Assembly (NCBI GenBank): GCA_012845835.1 | Contig: JABAKD010000019.1 | Location: forward strand, 5,813,494-5,877,493 | Direction of reading: 5' to 3' | DNA: 64,000 bases | Source of the DNA: Undaria pinnatifida | Taxonomy: Eukaryota > Sar > Phaeophyceae > Laminariales > Alariaceae | In this document: positions 1 to 64,000 of the stretch, piece by piece | Numbering within the stretch: position 1 is the stretch's first letter | How the letters are laid out: each line of letters starts with the position of its first letter | The notes under the pieces: model-generated | The model's input: the letters and a program-made list of their open reading frames with translations, nothing else | Database searches by the model: none | What the model was told of the DNA's origin: nothing | Program-made: the position numbers and the translations under genes

Positions 1-3000
1 TCGCACACCAGAAAAAATATGGCTTTCAGAACATCGCGACAGCCGTCGCGCTTCGGGTGCGGGTGTACTTCACATTATAAATCGTTCCATCAATCACGCC
101 GCTCGACTCCACTTCTGGCACATGCTTGTACTGACGGTCCAACAATCACCAGTACAGCAGCTGTACTGCCATATCATACCATGTAAAACAATACTCGCAT
201 GCCCGAAAAAAACATTGCATCATAACATTTTTAATTATTAACCCTTTTTTGGTGTCCGGGTATAGCGACCAGAGACACGACAAGAGCGACGGTATCCACC
301 GTCTCCGTCAGCGCGCAGCGATACGAATGGGACCATCATGATTGTTGTGTACTATCGTAGTTCGGACACGATATGACGATATGTACCACCAACATCGAAG
401 CAGCCCGCGTTCCTTCGAACGGTTCATGTGGTAAACGTCACTGTTTATTGGTCAATTCTCCCCTCTAAAGTCCCAAAGAGGCTAATAGGTCCATCGGACC
501 ATTGGTATGCACGGTGAATATCACACGGGGGGTTAATGTAATGTAATGTAATGAACGACTTATTTTATTTTACTTAGGAGCGGGGTTCATACTATTATTG
601 CCATTACGGACACGATAAGATACGGCTTCAGGCGGACCCAAAACGACAGATTTAGCGACTATACCTCAGCAAGTACCAAAAAAAAAAAAACAGCGCTCTT
701 TTTCACCTGTTGGAACTCACGTACATGTACAGCATACAGTATACAAACCTACACAAAGACGAACGACGGCCTTCTCTGCCTTCTAGAATCGAAGGAAGAC
801 GTACAAACAGTCAGAGCGACCTGACCCGACCCGCGAGGTTCGAAAACCTCCTGCCCCAATCGAACCCACCCGTGCGAACACCTCTTCACCCCACCCGACG
901 CGCCCCGCGAGTTAAGTATAATCATGATGGGCGCGTGCCGTACACACGCCTCCTTATGTTTCACTTCGGACAATCCCCGCCCCCCTACCCCGACATGCCC
1001 AGGTTTCGTCGTGCGTCCCCTGCTGTAATCGACACTCAGCTTTTCGACACATTTCCCCCCCCCAAAAGCCCCTGAGGGGTTAACTTTCTATACTTCCTAT
1101 TAATCGTCACTTTGTGTTTCGACGCGTTTTCCCCTCTGAAGTCCGTAGGAAGGGGTTAAGTTCCGATACCTCCTATATATTTAAAGCTGTTGTATTGCCA
1201 TACAGCCGTGGTCCCTCCTTTAGTGCGGTACCTTGCCAGACGACAACACCCGCACTAAATTGGGACCCGCACTATCCGGGGATGGTAACCGCACTAAAGT
1301 GGGAACACGCACCAAAGAGGGACCCCGCACTATAGTGCGTACCCGTACTGTGCATCAAGAGGTAGTGACAAGCGATTTTCACCACATTAAACATGGGCCC
1401 CGCTCTAAAGTGGGACCCCGCACGATAGTGCGTATCCGTACTGTCTATTCAGAGGTCGTGACAAGCGATTTTCACCGCACTAAACTGGGACCTAGCACAA
1501 AAGTTACCGCACCAACGCGGGACCACGACTGTAGCTATATAATAACAGCTCGGCCGGACAGAGCAGCATAGGGGAGAGCCTGGACGGGAAGGCAGTATTC
1601 TTAACACTAAGTCATTGCCACAAGCTATAGCCCAAGATCACAACGCAGGCTCCAGTAAATGCCACCGGTCTTCACCAGTATACAGCAGCGACACGACACG
1701 CATAACGGGTAAACAGAGCTGCTTTGTATCTCTATCGCTGACGCCAACGCTCCAGCTATTATGAGTGACGCAGTGTATTTGCTATTCATGCAGGCTGCAG
1801 TTTTTCAATATGCGTCACAAGGCACGCTCCAAATATACGGCAGTGCGACACTATGTACGCGAAAAAAAATAGCAGTTGTCGCTACGTAGAGTAGTAGTGG
1901 TAACTTTATGATGTCACGCCGGTTGAGCAGCGCCGGGTTGCCCGCTACAGCACCTATGGATATATCCGGCTGGCACGTACCGGCACCGCGAGCTGGTCCG
2001 GCCGAGAGGATCACGCTGTATTCGCTAGCTTTTTCCCAACGCAAGTTTGCGAGTTTCGATCTCGAATTTTGTACGTCGTATGGAGCTCCCCTTAGAGTAA
2101 AACCAAACGACTCAAAAAGGGTCAAGCTTTTTTTTTTTTATGGCGGGCGTATATGGCCATTTCGAGAAAAATCCGACCGACGTTTTCGCCAAAACGTAAG
2201 AGGGAAAAAACAAAAAACCGTGACCCTCTTTGAAGCTGTAGACGAATGCAATGCGAATCACGTGCCGAAAAATAAAATAAAAATAAACGATAAATTGGGG
2301 TGAGAAATCCTGTTTTCGTGTCCCCCATCGTACTATCTCCACTTTGTATTGCGGATAATGGGCACGTCATTTTTCTTCATAGACAGCGAAGTAGGCTTAT
2401 GGTGAGGATAACGATCGTTGCGTCATGCCTCGGGGAATGCTGAAAGTTCACACCGAGAATCAGCGCCATCCGCTGTGCAGATTTTTCGGACTCTTGTATA
2501 GAAATAAGTATCGAGACACCCCCGCAAGTGTTGGGATTTACTCGACACGACATTTCTCGACGAAAACGACTCAGATTCAAAAAATGCTAACGTCTGCATA
2601 TGCGCTGCAGGTTGGGAAACACTGCTGTAAAATATGGAGTCCTAATATTTCGAAATGGTGGCGAAAACGCCGATCGAACGGAATTTTTATTTCATGACTG
2701 GACCAGCTCGTATAGAGGCACTCCCGATTTCCCTTTACATGTTTCTGGTGGAGGCATGACTTGCGTCAGCTGTGACATATGCACGTACCACCTTTGGTTC
2801 GTGTTTTTTCCCTGGGGTATTCCTCAGCTCCAGAGTGACTGGAGCCTGTCCTGTGACCACGTACTTGATTATGCGAGTTAATGTGACAACAGAAGCACCA
2901 TTACTGTATTACGATCTATCGCCAACGTCGCCACCGACAGTCGTCATTGCCAAGGATAGGCAGGGGTAGACTACGGCTAGGGCTCGAGCAAGACTATTCG

Positions 3001-4440
3001 AGCTCTACGACTACAAGTGGTACAGAACACCGAACACGAAACAGGGTAATAAGAAAGGCGGGCGGATATTGACATTGCCATTATGCTAAGGTTAGTGTAG
3101 GACAAACTTTAGTGTAGAACGAATCCTCCCCCATAATAAGAAACCCAGACTAGGTCAGTACCTCAGTTTCTTACTACGTGTCCTGTACTGCACTACGACC
3201 ACAACTACGAAAGCGTTACATGCGCGCCGACCTATTAAGGGAAAACCCTGCATCATATATGAAGTATCATATATGGTGTCATACGTATATCGTACCGGTA
3301 TATGCTGTAAAAAAAAACAGACTACAAGTAGAATAAAATAGGGCCAGTTATGCATCTACCAAGGTATACGCGTACCGGGTACAAAATGTACTGGTGCTGT
3401 ACCCGACACTATATTCTGTGCCTGTACCGTGTACCAGGTATCATGCGTGGTTTCTCAAACATCAAGTTGTATGCTGCCTTTATGAGGGCGCCACGCCATA
3501 ATCTATGGCTGGAAACTCTTTACACGAGGGAAATATCTAATCGCTCCACAGATCATGCAAATCAACAGCATCACACATATATTTTTCGCGGATCTGCATC
3601 ATCTGTAACAATTCCACGGCGCTGAACTAAAGGATATTATTGATATGTGCAATCTGTGCCTCTGCATGTTTCCACGGCGTTGAACTACAGGGTCATGTTA
3701 TCATACGTGTGCCCGGTTTGTACGCACATTGCGGTGTACTCTGATCTGGTACGATCTGTGTGATCTGTACCTGGTAAACGTTTTCCGCGTGATGACATGC
3801 ATGACTAGCACGATCTATACATAGGCATCAACCCACAGATCTGTACGATTCATCATACATTCTAGGTCAGGCAGATCATGATCTGCCCGACGTGTGAACT
3901 CTTTACCTCCCTCCGAAAAAAAAACACCCTCGACTGTACAGTACTGCAAGTTATTATCATAATCAGGACAAGAAAAAAAAAACGGTTAGCAAACGTGTCA
4001 TCAGTAGGGCACATACTCCTGGGGAACCTGGGTACCACACCTGACTGATACCGCTGACACTCGGGTACGTACCCGGGTACCTGCTGAGTAACTGGTGCAT
4101 ACCCTCCAAAACATACCCTTGAAACATTGCTACACCAATAAAACTGCCGGTATGGGTGTGGAGTGTGGAGCTCAAGATGTGGAGATAATTTTCCAATGGA
4201 AATTCCATAACAACAACGACAAAGTAATCAAGCACGGTTGTAACTTCAACGTTGCAGCTGCAAAATTGATGCCAGTATTTTTCCAAATATTTGGTGCCCA
4301 AATCGCGGGTGCACATCCTAAGGGGTTGATGGTATGTTTGGCCGTCCGCGGTTCAAGAAACCCCGTGGGAACTGTGGGGCATAAGGCATGTCTCTCCATT
4401 TTCCTCTCTCCCGTTCAACTCCCTGGTGGTCGCGGTCCAC
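1..4440. other. No recognised gene
   Basis: Apart from the palindromic repeat at 1233-1545, no exon with convincing splice sites or family similarity was found. An open frame at 1908-2303 and its antisense partner are unbroken but match nothing I know. Confidence 0.5.
1233..1545. repeat. Tandem palindromic GCACTATAGTGC repeats
   Basis: Units of the type CGCACTAAAGTGGGACC alternate with CCCGCACTATAGTGCGTA. A unit of about 115 bases ending GTGACAAGCGATTTTCACC is present twice. CGCACTATAGTGCG at 1326-1339 is a perfect 14-base palindrome. A related block lies at 61500-61920 and a weaker one at 12860-13080. Confidence 0.8.
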
Positions 4441-4764
4441 TCACGGAAAAAAAACAAGAACAAAAAACGGAAAACTGCTTCCATCCTCAAAATTTTGAAA
4501 CACAGGGACGCTATATGCATGTACATATTGCATAACCAGCATTCCATAAGGGGAAAAACAACGCGTTTCAAATGCCAGCGGAAACTGCGAATCATTCTTA
4601 AGGCCTGACAAAAAGCACGAGCCCAAGCATCCGCCGCTGACGTACAGTGGTACCTCACCCGCCCCCCCCCCCACCTCTTTCCCGCCCCTCTCCCCTCCTT
4701 CTACCCCCTCTGCCCCCCCGCTCTCCCGCCCGCCCCCCATCCATTAATTTTCTCCTCCACTCAC

Positions 4765-4934
4765 CCGATAGTGTCGTACCGGTACTTCTCCCAGCCCTCC
4801 GGCGGCGGGCACCCCGACTCCACCATGGAAGCCTTGCCCATCGTTAGCAGCTGGTTGACGCCGTACGTTATCTTGAATCCCGTCCCCGTCGCCTTCTTGC
4901 CCGGCCCGGCGCGGGCCGGCGGTCTCCGCATCAT
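4765..4934 (-). CDS. First exon of a protein with an eIF4E-binding motif
   Basis: The exon runs from tandem ATG codons at 4934 to a GTGAGT donor after 4765 (56 codons plus two bases). It starts MMRRPPARAG, continues GKKATGTGF, then ITYGVNQLLTMGKAS, and ends WEKYRYDTIG. YGVNQLL fits the eIF4E-binding consensus Y-x4-L-hydrophobic. Its context ITYxxxxLL resembles the motif in 4E-T and eIF4G proteins, so a cap-binding partner that controls translation or mRNA storage is inferred. An in-frame TAG upstream, in the CTG-rich DNA, supports starting at 4934. The continuation is uncertain. A phase-compatible acceptor near 4641 opens an unbroken frame of about 63 codons down to 4441, but that stretch has no recognisable feature. 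No further exon was identified toward 1. Confidence 0.5.
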
Positions 4935-4959
4935 GGCAGGCGAAGCCGCCGCCGCCGCC

Positions 4960-5560
4960 GCTGCTGCCGCTACTGTTTGTTGGTGCTGTTGCTATCCCAC
5001 CTCGCTCACGAATAAATCACAACAAAAACGTCTACTCCGTTGCTCCTTTTTTTATATATGTATTTGCGCTTCCCCTTTTTTGTTATCCACCTTGTTTCGC
5101 GATTGCTACCGCTGCCGCTGTTGTTGATGTTGCAGCTACCCCACCCTAGCTACGAAGAAAGCAGAACGGCAAAAACGCCCCCTTTGGGCTATCTGCTGTG
5201 TTTTCTACCGCCGCCGCTGCCGCTGCTGCCGCTGTCGATTTTTCTACCCGAAGAAATCGCGAAAAAAACTCCTTCGTTTCTCCTTTGGTTGTATTCTTCC
5301 TTTTGGCTTTAGCTTTAGCTGCTGCCACCGCCGTTTTTGCTATCCTACCCCGCCCACAAACGATCACAACAACAAAAAAGCCTCCTTCGTTTCCCCTCTT
5401 TCGGTGATCTGTTTTTGTTTCCGCCGCCGCCGTTGATGGTGCTGCTATCCCAACTCACCCACGAAGAAAATCAGAGCTAAAAAGCACCTCTTGGTGCCCC
5501 GTTGATGTTGTATATAGCTGGTTCAAGTTTCCTAATAGTACCTCGTACCGTATATCGGGT
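4960..5560. repeat. CTG-rich block with four degenerate copies of a ~120-200 bp unit
   Basis: GCTATCCCACC...CACGAA...CAAAAACG-type segments recur near 4990, 5135, 5340 and 5440, separated by GCTGCCGCTG tracts. This is on the 5' side of the minus-strand exon at 4765-4934, so it may hold that gene's 5' UTR or promoter. Confidence 0.65.
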
Positions 5561-5617
5561 ACACAAGGCAGGTGTCGGCTAGCTCGTATACCCGCGAGCC
5601 GCCTATTTCCGGTTCCC

Positions 5618-7320
5618 GACTAGCTGATGCTGTTGCTGATGCTGCTGTTGCTGATGCTGCTGTTGCTGATGCTGCTGTTGCTGTTGTTGGCGCTGCTGGT
5701 GCTGGTAAAGCTTACTGGTGCCGCTGCTACTAGTGTTGCGGTTGCGCTGCTGTTGATACTGGTGTTGTTGCCGCTGCCTCTGTCACTGCTGCTGCTACGG
5801 CTGCGGCTGCCGCTGCTGTGGGGTGACGCTGCTGCTGTCGTCGCCACCGCCGGCGCCGCTGCTGCCGCCACTACCGGCGCTGCCACTACCGATTCCGTCC
5901 GCAGTGAGTAACAATTACGACTGCACTACCACCGCTGGTCGCTGCTGCTTTTCCCACCTTTAATCGTACTGCTCCTGTCTAGGGTGCTTTAGCAACTACG
6001 ACTCAGAGAAAGCAGTGAGGGAGTCGGCCAGCGCCGCGCCTCCTAATCCACCGGCCCAGCCGTGGTAGTTGCGGTAGCTCGAATATGACAATGACGAGAA
6101 CGGAGACACTAACGACTAAGGCTACAGCTTTTTCGAATCTCGAGACAGGGGGGAAGAAGGTGACGTAGTAGTAGGAAGAGCCCGACGACCTTTCTTCTTC
6201 TATTTCAAGTATTGCTTTCCCTAGTGCTTCTATGCCTATCGTAGCTGCTTCTGCAAATATTTTTGCTGCTGCTATGGCCTTTGCAGCTGCCGCTGCTATG
6301 CGGCTGGCGATTGTGCTGTCGACCGCTCGTCCCCCTGTCGCCTCTCAGGCAGTCGCCAGGGGCCGCAGGAGGTAGGTTTCAATTGGCAGGCGCTATCGCT
6401 GTAGTAGTATAGTTTCTTCTGAGCGGGAGATGACGATCCAAACCGCAGCAGCAGTCGTAGAGGCAGATATACAAAAAATCCTACTCGTAGCTTCCTTCCC
6501 TCCGCTCTTCCCGTTCTTCGTCCACTACCCGTCCGCACGACCACCCCAGTCCGTCCGCACGATCACCCCAGCCCCTGCCCTAAAAGAGGAAGGCAGAACA
6601 GCAAACACAACAGCGACAAAAAAGCGCTAGGCTTTCAAAAAAGAGAGGGCCTTGTATAGCCCAGCCAGCTAGACGATATGCCTCCCGCTCGGCCGGCGAA
6701 AGCGTGCGCTCCGTTACGCCCCCACTCCGACCGCGTGTCCGCTTCCACGTCACTAGCAAAGCCCTCGGATCTTCCGGTCCTCCCCCCTCCTTGGACTTGA
6801 ACACCAGGGCTGAGGGTTACTGGCTGCGTCCCGGCCGAGTTTTTTTTTCGCGATTCGAGATTTGCCAGGCGCTTACAAGGCTGTTTTTTTATCGTTTATT
6901 GTTTACTTTTTTCTCCTTTCGTCGCGCGCCTGCCGGGACGGGGGGCGGGCGTTCCTCCGGCTGCTGCTAACGCCGGCGCCTGCGCTGTCGTCACTGTTGC
7001 TGCTGGTGTTGCTGCTGGTGTTGCTGCTGCTGATTCTGCCGGCTGAAATAACTGACGATGCTGCTGCTTCGACTCCTTGCCGCTGACTGCTACTCCCGTT
7101 TTTTTCTTGTTCTTGTCCTCAACACGACGCACCTCCCTTTCTCCGTCTGGCGGTCGGTATGTCTGTCCGTCCGTCTGTCCGTCAGTACGCCTGTCCGTCC
7201 GTCCGTCACGCTGAAGACGCAAAAAGAGGGGGGGAGTGGGTGGGGGGGGCGGGGGGGGGGCGCCCCTTCCTCCTCCTGCTGCTCCTCCTCCTGCTTGTTT
7301 GGCACGCGCTAGAGGGTCCT
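5618..7320. repeat. Trinucleotide-rich gene-free stretch
   Basis: GCTGATGCTGCTGTT, GTCCGTCC and CTCCTCCTGCTG microsatellites and G runs dominate. Open frames here are poly-Leu, poly-Ala or poly-Ser artefacts. No gene seen. Confidence 0.7.
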
Positions 7321-7742
7321 AGTGCCGGCTGTTGCGACCCCGTCCGCCGAGCCTCCCCGGGCCCGGACGTACAGGAGCGTAGGACACCTATTAATTAGCA
7401 TATCATGTCAATAATCAAGAGTAAGAAACAGGAATGTTCGCCAGGGATGGATTTGTTGGGGAAACTGAGTTATTAACACCACCTGCAGTATAACGGTTTC
7501 AGAATCGCTGCACCTCTCATAGCCCTCGAGGCCCGCACCCAGCCCTCTTAACCCTAACCCCAACCCGAAACGCAAAGCGTCAAAATTCGGGGATATATTC
7601 TGTATGTCCCCGTACCTTTTGTTATATTACGAGCAGTGTATTTGTACGTGTCCTGCACTGGCTATACGTACATAGTCTGCGACGGCTGTACCGATGCTTG
7701 TGCAGGAAGACTTTGTCAACGTGAATAGGAAATACTGCTGCC

Positions 7743-7773
<31 letters not shown>

Positions 7774-8619
7774 TTACATCGCTCGTAGCTCCTCAAAAAT
7801 AAAAATTAAAGTAGGTACAGGTGAACGCGTCGTGAATCGCGAAGCAAATGGAAAGGCCTTTTGGGCCAGATGAGACCCATGACCCGATAGAGACGTAACC
7901 CGACCGGTGCGGTTCTCTATCTCAGCATTTCAACCTCAAAATCTCGACCAACAACTCTGCTGTGTACTTGGAGTATGTACGAGTGTCGTATCGTATCATA
8001 TATTTTCTACCAGGTGCGTAGTACAAGCGTGCGCCGCACCTGGCGCAGCAGCAGCGTGCCCTTTCGAAACCCAAACCAAACCAAGAAATCGTATGTATGA
8101 ATATCACAGAATATCAACATGTACTCGTACTACAGTGGACTAAAAATGTAGTAACCGTTTCGTATTACTGGTAGTAGTATAAAACAGCCCTGATAGTTTC
8201 ATCCAAATTGGTAACATCATCACATTACGTTGTCACATCATGGTCATCCGTCCTGTCTTGACACAAAAAATACACATGGTACATGCATTGCAGGAGTACA
8301 CGCGTCCAGGCACTACGCACGACACACGTGCATATCATCCTCTGAATCCGGCAATCAGTCAGGCTATCGTAGGCCGCTTCGGGTCGCCGACGCTGTACGG
8401 CGGAACAGCAGTATCGTCACGTGTTTCGGTTGCTTTATCCTCCAAAGTCTCTTGTGGCAGAGTAGGAGTTGGTTGCCTTGAGGTGGAGGGATTGAAAGAA
8501 AAGTGACCCGCGATCGTGGTGCGTCCGTCGCACACTAACACCAACTGTCATCAATACTTTTTTTCTTTCTTTTAATCATCGCGTTTCCTTTCCAGACACT
8601 CGTACACAGGCAATAGGTT

Positions 8620-8884
8620 TTATTTACTCTCAGCGACCTCCTGGACAAGCCATGGTCACAGGTGTCATCCCTTATTCCCCCCGGCGCGTGCCTTCATTTT
8701 ATCGCGCATGGGGATCAGCACTATTCCCACTTTCAGCTTTTTATGCTCGTCGGCTTGGGTCAAATTTCGCCAGCTCGCGGTCTCGCATTTTTAGGTTGTC
8801 AGTTTGTTAGAAAAAGCAGAAAAAGTCCCTCGCGAGGCTCGAACCTTTATTGAACAGACAGAAGTGAACCACCGGGGACGCCGG
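8620..8884 (-). mobile_element. SINE-like element, copy 1 (tRNA-derived head)
   Basis: Read on the minus strand, the head has CCCCGGTGGTTCACTTCTG (A-box position) and GGTTCGAGCCTCGCG (B-box). The body ends in ACCATGGCTTGTCCAGGAGG and GTCGCTGAGAGTAAATAAAA. Related to the copies at 32118-32426, 36460-36750 and 60279-60611. Confidence 0.7.
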
Positions 8885-11800
8885 CTCAATACTACTTCGG
8901 AACCAGGTAGCTGTTTGTAAGACACACACAGCCTTGCAGAATAAAGTTAGTGAAGGTCTAAAACCGAAAATAAGGATGCTGCTGCTACTGCTGCTGCAGC
9001 TGTGCGTGCTAGAGCACAGTGGCAGCAACAGCACTGCGAGAGTTCATGCCGTGCTGCGCTCGACTTGGATAGAACTCCGTAGTACTACCAGCACACTAGT
9101 CTAACAAGTAGTATTACTATTAATAGTACATGTTAAACCCAAATACCTTGTTGGGCGCAAGGGCAGGGGGGGGGTTGCTCTCACTCTCACCTTGGCAGGG
9201 CAGAGCACAAAAGGAAGTACTTCCTTGGCTGTCCCTAATAGCACGCTAGCTGTGTTGGCTCGCCCCGCTCAACACCAGCCCCGCTACAAGATCTCAAGCT
9301 CTCGATTGCAGCGAACCTAGGGACCACAGCACTACTAGCTGTTGCTGCAGGCCCACCCAAGAGAGACAGAGGGGAGAGGGAGAAATGAGACAGCGGCTTA
9401 CAACGCGAGGCGTGTTGACAAAACATATAGGATACAGTACGAAAAAATGAACAATTGAGGTGTCTCCTGTTTTCTGCCGATGTAACAAAGAAAATACAAA
9501 AAATAAGAAGGGAGGGATGAGGAAGACGAACCCGATGCCGGCCTTTGCAGCACCCAACATGTGGCACCTACCTCTGTTCTTCTCTCTTCTTGCCCTAGAC
9601 CTCGGTCCCTGCCACCTAGATACCCAGTGCTCTCGAACGCCGGGCGCAGAGGCAGAGCGTTTGAGTGTCGTGTAAAAGATGGAAAATTGGAGCGCGCGGC
9701 CTTCTTTCGCGATTGCTTCCAGGATTAGGATTTCGAATTTCGACGCTTCCGCATTTTTATTTTTATGATATCTTGATTTTTGGTGAAATTTCCGTTTGAT
9801 AAGAAACGTGCCATAGACGCGTGGGCTGATAATTATTATGCCCAATATGTCCCCCCATCGTAACAGTTACACGTGCATTATACGCTCCCACCAGCCCACC
9901 CGACAACGCGACCATCAGCCTAACCAGTGTCCTGTTGACGCTCACGTAAGAACGCATTATCTTACCGTCGTGTCATACGAGGTAGCCCATAGACCATCGC
10001 CAGCTTGGGCGCTCCGTCTTTGTTTTGTTTTTACTGCGCGGTTTCGCGTGAAAAGTAGAGAGGTAAACGCATACAACGACATGCAACACATACATGGTGA
10101 GGGAGGGAGGAACGCATAGATAATTACACTGGTAGTTATTAATAGTGCATTCTTCAAGCATGTTGTTAACATCCATCTCCTCATCACGTTCAATCAGTCG
10201 TACGAGATGGGTGTCATACAAAATATCCAGGTGGTATTGGACAAACAGAAGACACATACATAAAGAAATCAGATGATAGACCATGCGGCGACGCTCCTCT
10301 ACTACTGCATTAGGACAACAGCTCTCTCTGAGCCGATCTTCTTAGGGGGGGGTGGGGGGCAGGGAGGTGAGGGGGGGCGGCGGGGGGAAGGTGGCTGGGG
10401 AGGGGGGGATGGGGGGAACTGAAGGAGGAATTTGGGGGGGAGGGGGGGGTGACATCATATATATCGTGAAAAGCACGAAGTACCAGGTATGATGACAGTA
10501 CATATTATATGTGTTGTGTAATAACGCTGTTAGACCCCGCGTTTCTCCAATTGATGATATATGCGTGACTTCCCAACGGTGTGCTTGCTTGTCGACATAC
10601 AGTAGCCGTAGCTCCTACTCTCGTATCGCTGACTACTGACTAGTATTAATATAGCTCCAGGCAGGGCAACGGGGGAGGCAGAAATTGACGCGGGCCGCTT
10701 GTGTGATTCGGTTGTCGAATACCGCAGTTGCGGCATGAGCATCCATTCTTGGGGACCGTATCGAAAAAAGTACATGGAAAAACTATAGTATGTATTTTTA
10801 AAAAAGGATGTTCCTTGACTTCTGATTGTAGGGCAGACAGACGGACGGACAAGAAAATATGTTGCTGACAGACTCCAGCATAACCACTGGGGAATCGCTA
10901 CAACTGCTACTGTTGCCACGCCTACGACTATTGCTACTACTATTACCTCAGTGGGCACCATAGATATCATCGTGGGTGCTCATCACACCATCAAGCAAAC
11001 AGACACAAAGGAGCACGCGAACATCGTTCTATTGTAAACGTAATCCGATCAACAACCAACCCTAGAAAAAAAACAGTCATTCACAATACAGTAAAAGGCC
11101 CACGGCTGATGAAGGCGACAAATCCAAGCGCATACCGTTGTCTCTGTTGCTACTATCTGTTGCTGGCAATGCTCTAGATCGCTGTCCACCCAGGTGCGTG
11201 AAAACGCGATAGATCCAAGGTAAAACCATCAAAAATAGGGCCCCACCTTGGCCTCACTGTTTTTTTCCGGTTCTTATCCCTATTATACAATATATAGGTA
11301 GACCTGGACCCTGCCCACACACCGAATCACAACCACACAGCAGCAACAGTTGGTTCTCAGATGCGCCGCAAACGTGGTTGACTGAGTATTCAGCGTAGGG
11401 GTCGTCGCGCACAGTCAGGCTTCTTACAGTTGCTGCCCATACAAAATTCTTGGTGCGCGGCTTTAAGCGTGATGTTGCTTATGTGCTCACATGAGCGTCA
11501 CCGAAATCAAGCCAGTGGCCACACGTAAAATACCATAAATACCACGTTCGGTTAACTGGTTATTGTGTCCGTCCATCGCGGGCAAGATACTAAAGAAATA
11601 GCACATTCCTTTTGTCCTCTGGTCGGTAGTGATGATGCTGCCGCTACTGCTGCTGCTAAATATTAAGAAAAACAGATATTACTCTACCGGCCCTCTTCGA
11701 GCATGCGCCATCGCCTGATGCCGATAGGTCAGCGGACGAGACCGGTCCAGCAGACCGAGACCGGCCAACAGCCCAACCACACAATCATCCTTAAACTATG

Positions 11801-13239
11801 ATTATCGTCCAATTATGTTCATCCTGTGTATTTTTTTTGTCAGGCAAAGAAAATACTGACCCACCACCCAACAGCGGAAGCCCCCGCCACCAACAAGCCA
11901 CCACGACAACAGCAGTCGCTTAAACATGAACCCGGCTCATGGTATAGTAATATCTCCGAGCCACTGCTGTGCCCCCATGTCACAGGCCTTAGCTTCTTGT
12001 ACAAACCCCACACTAACTAAACTTGTTGTTATGTTGCCAGATACTTCAGTGTTCACGAGACCTTCGCTGCTCGTACAGCCCACATGGCACCTAAGCAAGC
12101 AAAAAAGGACTCCCATACAACGCGTTTGGTCCGCTGCAAACAAAGATTCGCCAAAATTAACAGCGTGAGTATCTCCAATAGACACCATCCATTCCCATTC
12201 CCCAGCAAGGCAGTAGCAACACCAACAACATCAACCACAACAGCAGCAGCGGCAGCAACAGTAACCGCAGCAGCAATACCAGCAGTACCAGCACCAACAC
12301 CACCACCACCAGTAGCAGCAGCAGCAGCAGAGGTAGCAGGAAGCAGCAGCTGCAGCATCGGGAGCAGCAGCATACAACTGCAGCAAGCCAAAGTCCACAT
12401 AAAGCACGCCCCGCTCGCTGCGCGTGGCAGAAACGGGCGTCCCCAAGTCTACCACGGCCAACCAACCTGCTGGACACCACCACCATGCCATGCCTTTCGA
12501 AAAAAAAACAGACTCCCAAGCCTTGGAATGCCCCCTCCCTCCCGCCTCTCCCCTTGCCCGTCCCCCGCCCCCGCGCACTCGCTGACAGACAAACGACACA
12601 CATCCCCGTTGAAAAAGGAAAGCGCTAATTAACCGATGCTCAGCGAATCTGAAAACTAGTACAATATGATGCTAAGCACACCGCAGCTGTCCCAACAACA
12701 ACAGCCCTTTTCGCAGCCGTTCCCAATATCAACAGCGCGGAGGCAAGAAACCCCAATAGTGCGTTTTTGGGCTGGCGGCGGCAGCGGCGGTAGCGATGGG
12801 GCGACCCATCGGCGCAGACGCGAGCGTTTTGTTTCGTGCTAAGCGCATCACAGTCGCCCGAACACCAACACAGTAGTGGTCCCCCGATAGCGCCGGTATG
12901 TGCCAGGCAGAAAGACCGGCAATGCAGCGGCAAACCAGTAACACCGGCACTACTCCGCATACTGTCACTATTTGTTCCTATCTATGTCAAGCGATTTCAC
13001 AGGCACTATAGCGGATGAGTGGCATTACTTAACCGGCGCTATAGAGGGACCATTACTGTAGCGGGGAGGCCGGGAACCCCCTAGTGCGCCATTAGACTGC
13101 CAGCGGCGGCAGTAGTGGTGGCGGTTGCGGTGGAGCGACCCCTTGGCACAGGCGCGCGCGCTTTCCTCCGTGACGCGTATCACCGCGCGCGCAGGGAGGC
13201 GGAAGCGGGGGGGGGGAAAGGAAGGGATATCGGCGGGAT
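8885..13239. other. No recognised gene; homopolymer and CAG tracts
   Basis: A 183-codon minus-strand frame at 9294-9845 is the longest, with hydrophobic stretches but no known motif. G-rich runs lie at 10340-10450, and CAG/AAC-rich DNA at 12220-12380. I see no supported gene. Confidence 0.45.
12860..13080. repeat. Diverged relative of the GCACTATAG repeat
   Basis: Contains AAGCGATTTCACAGGCACTA and CGGCGCTATAGAGGGACC, resembling the units at 1233-1545 but with more changes. Ends about 160 bases beyond the stop of the elongin-B-like gene. Confidence 0.5.
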
Positions 13240-15519
13240 TTAGCTGTCCACCTCGGCCCCATCCGCCGCCGTCATTCCGTCGGTATTGGCCACGCTGATC
13301 TCTTCGTAACCGTCTCCTGTTGCAGAACATTATGGCAAGAAAAACAACAGAAAAGTGAGAGGTAATAAGAGGGAAATAGCAACAAGCGGGAGGTGCTGAG
13401 ACGGGTGAAGTTGTGGCGGCGTAACGATTCAATGAGAGGGGGGGGGGGATGCCTGGGGCGGGAGAAGAGGGCCTGGAGGCGGAAATGATGTAATTATCAA
13501 GGCGCGGGAGGAAAACTTCGCCCTTCCTCTTTACACCTAACTTCGCCTTTAAATAAGTTTAGGGGACAAGCTGTTCGAAACTACGAGCGATGCAGCACTG
13601 CAAGATGCAAGTGCAACTAGACGCAAGTGCAACTACATATAGGTTGAGAAGTGTTGGGTATTCGACGGCACGCGTGCGGGAAAGCAAGGCAGCCTTCGTG
13701 GCGCCGCCATTGCGAGCTTGTAACGAAGGAACTCCGAACGATCCAAACACGGAAATGCCGCGAAAAACAAAAAGCATCGAAACGGTGAGCGCAAAGCTTT
13801 AAAACAAGGTGGAGCCCCGATGAGCTGTCGAGAGCTCTCGCCTCAACACCGTTACTAATTTAGCACTTTTATTTCGGCAACCGAGTAATACTATCAATAA
13901 CCCGATATATACGTGGAACTTTCGTAAGCTCAAGCTTTACCTTTTACTCATCCGCCGGGAAAAATTGTTTATAAACTTCGCTAACCCCTAACGTTGGCAG
14001 TTCGCGCTAGGCGGCGCATAGACAGACACACACAGATATACAGACAAAACAGATAGACACGTTCCGCAAACAGTTGTCGCCACCCACCGCACCTGCTCGT
14101 TTTACCACGAACAGCACTTGGTCATTGCTTATTTCTTGGTCCCCAATAGTCGCTAAATCCACTAGCTCCCTTGCCTGTGCACGCAAAACCCCCATGAAAT
14201 CCGCCAAGTGCAACGCAGGAAGCAGTCGATCGAGCGAGTGAGTGGAATCATCGAGATCATACGCTTCTTGCTCGATTCCCGGTTTACGCCAAATATGTCT
14301 ATTGACGGCCCGTGACCAGAAAAAGAGTATCGGTCGCGAGAATGCGGCCTACGCATTCCACCTTAAACCTTACCTGGTAGCAAATTTAGGTATCAGCAAG
14401 AGCCTGCCACGTATGGTTTGTCTACATTTACCGTCGGTGACACCCCTACACTGCCGGCATTACACTTTTGGTCGACGGTAAGCTGCCGTTACATTCACGT
14501 GCCGTGCGGGGTAACAGCTCGTCTGATTCGGCCGAAACTTAAGAAGCTTTGTCGATAACATCACAGCACAGCTGAACACCACAGCATCTAACATCGGTGA
14601 CAACCTAAAACCACAAAATATGGCCACACCACGACGCGCAATACCAAAACATCCTGTATAACAATACTAGAAATATCACATACTAGCATCACAACTTACG
14701 AACGGTCTGACTCGAAGCTAACAAGAGCGCCCTCCAGGCGCTCACTGTTAGATCTGTCAAAAACGTTCCTTAGTACTTGCAAGTAGAGTATCCTGAAAAA
14801 GTGTGGGTGCAATAATAAAGCGGTTAACGCATAAAATGCAAACGCTGCTTCTACTTTTGTTTGTTTTCGTTGGAGACTGCTGGCACTGTGGCTGCAGGCC
14901 GCTTGATTTCCTGTGGGATACCACCGCTAGCGCCCGCGCGTTCCGTTGAGCTAGTGACCGACAACGGGCATGGCGGTATGGCGTCACCCTCTTCGAGTGC
15001 AGGGAAGCCTCAGAGACGTGAAACGTTCCGGCAGCAACAGGAGTAGTTGCATCAACAGCATCAACAGCATGATCAACAGCAGCAACAAGAACAAGAACAA
15101 GAACAAGAATAGCAACAACACCAACACCACCAACACTACCAACACCACCACCTACACCACAGCCACTACTACCACCTACGCCAACACCACCGCCACAAAC
15201 CACCAACACCATCACCACCTGCTGGTTTACGCAGTGACGGCCATAAGCGATGCATGGAGTAAAAATAAACTTGGTAGGCATTGCGACAAGACTTTGTGCA
15301 TATCAGGGTACCAGGTGCTCAGGCGTTCGACGTCTACCGGAATCGGTGACTCGTTTATAGTTGTTGCCACGCCTTACCTTATCCCTAGTTGCGAAGAGGC
15401 CGATCTGTCCCTGGTCAATGCCCATGAGCTTTCCCGCCTTCGCCTTCACGCTCGCGAAGCTGTCCGCGGGCTCGCAGTGCATGAACACCGTAGTGTTCTG
15501 TCGCTTCAACCGAATGTAC
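13240..15519 (-). CDS. ELOB: Elongin-B-like ubiquitin-fold protein, three exons resolved
   Basis: Elongin B is the ubiquitin-like adaptor that pairs with elongin C in cullin-RING E3 ligases and in the elongin transcription factor. Exons in transcript order: 15519-15378 (47 codons, opening YIRLKRQNTTVF and ending GLFATRDK), 14174-14093 (ARELVDLATIGDQEISNDQV), 13316-13240 (DGYEEISVANTDG to a TAA stop). Donors are GTAAGG and GTGCGG, acceptors CACAG and CAACAG, and phases match (0, then 1). The order (beta-strand RLKRQNTTVF, a SVKAKAGKLMGI helix, QIGLFATRD, LFVVKR) fits the short elongin-B-like proteins of plants, which start MYIRVKR. The first exon probably supplies only the AT of a split ATG, because exon 2 opens with G then TAC; several AT/GT sites upstream fit and I could not choose. 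Predicted length is about 100 residues. Oriented head to head with the CD2BP2 gene. Confidence 0.85.
15041..15215 (+). repeat. CAACA/ACCACC low-complexity tract
   Basis: Repeats of CAACAG, AACAAG and ACACCACCA in the intron between the first two resolved exons of the elongin-B-like gene. The poly-Asn/Thr frame is an artefact. Confidence 0.85.
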
Positions 15520-15544
15520 CTGGGGGCACGATAGACAAATGTTG

Positions 15545-16025
15545 CTTAAGTATAGAAGCAGGGATGCTGATCCAGCATGGATTTCTTACTTGGGACAGGG
15601 TGTGCTCCACGCTAACTTCAGTACAACAGCGTCGGAATTTCTTACAAATCTGAAACTCTCAGCCTGGCGCTCTTAGTGCTGCCATACATATACTGATAGT
15701 TACATATTTTGATGTCTTGATAGTTCTATAGGCGATCAAAGCAGTCGTGTCCTTTGTAGTTGCGTTGGCGTTGAACTTCTACCGCGCAAAGGGCGCACAG
15801 CGACACAGGGGTCAACCGACGGGATTTACGCTCTGCTGCTGTCCTATGCAGAGAGCCAAGGGGCACCCGCGTACAGGAGTTGGTACGAAAGAAACAGGTA
15901 AGCTGGTCCAGGCTGGATTTCCTATTTGACAATGGGTGCGTCCTACACTAACTTCAATACAACAACCCCGAACAGTATATATTCTTGGAAGTCTCATCCT
16001 GGATTTGTTAGTGCTCGTCTTTTGT
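15545..16025. repeat. Duplicated ~120-bp segment upstream of elongin-B exon 2
   Basis: CCAGCATGGATTTCTTACTT, GTGCTCCACGCTAACTTCAG and TACAACA at about 15570-15650 recur as CCAGGCTGGATTTCCTATTT, GCGTCCTACACTAACTTCAA and TACAACA at about 15910-15965. The first copy lies just before the acceptor of exon 2. The missing first exon could lie in or near this pair. Confidence 0.6.
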
Positions 16026-17924
16026 TGGCAAGCGTCCTGTTATGTCTTACAAAGTAGATGTATGCTACCACAAACAGACAACAAGGCAGATGCCAGACCG
16101 CGTCGTTCGAACTTTGCCCCTTTTGCTTCGAAGCGGAAATTGGACTACAAAAAAATGACGATTACTTCTATCGACCACGTGAAGCAGCGCGGGCTGCTGG
16201 CTACGCGCGTGGATAGGGTGCGCGTGGCAAGGGTACTTTTCGAAGTACAAGAAGTTGTCGCAACAAGATTCTACTCAGCGTGCCTCTGTGCGTTGATACT
16301 ATTGAAGAAGGTTGACGCGGTCGCATATCTCATTGGTTCGGTCGCGAGCTTTCTCTGGATCCCGAGAGGGTTGGCGCTTCTGCTTGGCGAAGGACGGCGT
16401 ATATCGACGGCGCACCGAATATCACACCAAGTCCAGCAACTATTAACCTGCTATTAACCCTTTGGACGCCTGCCTGTACATGGGCCAAAAAAGACGACGA
16501 GTGTGATCTTTATCAAGCGCCTAGGTGGAACGTGCGGCAGTACGAGTATTATCATGCTGCGTGCGTGTCGTACAACTTCGTTCCCTGTAGTTCGGACACA
16601 CACCTTACCCCAGCCCGGTTACTTTGCGTGGCCGATGCTGCAATCGCTTACGTACCTATTTTTCAGTTTTTTTTTTCCGATACGTTTCCGCTCAGAACTG
16701 TCGCAAGGGCTACTCTTTCAGTGCTGCTGTTGTACTCGGCATGATTCTTTTTTAGGAATGAAGCCAGGTGGGTCCGGCGAGAGCCAAGATGCAATACGAG
16801 GAGACCTCGGGCATCACATCATACCGGTACGAGCTAGAATTTAGTGCCCACCGACTCCCTTGCATTGCACAATCTGCAACATAACGCGGAAAGAGTCAAG
16901 GTCCTGGTACCAGGTAGTTCTATATATAACCGCCGTACCGTTCCACAGACAAAACCGCAAACCGCCCTTCACAACAACAAAGTACACAGCACCATGCCAA
17001 GGACGGTAGCGTTCGTCGTATTCCGCATCTGATCACGCACACCGCCGCAACCAGAGGGTCGGCGGCAGCAGCAGACGTCAGATGCGCGGATAGCTTGTCG
17101 CTATCATACGAATACAAGTACTGCTGTACACAAGAGTCCAGGAGCGAAGCAGATCTAATGTCTATGCCCCCCAAGGACAGAAAGAAGCGCCATCTGTACC
17201 ACGTTTTCGCAACCTGTGATATCATACCATGTGATGTGATACAGGCAGTACCTTGGTACCAGGTATACCCCTTTGAATGGAAATGTAGGAACCGTGTTTT
17301 CAACGATATAAATATCAAACGGTGATTAAATTTCCGACCACAATGGTATAGCAGTAGAGATCCGTTGCTCGGGGAAGCTACGTCAACGTTTTGTTCGTTG
17401 CTGCGAAGCTGGGAGGGGAGGGGGGTGGATGCCGACGACAGCTGGAGCTGTACTTAGTAGTAGAGGTGCGGTGCTCACATTGACATGGCTTCGGAGCGTG
17501 CCAGGCTGCTGCTCGAAGTCCTCAAAGCCTATTCACACACGATATGTACACCCTCCCTGGGCTTTAGGTACGCCGGTAGTGCAGCAACACAGCGGCAGTA
17601 GTGCAGTGTGTTGGATCGTCCTTCTCTCGAGGTGGTATCGCCAATTTTCTTCACACGAAAGCCAACTTGCCAGAAAACCGGCGCCTTGACTGAGGTGTGG
17701 AGCCTTGGGCGAGGAAAATGACAGTCGCAGGCGTCCTACAGCGTTGCTTCGGGTACTATCTCTGCTGCAAAAGCTCTTCTCGGAACGTCTGAGGGTTTCG
17801 ATAACATTTCAGAGGCATTATGAATCCGGAGACAAGGGGATAGATCCGGCTGCAGGAGAGTCTGCCCTGTGCCTCAAGCAAGCGCATCGACTTGTGCAGT
17901 AGGGAAGACAGGGCGGTGGAGAAC
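16026..17924. promoter_or_regulatory. Shared 5' interval of the divergent elongin-B-like and CD2BP2-like genes
   Basis: No exon was recognised. Since the two genes point away from each other, both promoters should fall between about 15.6 and 17.9 kb. No sequence-specific promoter element was convincing. TACCAGGTA motifs occur at 16908 and 17257. Confidence 0.4.
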
Positions 17925-20900
17925 ATGTCAAACAAAAGGAAAAGTCCTGGGGGGGAAGGAGAGGGGAGGAACGGCTTGGCGGGTGGGAAACGCAAGGTTC
18001 GGTTCCAGAAGAAGGACGAGAGTGAAGGTGAGACACAGAAAGTTTTTGACTCGTCCTCCTCGTTTTCACCCCCGTCATGAGGTCTTTTGCTCCTCGGGCT
18101 CAGCTGCGAGCTCGAAATCTGAGTGTAAGCTCGAACATTGCTGTCCTCCCGAGAGGTGTCGCTGTGGATAGTTGCTGCGGTTGTAGGTAGTTGCCGCGTC
18201 ACGCACAGGAACCAGCTGTGCTGGAGGCCTTTGTGTAAAGTCTGGCATTACTTGGTGCTCATAAGCAGCATTTTTCTCTAAAGAACTACGATACGACTCT
18301 ACCGGGTATGCGTGCTTCCACGTCTTTGAGCGCGCTGTCTTCACTCTAAAGGTAGCTGTAGCTCTGCTCTGCTTGATGCTGGCTATTGGGCTCGGCAGTA
18401 ATCGGGATCCGCAAGATACTCCCGGTGTACAGCTGTACTGTTCAGCAACACACAGAACACAATCCTGTTCGTAGAGTCCAAGCCCGGATGCCCTGACCGC
18501 CACGCGGTCTGATGAGTATTTATCGTGGTTGTAGTAAGGACAGAGAGGAGAGGCTATAAACGCCAGCTAAGAATACAGCTTGAGGTCGAAAACGCGCTGT
18601 TTGCGTCTGTGCCCTAGTGCACGAAGTCTGAGAGTATGCCGAAGAGTACATCCTGGACGACGGAGGACGCAATGGCCATGATGGCTGGAGGAATTGCTGT
18701 GGAAGAAATCATAGGGGAGTTGAGCGTGTGCATGATGCCGAGAAGTTTCCCGGAAGAAGTAGAACCATCCCCGCACTCGTACATTATTACGGACTGCGGG
18801 GGCGGTTCTACGTCTTCCGGGAAAGCACTTGTCATGCACACGCCCAACTCCCCTTTGATTTCTTCCACAGCAGGTCCTCCAGCCATCATGGCCTTTGCGT
18901 CCTCCGTCGTCCTGGATGTACTCTTCGGCATACTCCCAAACTTGGTCCACTCGTGCACTGCCGCAAACAGCGCATCCTCGACCTCAAGATTTATCCTTAG
19001 CTGGCGTTGAGCAGATTCACCCTCCAGGCGTTGGCTCTGACCCCGGGTCCGGCACGTTACTGTCGGGGGGAGCCGTCCGCAGCTGCTGAGCTTGTGTGCT
19101 GCCCTCCCCGACAGGACCGCGGGGGGATCTTCGCCGTTCCCTTAGTCGGTGCCGGTGGCTGCTGACGCGCCCGAATCGCTTTCGGCTCTTCCTGCCGGGA
19201 CCAAAGAGGCGTCCACCGCGCCCCTTTGAGACGAACCCATCGTCTCGACTGTTTCGGCCCTCCCTGCCGGGACTGAGGAGGCGTCCACCGCACCTCCTTA
19301 TGACGAATCCATCTTTCCGGCTGTCCTGTCGCTAGCATCGCCGGCGGCAGGTGCCTCCTTGCGCGCTCATGCTAAAACGCGTGGAGATCAACCCCCCACG
19401 TCACGTCGAGGTCGTTCAGGCGAGCCAGACCGTCGTCCAGCCCGTCCACCACCCGCCCCCACTTCAACCTGACGTGATCTCGTCGTTGGTCTCGGACCCC
19501 CCTTCTTCCTTAGACAGGGAGCCATGCAGCTGAGCAGGAACAGGTGGTGCCGGCGACACGCGTTGCCAGGTGCTATGACGCGTGATAAGCACAGTACGGT
19601 GTTGGTCAGCACTCGTACGGAGTGTCGGGGACAGTTAGGCGCAGGGCACAAGTAAAAACACTCCTGTGCTTCGCCTGGGACTTGTTTCCCTCTTCACCTT
19701 GCAGTAGCCAGGGTTGAGGAAAAGTAGAGGCGCTACCGAGGAGGGGTCGCCATACCACATCTCGTACGGCGACTTGTTGGCTGTGTTAGCGGACGTTGCC
19801 CTGCGATCCAAAGCGTCGCACTGCCACGCACGCCCAGTGCGACGCTTCAGCTCGCAACGACTCAGTTGCCGGCAATTGCGCTCCGGGAAAAAACTCACGA
19901 ACGTGGGTTCAACCCGCCATTGCGGCCGTTTCAATCAAACCTAGCGCGCGCTCGGCTACCCCATTGAATTGGGGACGGTCGGCCGTGGTGAATTCCTGCT
20001 TGATACCTCGCGATCCACACAGGTCTCTAAGCTTCCCCCCGCGGAGTTCACCGCTCCCATTTGATGGGCCGATTACCACCTTGGAAAGGACACCGTCGGC
20101 ACGAGTATCCGCGAGGAACTGCTCGAACGTTTCCGCGGCGTCCGATTTGTGGCGCATAAAATGCACCCACGTATACCGTGAAAAATTGTCGTGCACGATG
20201 AGAGTGTACCGCTTCCTCCCGAGAGACTCTACCACCTTAGGCCCACTCAAATCCACAAAAACCCTTCCGGGCTTCTTATCTGCTCGTCTGTGCGTGGACT
20301 GCTTGATACCCTTGCGGAGACCCTTCGCCACGGAGCACCCTCTGCACTCCAGCAGCTTTTCCTCGAGGACAATCCCTTGCTGTTCCGCGGTCTTGCGGAG
20401 TAGAACCTCGTGGAAGTGTCCAGCCGCGCAGTGCTAGTCGTTGATGTCAACCACGGGCTTATTGGGCAGTTGTCCCGGGGCGAGTACAGCACAGGCATTT
20501 TCCCTAGTGCTGCAGTCGACCCGGTAACCGTAAAGGCTGTACACGTTCCCGGTCAACGGAAGCACGATTGAACGCTCAAACTTGAGCTTGTCTACAACCC
20601 CCGTGCCGCGCCCTTCGAAAGTGTGGCCGTTTTTGGCGAGAGTAGGCAGGGGAAAAAAAATGGTAGCGGAGGTCTGGCACCTGCGCAACCTTAGTCAGCA
20701 ACACTTGAACGAGACCGTTGCCGGACTGATAGACAAAGTTAATAGCACCATACCCTTCGATCGAGCGGGTTGCGCCATCGGCAATGCGCAGTTTTTAGTT
20801 GCATTCTCTGTAATTGGGCATGCAATCTGCTGCGAGCGTCATGTGAGTAGACGCTCTACTATCGAAAAGCCAGGCCTCATCTCCTACCTGCCAAGCCGAC

Positions 20901-22853
20901 TCCCCTTCCCCCATTGCGCCCAAAACATCACTGCACTTGCCTGCCTCTTCGGCCGTGAAAGCTAAAGCCTGGACCGTGCCGTCATCACCATCGTCGTTCG
21001 ACACCGCCAGCACAGCTTCCTCTTTCGACGAGGGGCATACGTCAGCAGCGTGCCCTCGCCCATTGCAACGGGTGCATCGCTTCTCCGCGGACGCGGGGCG
21101 GACATCGACAGTGTTTCCCCGTCCTTGGCATCGGCTGTATAGCTTCTCCGTGCAGTTGACCCTCCAGTGGCCCTTCTTTCCACACCTGTAGCATCTTACC
21201 TCGGGGTACTCTCTTCGGCGGCTTTGGCGCTGGTGCAATCGCCGCCGGCAGCCGCGGCGGAGCCACCGCCGTCCTCGTTGTTGCCTTTACCGCCTCGTCC
21301 TTGCTGTCCCCGACGCCCACCTTTTCCTTTGCCGCGACCTTCACCTTTTCCGTGGCCACGCCGCCGCCGCCGAATATAGCATGGCCAGCATGGCCAGCGT
21401 TAGACACGTTCTTCCTGTTTCCAAAAAATCGGTGGTGCGGCTCTCGTACAGCCTTGATAGTGTCATCGCGGCCGATACTGTCACAAGATGCAATGTTCCT
21501 TGCTTACACCTCGTATTCGGCAGGCAGAGCGTCGATGAAAATTGCCTTGTGTTCTGTAGGGTACGTACAAACCGTATCCGGGGATTTACCCCGGGCATTA
21601 CCCTACAAAGAACTTCTGTAAGTTCTGTAGGGCATTCATACCCGTACCCGGAACTTCTGGACGTTCTGTGTGACATTCATACCTGTACCAGGAACTTCTG
21701 GAAGTTCTGTACGCCCGTGGCCACAATACCCGGGGTAAGGGTACAGCATGTACCCACTCGGAACTTTTGTGAGTAATGTACGCCTATGCCACAATACCCG
21801 GAAGTTGTGGAAGTTCTGCAAGACATCCGTACCCGTACCCGGAACTTCTGGAAGTTCTGTAATATCCTCATACCCTTACCCGGAAATGCTATGACTCCTG
21901 TAAGACTGGCACAATACCCGGGGTACGGGTATACCTTCGCGTTTTTGCGGCAAGATCCTCGATCCTACTCATCTTTTCGTGGGGGTTGCTCCCTGGCGCT
22001 ATCTTAGAACTATTAAGGCACCGGGAGAGGTCGGATTTGGCCTCCGTCGTTTGAGGGCCGTACCACGCAAGGAGAGCATCCCACGCTTCCCTCGGCGAGG
22101 TACACCTGTGCAAGATACTGTTGCCACTCTTGCTCTTGGAAGCCGTCGACAAAATAGTCCACGCCAGTGCATGCATGTGCACACTTTCGCGGCTGTACCC
22201 CCTGTCGAGAAGTACCGAGTTCTCGGTATCCAGCTCCTCTACGGGAATATGTTGAGGTGGATCCGACGCAAAGGCAGATATAAGAAACCTGCCCCTTTTG
22301 CGTAGTACCTAGCGTCTTTTGTCCTGGCAGTAAACTCAGGTTTCTGCCCACTAAATGATGGGACATGGGTGTGCTTAAAAGCAAGATGTCTAGATAGAGG
22401 TAGATCACAACCACCCCCCAACTCACCGCCGCGGTATCTATGCCATTCCCCAGCCCTCCGTTGCTGGTCTGGCTGACCCCTGGCTGGGCCAACATCGACA
22501 GGAACAGCAGCTCCTGTGCGTCCTGTCACTGCGAAATCATACGAAGCATCCTCACGCAAAGTCGTCATTCGTCCTGCTGTCGTATCTCCTCGCGGTCCGC
22601 CTCCAGCAACAGCAGCAGCAGCAGCAGCAGCAGAGTTTTCTTGTGCAGCATTGGGTTCAGCGTCTCGTGGGCTCCCCCATGCAGTGGCGCTGCCCTCAGC
22701 GCTGCTCGACTCCGGTCGGCCGTTGTTTCTAATGAACTCGGCCATCATCTCCCTCATGGCATGCGTCATCGATGCTTGCTTCTCCACCGTCATCCTCACG
22801 CAAAGTCGTCTCTCGTCCTGCTGTCGTATCTCCTCGCGCTCCGCCTCCAGCAA

Positions 22854-22898
<45 letters not shown>

Positions 22899-25800
22899 AA
22901 TTTTCTTGTGCAGCATTGGGTTCAGCGTCTCGTGGGCTCCCCCATGCAGAGGCGCTGCCCTCAGCGCTGCTGGACTCCGGTCGGCCGTTGTTTCTAATGA
23001 ACTCGGCCATCATCTCCCTCATGGCATGCGTTATCGATGCTTGCTTCTCCACCGTCATCAGCTGAAGCTCCCTCCTCAGCTGCTGAATCTCACTTCTTAG
23101 CTGCTGAATCTCATCCTTGGCAGAGTCTTGCTCCTGTGCTAACCCTTTTAAAAGACATCCGTGACCTCTGGTACCATATCTCAAATGTCCATCCACTAGT
23201 GCATTCGTAGAGTCCAAGCCCGGATGCCCTGACTGCCACGCGGTCTGATGAGTTTTACTTATATTCATTGTATTTAGAGGACAGAGAGGAGAGGTGGAGC
23301 TGAGAGCCAGTGCTCAACTCTCCCCCCGAGAGCATGCCAAAAATTCCTTTAAAATGCCTTAAGAAGATATACGCAACCCTCTACAACTTTTGTGACCGTC
23401 GATGCTATGACGATCCAAACTAACAAATCCTATTACCTGGTGTGAAATGTTCCTCTTTCTCGTACATACCGATACATATGCATACCAGGTATTACGATGG
23501 CATTTAGCAGGGCTTTCATGACCCGACCCGTGAATCGGGTCGGGCGAGTCGGGTCAGGAGATTTTCAAAAACGATGGGTCGGGTCGGGTCGGGCCAAGAG
23601 GTTTTGATATCTCACGGGTCGTTTCGGGTCGGGCAGGAGGCTTTCAAATATTTCGGGTCGGGTGGTCGGGTTGGGTCGGGAAGTTTTCAAATATCACGGG
23701 GCGGGTCGCGTCGTGATCCGCGAGATACGGATCACGTCACAGGTCGGGCCATGTTGACCCGCAAGTTTTTTTGTTCTGACCCGCGGGTCGGACCCGCACA
23801 TGTAACCCGTGGATCCAATACTTTTTGAAAACTCACTGCTTCCTGCCTGAGGGCTGCCTTGGTGCCGATACCCTTTTTTGTATCATATTTGAACGTTACA
23901 ACGCCGCTGAATGTATACGGTCATATCCATATCCGTCCATACCCGTTAAACTCAGGCTGCATATCACTGCGGGGTACAAAAAACAAGGATAAAACGTTTT
24001 CGGGAGAAATTATATCGCGGGTCACGGTGACCCGACCAGCGACATGGCCTGTGTCTCACAGGTCGCGGAGTCTGGCGGGTCGGGTCGGGTCGGGTCGGGT
24101 CGGGTCGAGTCAGGAGGATTGGGTCGGGTCCGGTCGGGTCTGGAAGTTCTTGAAATCTCATCGGTCGAGACCCGACCCGCTAGGTTTGACCTGGCCCGTG
24201 AAAGGCCCTGGTATTTAGGCTTCCCCTGCGTGATGTATTGCCTTTGGTCTTTAGAATAACACGCCTGCTAAGGCCACTTCTTGTACAGCCGGATTCGGAT
24301 TCCGTCAGTCGAAAACGACCCTTTTCGACTGGATTTTTCTGGACCTCCTTCTTATCGTCAGTCAAGTCGATTTTATAATGTTTGTGCTCTTTCTGGAGGC
24401 GGTTGAACTGCTGTATGGCAGTCGAAAGCCGTTTGGAAGCTCCGTGCTTGGTACTTTTTGGCGAGCAACGCGTGCTTCGCGCCTGGCGAACCCTCGTCCA
24501 AGCGGGTTGGTGTCGTTGGACTTGGCCGAAAGCCACGAAAGCTATGTTCGTGGCGTTGCACTCATCCGAGAGCCGCCAAAGCTAGATCAGGCGCAGCCGT
24601 TGTTGGCCAAATTACATCGATACCGCGCGCTGCTTCCAGCGTATGATACGCGCTCCTAGCGGGAGGAGCTAGGAATGCGCCACGCTGACTTGCAGCAAGA
24701 AGCAGCAGCAGTGGTAGCAGCCAAGCCAGTGTCGGCGCTGTTGTATGATACCTGGTACTGCTGTGTGGTACCTGGCATGGGTGTGTGTTTGTGGTGGGAT
24801 GGGCGATGCGATGGGCTCAAGAACCCCTTTTCGACTGCCTCTTTCGACTGGCAGATCCAGTCGAAAAAATCAGTCGAAAAAAGTTGAGTCGAAAAAAAGC
24901 TCTTTTTCGACTGCGTGAGAAATCCCGATTTGGGCTCCAGTCGAAAACAGCCGTTTTCGACTGACCAATCCGACTGTATTACGAGTAAGTGGCCTAAGGA
25001 AATACGAAAACAAGCAACAAGAAAGCCAGGCTGATATTTACGGGAAAACAAGAATTTTCTGGAGCCGTTGTATTGAAGTTATAGCATACAACGCTCCCTT
25101 TCCCAAATAAGAATCCAGCCCGAGCTAGCATGCCCGTGACTTATTATTCATAGGTGTCCTGTACTCTGTAATCTACCTCCAGCTTGGGGTTGATCTTAAT
25201 CGTCTTTTCCGCGTGGCGCCATAGACGGGCAAAGGCTCCACTGCTTTGGCGGTGGACAACACGCTGGTTAGGCTTTGCAACGCCATCGCTTTTGCCCTTC
25301 GAACAAGAACCTCATGAGGCACCCTGAATTGCACGCCGGGGCTGCAAAATACATGATCATTACCGTGTGCTTCGTATCTCTGCACACCCTTTTTGTATGA
25401 TACTATGGTGTATGCTCTGGGTTTACCGTAATGGCCATTTTATTACATTATTCTAACAACGTCACCTGTGAGCTCGACAATTTTAGGGTCGATACTCATC
25501 TTTGCAACCTGCGTAATACATCGTTTGTACGTGTATAGTGATTTTCATGATTCAAAACCTAATATGAATGACATTGCATTATTCGTAATACTTATCATGC
25601 ATGACCAAGTGTTGGATTGGTAACATATCTATCGCCTGCATATCTGCAGTAGCAACAAGAACAACCACAACAACATCGAACATTACATTGTAGCTGATAA
25701 TTTAGGACTTCATTGACATAGTGATAGTACACATACCAGGTATGTAGCATTCACGTCAACGCATCAGTGTTATATCCCAACAATTTATGTCATTTTTGGA

Positions 25801-28800
25801 CGTTTCCGTCAACCCTAACTGCTTTGCTGCTCTGCTGCTGCTCTGCTGCTGCTCTGCTGCTGCTCTGCTGCTGCTCTGCTGCTGCTCTGCTATTCTGCTT
25901 GCTGCTGACCTTGCTGCCTGCTTTCGTTGCGGCCACCACCTCTGCCACTGCGACGATTACTGCTACTGCCACTGCAGCCATGTAAATGTAATGTCTCGCG
26001 TTCTTGTCGTCTTCCCCGACCCCCGCTATAATTGTAACGCCTTCCGCCCACCCACCTACCCACCCACCCACCCACCCACTCACTCACCTTCCCACCCACC
26101 CCCCTACAGAAGAAGAAGGGGCGGACGAATCTAGATTAGGAAGGCGACGGCCAGGAGGGGGTGGAGGCGGTAGTAGCTCGAGGCGCGGTAGGCCTGACGA
26201 GGAGGAGGAAGAGGAGAAGGAGGAAGAGCAGGAACAGGCGAGGGGGAGGAGGAGGAGGAAAAAGGGTGGGGGTGGAGGCGGCGGTGGCTCGAGGCGCGGT
26301 AGACCTGACGAGGAGGAGGAGGAAGAAGAGGAGGAAGAGGAAGAGGAGGAGGAGGCGAGGGGGAGGGGGAGGAGGAAAAAGGGTAATCGGGGGAGGGGTG
26401 ACTTCGAGGATGACGAGGATGGAGGTGATGATGATGATGACGACGACGACGACGACGACGGGGCTAGCAGGGCCCGACGCATGGTGGAGAAGGTTCGCGG
26501 GGAGGAGGAGGAGGACGAGCATTATGAGCGGGTGAGATTTGTTAGGCTATCGTTGTGGTGTGGGTGCGGATGGGAGAGAGAATAAGAGGGCGAGGGAGGG
26601 AGGGGGCGGGCGGGTTGGGGGGAGGGGGAGGAAGGGAGGGAGGGAGGGAACAAGGGAAGGACCGAGGGACGCGAGGTGGGAAGAAGGGAGGAAGGAATAC
26701 AGGAACGCTCGACATGTGGCGACGCGAAGTATTTATCATTTTTTCATGCGCGCCACACGGGCATATTGCTGTAGCTCTGCGCTTCATGGTGCAGCGCTGT
26801 CGCTATTGTCCGCGGCGTGTGTGGCGAGGCGGGTTATATAGTAGGCGGGTATGTTGTACCCCCCCCCCCCTCCCACCCTCATGTTGATTGTACACTGATT
26901 TTATTTCGATTTTGTCCCTACCGCTTCAGACGAACGAGGCGGGAGACCCTATCGAGCCATTCAACCTTCGAAACGAGCGGGACATGGGCTACTTCGACAC
27001 CAATGGAAATTTCGTTTGGAAGGTGGGTGGCCATTTCTTAGCCCCTTTAGAAATGCACCCGTTTTTTTTTAGGGAAAACCGCTTGGAATTTGAGTGTGGT
27101 GTTTTTGTCGTTTGTAGTAAAAGGGCTTGCCCTGTAGGCGCCCTATCCATTGTACGGCGGTTGGTCACCCTACAGTGCAGCATGGAGGTTCTAGTATTAC
27201 CTCAATAAGGCGTTAACTGTCTTAATGAGTGAATACTGCGTTGGAATTCCTAGTGTTGCTATCCCCGCAGACGTCACAGAGTGCTGCACCGAGACACACG
27301 CTTTGGTGAACGCCACCCTGGCCTTCTGGTGATAGAAAGCGGGTTGTGATGTATCTCTTCTCTCTGAGGGAGGCGGGGTGTGTACTCGGTTTATGCATGG
27401 CCGTAGTCGTATGACCATAGACCCTTGCATCCCTACTATGCCGGGACGGAGCACGTCGGGTTTTCACCAACCAGGCAGACATTGCTTGCACCAAGCGCGA
27501 AGCGCCGTGAGGTGTTCGGCGAGTCGCATGAAGGGCGAAGTGCATCCTTCCAAGAACCGCTCGTAATACGGACTTCGGCTCCTTGTGTCTACTTTCTTGC
27601 TTGTGGGTAACAGCGCCAATGAATTACTTTGTTTTCTGGTGTAACCACTCCAGAGACAGCAGTGGGTATTACTATGTATCTGCCTCGAGGGTGCCTTACC
27701 ATATAGAAGGGGGGGGGGTTGGGGGCAGCAGAGGAGAGATGTTTGGTACTGATGTGGAGGCGCGAATAGGCCGTGAATAGGGCGGATGCCGCCCTGAATA
27801 GGGCCTTAACCGCCTTATATAGGGCCCAGCTCTATATATGACGGTGTGGAGGTGCGAAAGGGTCGTGAATAAGGCGGATACCGTCCTGGATAGGGTCGTA
27901 ATCGCCTTATGTAGGGACCAGCTGTATATAGGGTGGCAGTCGCCCAATTTAGGGTTCTTGTCGTGTAAGCTGATTTTGGCCGCCTTATCTCGAGTGGCTG
28001 CCTTGTTCTGACCGCCTTGTATAGGCCCCACTGCCCCATTGCTGTGCCACTGCTGTGGTTTACTTGGGCGAAACCAATGTACATTCACTCGAACTTTCGC
28101 GCCGATTCACAGCCGCCTTGTATAGGCATGCTGCTAATATTAATAGTATACTGTTAGTATACTAACGGTACTAGTAGTATACTAATAGTACCAATAGAAC
28201 ACCAATAGTACTGATAGTAGGGTAAAGGCGCACCAGTTTTTGTCTAATACGACTCCTCGCTTGAGGAGGTCTATACTATTAATAGTATGAATATACTATT
28301 ACTAGTATACCCTTCTGAGGCAAAAACTGTTTTTTAAGTAAACTGAAAGTCCAACTTATACTGCTGTTCGTACTAATAGTACTAATAGTATACTAACGGT
28401 ACTAATAATAATAGTACACTGTCACAGTACTAATAGTAGTACCAGGTATACTATTAGTGTACTATTTGTACTAATGGTACTAATAGCATACTTATAGTAC
28501 TAGACTAATAGTATACTACCAGGTAGAGTCTAATGGTACTATCAAATAATAGCATACTATTAGTACTTATAGTGCCTATTACTACTATTAGTAATACTCT
28601 ATTAGCACTAATAGTATGCTATTAGTACCATTAGTATACTAGAAATACTATCAGTACTATTAGTACTAAGTACTACTCCGTATATAGTACTAATATTATA
28701 CTAATAGTACCAAAAGTACACCATTAGTACCGATAGCACGGTAGGGGCGCACCGTTTTTTTTCTATTAATAGTACTACTCCTCACTTGAGGCGGTCTATA

Positions 28801-31800
28801 CTACTAATAGTATTACATATGGTACTATTAACAACAACATACCCCTCTGAGGCAAAAACTGTTTTTGTGAGTGAACTGAAAGTCCAACTCGATAAGCAGA
28901 CTCATGGTCTAGGTATACAAAACGTTAATATTGCAGACAAAAAATGGCATTCCGACCACATTGCGTTAAGGGTCCCCGTCATTAATCCAGCTTGTTGTTG
29001 TTGTTTGTTGTTGTTGTTGTTGTGATATCTGCTACCTCTATCGTCATGTTATGGCACGGCCTTGGCAGGCCGGTAATTACCTCACAATAGGTGATTTTGT
29101 CCGTTTTCTTATTGTTGGGGTGGCGTTTCGTATTCGGGATACATATTAAATGGGATGGGCATGGCCCCTTCCTGTTCAGATCTCATCACGAATAGTGCTG
29201 CTTCTCTCCAACTCCTGGACTTACTCGAAAGTGAGCAGCACCAAGGACATGCTTAATTGGCAGACCTGCTAGTGGGTACTCTGTATTACACCCTCACAGT
29301 GACACACGTTTGTAATTCTCGTGCCCTTTCTGTTGATCTGTGGCGGCGGCAACGGACATTTCCAGAAAGAGGAGGATGAGCGAGATGCGTGGCTCGCGGA
29401 GATGGACGAAGGAGCCATGGAGGAGGCCATTGGTGCCGCCAGCACGAGGTAAGAAAACGAAAATAAAAGGAGAGAAAGAAGGCAATACGCTTTTTTTTTT
29501 CAACAATAGCAACGCTCTTAGTAAATCGCGATCTTTCGTTTAATGTTGTTATTATAGGTGTGTAGTGATGTTATTTTGTAGGAATCGACTTTGTTGCGTT
29601 TAACATGTTTATGAACCCTTTTGTATCTTAGAGGGAAAACGTTGACGAATACAACTGATTGTTGTGTGCAGCATCCTTCGCACGAATCAACCCGGGCTGC
29701 TATTAAGTAGATTAGCTGACGAGGGTTTTACTGTCGAACTAATGCAAGCACCTTTAATACACGCGCATAGCTTGCACTACCGTGAGCTGCTCGCTGGGAC
29801 CATGATATGAACGCGCATATGCCGTGTTTTGTCGCTGTGCATGAGCCCCAAAAAGGCTTGAAAGTATAGGGCTAGACTGCCAGGTTTGTTTTAGAAGCGG
29901 GCCCCTTCGCGTGCGCTGACGTTGGTTTGTGTATTTCTCTTCCTCCACACGGAGAGGACGAATGGTAATGCCGGCTGCGTCAAAAGCATCCATTAGATTG
30001 AGCAGTTAGTGCAGAGGGCGGGGGGTTACACAGTCCCGGTAACACGCCTTGCCTCGGTAAAAAGGGGCGAGGGGTTAAACTGTCCCCTGTACTAAAAACG
30101 CCTTCTTCGTCATGCTTTCGTCCTCAAAACCAGGCGTGCAACACTTGCGTGCTTACCTCTGGTAGTTTGGACACACGCCTCCGGCGACGGGAACCCCCGC
30201 CCCCCATTAAGAACACCAATTTACGGCCGAGATCGGGAAACCCAAGGCTACCGCTGCCGCCGCCACGCTGCCACTTGCAATGCGGAATCATCGACCCCCC
30301 CCACCCCCTAAGCTCTCACGACTACAACCATGCTTGATAACGAGTACCCCCCCCCCGAGCGCCCAAATGTTTGAGTTGTCTCTATTAGAAGTAGGAACGG
30401 TGCTCCGTCTCGACAGGGGTGCGTGGTCATTTGATAAGGCAAGCCACAAATGAGTACCCCCCCCCCCCCGCCCCCCCCAGGCGTCCCTGTTAGTAGTAGG
30501 AATGGTGCTCCATCTCGAAAGGGATGCGTGGTCAATGGTAAAGTGGCTAAGGCAAGCAACAAATTTGTACGCCTTCCCCCCCCGCCCTCCGTTGAAAACG
30601 CCAATTTTATCGGTCGAGAGCAGGAAGCCCGCTGCAGACGCCGACGGCACGGCGGCATCATCGACCGCCGACCCTCTCAGCAGTGGCGTCGACCCCCTGT
30701 CCCTCATGGGTACGGCGGAGATGAGGGAGGCCTTGATCCCGCTGCTGCTAGAGGAGGAGACAGTGATCCAGGCTTTAAGGAGGCTGGGGAAGAGCCGGGG
30801 GAAGGGCGGTGGGGGTGGGGGTGGGAGCGCTACTGGTGGTGCTGCTGGTGGTGCTGCTGCGCCACGGGGACGACTAACAGGGTACGTTCTTTTCAGGGCG
30901 TTCATTTACCCAGTTTTCTTAGCGCCGGGACACAAAAGTAGACTAACTCAATTAAATGTGAGAAGGTGAAAGCAAATACTACGGAGTATAAGGAAGGAGC
31001 GCGCGCGGCAAGGGGGGGCGTCTCGCTGGTAATGTTGCTGCTGATGCAAAGGCTGTTTTATAGTACCCAGACCGATTTATCTCAACTGCCGCGTGGCAGC
31101 CATAGCTGTTTCAACCCGCGGCTATTGCTCCTACCCCGCCGCATGTAATGACTCTCCGCCCCTTCTCTTCTGTCCCCCCCTCCGTCCCCCCCTCCCCTCC
31201 CTCCATTCCGGCTCTGTACAGTGGCTCGAAAAAAAGGAACGCCGCCGCGGCGTTAGGCGTCGGGATAGGGGAGCTGACAAAAGAGCAAAGCGGCAAAGCC
31301 GGCGCAATGGCAAATGGTACTGAACAAACGAATGACGATACCGATGACGTCATGGGCGACGACGCCAACGGCGGGGTGGGGGGTGGAGGCGACGCGGGGA
31401 GCTCGACTGGGGAGGAGGTGGTGGCGGCGGTCGAGGGGGGAGGGGAAGCTGCGGTGGAGGCGGAGAAGAAGCGAAAAGGAGATTTTGGGCGCTTGACAGA
31501 GCTTGCGGACGCCCTGTTACAAGCGGGGCAGCACGACGTGTACCAGCAGACGAGAGAGGATTTGGAGGAGGCGGCAGAGGCGGCGGCGGCTCGGGCGTCG
31601 TCCTCGGGTGAGCCTTGGCCGGGGGCGGGGCGGGGAGTGCGGTGCGTTGCCTGCCTTAGTCATTTGACCATTGACCACGCATCCTTTTCGAAGAGAAACA
31701 CCGTTCCTGTTCCTAATAAACGACTCCTCCAACGCTTGGGTGCTCACTACGTTTTTGCATGTATTACGTAAGGACGTTTTGGTTGTTTTGTCCCCTTCCT

Positions 31801-34368
31801 GTTTCGCATACATAACAGCGGTCACCGCTTGCACTGACAGCGACCAATTACTTTCTGAGTTTGCGGGATTTTTCGGTACTGGTATGTGTGGGTTTTATGT
31901 TGGCGTGTTTCGGTTCGAGCTTCTCACCCGACTATATATTGTGAGGGTTGGGTTAGTTGCGGTGTCTGGATGCTCTCTGATTCCTAGTTTTCGCCTCTGT
32001 TTTGTATGCCTCTACCTATGGCTTTCTCTCTCGCTCGTATTCCGCTCTTAGTCAGTTGCTTCGCGCCTAGTTTATCATATTTACAGCTCCACGTCCGCCA
32101 AGTCATTTGCGGCACTGTTTTTTTTTTTTTTTTGCACACTTCTACTTTCCAGCTTCTGGACCAGCCGTGGTCACGGGTGTCGTCCCTTCTCCCCCCCGGT
32201 TCTTGCCTTCAATTTTTATCGCGCATAGGGTTCAGCAATCCCACTGCTCGTCGATTTTTATCGAGTGTTGCTAACTCACGCCCTCGCGCTTGCCGCAAGT
32301 CAATTTGTCACAAGAAAAAGTCAGTCCCCACGAATTTATACGAGTATGCACTCGGGGGGATTCGAACTCACGAAACTGACCTATACCAGGCTCGAGGATA
32401 ACCTGATACGCCACCGGGGCGACCGGACGTACTGTATGTAGTGTCAACTATCTGGTATCTGGTATTTGTGAGTAAATGCGAGAAACTTATACACGTAGAC
32501 CCTACGCACAATTTTTTTATAATTTTATTTGCCATCCGACGACGTGCACAGCGTGAGCTTCAAACACAACAAATGACTATATACTTCAACTTTTGCGGGA
32601 GACTATGATGCTATGTATCTGTTTTGAGACATTCACACGAGCCTGGTACGAGTTAGTGGTGGCGTTTGACGCCGCCCATAGTCTACCAATGATAGTATTG
32701 ATCGTAACTTTGTTGAGGTGTTAATACCTGTTTCTACGAGCCAATCGTATTTCTAGTTACCGGCGGCGCCTAAAAATCGGGGCTCTTTTCCAGCCTCGGG
32801 TGCCCGATTTTCCATTTCCCGTGTCCCCACCCGACGACCGGATCTCCCAAAAATCGCATGTTTAATTTTGGGACGCACCCATACCATCATCCAACGACAG
32901 CTTAACAATCTTGTTGGGTTGGGTTGGGTTGGGTTTTGGGTTGGGTTTTTGGTTTTGGTTTGGGTTGGGTTCGGGTTGGGGTTGGGTCGGTTTGGGTTGG
33001 GTTGGGTTTGGGTCGGGTTGGTTTTGGGTTGGGTTTTGGGTTGGGTTGGGTTGGGTTTGAGATTTTCCTACTACCCAACAACGCTCACAGTTGACGACAA
33101 CAGTTACAAAATATCCACCAGCGTGAATTCCTAGCGAGAGCTAATGTATCTTGCTGGCATTCGACACCGCCTATGACGTGTTTTCACCCCAGGAGCGTAC
33201 TTTGGGGGGGCGATGGGGGGCCAGCAGCAGCTGCAGCAAATGCAACAGCAGAGGTGGATGCAGGCACAGATGCAGCAATCGCAAGCGTTGGAAGCGGCGG
33301 GGGCGGGGGCGGGGGGGGACAGCGCGTACTTCGAGTACAGGGGGAAGGACGGAAACGTCCACGGCCCCTATGGGGTTTCGCAGATGCGAGGGTGGGCGGA
33401 ACAGGCGAGTAACCCCTTATCCCCCCCCCCCCCTCACCGAAAGAGGATTAGAGAGGCAAAAAAATAGCATGTAGGATATCGAAAAAACGTATTGAGCGCC
33501 GAAATGTTTGGGCAGGTGTCTATGTTAGGAGTAGGAACGGGGCTCCATCTCAAAAGGGATGCGTGGTCAATGGCGAAGTGGTGACCAAGGCAAGCAACAA
33601 ATGAGTATGACCGCCAGCTCACTCTTTCTCGCCATTGTGAGGATGCGGGGGGCTCTGTGGTGTTACACACTCCGGCTATGCATGATGATGATTTCACCCC
33701 CCCCGCCCCCCCCCCCCCAGCACACCAGCACGTGGTGCACGCGGTGTCTGCCTCGTCGGTGAAATCCCGACCTGCTCCGTCCGGTATCGTAGGGATGCGA
33801 GATTCAATGGTCTTGAGACTACGGCTATGCCTAAATTGAGCCCCCTCCCCCCGAATACCCCCCCGCCCCCCCCGTCGCCGCCGCCCCATCCACCGTATGA
33901 TTATCCACCACTGACGATGAACCATTGATCATCAACCATGCGCGAGTGACCATTGGTCTTTGGCTGTAACCCGCCGGCCAGTCCTCGTCTACGATCTTCC
34001 TTCGGCCAATAATCAGTCGCCATTCACCATTGCCCATCGACCGATGACCGTTGAGAACTGGCTTTGCCCCGTCTCCCACGGACCGTCAACCAATGACCGT
34101 TGATCATCAACTATTGACCATCGACCGTTGACCAATCACCACCGCTGACCTTGGTTTTGCCGCCCCGTCGCTCTCCCCTTTTACGGTTACAGGGGTATTT
34201 TGATGGTGACCAGGCGGTCATGATGAGAAAGGTCAAGACCTCTGCCGGAAAGGTGAGTGCGTCCAATCACACAAACGTACCGGCCCTCTGATAAGATGCC
34301 GATACATTGGTTTTTAGTTTTTTGGCTAGTTTTTTTTTCAAGAGGGTGTGTCCTATACTACCTGGTAC

Positions 34369-34414
<46 letters not shown>

Positions 34415-34488
34415 CGGCAGTAGTAGTGGTAGTCGTAGTAGTAGTCGTAGTAGTATTAGTAGTAGTAGTAGTGGTAGTAGTAGTAGTG

Positions 34489-34579
<91 letters not shown>

Positions 34580-35405
34580 CAGTAGCAGCAGCAGCATCAG
34601 CATCATCATCAGCAGCAGTAGCAGAAGTAGCCCGGCAAGAGGTTTGGCTTATTATTCGCTCGAGGCTATTACTATTGCGTGGAGACAGTTGTTGGGCCTG
34701 AGGCAGTCGGTGGCAGTCTCTCATGGCCCGCATTCTCTACTACGCTTTTTTTTAGGATGTAGCCTGTTTCCTTTTGTTAAACGTTTGGCGGTTCGTTAAT
34801 TCCAACTCGTACGAACGTTTGCTTATGTCCGAGTGCTCGCTTGTTTCTTGTAGACTGTTTGCATTTGTTCTGCAGATATGAATGTTCGCTCCTTCGTTTT
34901 TGTTAACTCTAACGGACGTGTAGTTGTGTTCGTTTGTTCGTTTTTTTTTTTTTCATGATGGCTCATTTTTCGCAACTCTTAAACGTGTGTAATACTTGAT
35001 ACGTAGAAGCATGTGCTTACGTTCGTCTGTATTTATTTTTGTTTGAACTTATTTTCGTTTTGTCCCGTTCTTTCTTTGTGTCCTCCCTTGTTTTCTCCCC
35101 CGCCACGTTTTTGCTATTTTAAGGCGCCTGCCGCCGGCTATGCTTCCAACACCACCGCAGGCGGTGCCTCGGCTGGGGCTGCAGGGGAATCGTCCCCTGC
35201 CGCGGCGACGCCGCCAACCAACGCCGATCTCATGGCGGACTTAGACGACGATGATGACGAAGAACAGGAGGAAGTAGCCAAAACCAAACCGGGCGGGGGT
35301 AGCGAGGGCGCTCCCGGTGGTGCTGATGGGGGTACGGCAGCGGTAGCGACGGATGGTGCGGAGGAATGGGTGCTTTCCGACAATATAGACTGGTCCTCGC
35401 ACTGA
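17925..35405 (+). CDS. CD2BP2: GYF-domain protein of the CD2BP2/Lin1/Snu40 family, nine exons
   Basis: Spliceosomal U5 snRNP assembly factor by family. Exons: 17925-18027, 26110-26531, 26930-27022, 29366-29448, 30624-30881, 31222-31607, 33193-33404, 34193-34252, 35124-35405. All eight junctions keep phase, giving about 632 residues and a TGA stop. The N-terminus has the KRKVRF motif seen at the start of CD2BP2. It is followed by Glu/Asp- and Arg/Gly-rich tracts (exon 2), the PFNLRNE...GYFD segment (exon 3), the DAWLAEMDE segment (exon 4), the IQALRRLGK segment (exon 5) and HDVYQQTRE (exon 6). The GYF domain spans exons 7-9: GPYGVSQMRGW, then GYFDGDQAV, with the C-terminus ending NIDWSSH. The acidic and Gly-rich linkers make it longer than human CD2BP2 (about 340 residues). 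Intron 1 (8.1 kb) holds a copia-like element, and intron 7 has a GC donor. Exons 3-9 are secure; exon 1 rests on the motif, an ATG and a matching phase-1 GTGAGA donor. Confidence 0.88.
18470..18560 (-). repeat. Second copy of the copia gag leader
   Basis: Matches 23205-23300, the leader and first codons of the copia-like element, including GTAGAGTCCAAGCCCGGATG and GACAGAGAGGAGAGG. It points the same way and lies just left of the inverted repeat. It looks like the start of a second, truncated element, with diverged sequence continuing to about 18.08 kb. Confidence 0.7.
18561..19006. repeat. 446-bp inverted repeat with almost no spacer
   Basis: The left arm from 18561 (CGCCAGCTAA) pairs with the right arm ending at 19006 (TTAGCTGGCG). 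GAGTATGCC at 18632-18640 mirrors GGCATACTC at 18927-18935. The centre is near 18783 with a loop of about ten bases. Arms are similar but not identical. Both strands carry long open frames giving the same peptide type (start MPKSTS, then TTEDA and MAGG), one from each arm. It abuts the copia-like remnant on its right. It could fold into a cruciform or give a hairpin RNA as part of intron 1. Confidence 0.9.
19909..20331 (-). other. Integrase core of the copia-like element, catalytic triad broken
   Basis: Open frame with FVDLSGP (first catalytic Asp), DNFSRYTWVHFM, PSNGSGELRGG at the second Asp position, and FNGVAERALGLIE with the catalytic Glu. The second Asp is absent, so strand transfer is not expected. 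The upstream HHCC zinc-binding part lies across the in-frame TAG near 20432. Confidence 0.8.
21035..21193 (-). other. Triplicated CCHC zinc-knuckle region of the copia-like gag
   Basis: Two intact CX2CX4HX4C knuckles (CYRCGKKGHWRVNC and CTRCNGRGHAADVC) flank a third, degenerate unit in which the first Cys, the His and the last Cys are replaced. The knuckles would bind the element's RNA. Most copia gags carry one, so this looks like local triplication followed by decay. Confidence 0.8.
21600..21930. repeat. Short tandem repeats splitting the gag region
   Basis: Repeated GGAACTTCTGGAAGTTCTGT-type units alternate with CATACCCGTACCC-type units, roughly 45-70 bases per cycle, about six cycles. 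The core GAACTTCTGGAAGTTC is a perfect palindrome. The array sits between the UBN2-like segment and the zinc knuckles, where no copia domain is expected, so it is an insertion or expansion within the dead element. Confidence 0.75.
22560..23060 (-). repeat. Tandem duplication in gag with CAG tracts
   Basis: Two near-identical units of about 285 bases encode the same ITHAMREMMAEFIRNNG segment and a downstream Ala run. Each unit has its own CAG tract (near 22600-22640 and 22850-22900), which probably mediated the duplication. Confidence 0.8.
23520..24190. repeat. Two GGGTC-rich minisatellite blocks
   Basis: Units of GGGTC recur at 23520-23830 and 24055-24190, mixed with longer units containing GGTTTTGATATCTCA-type stretches. 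Inside CD2BP2 intron 1. No gene is visible here. Confidence 0.75.
24270..24990. mobile_element. Possible non-autonomous DNA element with repeated AGTCGAAAA/TTTTCGACT ends
   Basis: Hairpin-forming pairs of GTCGAAAA and TTTTCGAC occur near 24307-24333 and several times in 24825-24970. They bracket about 500 bases with open frames of no known family. The inverted ends suggest a MITE-like element or nested copies of one. No transposase was recognised, and no target-site duplication was confirmed. Confidence 0.4.
25820..25895 (+). repeat. CTCTGCTGCTG microsatellite
   Basis: Repeated CTCTGCTGCTG units shortly before exon 2 of the CD2BP2-like gene. The antisense frame gives Gln/Ala/Arg runs that are not a protein. 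Confidence 0.85.
27377..27705 (+). repeat. Family of ~350-bp elements starting at a G tract, copy A
   Basis: Starts GTGTACTCGGTTTATGCATG after a G-rich stretch and contains GCCGGGACGGAGCACGTCGG, CTTGCACCAAGCGCGAAGCG and CCAGAGACAGCAGTGGGTAT. Near-identical copies lie at 45361-45716 and 47572-47941 (-). The frame across it is open but matches no known protein. In intron 3 of the CD2BP2-like gene. Confidence 0.85.
28130..28890. repeat. AT-rich ACTAATAGTA repeats with a duplicated 140-bp block
   Basis: Palindromic units of the type ACTATTAGTAC fill most of the stretch. A longer block (GGCGCACC, then TCTATACTA, then CTGAGGCAAAAACTG, then GAACTGAAAGTCCAAC) occurs at about 28215-28360 and again at 28740-28895, so the array plus block was duplicated. 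Lies in intron 3 of the CD2BP2-like gene. Confidence 0.8.
30361..30570 (+). repeat. 95-bp dispersed repeat, two tandem copies
   Basis: Copies at about 30361-30458 and 30481-30570 share AGTAGGAACGGTGCTCC, AGGGATGCGTGGTCA and AAGGCAAGC. Further copies lie at 31639-31745 (-), 33499-33607 (+) and 42893-42958 (-). Four of the five are in introns of the CD2BP2-like gene. Confidence 0.8.
31639..31745 (-). repeat. 95-bp dispersed repeat copy
   Basis: Reverse-orientation copy of the family at 30361-30570, starting about 30 bases after the exon 6 donor. Shares TGACCACGCATCC and GCCTTAGTCAT. Confidence 0.75.
32118..32426 (-). mobile_element. SINE-like element, copy 2, with poly(A) tail
   Basis: On the minus strand the head reads CCCCGGTGGCGTATCAGGTT, with B-box GAGTTCGAATCCCCCC. 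The body contains GACCACGGCTGGTCCAGAAG, and a run of about 16 A residues closes the 3' end. Lies in CD2BP2 intron 6, antisense to the gene. The poly(A) tail supports spread by retroposition. Confidence 0.8.
32910..33060 (+). repeat. GGGTT-type minisatellite in CD2BP2 intron 6
   Basis: Degenerate TTGGG/TTTGGG units for about 150 bases. G-rich on the sense strand, so the intron RNA could form quadruplex-like structures. The unit is not a regular telomere repeat. Confidence 0.85.
33499..33607 (+). repeat. 95-bp dispersed repeat copy
   Basis: Forward copy of the same family in the GC-AG intron, about 95 bases after the exon 7 donor. Shares GTAGGAACGGGGCTCC and GGGATGCGTGGTCAATGG. Confidence 0.75.
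33755..33855 (-). repeat. End fragment of the ~350-bp element
   Basis: GTGAAATCCCGACC, TCGTAGGGATGCGAGA and GACTACGGCTATGC match the family's G-tract end in reverse orientation, followed by a C-rich run. In the GC-AG intron of the CD2BP2-like gene. Confidence 0.6.
33850..34150 (+). repeat. Repeated GACCGTTGACCAT-type units upstream of GYF exon 8
   Basis: Short units such as ACCATTGACCATCG recur irregularly, including many Watson-Crick complementary neighbours. No coding content. It fills most of the GC-AG intron. Confidence 0.65.
34369..34620 (+). repeat. Long (TAG)n tract in CD2BP2 intron 8
   Basis: About 200 bases of nearly uninterrupted GTA repeats with a few GGC, CGT and GCA variants, beginning about 115 bases after exon 8. 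It generates false poly-Ser, poly-Val and poly-Thr frames. Confidence 0.95.
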
Positions 35406-35665
35406 AGAGAGCGGACAGGCGAAGTATAGCGGGTAGCGAGTAATCATGGGGGGGGTGAGTGTTTTCCGACCATTTGGGCTGGCCCTCGCACTGAAAGAGC
35501 GAACGGACGAAGGGGTTTGGGGTAGAGTTAGGCTTCAAGGGGCGACGAAGGCGGTATCAGCAGCAGCGACTGACGATGCCGAGGCATGCGTTCTTTCCGA
35601 CTTTCCGACTTTCCGACAATATAGACTGGTGTTTGCACTGAACGAGCGAACACACGAAGGCTTGC
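35331..35665 (+). repeat. End of the CD2BP2 last exon copied twice downstream
   Basis: The coding end (TTTCCGACAATATAGACTGG, then TCGCACTGA) recurs at about 35452-35513 (TTTCCGACCATTTGGGCTGG) and 35540-35665. The second copy also includes the upstream part matching GTAGCGACGGATGGTGCGGAG in degenerate form and contains TTTCCGACT three times. These lie after the stop, so they are 3' UTR or flanking DNA. Confidence 0.75.
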
Positions 35666-36459
35666 TAGCCGTCGAGGCGAATTGACCGAGAGAAATGGAG
35701 GTCGTCGAAGAGATGACGAAACGCAGCGATAAATAGGAAGTGGAAATATCTCTGTGCTTGGACGCCGGCGCTTTTGTTCATTGTCGCCTGTTAAGTTACC
35801 GCGTGGTAGTATAGGCACTCGTAGCGCGGCTTGCACACCTGGTGCATAGGTACTCGTAGAGCGGCTTGCCCACCTGTACCTGTCAACCATTGTCTGCATG
35901 TCTGTACGCCTTCGGGAGTCTATGCAGAACATATTTACTGCGGCGGCGGCGGTGGTGGTGGTAGAGTGGCGGAGGTGGTGGAGGTGGGAATGACCATAGG
36001 GGTCTCTTTGTTCTGGTGTCGTTATTCGTGGCAGGGTTGTTTTGGTTCGCTTCTGAAACGTTTGCGGAGAGTGTCGCGGAATAACATGCAGCGGAGAAGA
36101 ACGATCACGCGCGCTGTGGTTTCCTTGTGCATCTCGGTCGGGCAGCTATCTATTTGGCAGCGTGGCTCCAGAACTACAGCAAAACAACTATATTGCTCAG
36201 TGTAAGGGGTTGGTCTGTCACTAGTACCGTCGAGCTATCCGTCCGACGGTGCGTCTGACCGTTCGGAAAATCTAATGTCATCAAACGGTATACCGGTGCT
36301 TTCTACGCCGAGATCAAGGTGTATTTCTATAGTAAAATCCGTTCACACGGCAAAAACAAACGTTTTTTACGTCACCCCGACTGAAGTTTTCACGGTATAC
36401 CGTTTTCTGGCCGAAGTTGCATGGGGAGTGGAAGTGTCGTAATTGCCATGCCTAATTTC

Positions 36460-36750
36460 GGCGTCCCCGATGGCCTAGTAGATAAACCGTGTAACTTCTA
36501 AGGTCGATTTTGCAAGTTTGAGACCGCCCGAATGCATGCGCCTTCTCGTTGGGACTCTTTCTGCGTAAAAATCGACTAAAAAGCGTGCGTGAGCATTCGA
36601 CGAAAATCGACAATTAGTCGGGAAAGCTGAACCCTATGCGCGATAAAAATGAAGGCGCGTACCGGGAAGACACCTACCTGTGACCAAGGCTTGTTCAAAA
36701 GGTCGCTGAGGGTAAAACGTCTCACGAGTTGAGCTGGAGAGTACAGGTGA
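36460..36750 (+). mobile_element. SINE-like element, copy 3
   Basis: Starts GTCCCCGATGGCCTAGTAGA (A-box like). The B-box has decayed to AAGTTTGAGACCGCCC. The body has GCTGAACCCTATGCGCGATA, TGTGACCAAGGCTTGTTCAA and GGTCGCTGAGGGTAAAACG. Lies between the CD2BP2-like gene and the unknown gene. Confidence 0.75.
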
Positions 36751-38189
36751 TGATCAGTAAAGGAAATAGTCAGAGGGGGGTATACCCCTGTCTTTTTCGG
36801 CCATTTGGGGGTATAGGGAAAACACGATTGCAGAACGTGCCCGCGCTCGCCCCGAACTGCCTCAATTTCAATTGGGACTAGTTGGCACGACACGCGCAGC
36901 CCATGCCGAGTTGTTGCGTGTTTTTTTGTTTTTTTTTCGGACACGCTATTGGGGTTAACGGACCCGCGATGCAGGCGGAAGGCAATAGGATCCCCTCATA
37001 TGACTACCAGGTACAACTTAGGGGGGTATTCCCCTGCAAATCTACCTAATTTATGTACTATCCGCTCGTGACCACCGTTTCCCACCACTCTTGATTGAAA
37101 TGGTTACATTTTTTTACCAATTCCGACACCCGCAAAAGCGAGTACGACATGGACGTCTACACTTCGCCGCCCAACAGCCTGAACAGACAACAAATGGAAC
37201 ATCCTGTAGTTGCGACTAGTTGCAACCGTTTGGCTCCGAAAAAATGGCGGGATGCGAGACCAACAAAACAGAGCAAATGATAATGTTTAGACGAAAGGCA
37301 ATAATAAGTAATTATTCTTGCACGCAATGGGATTATCAGAAGACGTATCGCAGGTCGTGGGTGCTACCCGATACCCGGTGCTTCGTTGTCGGGCCGGAGG
37401 GAACGAACACATATCGAAGCATACACAACGAAGTCACTATAAAAGTAGAGGCAGCAGCAACGCCAGAGAAAGCAGATAACACAACAACAGCAGCATACGA
37501 TACGCATCATACCCTTTGCGAGTCTGAAAAAAACAGTCTGTGTTTTTCCGCTGCTGATTGCTCCAAGGATGGGTATTACGCACAAATGCGGTAGACGTGG
37601 GTTAATTGATTGCGCGTAACTGCGTCAAAGCTGCCGTTAGTGCTTGGAGCTCTTCTATTAATGATTCAGCTGTTTGACGTACTTACACGTAGTTACGTCT
37701 GATGCTGGGCACTAAAAGTACACTGAGGGAGAGAAGGGCAACGGATATGGTTGACTACATCACAGGTTACAGTATAACCCAACCAGAAGTTCCTGAATAG
37801 TTTGTGAACGTTGTAACTGTCGATATACGAATCCTACCAAAAAACGTGCTTCCTTCGCAGCATAAGCTGTTACCCGCAATCAATAAAATATATAGTTCAC
37901 CTCTGTACCTACGGTCCTCCGTGCACTTAGCACGAGCCCGGGGCCACAGCATCGCTGCACACCCGGCTCGATATAGATGAATGGACTCAGATCACCAACC
38001 GAACACAGAGCAACAGTTAGTTTATGCGTACCAGGTGGAGACTTTCCCAGAGGTCTCCATGTCGGTTACATTATACAGCTCGAGTAAGAACATGCTTCTT
38101 CCTGCATATATATCATCAGTGATAAGCCCGAGTATACGCCAGTATGGCCCCAGGCGCCACAGGTTACGCGCTTGGCCCCCGGCCGTGCC

Positions 38190-39480
38190 TCTTTTTCTTG
38201 CCTGTCTGAAGCCGTTTATCTTACTCAAAAGTATCATCAAGCGTGGTGCTACCCAATTTCTTCACAATGTTTCTTCCAAGTGATCCCGAACGATTGCCCC
38301 CGCACAGCCACGGGTATCGATAGCCGGGATACACAGACGGCTTTCGTTGGCCGATTGCTACTGGTATACCGTAGGTACATACCCTTTCCCGAGCTCTCAC
38401 GATTGTGAGCTGCATCATAGGGTTGTATATTCGACCCCCTGTCCGATTCTGGATGTTTTGTTGACATCCTTTGATGACCATGTGATCTGCATCTAAGACT
38501 ATTCAGGGTGGCCTAATGTAATGGAGTGCCCTCCGTAGAAGGATAGTTCATAGATTCGACGTAAAACCATGTCATGGTTAAGGTGAAACCACGTGATATT
38601 AGATGTCACACTCACGTCAAGGCCATCATAGATGGGCGATAATGTAGGTGACGATGATGGGATAAGCAGGACGCTCCTCATCTCCCTACCACCCTGCCCA
38701 ACCCTGCCCTACTCTGTCTTGTCTGGCTTTTTCTGTCTTTTGGAGTTTAATGTGGAGGAAATAAATGTATAATTTTTGAGTATATCCAGCGAGCCATGAG
38801 GAGAGACCAACCAAAGACACCGGAACCCATGCGGAGCACGCTTCCCAACACCGACCAACCACACATCCCCCACTCGGAGTATCACCACATTGGCCTGCCT
38901 TATTCTCACCTGCTAGGGTTCCGTGTACTGAGCACCAAGACTTGGCTGAAAACCCGTCTTTCAAGCCGTTGATGCGATTTTTTCGTCTATATCATGTGTC
39001 AGAAGCCGTGCTTCTCACTCGAAAAGATCCCCAGGCATGACTCTGCCCAAACTTCAATTTGTTCTGCAAAGCCATCCCGAACGGTTGACCCCCGCGCAGT
39101 CATAGGCATCGATCGCCGTAGTATAACAGACGGCCAGCCTGCGGCATCTTGGGTGCCGTATGTGCTGAGAAACACGGTTTGGCTGAAAGCTGTCTTCCAA
39201 ACCATTTTCTTAAAGTTATCGTATTTGCTGTCTGTCTAAAGCCGTCTTTCTCACTTCAAAGAGCCCTCGGCGTGACTGCACAAGTTCCAACTTTGTTCTG
39301 TCAAACGATCCCGAACGATTGACCCTGCACAGTCACGGGTATCGATATATAGCCGGTATACACGGGTGGTCGGCTTGCGCCAAAATCCAACCTTCCGGGG
39401 TGCCGCGTGTGTTGAGCACACCACGATTTATTTGACTGAAATACCGCCTTTCCAAGCCACTGATGTGTGGTGCTTGCACC
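38190..39480 (+). repeat. Three diverged copies of a ~250-bp repeat
   Basis: Copies at about 38190-38400, 38925-39175 and 39175-39480 share ATCCCGAACGATTG, GCACAGTCACGGGTATCGAT and the AAGCCGTCTTTCTCACT-type start. The last two are adjacent in tandem. No coding content recognised. Confidence 0.8.
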
Positions 39481-40547
39481 TTGCTAAATGCCCGCTAATC
39501 TGCAAGAAGAGCACCACCTAAAGCTGAGAGCGCCGATTTCTCCGACATCATCTATCTGCGGACCCCCGTAGCACTGCTGCCGCCACCGCCCATGCCCCCC
39601 CCCCGCCCCCCCCCCCCCCCAACTGCCCGTGCTGCAGCCAAGTGTGCTTCACTCCGTCTCAAAGTACAACATATTTGCGTCGCCGCGATCTAATGGTCCG
39701 CCATCCGATCATTGTAATGTGCCTGCCTACCCATTCGCCAATGTCTACAGTAGATTTAACGGTACGGCCGATCGTTCAATGCAAGTATTCGGATCGGATG
39801 ATACCTGAGACTACCGGCCCCGAGTCAGGGGGACCTCGCCTGGAATAATCTCCGCGTTGAGTGCGCTCTCAGCGCGGCGACCATCTCTTATAATTAAATG
39901 GCTAGCATTATATTATCTATCTCATTGTCGTTTTGCGAACCTTCCCTCCCACAAATATCGCCAGGCAGGGAGCAGGGCGTATGGTCACGATCAAAAGTAG
40001 CAAAGTTGAAGATGCGACTTGTCTTCTCGAACCCTCGGCGACCACCTTCTTACATTGACTACCGCCTTGGACAATTCTATTTGATTAAGTACATAATCCG
40101 CCGCAGAACGAGCTTGATTTCTTCATCACGTATTTGTTAGCGTTTCAAAAGAAAAATAACGAGCTCTAGCTTTTTGAGAACGGTACCGGGCTGTTTATTG
40201 CTCATGGGCCCATACTGCTGTATCTACTCATTTTATACATGATCAACGCTTGAGGAGCACCAGAAAATTGGATGCTTTCCCCACTATATTCAGTTTAGAT
40301 ACTCGCATCTCCCAAGTTCACCATGTGTGGGCGCAGCGTGCCGTAGCAGCGGTCTGCCGGAAGAACCCCACGCCGCTTGTTTGTCCGTGTCGAACTCCAG
40401 CTGCAGCCTCCCAAGCCTCTGTGTTCCCAACGACCCGGCCACAGCTACAGCACCAGCTCCTGCGTTTGTTTGTGGTTCTAGGTGGCCGACATTTGCTTGG
40501 CTTGAACTACCGTAGCGCAGCACGCTTCCCTATCAATCACGCTGTTT

Positions 40548-43500
40548 CTAAGATGCGTCGCTATCGCTGCCACCGTCGTCAGTGTGGCCTTCGCTGTCGT
40601 TAGCACCGGGCGACCCCAAGCTTGACAGGCTCCGCCTCAACGCGCCCAGGGCAAGTGACGGAGAAAGCCATCCGCTGACTTCGACGGCGCTTTCGGGGTG
40701 ATGGTGACGGTGGCTTGGGACTGGGGGGGTCACCGCGAAACCTGCTGCTGCTGATTCTCCTCCTCTTCCTTCTCCTCCTCCTCCTCCTTCTCCTCCTCCT
40801 CCTCCTCCTCCCCCTCCACTTCCTCCCCCCCCCCCCCCTCCTGATGCTGCCACTGGTGGTCCGTTCGAATCTATCGCGAGAGGGGTGGTCGTTTCCTCCG
40901 CCACTGCCGTGGCCGCCGCCGCCGCCGCCGCTCTAGTCACTGATCGTGTCACCATCCGTCCAGCCACGGGGGAAGGCGTCGACACTGTGGCAGACGATTT
41001 TACTGCCCCTAGGTGATCCTCCCTGTGTTCTTTGTTGTTGTCCTTCGTACTCTGTCGGGGGATTTCAGCCTGTTGAACCCCGACCTCATTTTCCACGACC
41101 GACGTTGCCGCCGCTGCTACTTCCACCGCCGCTCTAGTCACCGTTCGGGGCTCCACCCACCCAGCTGCGGGGGCTGGCATCAACAGGGCGTGGGTAGGCG
41201 ATTTTACAGCCCTCAAGTGGTCGTCCTCATGTTGTTTGCTGTTTCTATTCGTGCTCTCCCGGAGGATACCGGCCTGCTCGATCCCAAACTGTTGGATCTC
41301 AAACTGTTGAATGTCAAACCGTTGGATCTCAACCCGTTGGGTATCAACCTGCTGGAGGCCAGCATTTTGGATGCCAGCGTTTTGGATCTCAGCCTGTTGG
41401 ATCTCAACCTGCTGAATCTCGACAGAGGATAGAAGAGGCGACGAAGAAGACGCCGTTGTTGTTTTTGCTGCACTCTTGTCGGAGTTCCGCCTCCCATTGG
41501 AGTTGCAAGCAGCCAGGCTCCGGCGTGGCCTATTCGCCCGATTCGGAGGGGTAACGGGGTCGTTCTCGACATCATCCCTGTCAGATTGCGATGTGTTATC
41601 ACCCGCATTCGTTACATGATCATCTCCCGATAAGGTCGCTTGGCCCATTCCGTCGCTCATTGCGTCATCATCCCCCGACTCCATCGCTTGCAAGCGCAGG
41701 TCAGCTGACTTGCCCAACAAACACGATGGAGGGGGTGGTGATGGGGGTGCCATGCCGAGGGCAGCGTCGACTTTCCATGGCAAAGACGTCCGAACAGCGA
41801 GCGGCTCGGGCGGCGTCACAGCATCATCTCCCAATTCCATCGCTCGCAAGCAGCTGGCCGAATCGTCCAAGAAGCTCTGCGGTGGTGGTGGCAGTGCCAT
41901 ACTCAGGGCAATGTCGGCGTTCCTTGGCGAAGACACCCCGACAGCCGGTGGCATTATCGATGCCTGGTTTAAGAGGGCCTGGTTGTCGCTGGGACGAAGA
42001 GCAGAACATTCTGACGACGTGAGCCTTGACGCTTTGGCTACCGCGTCCTCCCTGCCCCCTTTCTCTTCCAACCTCTCTCCTTCCTCCGGCCCCACCCCTT
42101 CTATTCCGTCTTGCTCCTCCTCTCGCCCCTTTCCACCCTCCACCCCCTTCCCACCCCCCCCCCTCCTCGCACCCCCGCCCCCGCCCCCCTCCTCCTTATC
42201 TAGCCAATACCCCGCCTTCGGCCTATCCATGGCTGCCGACGACGATGATGAAGATGAATTTGATTTTTGTTTGGCTTCGGTTTTGGTGGCAATTGAAAAC
42301 CCCAGTCGCTCATAGTGACCTGCTGCTGGAACACTGTTTGATATGCTGTTGTGGCGAGGGGTCGCCGCCCCTGCTGCTGCTGCTCCGCATTTCGTTGTGG
42401 CTAAGAACTCCACGGGCTGTTTTTTTGTGTCTTCTAGGGAGTGTTTTGGAATGTTGCTGTTTTTGCCAGGGATAAATGCTGCTGCTGCTAGCAGCAGCGC
42501 TGCCGCCGCGTACGCCGCCGCCCTTGCAGGGTCCCCGGGGATCCCATCCGCCAGCACCTGGGCCACCACCTCCAGCTTACACTCCCCCCAACCCTTTTTA
42601 GTGCGGCTAGAGAGAGTGCGCGTGCTGGCGGCAAACTCGGTTAAATACCCTTTGAAGAGAGCCGGTATTTCATGGCACCGAGTGCGCCCGAGGAATGCAG
42701 CCGTCGCTGTTAGTGTTGCCTCCTATTTTGTGCCGTTGGCGGGCGGGTGGGCGGGCGGGTGGGTTGGGGGTGGGGGGGTAGGTGGATAGGTGAGTAGTGA
42801 GGTGGGTGGGTGGGTGGGTGGGTAGGTAGGTGGGGGGGGTGTACTCGTTTTGTGTGCGGGGGGGGGCGGGGGTGGGGGGGGAGACGGAGGACCTGCTCAT
42901 TTGCTGCTTGCCTTAGTCATTCGACCATTGACCACGCATCCCTTTCGAGACGGAGCATGAAGTGTGTACGTGTGAGGGGGTAATGGGTGGGACGTGAATG
43001 GGTGGGTGGGTGTAGGAAGCGTGTGTCGAGGCAGTTAGAAATGTGTGGGGTCGGGATCGATGGCGAGGGGGGTGAGGGGGGGGGGGAGCAGGGGGGGGGG
43101 CGTGGTGGAAAGAGGGGCGGGGGAGGGGGGGAGGAGGGGGGGTGCGGGGGGGAAGGGGTGCGGGGGGGTAGGAGAGGGAAATGGGGGGGGGGGGGGGGGA
43201 GTGAGGGGGGGAGAGGGAGGCGGGGGAGAGGAGATACGGAACGGAGAGGTGTGGAAGGTACCGGAAGAGAGGAGGGGGCGGGAGAAAAGAGGGGAGAGGG
43301 GGGGAAGGCGAGTGGGGAGGGGCAACTTGCATGATCGAGAAAGCGGGGTCAGGGCAAAGATATTGAGAAGCCTTCTACGGGGAAGCTGTGGAACTACACG
43401 AAAAAACTGAGCGTTTGGCATCACATTGAATAATAAAAATGGCGCCCATCACCTTTTCATGGAGGTGCCACAGCGCGCAACCCTCAACGCGACCACCACC

Positions 43501-46323
43501 ACCACCACCACCACCACCACCACCAGCTTCCCCGCACATCTCTACCCAGCAGTCGTCCACCTCCCTCAAAACCAACGCCGCCGCACGGCACGCCGGCACT
43601 TTAACGGGATCCTTGACCTCCCCCCCCCTCTTCAAAAAGTCTTCGGCCACGCCTTGCTTAGCTGTCGCACAGCTCACGCCCTTCGTCGCCATGCGGTTCC
43701 GGGCGGTGACGGCCATTTTGCCGAAATATTTTCGCATGAGCAGTGGCACGTCGCGGGGGTGGGCCGAAACCTTGAGCGAGATGTGGGCTGCTTCGAGGGC
43801 GGCCTATTGTTGGAGGGAGTGGGTTGGGGGGAGGAGTGGGGGGTGGGGGGGGGGTATGAAGATGTGAAGGTGTGTCGGTGTGAGTTTCCGAATGAGGATG
43901 CTGTAGGGGGGGGCGGGGAGGGGGTACGGTCGGCCGGGGGAGAGTGGGGGGTGGAAAGGTAGGCCGGAGAGGGAAACGGGATGGTATATCAGGCCAGAGA
44001 AGGGGGATGGGGGAGAAGTACGGTATACGATATACCGGAAGGAGGGGGGGAGCTGGCACCGTAGGTCGGAGTTTTTTGCATGAGACGTAGAAAATCGCGG
44101 GGGTAGGCGGAAACCTTGAGCGAGATGTGGGCCACTTCGAAGGCGGTCTACCGCAGGGGGGGCAGGTGGAGGTGGGGGTTTGGGGTGAGGGGGATTTGAG
44201 GTGAGGGAGGGGGGGGGTGAGGAAGGGAGGGAGGTGAGGGGAGGGGGGGTGAGGGAGGGGGGGGGTGAGGGAGGTTTGGGGTGAGGGGGGTTTGGGGTGA
44301 GGGGGGGGGTGGGGGGGGGTTGGGGTGAGGGGGGTTTGGGGTGAGGGAGGGGGGGGGTGGGGGAGTTTTGAGGTGAGGGGGGGGAGGGGTGAGGGGGGTT
44401 TGGGGTGAGGTAGGGGGGGGGGTGAAGGAGGGGGGGGGTGAGGGGGGTTTGGGGTGAGGGGAGTTTGGGGTGAGGGGGGTTTGGGGTGAGGGGGGGTGAG
44501 GGTGAGGGAGAGGGGGGGTGAGGGGGTGAGGGGGGGGGGGAGGTGAGGGGAGGGGGGGGTGAGGGAGTGGGGGGGGTGAAGGCGGGGGGGGGGGGTGAGG
44601 GAGGGGGGGGGATGAGGGGGGCGGGGCGGAGTAGGGGGGGGCAGGATGGGGGGGGGGGTACGGTTAGCTGGAGGGAGAGCAGGAGGTGGTAAGTTAGGTT
44701 GGAGAATGTGGTATGATATGTAGAAGCCGGAGGAGGGGGGGGGGTGGTACGGTACGCCGGAGGGATGGGGGGAGGGTGGTGTCATAAGCCGGACGGAGGG
44801 AGGGGACGGTATAGCAGACCGGAGGGGAGGGAGCGGGGCATGTACTGTAGATTGGAGGGAGAGGGAAAGGGGGCGGTAGCGGACGCGTGCTATGATAGAG
44901 GTGGTAGCAGTTTTCGTCTGAGAAATGTGTTCTGAATGACCGGGCTCCTTAACCCAAAATCGTCGGAAAAAAAATAAATAATAGGCCATTTGTTTTTGCA
45001 TGATTCTCGTTGTGTACCTAGGCCATGGGGATTTTTTCACACGCAAAGTTTCTTTTTCCTCCATATCAGTTGTTCGGGTTAAGACAGATCGAAAGCTCCC
45101 AAATTGAGGGGTAGTATTTGAAAAAATAAAGTGGCGAACCTCTGTCATCGTAGCACGCATCAGTGTGAAGGCGGGAAAATTTCGCATAGGACGTGACACA
45201 TCGCGAGGATGGGCAGCAACCTTGTTGGCCGCTTCAAGGACGGTCTATCGTGGGGGGGGGGCGTTGGGGGGGAGAGGTTTTGGGGGTTGGGGGGGGAGAT
45301 TGGGGGGAGGGGGGGGGGGGAGGGGGCGGGGGCCGGTTCTTGGGTTGGGGGGGGGGGGGGGGTGTACTCAGTTTGTGCATGGCCGTAGTCGTATGACAAT
45401 AGACCCTCGCATCCCTACCATGCCGGGACGGAGCACGTCGGGTTTTCACCGACCAGGCGGACATTGCTTGCACCAAGCGCGAAGCGCCGTGAGGTTTTCG
45501 GCGAGTCGCATGAAGGGTGAACTACATCCTTCCATGAACCACTCGCAAGACGGACTTCGGCACCTTGTGCCTACTTTGTTTCTTGTGGATGACAGCGCCA
45601 ATGATTTACTCTGTTTTCTGGTGTGGCCACTCCAGAGACAGCAACGGGTATTGCTATGTAACTGCCTCGTGGGTGCTTCACCATATTCACACTGTGATAA
45701 TTCCCCTTGTGCGGAGGCGTGGGGGGGGGGGGGGTAAGAGGCACCCGGCATACAGCAATAGTTGATTCCCACAGTGGGTCCATACTGTTTTTTTTTCTCT
45801 TCACCCGGCGTCGTCGGCAAGCCCGCTTCCGTTTTTCTGTGGGTTGGAATATCAATACGAGCTGCGAAACACTTGTCACTAATTTGGACGGCGCCAAAAC
45901 GTAGAAGCCCCATTCGACTTGCTTGACGCCGATTTTGTGTCCGTTTCGCTGACCGGGATTCATCCGTACGTTTCTTCGAGTATTCAACCAAATGCACACA
46001 AGTTGACGACGGTTACAAATATCGTCCTGCGCGAGCCGAGGCTGTGCTATCTTCAACGTCGATCACTCTCAAATACATCCTCAGAGCGAAGAAGAAGAAA
46101 ACCAAGGGCAACAAAAACAAAAGCAGCTTATTAAATCTCGATTCACACACGCCTGTTGGTGTATGTTGAAAAGCTTGTTCCAGGCTTCGTGGTTCCCTTT
46201 CCCCTGCTGGTGCTGGTGCTGCTGTTGCTGCTGCTGCTGATGCTGCCAGCGCCTGGTCACGAAGCCTATCACACGCTCCATCGTGTGGATGTACTGCGTT
46301 CCGGGTCCGCCTTCCATCGTCAT
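40548..46323 (-). CDS. Large low-complexity protein of unknown function, three proposed exons
   Basis: Not recognised. Proposed exons in transcript order: 46323-46153 (57 codons, starts MTMEGGPGTQ, poly-Gln/His stretch, ends LFNIHQQ), 43803-43453 (117 codons, starts AALEAAHISLKV, helix-rich, then poly-Gly, ends LWHLHEK before GTGATG), 42722-40548 (724 codons, starts EATLTATAAFLGRTRCHEIP, TGA stop). All joins are phase 0. The last exon opens with a plausible folded segment (ALFKGYLTEFAAS, EVVAQVLADG) and an Ala-rich helix. It then becomes disordered, with poly-Ser, Gly-rich and acidic tracts, three internal repeat types and a SDSDAS end. The last exon is well supported by its unbroken length; the middle exon by its protein-like sequence and decayed copies nearby. 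The first exon is the weakest: its donor is either GC (CAG then GCGTGT) or a GT two codons later. Nuclear scaffold or regulator is only a guess. Confidence 0.55.
41270..41424 (-). repeat. 15-bp coding repeat giving pentapeptide units (VEIQQ/AEIQN)
   Basis: Inside the last exon of the unknown gene. About ten five-residue units run in register with Ile or Leu at the centre (VEIQQ, AEIQN, AGLQQ, FDIQQ, FEIQQ). The period and central hydrophobic residue recall pentapeptide-repeat proteins, though the usual Asp/Asn before the centre is mostly Glu or Gly. Confidence 0.85.
42730..42850 (+). repeat. GGGTGGGC/GGTAGGT microsatellite
   Basis: GGGCGGGTGG and GTGGGTGG units directly before (gene-wise) the acceptor of the last exon of the unknown gene. 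On the transcript this is a CCCACC tract close to the acceptor. Confidence 0.8.
42893..42958 (-). repeat. 95-bp dispersed repeat, partial copy
   Basis: Partial reverse copy (CTTAGTCATTCGACCATTGA, CACGCATCCCTTTCGAGA) in the intron between the last two exons of the unknown gene at 40.5-46.3 kb, so the family is not confined to one gene. Confidence 0.7.
43820..44700 (+). repeat. G-rich minisatellite, GTGAGGGGGG(TTTGGG) units
   Basis: Hundreds of bases of GGTGAGGGGGG and GGTTTGGG units in an intron of the unknown gene (C-rich on the transcribed RNA). The 513-codon Pro-rich antisense frame across it is an artefact of the composition. Confidence 0.9.
44060..44147 (-). pseudogene. Decayed copy 1 of the middle exon start (unknown gene)
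   Basis: Minus-strand TAG acceptor, then codons for TAFEVAHISLKVSAYPRDF, matching the true exon at 43803 (AALEAAHISLKVSAHPRDV). Similarity ends about 28 codons in and no donor is evident. The acceptor AG is kept. Confidence 0.8.
45165..45244 (-). pseudogene. Decayed copy 2 of the middle exon start (unknown gene)
   Basis: Minus-strand ATAG acceptor, then TVLEAANKVAAHPRDVSRPM, a more diverged copy of the exon start at 43803, with a three-codon deletion in the HISL region. It lies in the proposed first intron. Confidence 0.75.
45361..45716 (+). repeat. ~350-bp element, copy B
   Basis: Preceded by a long G tract, starts GTGTACTCAGTTTGTGCATG, same internal order as copy A, and followed by another G run. 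Lies in the proposed first intron of the unknown gene, antisense to it. Confidence 0.85.
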
Positions 46324-46924
46324 GGTCCGCCCTCGCCTCTAAATTTCCTATCAATGAGAGCAAAGGAATTTTGGTACAAGATGATACGACAATCACTATG
46401 TTTGTCATCCGACCACGTGCAACATGAACTTCAGCATCCATTGTCCGGATAAAAAAAAGTTTGAAAAAATATACCGAAAAATGTCCGGAGCGGCTCCTTC
46501 AACAATTAGTGCGTTCATTGTAGAGCTTCTATAACGATGCTGGGACCATTAAATGTAGCGCTATCGTCCGCAGCATAGCATCTTCTACAGGCACACTTTA
46601 CCGTGAGTCTTCGTTTAGCCTCTGGAAATTACTAGGCTGTGTCTTGATCGGGTCATCCGCAAGCGAGCCCGCGCAAGCGTATACCAGCTTTTCAGGCTGA
46701 CACACGCTACACACCACCACCTAAAGGTCAATACGTTGTATATTTATCAATCGGACCATGGAAGGAACGGTCGAATCGAGTTCTGTTTGGTCATGATAAC
46801 ACTCTATAGAAATAGTACATACAGCATACCAAAAGCAGTATCCGTGGCAGCACTCATATTATGCCGAAATCAAAAACCATCGTAGCATTAACGTAAAAAC
46901 CAACATCACGGAAAAACAACTGTC

Positions 46925-49900
46925 CTACCGTCCACCTCATAGTTTATCCTTAAAATATTGGGCGTCTGCATTAAGCACGCAGGTAGAATATTTTTCTCGC
47001 GTCCCCCTCCGATTCCTTTTCCCCCCCCTTCCCCCGCCGCCCCACCGCAAATCCCCCCACCCACCCACACTGACACCCTCCCCCTTCCCTGCCGCCCCAC
47101 CTAAAATCAAAATCCGCCAGAGTAATAAACACTGCCTGACAGGTGATATCACCTCTTTACCGCTCGAGCCATCCATGCGGTAGCTGCAATTCATTTATTA
47201 TATGGTCTTCAAGTTCGAATTAACATCCCTACCCCCGCCCTCTCCTTCCCTGCCACCCCCACCATCGCCTAGACCTAGCATCACGCGTACAGCAAGCTCC
47301 TATACATTTATGCGACCTAAAATGTTGGAACCCCCCCCCCCATTCCCCATCAAGATATATATATATATATGTATATGTAATAGTTGGCCTCCGACGCTGT
47401 AAAACATTATATGCACATTGGGGTTGGCGTTGATTGGCGACGACGCTGTAAAACATGCCCATCACTGCGTGAGCCAGACAACCAGGATACCGTTTTTTTT
47501 TTATTTTTTTTGGCGATCACCGTGATGGTTATCGAGTTAGATCATATTGTGCGGGGTGGAGAACCCTAACTCCACACAAAAGGGGAACAATCGCATCACG
47601 TAGTGTGAATATGGTAAAGTACCCACGAGGCAGTTACATAGTAATGAGTAATAGCCATTGCTGTCTCTGGAGTGGTCACACCAGAAAACAAAGTAACTCA
47701 TTGGCGCTGTCATCCACAAGCAACAAAGTAGGCACAAGGTGCCGAAGTCCGTCTTACGAGCGGTTCATGGAAGGATGCACTTCACCCTTCGTGCGACTCG
47801 CCCAACACCTCACGGCGCTTCGCGCTTGGTGCAAGCAATGCTTGCCTGGTTGGTGAAAACCCGGCGTGCTTCGTCGCGGCATGGTAGGGATGCGAGGGTC
47901 TATGGTCATACGGCTACGGCCATGCACAAACCGAGCACCCCCCCCCCCCTCCCCCCCTCCGCTTAAAACCCCACGTCTCTACCCATGGTTGTACGAGTTA
48001 CAGGATATCAGGACATACATGATAAAGTGATGCATTCCATAGCCGTCAGATTTTGTCTCCCTCAAAAACGTCTTTTTTTATAGTTTTCGTGCACAGATTG
48101 ATTAACATCACCCTGTTGACCCTGGTACAAGCTACACTGTAGTTCCAAGAGAGAGGAGCCTCCGACCTAAATCCTAAGGAGGACACCCACCCAGTGACAC
48201 CCCCGATCGGAGCAAGACGCACAGCTTGCAAAGGTGAGTTGCGACAAAATTTTCGATCTCATAGCTGGCATGTAGTTTTTTTTTTTAATTATATCCGCAA
48301 AAAGTTTACAATGAAAACGAAGGAGGTCAAAAGTCGATCTATATATCTGTAATCCCAAGCCACACGAGCATTCCTAGGGATTCCAACGAAAAAAATGCTG
48401 CAATTCAAATGCAAATTAAGCTATGTTTGTGGCGGCGTGATGGTGGTGTGTGTGAAATTTTCGATCGCTGAAACTTTCAAAACGATGTACCTGGTACTTT
48501 TATATCAAAAGCCAAGTGCCCTGCTCGATACTCTAGATCCTGACCGTTGGCATACTGGGCAATGTCCGGGCCGCGTCTCCTCTGTATCATCAGGTGTGTG
48601 TGTTTGAAGACTTTTCATTTGTCATTTTCAAGAAAGCGGTTGCGTTGACATATGATACCTGGCGGGACGTAGAGGAAAGGAACACCACTCAGCGATCATC
48701 CACTACACGCTAGGGCATGTTTTCGTGAGCACCACTAACACGGGCATCAGACGTGGGCGCGACATCTACAGGACCATAACATCTTCGACGACATGGAAAA
48801 TAAAGGGCGTATAATCGTATATAATCCAATGTAAAAAGGAAATACAGACAGATACGTTAAATTTGTGATAAACCACGCTACTAACCTATTAAAATACGTA
48901 GGGTATTTCGTACCTACCGTCTGCATGATCGCCTCGCGACCTGTGCCGAGCGAAGTAACATATGCCGAACGAAGTAGGAACATAATTTAGCGTGGACATA
49001 TCAAGGGTCCCCTTGAAATATTTAAGCCCGTGTGCGGATTTGCACTACTTCTCTCCCTCGTGTTCATTGGCGGTGGCATTGCATGACCACATCACCTTGC
49101 TTGCTGTATGTGCAATATGAATGGTGACCTCAGAGTCCCACATGGGCAAAGTTATCGATTGTGCTGGATGTATAAGGGTGAAATATCAATTTTGCGTCAA
49201 AATCACACACCTGTTGGATAATAGCTATAATATCTGGCACCCGTTTGCAGTCGTAATAATGGTGTATGAACCCTCCGTTCCCCGCCGCGTCATATAATTT
49301 TCCTCCCTTCCATTTCATAGTTTATCTTCGAAATAGTGGGCATCTGCACGTGACACGCAGGTAGAATATTGTGCTATCGTCCACCTCCGTCCCCCGCCAC
49401 CATCACCATCACCACACATACGCACCCCTCCCCCCCCCTCTCTCGCCGCCTCACCTACAATCAAACCTGCTAGAGTAATGAACACTACCAGGCAAGCGAT
49501 ATCACCTCATTATGTTAAGATATAGTCTACTACGAACGGCCTGCAATTATCCGAATTGAGATAATTTGTATGGGTTTCGTACGATAAGGTTGGTGTTTTA
49601 TATTCGGGATAGTCAGGAAATAGATCGGAGGCACGTGCCCCGGATCTCAGAAGCCATCCGGGGCTCTGGTGGAATCGAATAAAGCTACGTCTCTGCGAAG
49701 GCTAAGAAAGTGAGTCCTCTCCGAGGACCTGATCAATTGGCAGACCTGCAGGGAACACTCTGTGTCCCCACCCTATAGTCTACTCTTACAATTACGTATC
49801 TAGCCAGCCATGTCCTAGCTCCAACTCATTTAATCCCCCCGCGCGCCCCCCTCCTTCCCCACCACCCGCATCATCGTCTAGATCTAGCACGTGTAGCAAG

Positions 49901-50745
49901 TTCCCACCGTGTATACATTTATGCGACCTAAAGCGGTTGGAACCCCCCCCCCCCCCCCCCCCCTTCGTTTTATTCTCTCCCGCTGCCCCATAAAATATCA
50001 AAATCTGCCAGAGTAATAAACACTACCAGACAGGTGATATCGCCCCATTACCTTGCCAACCATCCATACCCTAGCTTCAATTACCCCCCTCCCCCCTCGC
50101 CCCCTCCTTCCCCGCCACATGCACCATCGCCTAGACCTAGCACCACGCGTATAGTAAGTTCCTACAAGGTATACATATATGCGACCTAAAGCGGTTGGAG
50201 ATCCCCCCCCCCCCCCCCACCCCTTCAAACACTCCGCCCTCTCCTCACCGGTTGTACGACTTGCAGGATATAGATGGTAAACTGATGCATTCCTTCCACA
50301 ACCGCCATATTTGTCCCCGTAAAACGTGTATAGTTTCCGCGCACAGATTGAGTTGCCCCCCCCCCCCCCCTCCACTCCTCTTGTTTCGCCCCCGGCCCCC
50401 GGGTTTTGTTCTTTTTTCTTAAAACTCCGCCCTCCCCTCACCGGTTATACCACTTACAGGATATGCTTGATAAACTGATGCATTTCCTTTCACAGCTGTC
50501 AGATTTTGTCCCCCTCAAAAACGGGTTTTATAGTTTCCGCGCACAGATTGATTAACATCACCCTGTTGACCCTGGTACAAGCTACACTGTAGTTCCAAGG
50601 GGAGTCGCCGACCTATATCCTTAATGAGGACACACACCCAGTAATACGCGCGATCGGAGTATCACACACAGCTTGCAAAGACGAGTTTCGACAAAATCTT
50701 CGATCTCACGATCTCACCGCTGAAGTGTACTTTAATTTTAATGAT
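46925..50745. repeat. Cluster of related repeat modules
   Basis: Modules recur in different combinations. Module 1: TAGTTTATC, then CACGCAGGTAGAATATT, then AGAGTAATRAACACTRCC, near 46935-47150, 49315-49500 and 50000-50040. Module 2: CGCCTAGACCTAGCA, then TATGCGACCTAAA, then a C run, near 47200-47345, 49800-49960 and 50040-50215. Module 3: TTGATTAACATCACCCTGTT, then CACACAGCTTGCAAAG, near 48000-48310 and 50440-50745, with a fragment at 61590-61735. No coding content recognised. Confidence 0.75.
47572..47941 (-). repeat. ~350-bp element, copy C
   Basis: Reverse-orientation copy whose start abuts a C run at 47940 (a G tract on the element strand). Fragments of just this G-tract end occur at about 33755-33855 and 63700-63800. 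Confidence 0.85.
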
Positions 50746-53700
50746 ATGTATCCCAAGCCACATGATGGTCGCGTATTGTGCGCGGACAAACGAACGAATG
50801 CATGCAGCGTTTTTAGGGATTATGCGATTCAAAAGTGCAAATAGCGGCAAAAAGAGCGCGAAAATATCGACAAAACACTTGGAATTAGTGTGGGATCTTT
50901 TTTCCAGTAGTGACAGGGATAAGAGCGGTCAATTCGGCTTTTTTTGCCAAGGCTTGTGCTCCTTGTACTTTTACAGCCAACATGGTGTCCAATCGGAGAT
51001 AAGAGCGACCACGGAGGTTCTGGTTCGATGTTATGGTATCCCCTCTACCCCGTTGGGGCGTTACGATTTATGGTCACTTGTCTCCTAGCTGTGGCAGGCG
51101 TTATAGTCATCGCCTGCCTGAACGAACGGCCCCACCCCCCCTTCCTGCCCGAAGGTATCCGGCGGACAGCAAACAACTACCAGGTACTTTAATATCAGAG
51201 ATGTAGCACCCAAGCAACCCTGCTGTGTGAGTGACCATTACAACGCCCGATGAGCGGTACGTAATTAGACTAGTCTACATAAATAGCACTACCTTGCTCC
51301 GAGAGGCTCTTGAACAGGGTATCCCACTGGCATAGATTAGTAACTGTAACTCTTTTGGTACTTCTGAGGTACAAAACGTTGAAAAAAACTGACGATTACC
51401 GATTACGGTACCGGCCACAAGAAGCACAGCCCGGTCTGCTGAGAGTATGGATGGGGGTGTGTGTACGAATTGCAGGGTAAGGAGTTGCGCAACCACTCGT
51501 GCAGCATGGCGAGATGCTCGTATTGCCACACGCCCTTCCCAGGTTGTTGGTAACTCCGCGCTGTTCAACTTCTTGTCCTTTTATTGAATAGTCTAATAGG
51601 TCAGTTCTTGACGCTCCTACGATAGCTTTGGGGACTCTAGACGCTTCATCAGAGGGCAGATTTTTTTTTGGACAAAATGAGGATCGCGTCATCGATCACA
51701 CGAAGCAGGCCGGGGGCACCCAGGGTGGTAGCTAGGGCGTGTGTCCGAAGCAACAGAAGGAGATGTACGGCATACACGCAGCATGGTGATACTTGCGCTG
51801 CTGCGTGCTCTTCTTAGACGCTTGATGATGTCGTCCCCGCCGCTTTTGAAGTCTCTCTGCCTGAGCCCTATACCTTACCCCCATAATAACGCTTTGTCTG
51901 ATCCTCCTACAAGCAGTAGTATAGTCTAGTGAATATGATACGATTCCACCGCACCTACCTGGCGATCTAGCCCCCCAGCCTAGCCCCCTGCGCTATGATA
52001 ATAGCTTAGGCCTCCACGGGTAAGGCGCTCAAGTAGTATGCAGTATCACGTGTCGCGTAGGAGGGGCCGCAGCACAAAGCGGCGGAGGGGGGCTTTGCCG
52101 TTGTTTCGAACGCCGAAAAATATGTGATCCAAGAAGCTCAAAAATAGATCTCAAAAGACAGGATGAAACGCCTGAACATCTGAACCGTCAAAAACTTTTT
52201 TCCGTTTTTTTTTTTTTTTTTCTCGCTTTTCTGCAAAAAGTTTCCAACTCTATTCCCAAGTACAGCAGCACTCTGTCCGGAAAATACTTCTGCACTATTG
52301 CACATGCCTTTTATCCTCACACCACATTGCGTATTGCGTACCCGTACCCACGTAGCAGGTAGCTCTATAAATAGTAGTGCACAGAATGAGCTGGTACACC
52401 CCTTCCTTGCACGGTCCTCCTGCTGCTGCTGCTGGACCTATCGTGGTAGTAGTTGATATGTGCCCCTTATCTTGTTTTTTTTTGTCTGAACACGTCAGCC
52501 GTGAGTTCGGTAAATTTAGGGTCGATACTCGCGCAAGCTGCGTGATACACCTAATAATAATCTTGTGACTGCAATGGAGCAGTTTAATTAACACACGATA
52601 AATATGGATGAAAATATGCGGTCGAAGTAAGTGTGGCTCTACTTTTTTTTCCTTTCTCGGAATCATCCCGACTCTCTTTTTTTTTTTTTCTTTTTCATCC
52701 TCCGGCGGCTGCGGCAAAATAAAGCTTCAGCTCACCACACTTCCACGTATTTTCATACGCGTCGTGTGTCGATTTAACTCAATTGCCTTCGCAACCCATC
52801 GCTAGCTGGCGTGTCCTTACCCCGGCAGCGCGAGCTGCCGTTGTATACGGATGCGTGAGTATGTCGACCCGGCCTGTCCCCTCCTGAGGGTCAGGTTCGG
52901 AGGAGATAGCCACCCGGAACGGCATCTTTCCGGACTACCACTATTGACGTAGGCAGCACACGTAAGTAATAAAATCATCATGAGTAAAACTCAAACATAC
53001 TACTAAGTACTACGAGTACCTGGTACTGTAACAGTAGTAGTAGCAGCAGTAGTACCGGAAAAATAAATAATGTAGCAGTGCTGTGTTATTTACGTGCTTT
53101 TGGCACACTCTAAAGGCGTGCCCATACTTCGACCGTGTGATACCTTGCTGTGAGATGATAGCTGATAGAGTGTCTATCACACTGCCAAGCATACTTCGAA
53201 GTAGCATGATAGCAGCGGAAGCAATTTCAATTTTACCCCAGGTCCTCCTCAACGGAAAGTTAAAAAAAGGATGTCCGGTTCGCAAAACGATAATATTTGT
53301 GCTCAAGCAAGCATGTACGTGTCGCTCAACGTTCAAAATGCAATACAACTCTGCACCAGGTAGTCGTCATGGAACATCCTGGACACCTCCCCAGGTTTCA
53401 GAGGTGGATTGTTGCGTTTTCTCGTTTCGTGGTTGCAAACCAACTTAATAAAAACGTTGGCGATATTAATCGCAGTAATTGGGACAGTCAGACGTATTGG
53501 GAACTGGTCTCCTGACGACCACAGACGGGCGGATACGTTTCGATTTTCCACGACAGAGACGCTACTATAAACAGAAGGTAAAACCAGGGAGTTTTTGATT
53601 CTGCCGTATAACATCACATAAAGCGGTCAGTCGATTCGCAGCTTCTCTCGGGGATCAACCAGCACAATTAATAGTGTCCCTTCAGTTGCCACGTACGTGT

Positions 53701-54430
53701 ATAATCATAGCCCCGGTGCTACAGCGATGCTGGCCCTGAGCTGCTCATCCATGTCGTCAGAACACAAATCAAAGCAGTTGTCAGATTTTTCCGATTTCAG
53801 GCAAGCTTTTATGTTAAAAGAAAAGTGCTGTCATCGTACGAATAAAACACTCTGTACTGGAATAACCTGAACACTCATTAATCGAATGAAACAATCCCAG
53901 ACAAAGCATCGATCCTAGGCAGCAAAGCATCGATCCTAGGCAGCAAAGCACCGATCCAAGCCAAAGAGCCCAGCAAGTAAACACCAACCGCACACCAACC
54001 ACAAACAACTAACATCAGCAAGAAGCACATCCCTGTACACAACAGACCCAAGGCGGCAGCCCCTCACACCACACCCTACAGGCACATGTCACCCTTTTGG
54101 AAACTGCATCACCAACAGCAGTACACCAGCAGGCCACAGCGAGGGCCTATCTTCTTTGACACAGTTTGCGAACGCAACATACGGAATCATCATTACGTGT
54201 TCATCTCCTCCTGGGGTGGTTCAAATAAATTACGTCCTCTACAGGAAGCCCTACTAAACAAACCACTAAATGATCCTTTTGAGAGTAAAGGTGGTCCGAC
54301 AACCGCCAATAGGCCGACCGACCAGTCGGAACCAAACGACCGAGGCGACAAAATTGTAGTTCTTAAAAAAAATCCTAAAAAAAAGAACGCCATCAATAAC
54401 TCGTGGTGACCCCCGACCTAGCGATTACCG
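50746..54430. other. No recognised gene
   Basis: Open frames are short and match nothing known. T-rich homopolymers lie at 52200-52225 and 52670-52690. A 50-base match (TTTAGGGTCGATACTC, then GCGTRATACA) links 52500-52550 with 25470-25520. Confidence 0.45.
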
Positions 54431-55620
54431 CTCAGTTCTGACGAACTTTCAAAACGCAGACAACAAAACAAAAGAGGCGACACCCGAACAAAATGTTCCC
54501 GTTCGGTTCTCCTGAAAAATCTGAAACATCAACATCCATTTGCGGTGAGATCCGACCAAATGCTCCCGCTCGGTTCTCCCGCAATTCTGAAACGCTAACA
54601 ACAACGACCACAACGCCGTGACATCGGACGAAGAGAGTGTGCGCACACTTGTCTGAAACGCCGACAACAAATGTTCCCACTTGGTTTTCTCGAATATTTG
54701 AAACGCCGACGACAACGACCACAACGAGGGGCATCCCACGAATAGAGTGTGTACGCACTTATGATCGGTTCTCTCCCATAAAGCTGCAACGTCAGCAACC
54801 AAAGAACACGGCAATGCCTAACGAAAGTGTTCCTGCTCGGTTCTCCCAAAATTCTGAAGCGCCTACAACAAATAATTGCAGCGTCATACTCGACAAAAAT
54901 CGCCAAAAATGTTCCGCCTCGGTTCTCCTGCAAATATGAAACGCCCACTCCAACAACGGCCATATCGCAGCGACCGCCGACGAAGAAAGTGTGTATACCT
55001 CTAAGCTCGGTTCTCCCCTGCAAAGCCGAAACGTCAACAACCAAAAATGGGGCGGTAACCAACGAAAACAAAGTTTCTGCTCGGTTATCCAAAAAATCTG
55101 AAGCGCCAACAACAAATAATTGCGGCGCGACACCCGACAAAAACATCCCGCTCGGTTCTCCCGCAAAATATGAAACGCCAACAACAATGAGCATATCGCA
55201 GCGACGTCCGACGGAGTGTACACATTTACGATCACTTCTCCGCAAAGCTGAAGCGTCAACAATAAACGAATGCGGCGATACCCCACGACACTGTTCCTGC
55301 TCGATTCTCCCTAAAATCTGAAACGTCAACACAAAATAATTGCGGCGAAACTCCACCCAAATGTCCCCGCTCGGTCCTTCTGCACATAAGAAACGCCAAC
55401 TACAACAACGACCATATCGCAGCGACATCCGACAAAAAAAGTGTGTACATAGTTACGCTCCGTTATCTTGCAAATCTCAAACATCTACAACAAGAAGTGG
55501 AAGCGACACCAGGGCAAAACGTTCCTGACCGGTTCTCCCACAAAATCTGAAACGCCAACAACAAGACCACATCGTGGCGTCTCGGCGACACACGACGAAG
55601 AACGATTACCGGCACGTTTT
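54430..55620. repeat. Higher-order tandem array, ~78-bp subunits in ~235-bp triads
   Basis: CGGTTCTCC...CTGAAACGCCAACAAC-type subunits start near 54513, 54571, 54682, 54765, 54839, 54921, 55005, 55083, 55153, 55236, 55302 and 55371. The AAGCTGCAACGTC-type variant recurs near 54765, 55005 and 55236, so three subunits form a larger unit of about 235 bases. Long frames on both strands follow from the repeat and contain no known domain. Confidence 0.85.
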
Positions 55621-55995
55621 ATACTAACCTACCTATTACACCAAACCAAGCGTGCGTCATGGCGAGGTAATCTTGCCTCGGATCCACCACGGGCTCCATA
55701 AATGCGCTGGCTCTAAGCTCGTCGCATCGGGAAAACAACAAAGACCACCAGGAAAAGACAAATTGAAAACAAAAAACTAGAAGGCGTAGACGTTCACAAG
55801 TCACAAGAACAGCAAACGTAAACAGAACCCGCCAAGCTACGTGTATGAGCAAGAATAGGAACAGATAGGTGTACGTGTCGCAAACCAGGAGTTGGGGCCA
55901 TGGTACAGCGGTTGGCGACCCGCACTGACAGGGTCACGGTACGGCGTGTGGCAATCGGCACTGAAAATACCGCGCACAGCAGCTGTACATTTACG

Positions 55996-56150
55996 TCCCA
56001 TCCCATCCCATCCCATCCCATCTCATCCCATTCCATTCCATCCCATCCCGTTCCGTCCCATCCCATTTCATCCCAAATCATTCCATCCCATCTCATTCCA
56101 TTCCATCCCATCCCATTCCTTGCAATCCCGCTCCATCCATTCCAAATCCT
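55996..56150 (+). repeat. TCCCA/TTCCA pentanucleotide array
   Basis: About 150 bases of CATCC, CATTC and similar five-base units. False Pro/His/Ser frames result. Confidence 0.95.
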
Positions 56151-56699
56151 GTCCCGACCCGTCCCTTGCCATCCAACACACCCAAAACGTCCACAACACT
56201 CCAACACTCGCCAGGCACCTCACCACGGTCCCACACAACTCGCGAGAAATCCACACCACAATCCACCCCCCGCAATAATTCCACAACACGATCCCAACAC
56301 ACTCGCGAAAAACCACACCACGATCCAACACTCGCAAAACAAAAAGCACGTCAACACGCACCGACACTCGACATAGATGAAAAAATACCACAACAACACG
56401 TTCCAACACCCGCAACAGACACAAACGACACAACCTCCCCCCCTGCCGCGTGCCCCGCCATCCCTCTAGAGCGTCGCGAACAAGCGCCCTCGACAAGTAT
56501 CCGATGCCTCTAATAACCACGACGCAAGAAATGCTAAAACCCCTCGAAAAGAAAACGCCTCCTCTCCGCTTCGCCCCCCAAGTCCGTGAATGTAACCGTA
56601 TTACTTTGTACTAGTCTTTCCGCAATCAAGACATTTTTGGCTAGCTCTCGCGTTACCACTCGACAGGCTTCAGGGCGGACGAGCTAATGAGAGAATATC

Positions 56700-57215
56700 A
56701 TTATCACCAGCCGCATTCCCCAGCGGAAACTAACGCAAAACGCCCCCCTTCCCCCGAGCAACAAGGGTGTAACTGAACTCCCCAGTGGAGGCTAACCAAA
56801 ACTAGCGCCCCTCCAAAAAAATAACGCCAATGCTGACCAAATTGACAGTGGGTTGGGTTCTGCCAGGCATGAATCACCCCCCCCTTCCTCTCACCGAGCA
56901 ACGGATGTAACCGAACTCTCCAGCGAAAGCCAACCAAAACTCGCGGCCCCTCACAAAACTTACGCCAACCATAACCAAGAGCTAGCGGGTTGGTTCTGCC
57001 AGGGCACCAATCAAATCGAACCAAAAATTCAGCTAGACAACCAAATCAAGCTGACCAACCCGGCCAGCTAGCCAACGAAAAAAAGCCAACGAACCAACCC
57101 GACCAGTCAATGAAATCAAACTAACCTACCCGGCCAGCCAATCAAATCACACTAACCAACCCCACAAGCCAATCAAATCAAACCAACCAATCCCGCGAGC
57201 CAGTCAGTCTTTCAT
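56700..57215 (+). repeat. Minisatellites flanking the HDAC 3' end
   Basis: Two copies of a roughly 125-bp unit (CCCAGTGGAGGCTAACCAAAA-like, then GGTTCTGCCAGG) are followed by about five copies of a 40-bp unit with CCAATCAAATC and ACCAACCC. They end at the proposed HDAC stop codon. Confidence 0.75.
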
Positions 57216-57217
57216 TT

Positions 57218-60200
57218 TTACCATGAATCTCCGGAGTCGCTGAATGCCCGAAACCCTGACCTACAGCGAGCCTCCCGAGCACGCTTAACTTTGCGTCCCG
57301 CTTGCGCGGCAAAATCGCACAGTCTGAGGGCAGAACAGGAGAGGAGAGGAGAGGGCATGACAGGACAGGACGGAAAGGGTCACGACAGGACAGGACAAAA
57401 CAGGACAGCGAGTCGCAACGACTCGATCACACTGCCGTAGGTGGGGTGAAAACAAGAAGGCGGTGCGTACAAGGCGGGGAGGGGGGGAGCGTATGACAAG
57501 CGTTCTGTCGGAAGAGCTGTCGACCCCCCCCCCACACACACACCCGCCGTTCAGCGAACCACCCAAACGCCAACAACCCGATCCGGGAAAAAAGAAGCGG
57601 TCACCCCCCTGCCTTCACAACCCCTCACTTTATACCCCCGTTCGATCTCTTCATCTGTCTCTTCCTACTCTTGCCATGCTTATCAACTTCTCTAACCCCC
57701 CCCTATATGACGATTACACCCTCCATATATGACTCCCAACTTCTCTACCCCCCCCCCAATGCCCCATGCATGACTCTCACCCCCCCCCCCCCCCCCTCCC
57801 CCCTCATTCCCCAACCCCCCCACCGCCATGCATGCCTCCCAAACCTCTCTACCCACCCCCTCTTTCTCCCACCCTCTCCGGCTATCCTTCCCACCTGCGA
57901 AGAAATTCGTCGTCGTTGTTGTCTGGAAGCGTTTTCTTCTTTGTCGCCATGCGGAAGTCTGGGCCGTATAGCGGGAAGTAAGCATGTTCAGGCACCGACG
58001 CCTGCAGAGCAGCGACGGCGTCGGGTCCCACGGCAGCTGCGGTTAGCGCGGTCCACAGCCGCGCCGAGTCGCTGTGGCATCAGTAGCAGTAGATGCAGAG
58101 GCATAAGTAGTGGTATTAGCGGTGGCATAAGCAGAAGTACAAGCAGTAGCAGCAGGAGTAGTAGTAGAACAAAGGTATAAGCAATAGAATAAGCAGTAGC
58201 ACCAGTATAAGCGGTAGTAGGAGCAGCAGTAGTAGTACTAGTAGCTGTAGCAGAAGTAGCAGAAGTAGCAGCAGTAGTGTGAGCCATAGTATGAGCCGTA
58301 GTGTGCGTACGAGTATGAGGGGTCGTGGTAGTAGTGGTAGTAGTAGCAGCAGTAGAAATGGTGTAAGCAGCACCAGCAAAGACTAGCAGCGGTAGCAGCA
58401 GCAGAACCAGTGTAGGCAGCAGCACAGCAGCAGAAATACAGCAGCGCATGCACAAGCATAGCACCAACAGCAACACGGAAGCAGTCGTAGCACAGCAGTG
58501 GCAGCAGTAGCACCGAAGCAGCACCCTGCAGCACCAGCACCACAGCACCACAACAGCAAAACAGCAGAAACACCCAAAACGAACACCTAAACAACCCCGA
58601 AAAGCACCCGAAACAAACGGGCCCCGCCCTAACCACGCAAGAAAACAAAATCAAAACTCACGTGGGGCAATAGCCGCCCCCTCCCAACAGCAGAAGCGGG
58701 ATGTCAAGAGCCACCACCTGCTCCACGCATGAGCGAACGCCGCCAGACGTAAGGTTGAACGGCCCTAGAGGGTCAGCGGAGAGGGTATCAGCCCCGCACA
58801 AAAGCACCACCGCCTGCGGTTGGAAGCCCTCCGTAATGGACGCGAGGGCGCTCGTGAACACACGGAGGAAGGACTCGTCTCCGCACCCTGTTTTTTCCGT
58901 GCCGGCAAAGCCGAAAAGGGGGCGGGAGTGGAGGGGCCGGATTGGGGTTGGGGTTTGGGTTGGAGGGGGAGGGGGTTGGGGGCTGAGGGGTGTTGAGAAC
59001 GAGGGCTGGGAGTTGGGGAGAGGTGCGGGGGGGGGGGGGGGAGTGATGCCGTGGGTATCACACACCAGTACGTATTTTTAGTCATTGCCGTTGTCGTGAT
59101 CATTACATTTGTTTGGGTTGACAGGGCTATCTAACCGAGAAAAACTACGCACCCAATCTCGTTGGAACAGCATTCGTATTTTTACGATACTTGCTCGCGG
59201 TAGACCCATAATAGGCCATGGGTTTGCCCATCGAGTGAAGCATGCATTATGCTCAGTCAGGTTTTCGGAGGAGAGGTGCATATTTCAAGAGAGTTCCTGA
59301 AGTGACGAATCTCATAGCAATGAGGTGAAGCACCTCCACCGTAGCGTGCGTCTTCCCCCTTACACAAACCCATTTCCAACTCCTAAAAATATCCCAGTCT
59401 AACTCCAAGTGTTATATTCCCGACAATGTCGGGACTGCGGCGCTAAAAGGGTAAAAAAACGCACCTGCTTTCAGCGGAATGTTCAAGTTGAAGCCCTGTC
59501 CCTTCCCCGCCCCGGTCTCCGAGCATTGCCCGGTCCCGGGGAAAAAACCCTTCGCCAGGTGGTGAAAACTCATCGTCATAACCTGCGGATGTCGCCCAAT
59601 CGGGAAAGAGGGGGGGAGGGGGGAGTGCTAAAGAAACAAAGAACGCCTTCGCTAGGTGGTCGAAACCCATCGTCGTAACCCGTGGATGTCGCCAAAACCA
59701 GAAAAAAAGGGGAAATACTGAGGAGGGAGGGGAGGAGCAAATTTAACCAATGGAATGCACGAAAAGTCACTTTGTCTAAACGTAAACAATAAATCAATCA
59801 TACTCAGCGAAGACATCAATGAACTTCCCCATCAGGAGGGTACGATAACGATGACACGTACTAACAGACGCTTAGAAATATAAAACCTTTTCCTACACCA
59901 GGCTCACATACTATAGCAGCAACGAGCACGGGGGTGAAACAATCGTATAATTTCCACATGCGAGGGAGGGAGACGGCACCCGCTCAATCGCCTCACCTTG
60001 TCTGACATGTAAAACGCCTCCTGAACTCCATCCCCGTGATGGACATCTGCAAAGCAAAAACGAAAAGAAAATTCGAGGGTTCGAGGCAGCGATAAACACA
60101 TTATTTGACAATTCTAACCATTTTCCCCCCCAGTGATATATATCATCAGGGGGCACTTCGACCGGTTTTTTGTGTGGGTCAGACTATAGGGTTAGGGTTA

Positions 60201-63143
60201 GTTAGCATGGTTGAAAAAACACAAAAATGTAGGACACCCGTTCGAGGAAGGGGTGGTACAGACTACCAAACAGAGTAGGCGTCCCCGATGGACTACTATA
60301 GGTAAGTACCGCTAACGTTAGAGTCGTGGGTTTCAAGTCTCACCGAGTGCATACTCGTGCTCGTAGGGATTCTTTCTTGCGTCAACTATTGACGAGCGGA
60401 AAGCGCGAGAGCGTGACTTAGCAAAATTCGGTGAAAATCGACGAACATAAATAGCTGAAAAGAGTGGGAATGCTGAACCCTATGTGCGAAAAAAATGAAG
60501 GCATTTACCGGGGGGGAAGTAGGGAACACGCCTGTGACCACGGCTTGTCCATAAGGTCGCCAAGGGAAAACCTCTTACGGGTCGAGCTGGGGAGTAAAAA
60601 TGAAAAAAAAAAATCGAGGGTTTGAGGAGTGGTATGTTCCATTCATACTACGAAAAAAAGCGAGTTTCTACTTCACACCGCGCCGAATGACAGGGACCTC
60701 TACAACGAGGGCCTACGACCGCCGATCGATATTAAAAAATATCAACCTCCTTTCACCCATCCCTCCCTCCCCTTCTCCCTCCCGCCTTCTAACCAGTGTC
60801 AATTGTCAACGTAGGCAGTGCCGAAGGTCTTGACCAGGTGCAGCAGCACCAAAACATCATTCACATAGTAACCCCCTCCTCCATATATAACTGAAATTAT
60901 AATCCTCCTGTCAACCCCCGCCTGCCGTCTTCTCACCGATATCAATCGTCAGCACGGTACCGAAGGTCTTGGTCAGGTGCAGCACCGCCAAAACGCCATC
61001 ATTCACATAGCAAAACCCAGCGGCCTCCCCTTTTTTAGCATGATGCCTGACGGGGAGAAAAAAATATCGAGGAGAGATATATTATTGCCGTCGTCGTAAG
61101 GCAAAAGGCAAACGTAAAAGGCAAAGGCAAAGGCAAGGACGAAGACAAAAATATACACGTAAATACAATAACTAAATAAATACAAAACTGAATGCACATG
61201 TAACGGAAGGTGGAGTGAAGCCCGAGGGAACGCGGGGAGGGGGGGGGAGGTGGCACCCAACGGTACTATTCAATGGCGCTAGACCACCGGACCGTACTAC
61301 ATTGCCCAGCGGTACAACACTATCAAACGATACTACGAATACTCAACGGTAGTATTCAACGGTACTTTCCAGCGATTGTAAAGGACGCGACAGCACGAAA
61401 AAAGTAAAAAGTTGGGACTTTGGAGTTTTTGGCTCGTTTTTCGTACGAAACATAATAAATCCATTTTGTAGTACTACATTGGCGTAGCACCTCGCCGGAT
61501 GACAATCACCGCACTATAGTGGGACCGCGCACTATCACCGGATGTCGCATTACTCTACAGGACGAGGCCGTGACATTATACTTTCACCGACCTAAGGGAA
61601 GTCGCCGACCAACATCCTTAACGAGAGCACACACCCAGCAATACGCGCAATCGGAGTATCACACACAGCTTGCAGAGATGAGTTTGGACGAAACCTTCGA
61701 TCTCACAGCCGGAGGGTATTTTGATTTTCTATAATATATTTTCACCGCAATAAATTGGGGGCCTGCACTAAAGGCTACCGCACTAAGTTGGGACCTTGCA
61801 CTATAGTACGTAGCCGTACAATGTATAAATAGGTGGTGACAAGATATTTTCACCGTACTAAACCGGAGCCCCGCACTACGGGTACCGCACTAGCGCGGGA
61901 CCACGACCGTGGTGGAATTAGTGTAATGCACACCCTGAATAAAAAAAGAACTCGAGGCACTGTAGCCCATTTTTAGAGTGAATGAAGTGCTGCCGGTCAC
62001 TGTATCCGACGATACCGCGCAACGTACTGTCGAACGGTACAATACCGGTAGTACCCAGCAATACCATACTACTATTTTTTAAACCGAGTGGTGCTATGCT
62101 GCCCAATGTTACCATCCGACGGTACCGTTCGATGATACTATGCTATGTCCAACAGTAGAGTCCAACGGTACTGCCCAACGGTACTGCCCAACGGTACTGC
62201 CCAACGGTACCGTCTAGCGATACTATTCAACGATACTATCCAATGGAACTGTCCGACGATGCTACCAAACGGTGGTACCAAACACTCCCATACTACCCTA
62301 TGGGACCATCCGACGGGACTATACTACCCAACGGTAATACCCAACGTACTGCAGTCCAACAGTCCAACCCAACCGTACCGCCCAACGGCACTGCCCAACG
62401 GTACTGCTGTTCAGCAGTACTTCCAACGATACTATTCAGCGGACCTATGGTACAATGCTATCAAATGGTACTATATTACCCTATCATACGGTACGACCCG
62501 ACGGAACTATATTACCCAACGCACCGTCCAACAGTACAACCAACTGTACTGCCCAACGGTACTATTGACCAGTGGTACTTCCAAAGGTATTATCCAACGG
62601 AACTATCCGACGATGCTACCAAACGGTACTGTACTACCCTATGGTACTATCCGATGGTACCATACCTTCCACCACCCCAGTTAACGGCAACATCGGCGTT
62701 GCCCCTGCACAGACGGTCGGCGGCGTGGAGCGAGGCCCCTGCAACTGCGCAGCAGTAGTCGTAAAGCTCCTCGAACACCTTAACGACGGATATCAACGGC
62801 CAAAAGCGGTGGCAGATGGGCTCCTTTGCGTTGTTGGGCTGGGTTGGATTGCGTTGGATTGGGTTCAGATTGTTTGAAAAAAGCGGCATCGGGAGACAGT
62901 GAGATTCTCAGAAACGCGACGAGGAAACCGGAGTAAAAAACACGCCGACAACAAAGTGTTTTGCCGAATTACGTATGACACCACCACCACCTCGTATCAT
63001 ATTTGGGGACAGACTTTCTTGAGACAAGCTTTTCGGAAACCCGGAAATCAAAACACCGACAGCAATATTAGACGCACCTCGCAATCGTCCAAAAGGCCGT
63101 ACTCGTCGAGCACCTTGACGTCCGACGGAGGGTTTCGAAGAGC
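57218..63143 (-). CDS. Class I (HDAC8-like) histone deacetylase, eight exons, N-terminus not found
   Basis: Zinc-dependent lysine deacetylase acting on histone tails, by family. Exons in transcript order: 63143-63078, 62778-62666, 61046-60937, 60046-59997, 59582-59465, 58887-58662, 58071-57895, 57323-57218. All phases agree, giving about 321 residues to a TAA stop. Visible landmarks are [17 protein letters not shown], the active-site HHAKK followed by AAGFCYVND, the metal-binding [34 protein letters not shown], and [14 protein letters not shown] with the catalytic Tyr. Zinc ligands and both active-site His are intact, so an active enzyme is expected. About 80 N-terminal residues expected from class I HDACs are missing. 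I found no suitable exon between 63144 and 64000, so it probably continues beyond the window. The last exon is inferred from a strong pyrimidine-rich acceptor and matching phase; its basic tail has no family match. Decayed copies of two exons lie in the introns. Confidence 0.92.
58085..58340. repeat. AGTAGCAG/AGTAGTAG low-complexity tract in an HDAC intron
   Basis: CAGTAGTAG-type repeats with many variants, just upstream (gene-wise) of the exon at 58071. Poly-Ser and poly-Leu frames are artefacts. Confidence 0.85.
59641..59711 (-). pseudogene. Decayed copy of the HDAC exon 59582-59465 start
   Basis: Read on the minus strand it matches the acceptor region and first 15 or so codons of the true exon ([14 protein letters not shown]), here [14 protein letters not shown]. 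The acceptor CAG has become CGG, so it should not be spliced in. It lies about 60 bases upstream of the real exon in transcript order. Confidence 0.85.
60279..60611 (+). mobile_element. SINE-like element, copy 4, with A-rich tail
   Basis: Starts GTCCCCGATGGACTACTATA, with B-box GGGTTTCAAGTCTCACCG. The body has GCTGAACCCTATGTGCG, TGTGACCACGGCTTGTCCAT and GGTCGCCAAGGGAAAACC, and it ends in ATG followed by an A run. In an intron of the HDAC gene, antisense to it. Confidence 0.8.
60783..60878 (-). pseudogene. Decayed copy of the HDAC exon 61046-60937 end
   Basis: The minus strand reads [18 protein letters not shown] then a stop, matching [20 protein letters not shown] of the true exon. The N-terminal HHAKK part is missing and the GTGAGA donor is changed, so it cannot replace the real exon. 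It lies about 60 bases downstream of the exon in transcript order. Confidence 0.85.
61500..61920. repeat. Copy of the GCACTATAGTG repeat with an inserted R2 fragment
   Basis: Shares GGTGACAAGATATTTTCACC, CCGCACTAAGTTGGGACC and GCGGGACCACGAC with 1233-1545. A fragment at about 61590-61735 instead matches the repeat at 50590-50745, so one repeat has inserted into the other. Lies in an HDAC intron. Confidence 0.75.
62150..62650 (+). repeat. CCAACGGTACT minisatellite in an HDAC intron
   Basis: Many copies of CCAACGGTACTGC and variants such as CCGACGATACTAT; related units also occur at 61260-61380 and 62000-62150. It ends about 15 bases short of the donor of the HDAC exon at 62778-62666. Confidence 0.85.
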
Positions 63144-64000
63144 CTGATGGCGTGTATGCAGCACAAAGCAGGGAAGAGGGGGCAGCACATACGGGGACAG
63201 GGGGGCCGGGCAATCATTGAGTAAGGTCGTCCGACAACACCGTACTCATCGAGCTCATATGATATAAAATGTACATTCGTATATAAATACCGAACAACGA
63301 CATCACACATACTGTAGGAAAGCAGACGCCGCCAACGCACGTAGGCGCCGCCCATAAAGGTGTTACACGGTATTCGAGCACAGACGCCCGTCAGCACCAG
63401 CAAAAGGACGATGCACAAAACTGATCCATAACCCCTCCCAATGTGGCCCGCCACAACACTTCAACATCCTGCCCTATCCCGTCCCGCCCACCTCCTCTCC
63501 TACCCGCCCCCTCCCCGAATCCGCCATTCATCCCACGTACCCCCACGCAGAGAATTGTCCAAACCACTCGAAAGTGATGATAGTGCAACCCGCTTCGGCA
63601 ACCGTCCCCGCGCCACCCGGCCACGACGCTGATAACCGACCAATACACTCTAGAACGCGACACTCACGCAAGACTCCAGCACAACCGATCCCAATTTCGC
63701 CCCCCTCGTCCCGCCATCGTAGAGATGCGATGCTTAATGGTCTGATAAACTACGGCAATGCATGACAAACAGATGCACTCCCTCCTGCTGCCCCCCCCCG
63801 CCCCCATTCCCACCTTGACCCTTACACTACCGAAAAACGATTCCGCACGAGTTTCAAACAGTTTTTCTCAAGCAACACACGTGAAATTTCAAAGGAGTTA
63901 ACCCGCCTCCCCCCCCCCCCCCCCCCCCCCCCCGCACTTTCTCGCCCGGGGTCCGTCACCATGACAAGAAAACGCCTACATAACCAGCACCCCCCCTGTT
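63144..64000. other. Upstream of HDAC, no further exon found
   Basis: The missing N-terminal HDAC exons should lie here or further right. No frame shows the expected segment before ALRNPPSD. Contains an end fragment of the ~350-bp element and a long C run at about 63907-63933. Confidence 0.5.
63700..63800 (-). repeat. End fragment of the ~350-bp element
   Basis: CATCGTAGAGATGCGATGC, TTAATGGTC and ACTACGGCAATGCATGA match the G-tract end of the family in reverse orientation, again beside a C-rich tract. Confidence 0.6.

Follow-up and report, generated by a model that had tools for sequence, protein, structure and literature searches.

Exon-Edge Echoes in an HDAC Gene of Undaria pinnatifida and Short Local Duplications around Sampled Exons

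The HDAC Gene and Partial Copies of Its Exons

We analyzed a stretch of 64,000 nucleotides from the brown alga Undaria pinnatifida, hereafter the window, which corresponds to positions 5813494-5877493 of contig JABAKD010000019.1 in an assembly of 511 Mb and 68 contigs (GCA_012845835.1); coordinates are counted from the first letter of the window. A histone deacetylase (HDAC) gene occupies 57218..63143 on the minus strand. Eight exons were placed, in order 63143-63078, 62778-62666, 61046-60937, 60046-59997, 59582-59465, 58887-58662, 58071-57895, and 57323-57218, the first exons of the gene being outside the placed set. Joined, they comprise 966 nt without an internal stop and end in TAA, with AG and GT displayed at the borders, and the encoded protein matched Pfam Hist_deacetyl with 243.6 bits over profile positions 68-297, the curated cut-off being 27.9. 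Exons 1-5 of the eight placed matched the HDAC3, Clr6, HDAC8, and Rpd3 chains, among others. Given the open join and the Pfam match, the exon coordinates of the initial annotation are correct. The intron that precedes exon 61046-60937 holds several blocks of a degenerate 13-nt minisatellite (62147-62665; unit near CCAACGGTACTGC). At 18559-19008, the window also contains an imperfect palindrome of ~450 bp, with an 85% match to its reverse complement, that resembles a foldback element or MITE.

Two decayed partial duplicates lie within the introns of this gene, which is itself intact beside them. Copy A (60778..60871, minus strand) repeats the 3′ edge of exon 61046-60937, the protein of which ends TIDID, together with its donor and adjoining intron. 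In local alignment on the minus strand, 60871-60778 and the parent segment 61013-60921 were identical in 75/97 columns with a score of 82, as compared to a maximum of 29 among 2000 dinucleotide shuffles, and the pair was recovered when the whole window was compared with itself by BLAST (E value 4e-12). Specifically, copy A takes in the last 77 nt of the exon and 16 nt of intron. Its border equivalent is at 60794/60793, where the donor GTGAGA reads GTTAGA, so that GT is retained. The exon part has a 3-nt deletion and a 4-nt insertion that break the frame, and translation onward in the frame of the parent hits a TGA stop. When the stretch upstream of the copy was compared with the 5′ part of the exon, 329/1000 shuffles did equally well or better; duplication of the whole exon was therefore rejected for copy A, which stops before the exon start and for which "partial" is apt.

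Copy B (59638..59712, minus strand) derives from exon 59582-59465, of which it repeats the 5′ edge together with the acceptor; this exon contributes to the joined Hist_deacetyl protein. The copy, made up of 33 nt of intron followed by the first 41 nt of the exon, aligned to the parent segment (59712-59638 versus 59615-59542, minus strand) with 59/75 columns identical and a score of 68, the maximum among 2000 dinucleotide shuffles being 31, and it too was recovered in the whole-window self-BLAST (E value 7e-9, 67 columns). At the border equivalent, 59680/59679, the acceptor CAG has become CGG, with loss of the AG. A 1-nt insertion breaks the frame of the exon part, and in the frame of the parent VMTMSFH is changed to VTTMGFD; the residues altered (VMT.SFH) are common to the exon and two aligned HDACs. 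No continuation into the remainder of the exon was found (969/1000 shuffles were as good). A search of the whole assembly (E up to 0.01), which ignores simple repeats and very common words, returned for copy A only itself and its parent. For copy B it returned only the copy itself and missed the parent exon, indicating that the reach of the search is short at such divergence.

The exon-edge copies described in the initial annotation thus exist, with similarity far above that of shuffled sequence (0/2000 shuffles reached either alignment score), and the alignments bear out that each consists of one exon edge plus its intron flank. The further statement that each had lost its splice site holds for copy B but only in part for copy A, in which the donor is altered but GT is kept. 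The copies, rather than the exons, appear to be the side that changed, because shared HDAC residues are altered in copy B and a stop is met in copy A. Changes in the exon parts of the two copies together fall evenly over the three codon positions (6/39, 6/38, and 6/38), and the HDAC copies show no sign of coding constraint. They presumably drift neutrally, and neither is likely to be spliced.

A possible third echo was seen at 60597..60627 (minus strand), a T-rich tract resembling 60056-60086, which precedes exon 60046-59997 and is 541 nt away. This candidate scored 38, the maximum among 1000 shuffles being 30, and is missing from the window-wide list of self-matches, the threshold of which it falls under.

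Local Copies in the Window and at Sampled Exons

Self-comparison of the window recovered 53 direct and 16 inverted local matches within 1 kb, with rows from arrays counted separately; a single locus at 28.1-28.7 kb accounts for 14 of the inverted rows. The direct local matches covered 7381/64000 bases and the inverted ones 1024/64000.

Two sets of exons were sampled from the assembly. The first was drawn from Pfam matches to HDAC (8 of 33), kinesin (30 of 130), and DEAD (30 of 52), which were the top-scoring matches and so not a random selection. After exclusion of L004, the HDAC gene studied here, and of L010, which is identical to L009, 66 exons were left, and an exon was counted if a significant local direct copy overlapped its match by at least 25 nt. 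Local direct copies were present for 11/66 exons and inverted copies for 0/66. The second sample comprised the first 20 of 64 SNF2 matches that had no internal stops, with a 700-nt flank on each side, and here direct copies were present for 4/20 exons and inverted copies for 0/20. Both samples together therefore had a local direct partial copy in 15/86 exons and an inverted one in 0/86. Shuffled controls of 88 loci had no direct and two inverted matches, with a direct match on the exon in 0/88. In the 66 loci of the first sample, there were 139 direct and 13 inverted local matches, 31 of the direct ones in one array (L008).

Exon-size windows placed in sequence flanking the first-sample exons had direct matches in 1555/13000 cases (12%) and inverted matches in 212/13000; these windows omit L004, L008, and L010, and the flanks may contain other exons. 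The exon rate did not differ significantly from the flank rate (p 0.13 for 15/86; p 0.25 for 11/66), and exons are thus struck about as often as their surroundings. A special targeting of exons by duplication is accordingly unsupported. The HDAC copies look like part of an ordinary background of short local duplication, with nothing particular to HDAC.

Several other observations were made during these searches. At one DEAD-box locus (L055, 813-931 and 1501-1618), the exon match reads GSGQT and its upstream copy GSGKT, so that the functional exon may be the upstream copy, with the matched one as its relic. Two kinesin exons of 597 nt, 29 kb apart on contig C2 (16037041-16037637 and 16066188-16066784), are identical, reflecting either a recent larger duplication or a doubling in the assembly. 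An HDAC-family match on the 210,798-bp contig C45 (159742-160530) runs for 263 stop-free codons within a 356-aa frame, whereas exon matches elsewhere are short, and this contig is possibly bacterial. The EsV-1-7 family is expanded in brown algae, and its motif had 150 scored matches among 2162 candidates genome-wide, with many of those listed on contig C30; no matches were found in 14 control genomes of bacteria and archaea.

Geometry, Decay, and Origin of the Copies

Judged by eye, the copy lay outward of the edge that it repeats in 19/19 affected exon edges, the two of the HDAC gene included, such that copies of 5′ edges were upstream and copies of 3′ edges downstream. The count was 17/17 without L055, which has stops inside the matched stretch, and L061, in which the copy ends short of the border. 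At several exons (L024, L055, L070, L071, L073, and L087), a single edge was represented by two to four copies.

The sequence between copy and parent was examined in 14 copies, with L055 and the SNF2 loci left out and with shuffles that preserved base composition only. The spacer continued the similarity at z above 2 on the intron side, where a decayed tandem unit would be expected to show it, in 5/14 copies, a figure that does not include the HDAC copies and to which L024 (offset 649) possibly contributes a value inflated by a neighboring copy, and on the other side in 0/14. The HDAC pairs have spacers of 49 and 22 nt, with z values for continued similarity on the intron side of 0.1 and -1.0. 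Among simple local pairs, copy and parent were adjacent or overlapping (spacer of at most 15 nt) in 22/63, and in 3/8 of those with at least 90% identity. Adjacent birth of every pair is unsupported by these counts.

Pooled over the 14 copies, changes numbered 39/289, 52/291, and 71/284 at the first, second, and third codon positions (chi-square p 0.002). We read the excess at third positions as synonymous drift of the exon beside a free copy, although some copies other than those of HDAC may have been under coding constraint in the past. Differing columns made up 72/344 of the intron and 162/864 of the exon part (p 0.43), counted over aligned columns, with alignments that end where similarity fades. 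The notion that border relics outlast intron-only duplicates through selection on the exon side, with the intron part fading faster, finds no support in these proportions.

The AG or GT was kept in 17/22 copies with an assignable border, copy A among them, as scored by eye. This count sets aside five copies for which the border was unassignable (L033, two of L055, L061, and one of L071) and scores the 3′ copy of L073 as lost, per its alignment, though a GT adjoins. Neutral loss at ~19% divergence (162/864 exon columns) would spare about two thirds of such sites, and the counts give no sign that selection has removed splice sites from the copies. Four copies of the acceptor and first codons lie upstream of the SNF2 exon of L073 (contig C31), at 1-77, 131-200, 333-409, and 499-574 in gene orientation. 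CAG is present in 4/4 of these acceptor-spanning copies, and 3/4 are open over 22 codons, the fourth having a stop. Judging from their sequence, splicing may still make use of some of these copies.

Taken together, both HDAC copies are probably relics of short tandem-type duplications that crossed exon borders and then decayed. In such an event, one breakpoint would fall inside the exon and the other in the neighboring intron, which would keep the real exon contiguous while dropping a partial exon and its splice site into the intron, outward of the source edge. A duplication of this kind would be tolerated because the real exon remains whole, and the deposited copy would decay afterwards. The initial annotation had proposed that short tandem duplications spanning exon borders occurred repeatedly and then decayed. 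That proposal is supported by the outward order, the frame-breaking indels, the even spread of changes over codon positions in the HDAC copies, and the like cases in 15/86 other exons, but the HDAC spacers are without continued similarity. We infer tandem duplication as the birth event of copies A and B, and have worded it "tandem-type" because few pairs are adjacent (22/63), the pooled codon changes are uneven, and the intron columns fade no faster than those of the exon.

The spacers are what lend some credit to a different birth, in which template switching, or break repair that copied a nearby stretch, would have produced the copy with a spacer from the outset and not by tandem duplication. 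Apart from the HDAC spacers of 49 and 22 nt, young spaced pairs exist, for example at L034 (117-172 and 253-308), where 96% identity is combined with an 80-nt spacer. However, random re-insertion predicts copies of 5′ edges on both sides of the exon, and all 19 edges had theirs outward by eye; the preponderance of direct over inverted matches (139 versus 13 in the 66 loci, array L008 contributing 31 of the 139) also speaks against it. We regard this origin as rather unlikely for the HDAC copies, while some local duplicates in the genome may have been born with a spacer or may be small mobile elements.

The other proposal of the initial annotation was that the copies are abandoned alternative exons; we weighed it together with the case of alternative exons still in use, each copy being spliced at some time in place of its parent. 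The donor GT of copy A, the splice dinucleotides kept in most scored copies, the four CAG-keeping acceptor copies at L073 (three of them open), and the lean of the pooled changes toward third codon positions would each agree with it. Nevertheless, both HDAC copies lack part of the exon, copy A falling short of the acceptor, and both are frameshifted, with changes spread evenly over codon positions; the proposal is not supported, and such a past seems improbable for these two copies. A mobile or introner-like element that resembles an exon by chance is far harder to credit, even in a genome where direct local repeats are plentiful, in that each copy consists of coding sequence from its own neighbor and neither had a further match in the assembly with E of 0.01 or less, in a search that for copy B missed even the parent. 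Finally, no evidence was found in favor of chance similarity or an assembly artifact, though local low-complexity tracts can hinder assembly. With 0/2000 shuffles attaining either score, and with over 20% of columns differing between copy and parent, so that the copies are not a doubled haplotype, this explanation has next to no probability.

Consequences and Comparison with Known Systems

For the HDAC enzyme, the copies have little consequence: the frame is intact and they look like debris. The mechanism is already known, and it is the density of copies that is of interest. Among the papers listed by our literature searches, we recognized none that reports partial copies of exon edges across the genome of a brown alga. 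We tentatively suggest that frequent short tandem-type duplication leaves a visible echo of the edge in the adjacent intron for about one-sixth of exons, in many cases with an intact splice dinucleotide and in some with two to four echoes, and that the same process could perhaps be a source of cryptic splice sites, of longer introns, and of the material from which exon arrays in brown algal receptor genes are built. If so, exon echoes would be a record of local duplication. In this genome, internal gene duplication has left traces that can be counted. Should the rate of 15/86 extend genome-wide and to sister species, one could test in brown algae whether introns grow and exon arrays form through local duplication. 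If general, it would also call for caution in gene prediction, since partial exons would commonly flank real ones.

The closest counterpart is the RdRp gene of potato, in which a genomic segment spanning an intron-exon boundary has been described as tandemly duplicated (PMC4974935). As proposed here for copy B, the segment combines the 3′ end of an intron with the 5′ end of the exon after it, and it was duplicated in tandem inside a single gene. Unlike copy B, the potato duplicate is young, and by that account it gave rise to an additional intron that is spliced and added coding sequence to the gene, whereas copy B has diverged by about a fifth, has lost its AG, and gives no hint of splicing. 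Tandem duplication is also a listed route of intron gain, in a review (PMC3443670) and in work on Drosophila (PMC2891723), and there, as here, exon sequence and splice signals are duplicated locally. In the cases described in those sources, the duplicated coding sequence carries a proto-splice site, given as AGGT in the review, and an intron results, whereas in the present case an existing border is spanned and seemingly only intronic debris is left. In Daphnia, internal direct repeats were reported in 55/90 newly gained introns, as compared to 16.2% of established ones, and were ascribed to staggered breaks (PMC4202315).

Within brown algae, the ROCO genes are reported to have undergone intense shuffling of whole LRR exons (PMC11378527), and the HDAC gene resembles them in having exon sequence repeated within the gene. 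The repeated ROCO exons are whole, 72 bp long, in phase, and spliced, while the HDAC copies are partial and frameshifted. The present case is likewise akin to internal gene duplication as characterized by Gao and Lynch (2009, PNAS 106:20818), in which segments internal to genes are duplicated and introns are created there; relative to that work, the figure of 15/86 given here is per exon and from one genome. To these known cases, our analysis adds a per-exon count and the outward geometry of the copies in a single genome.
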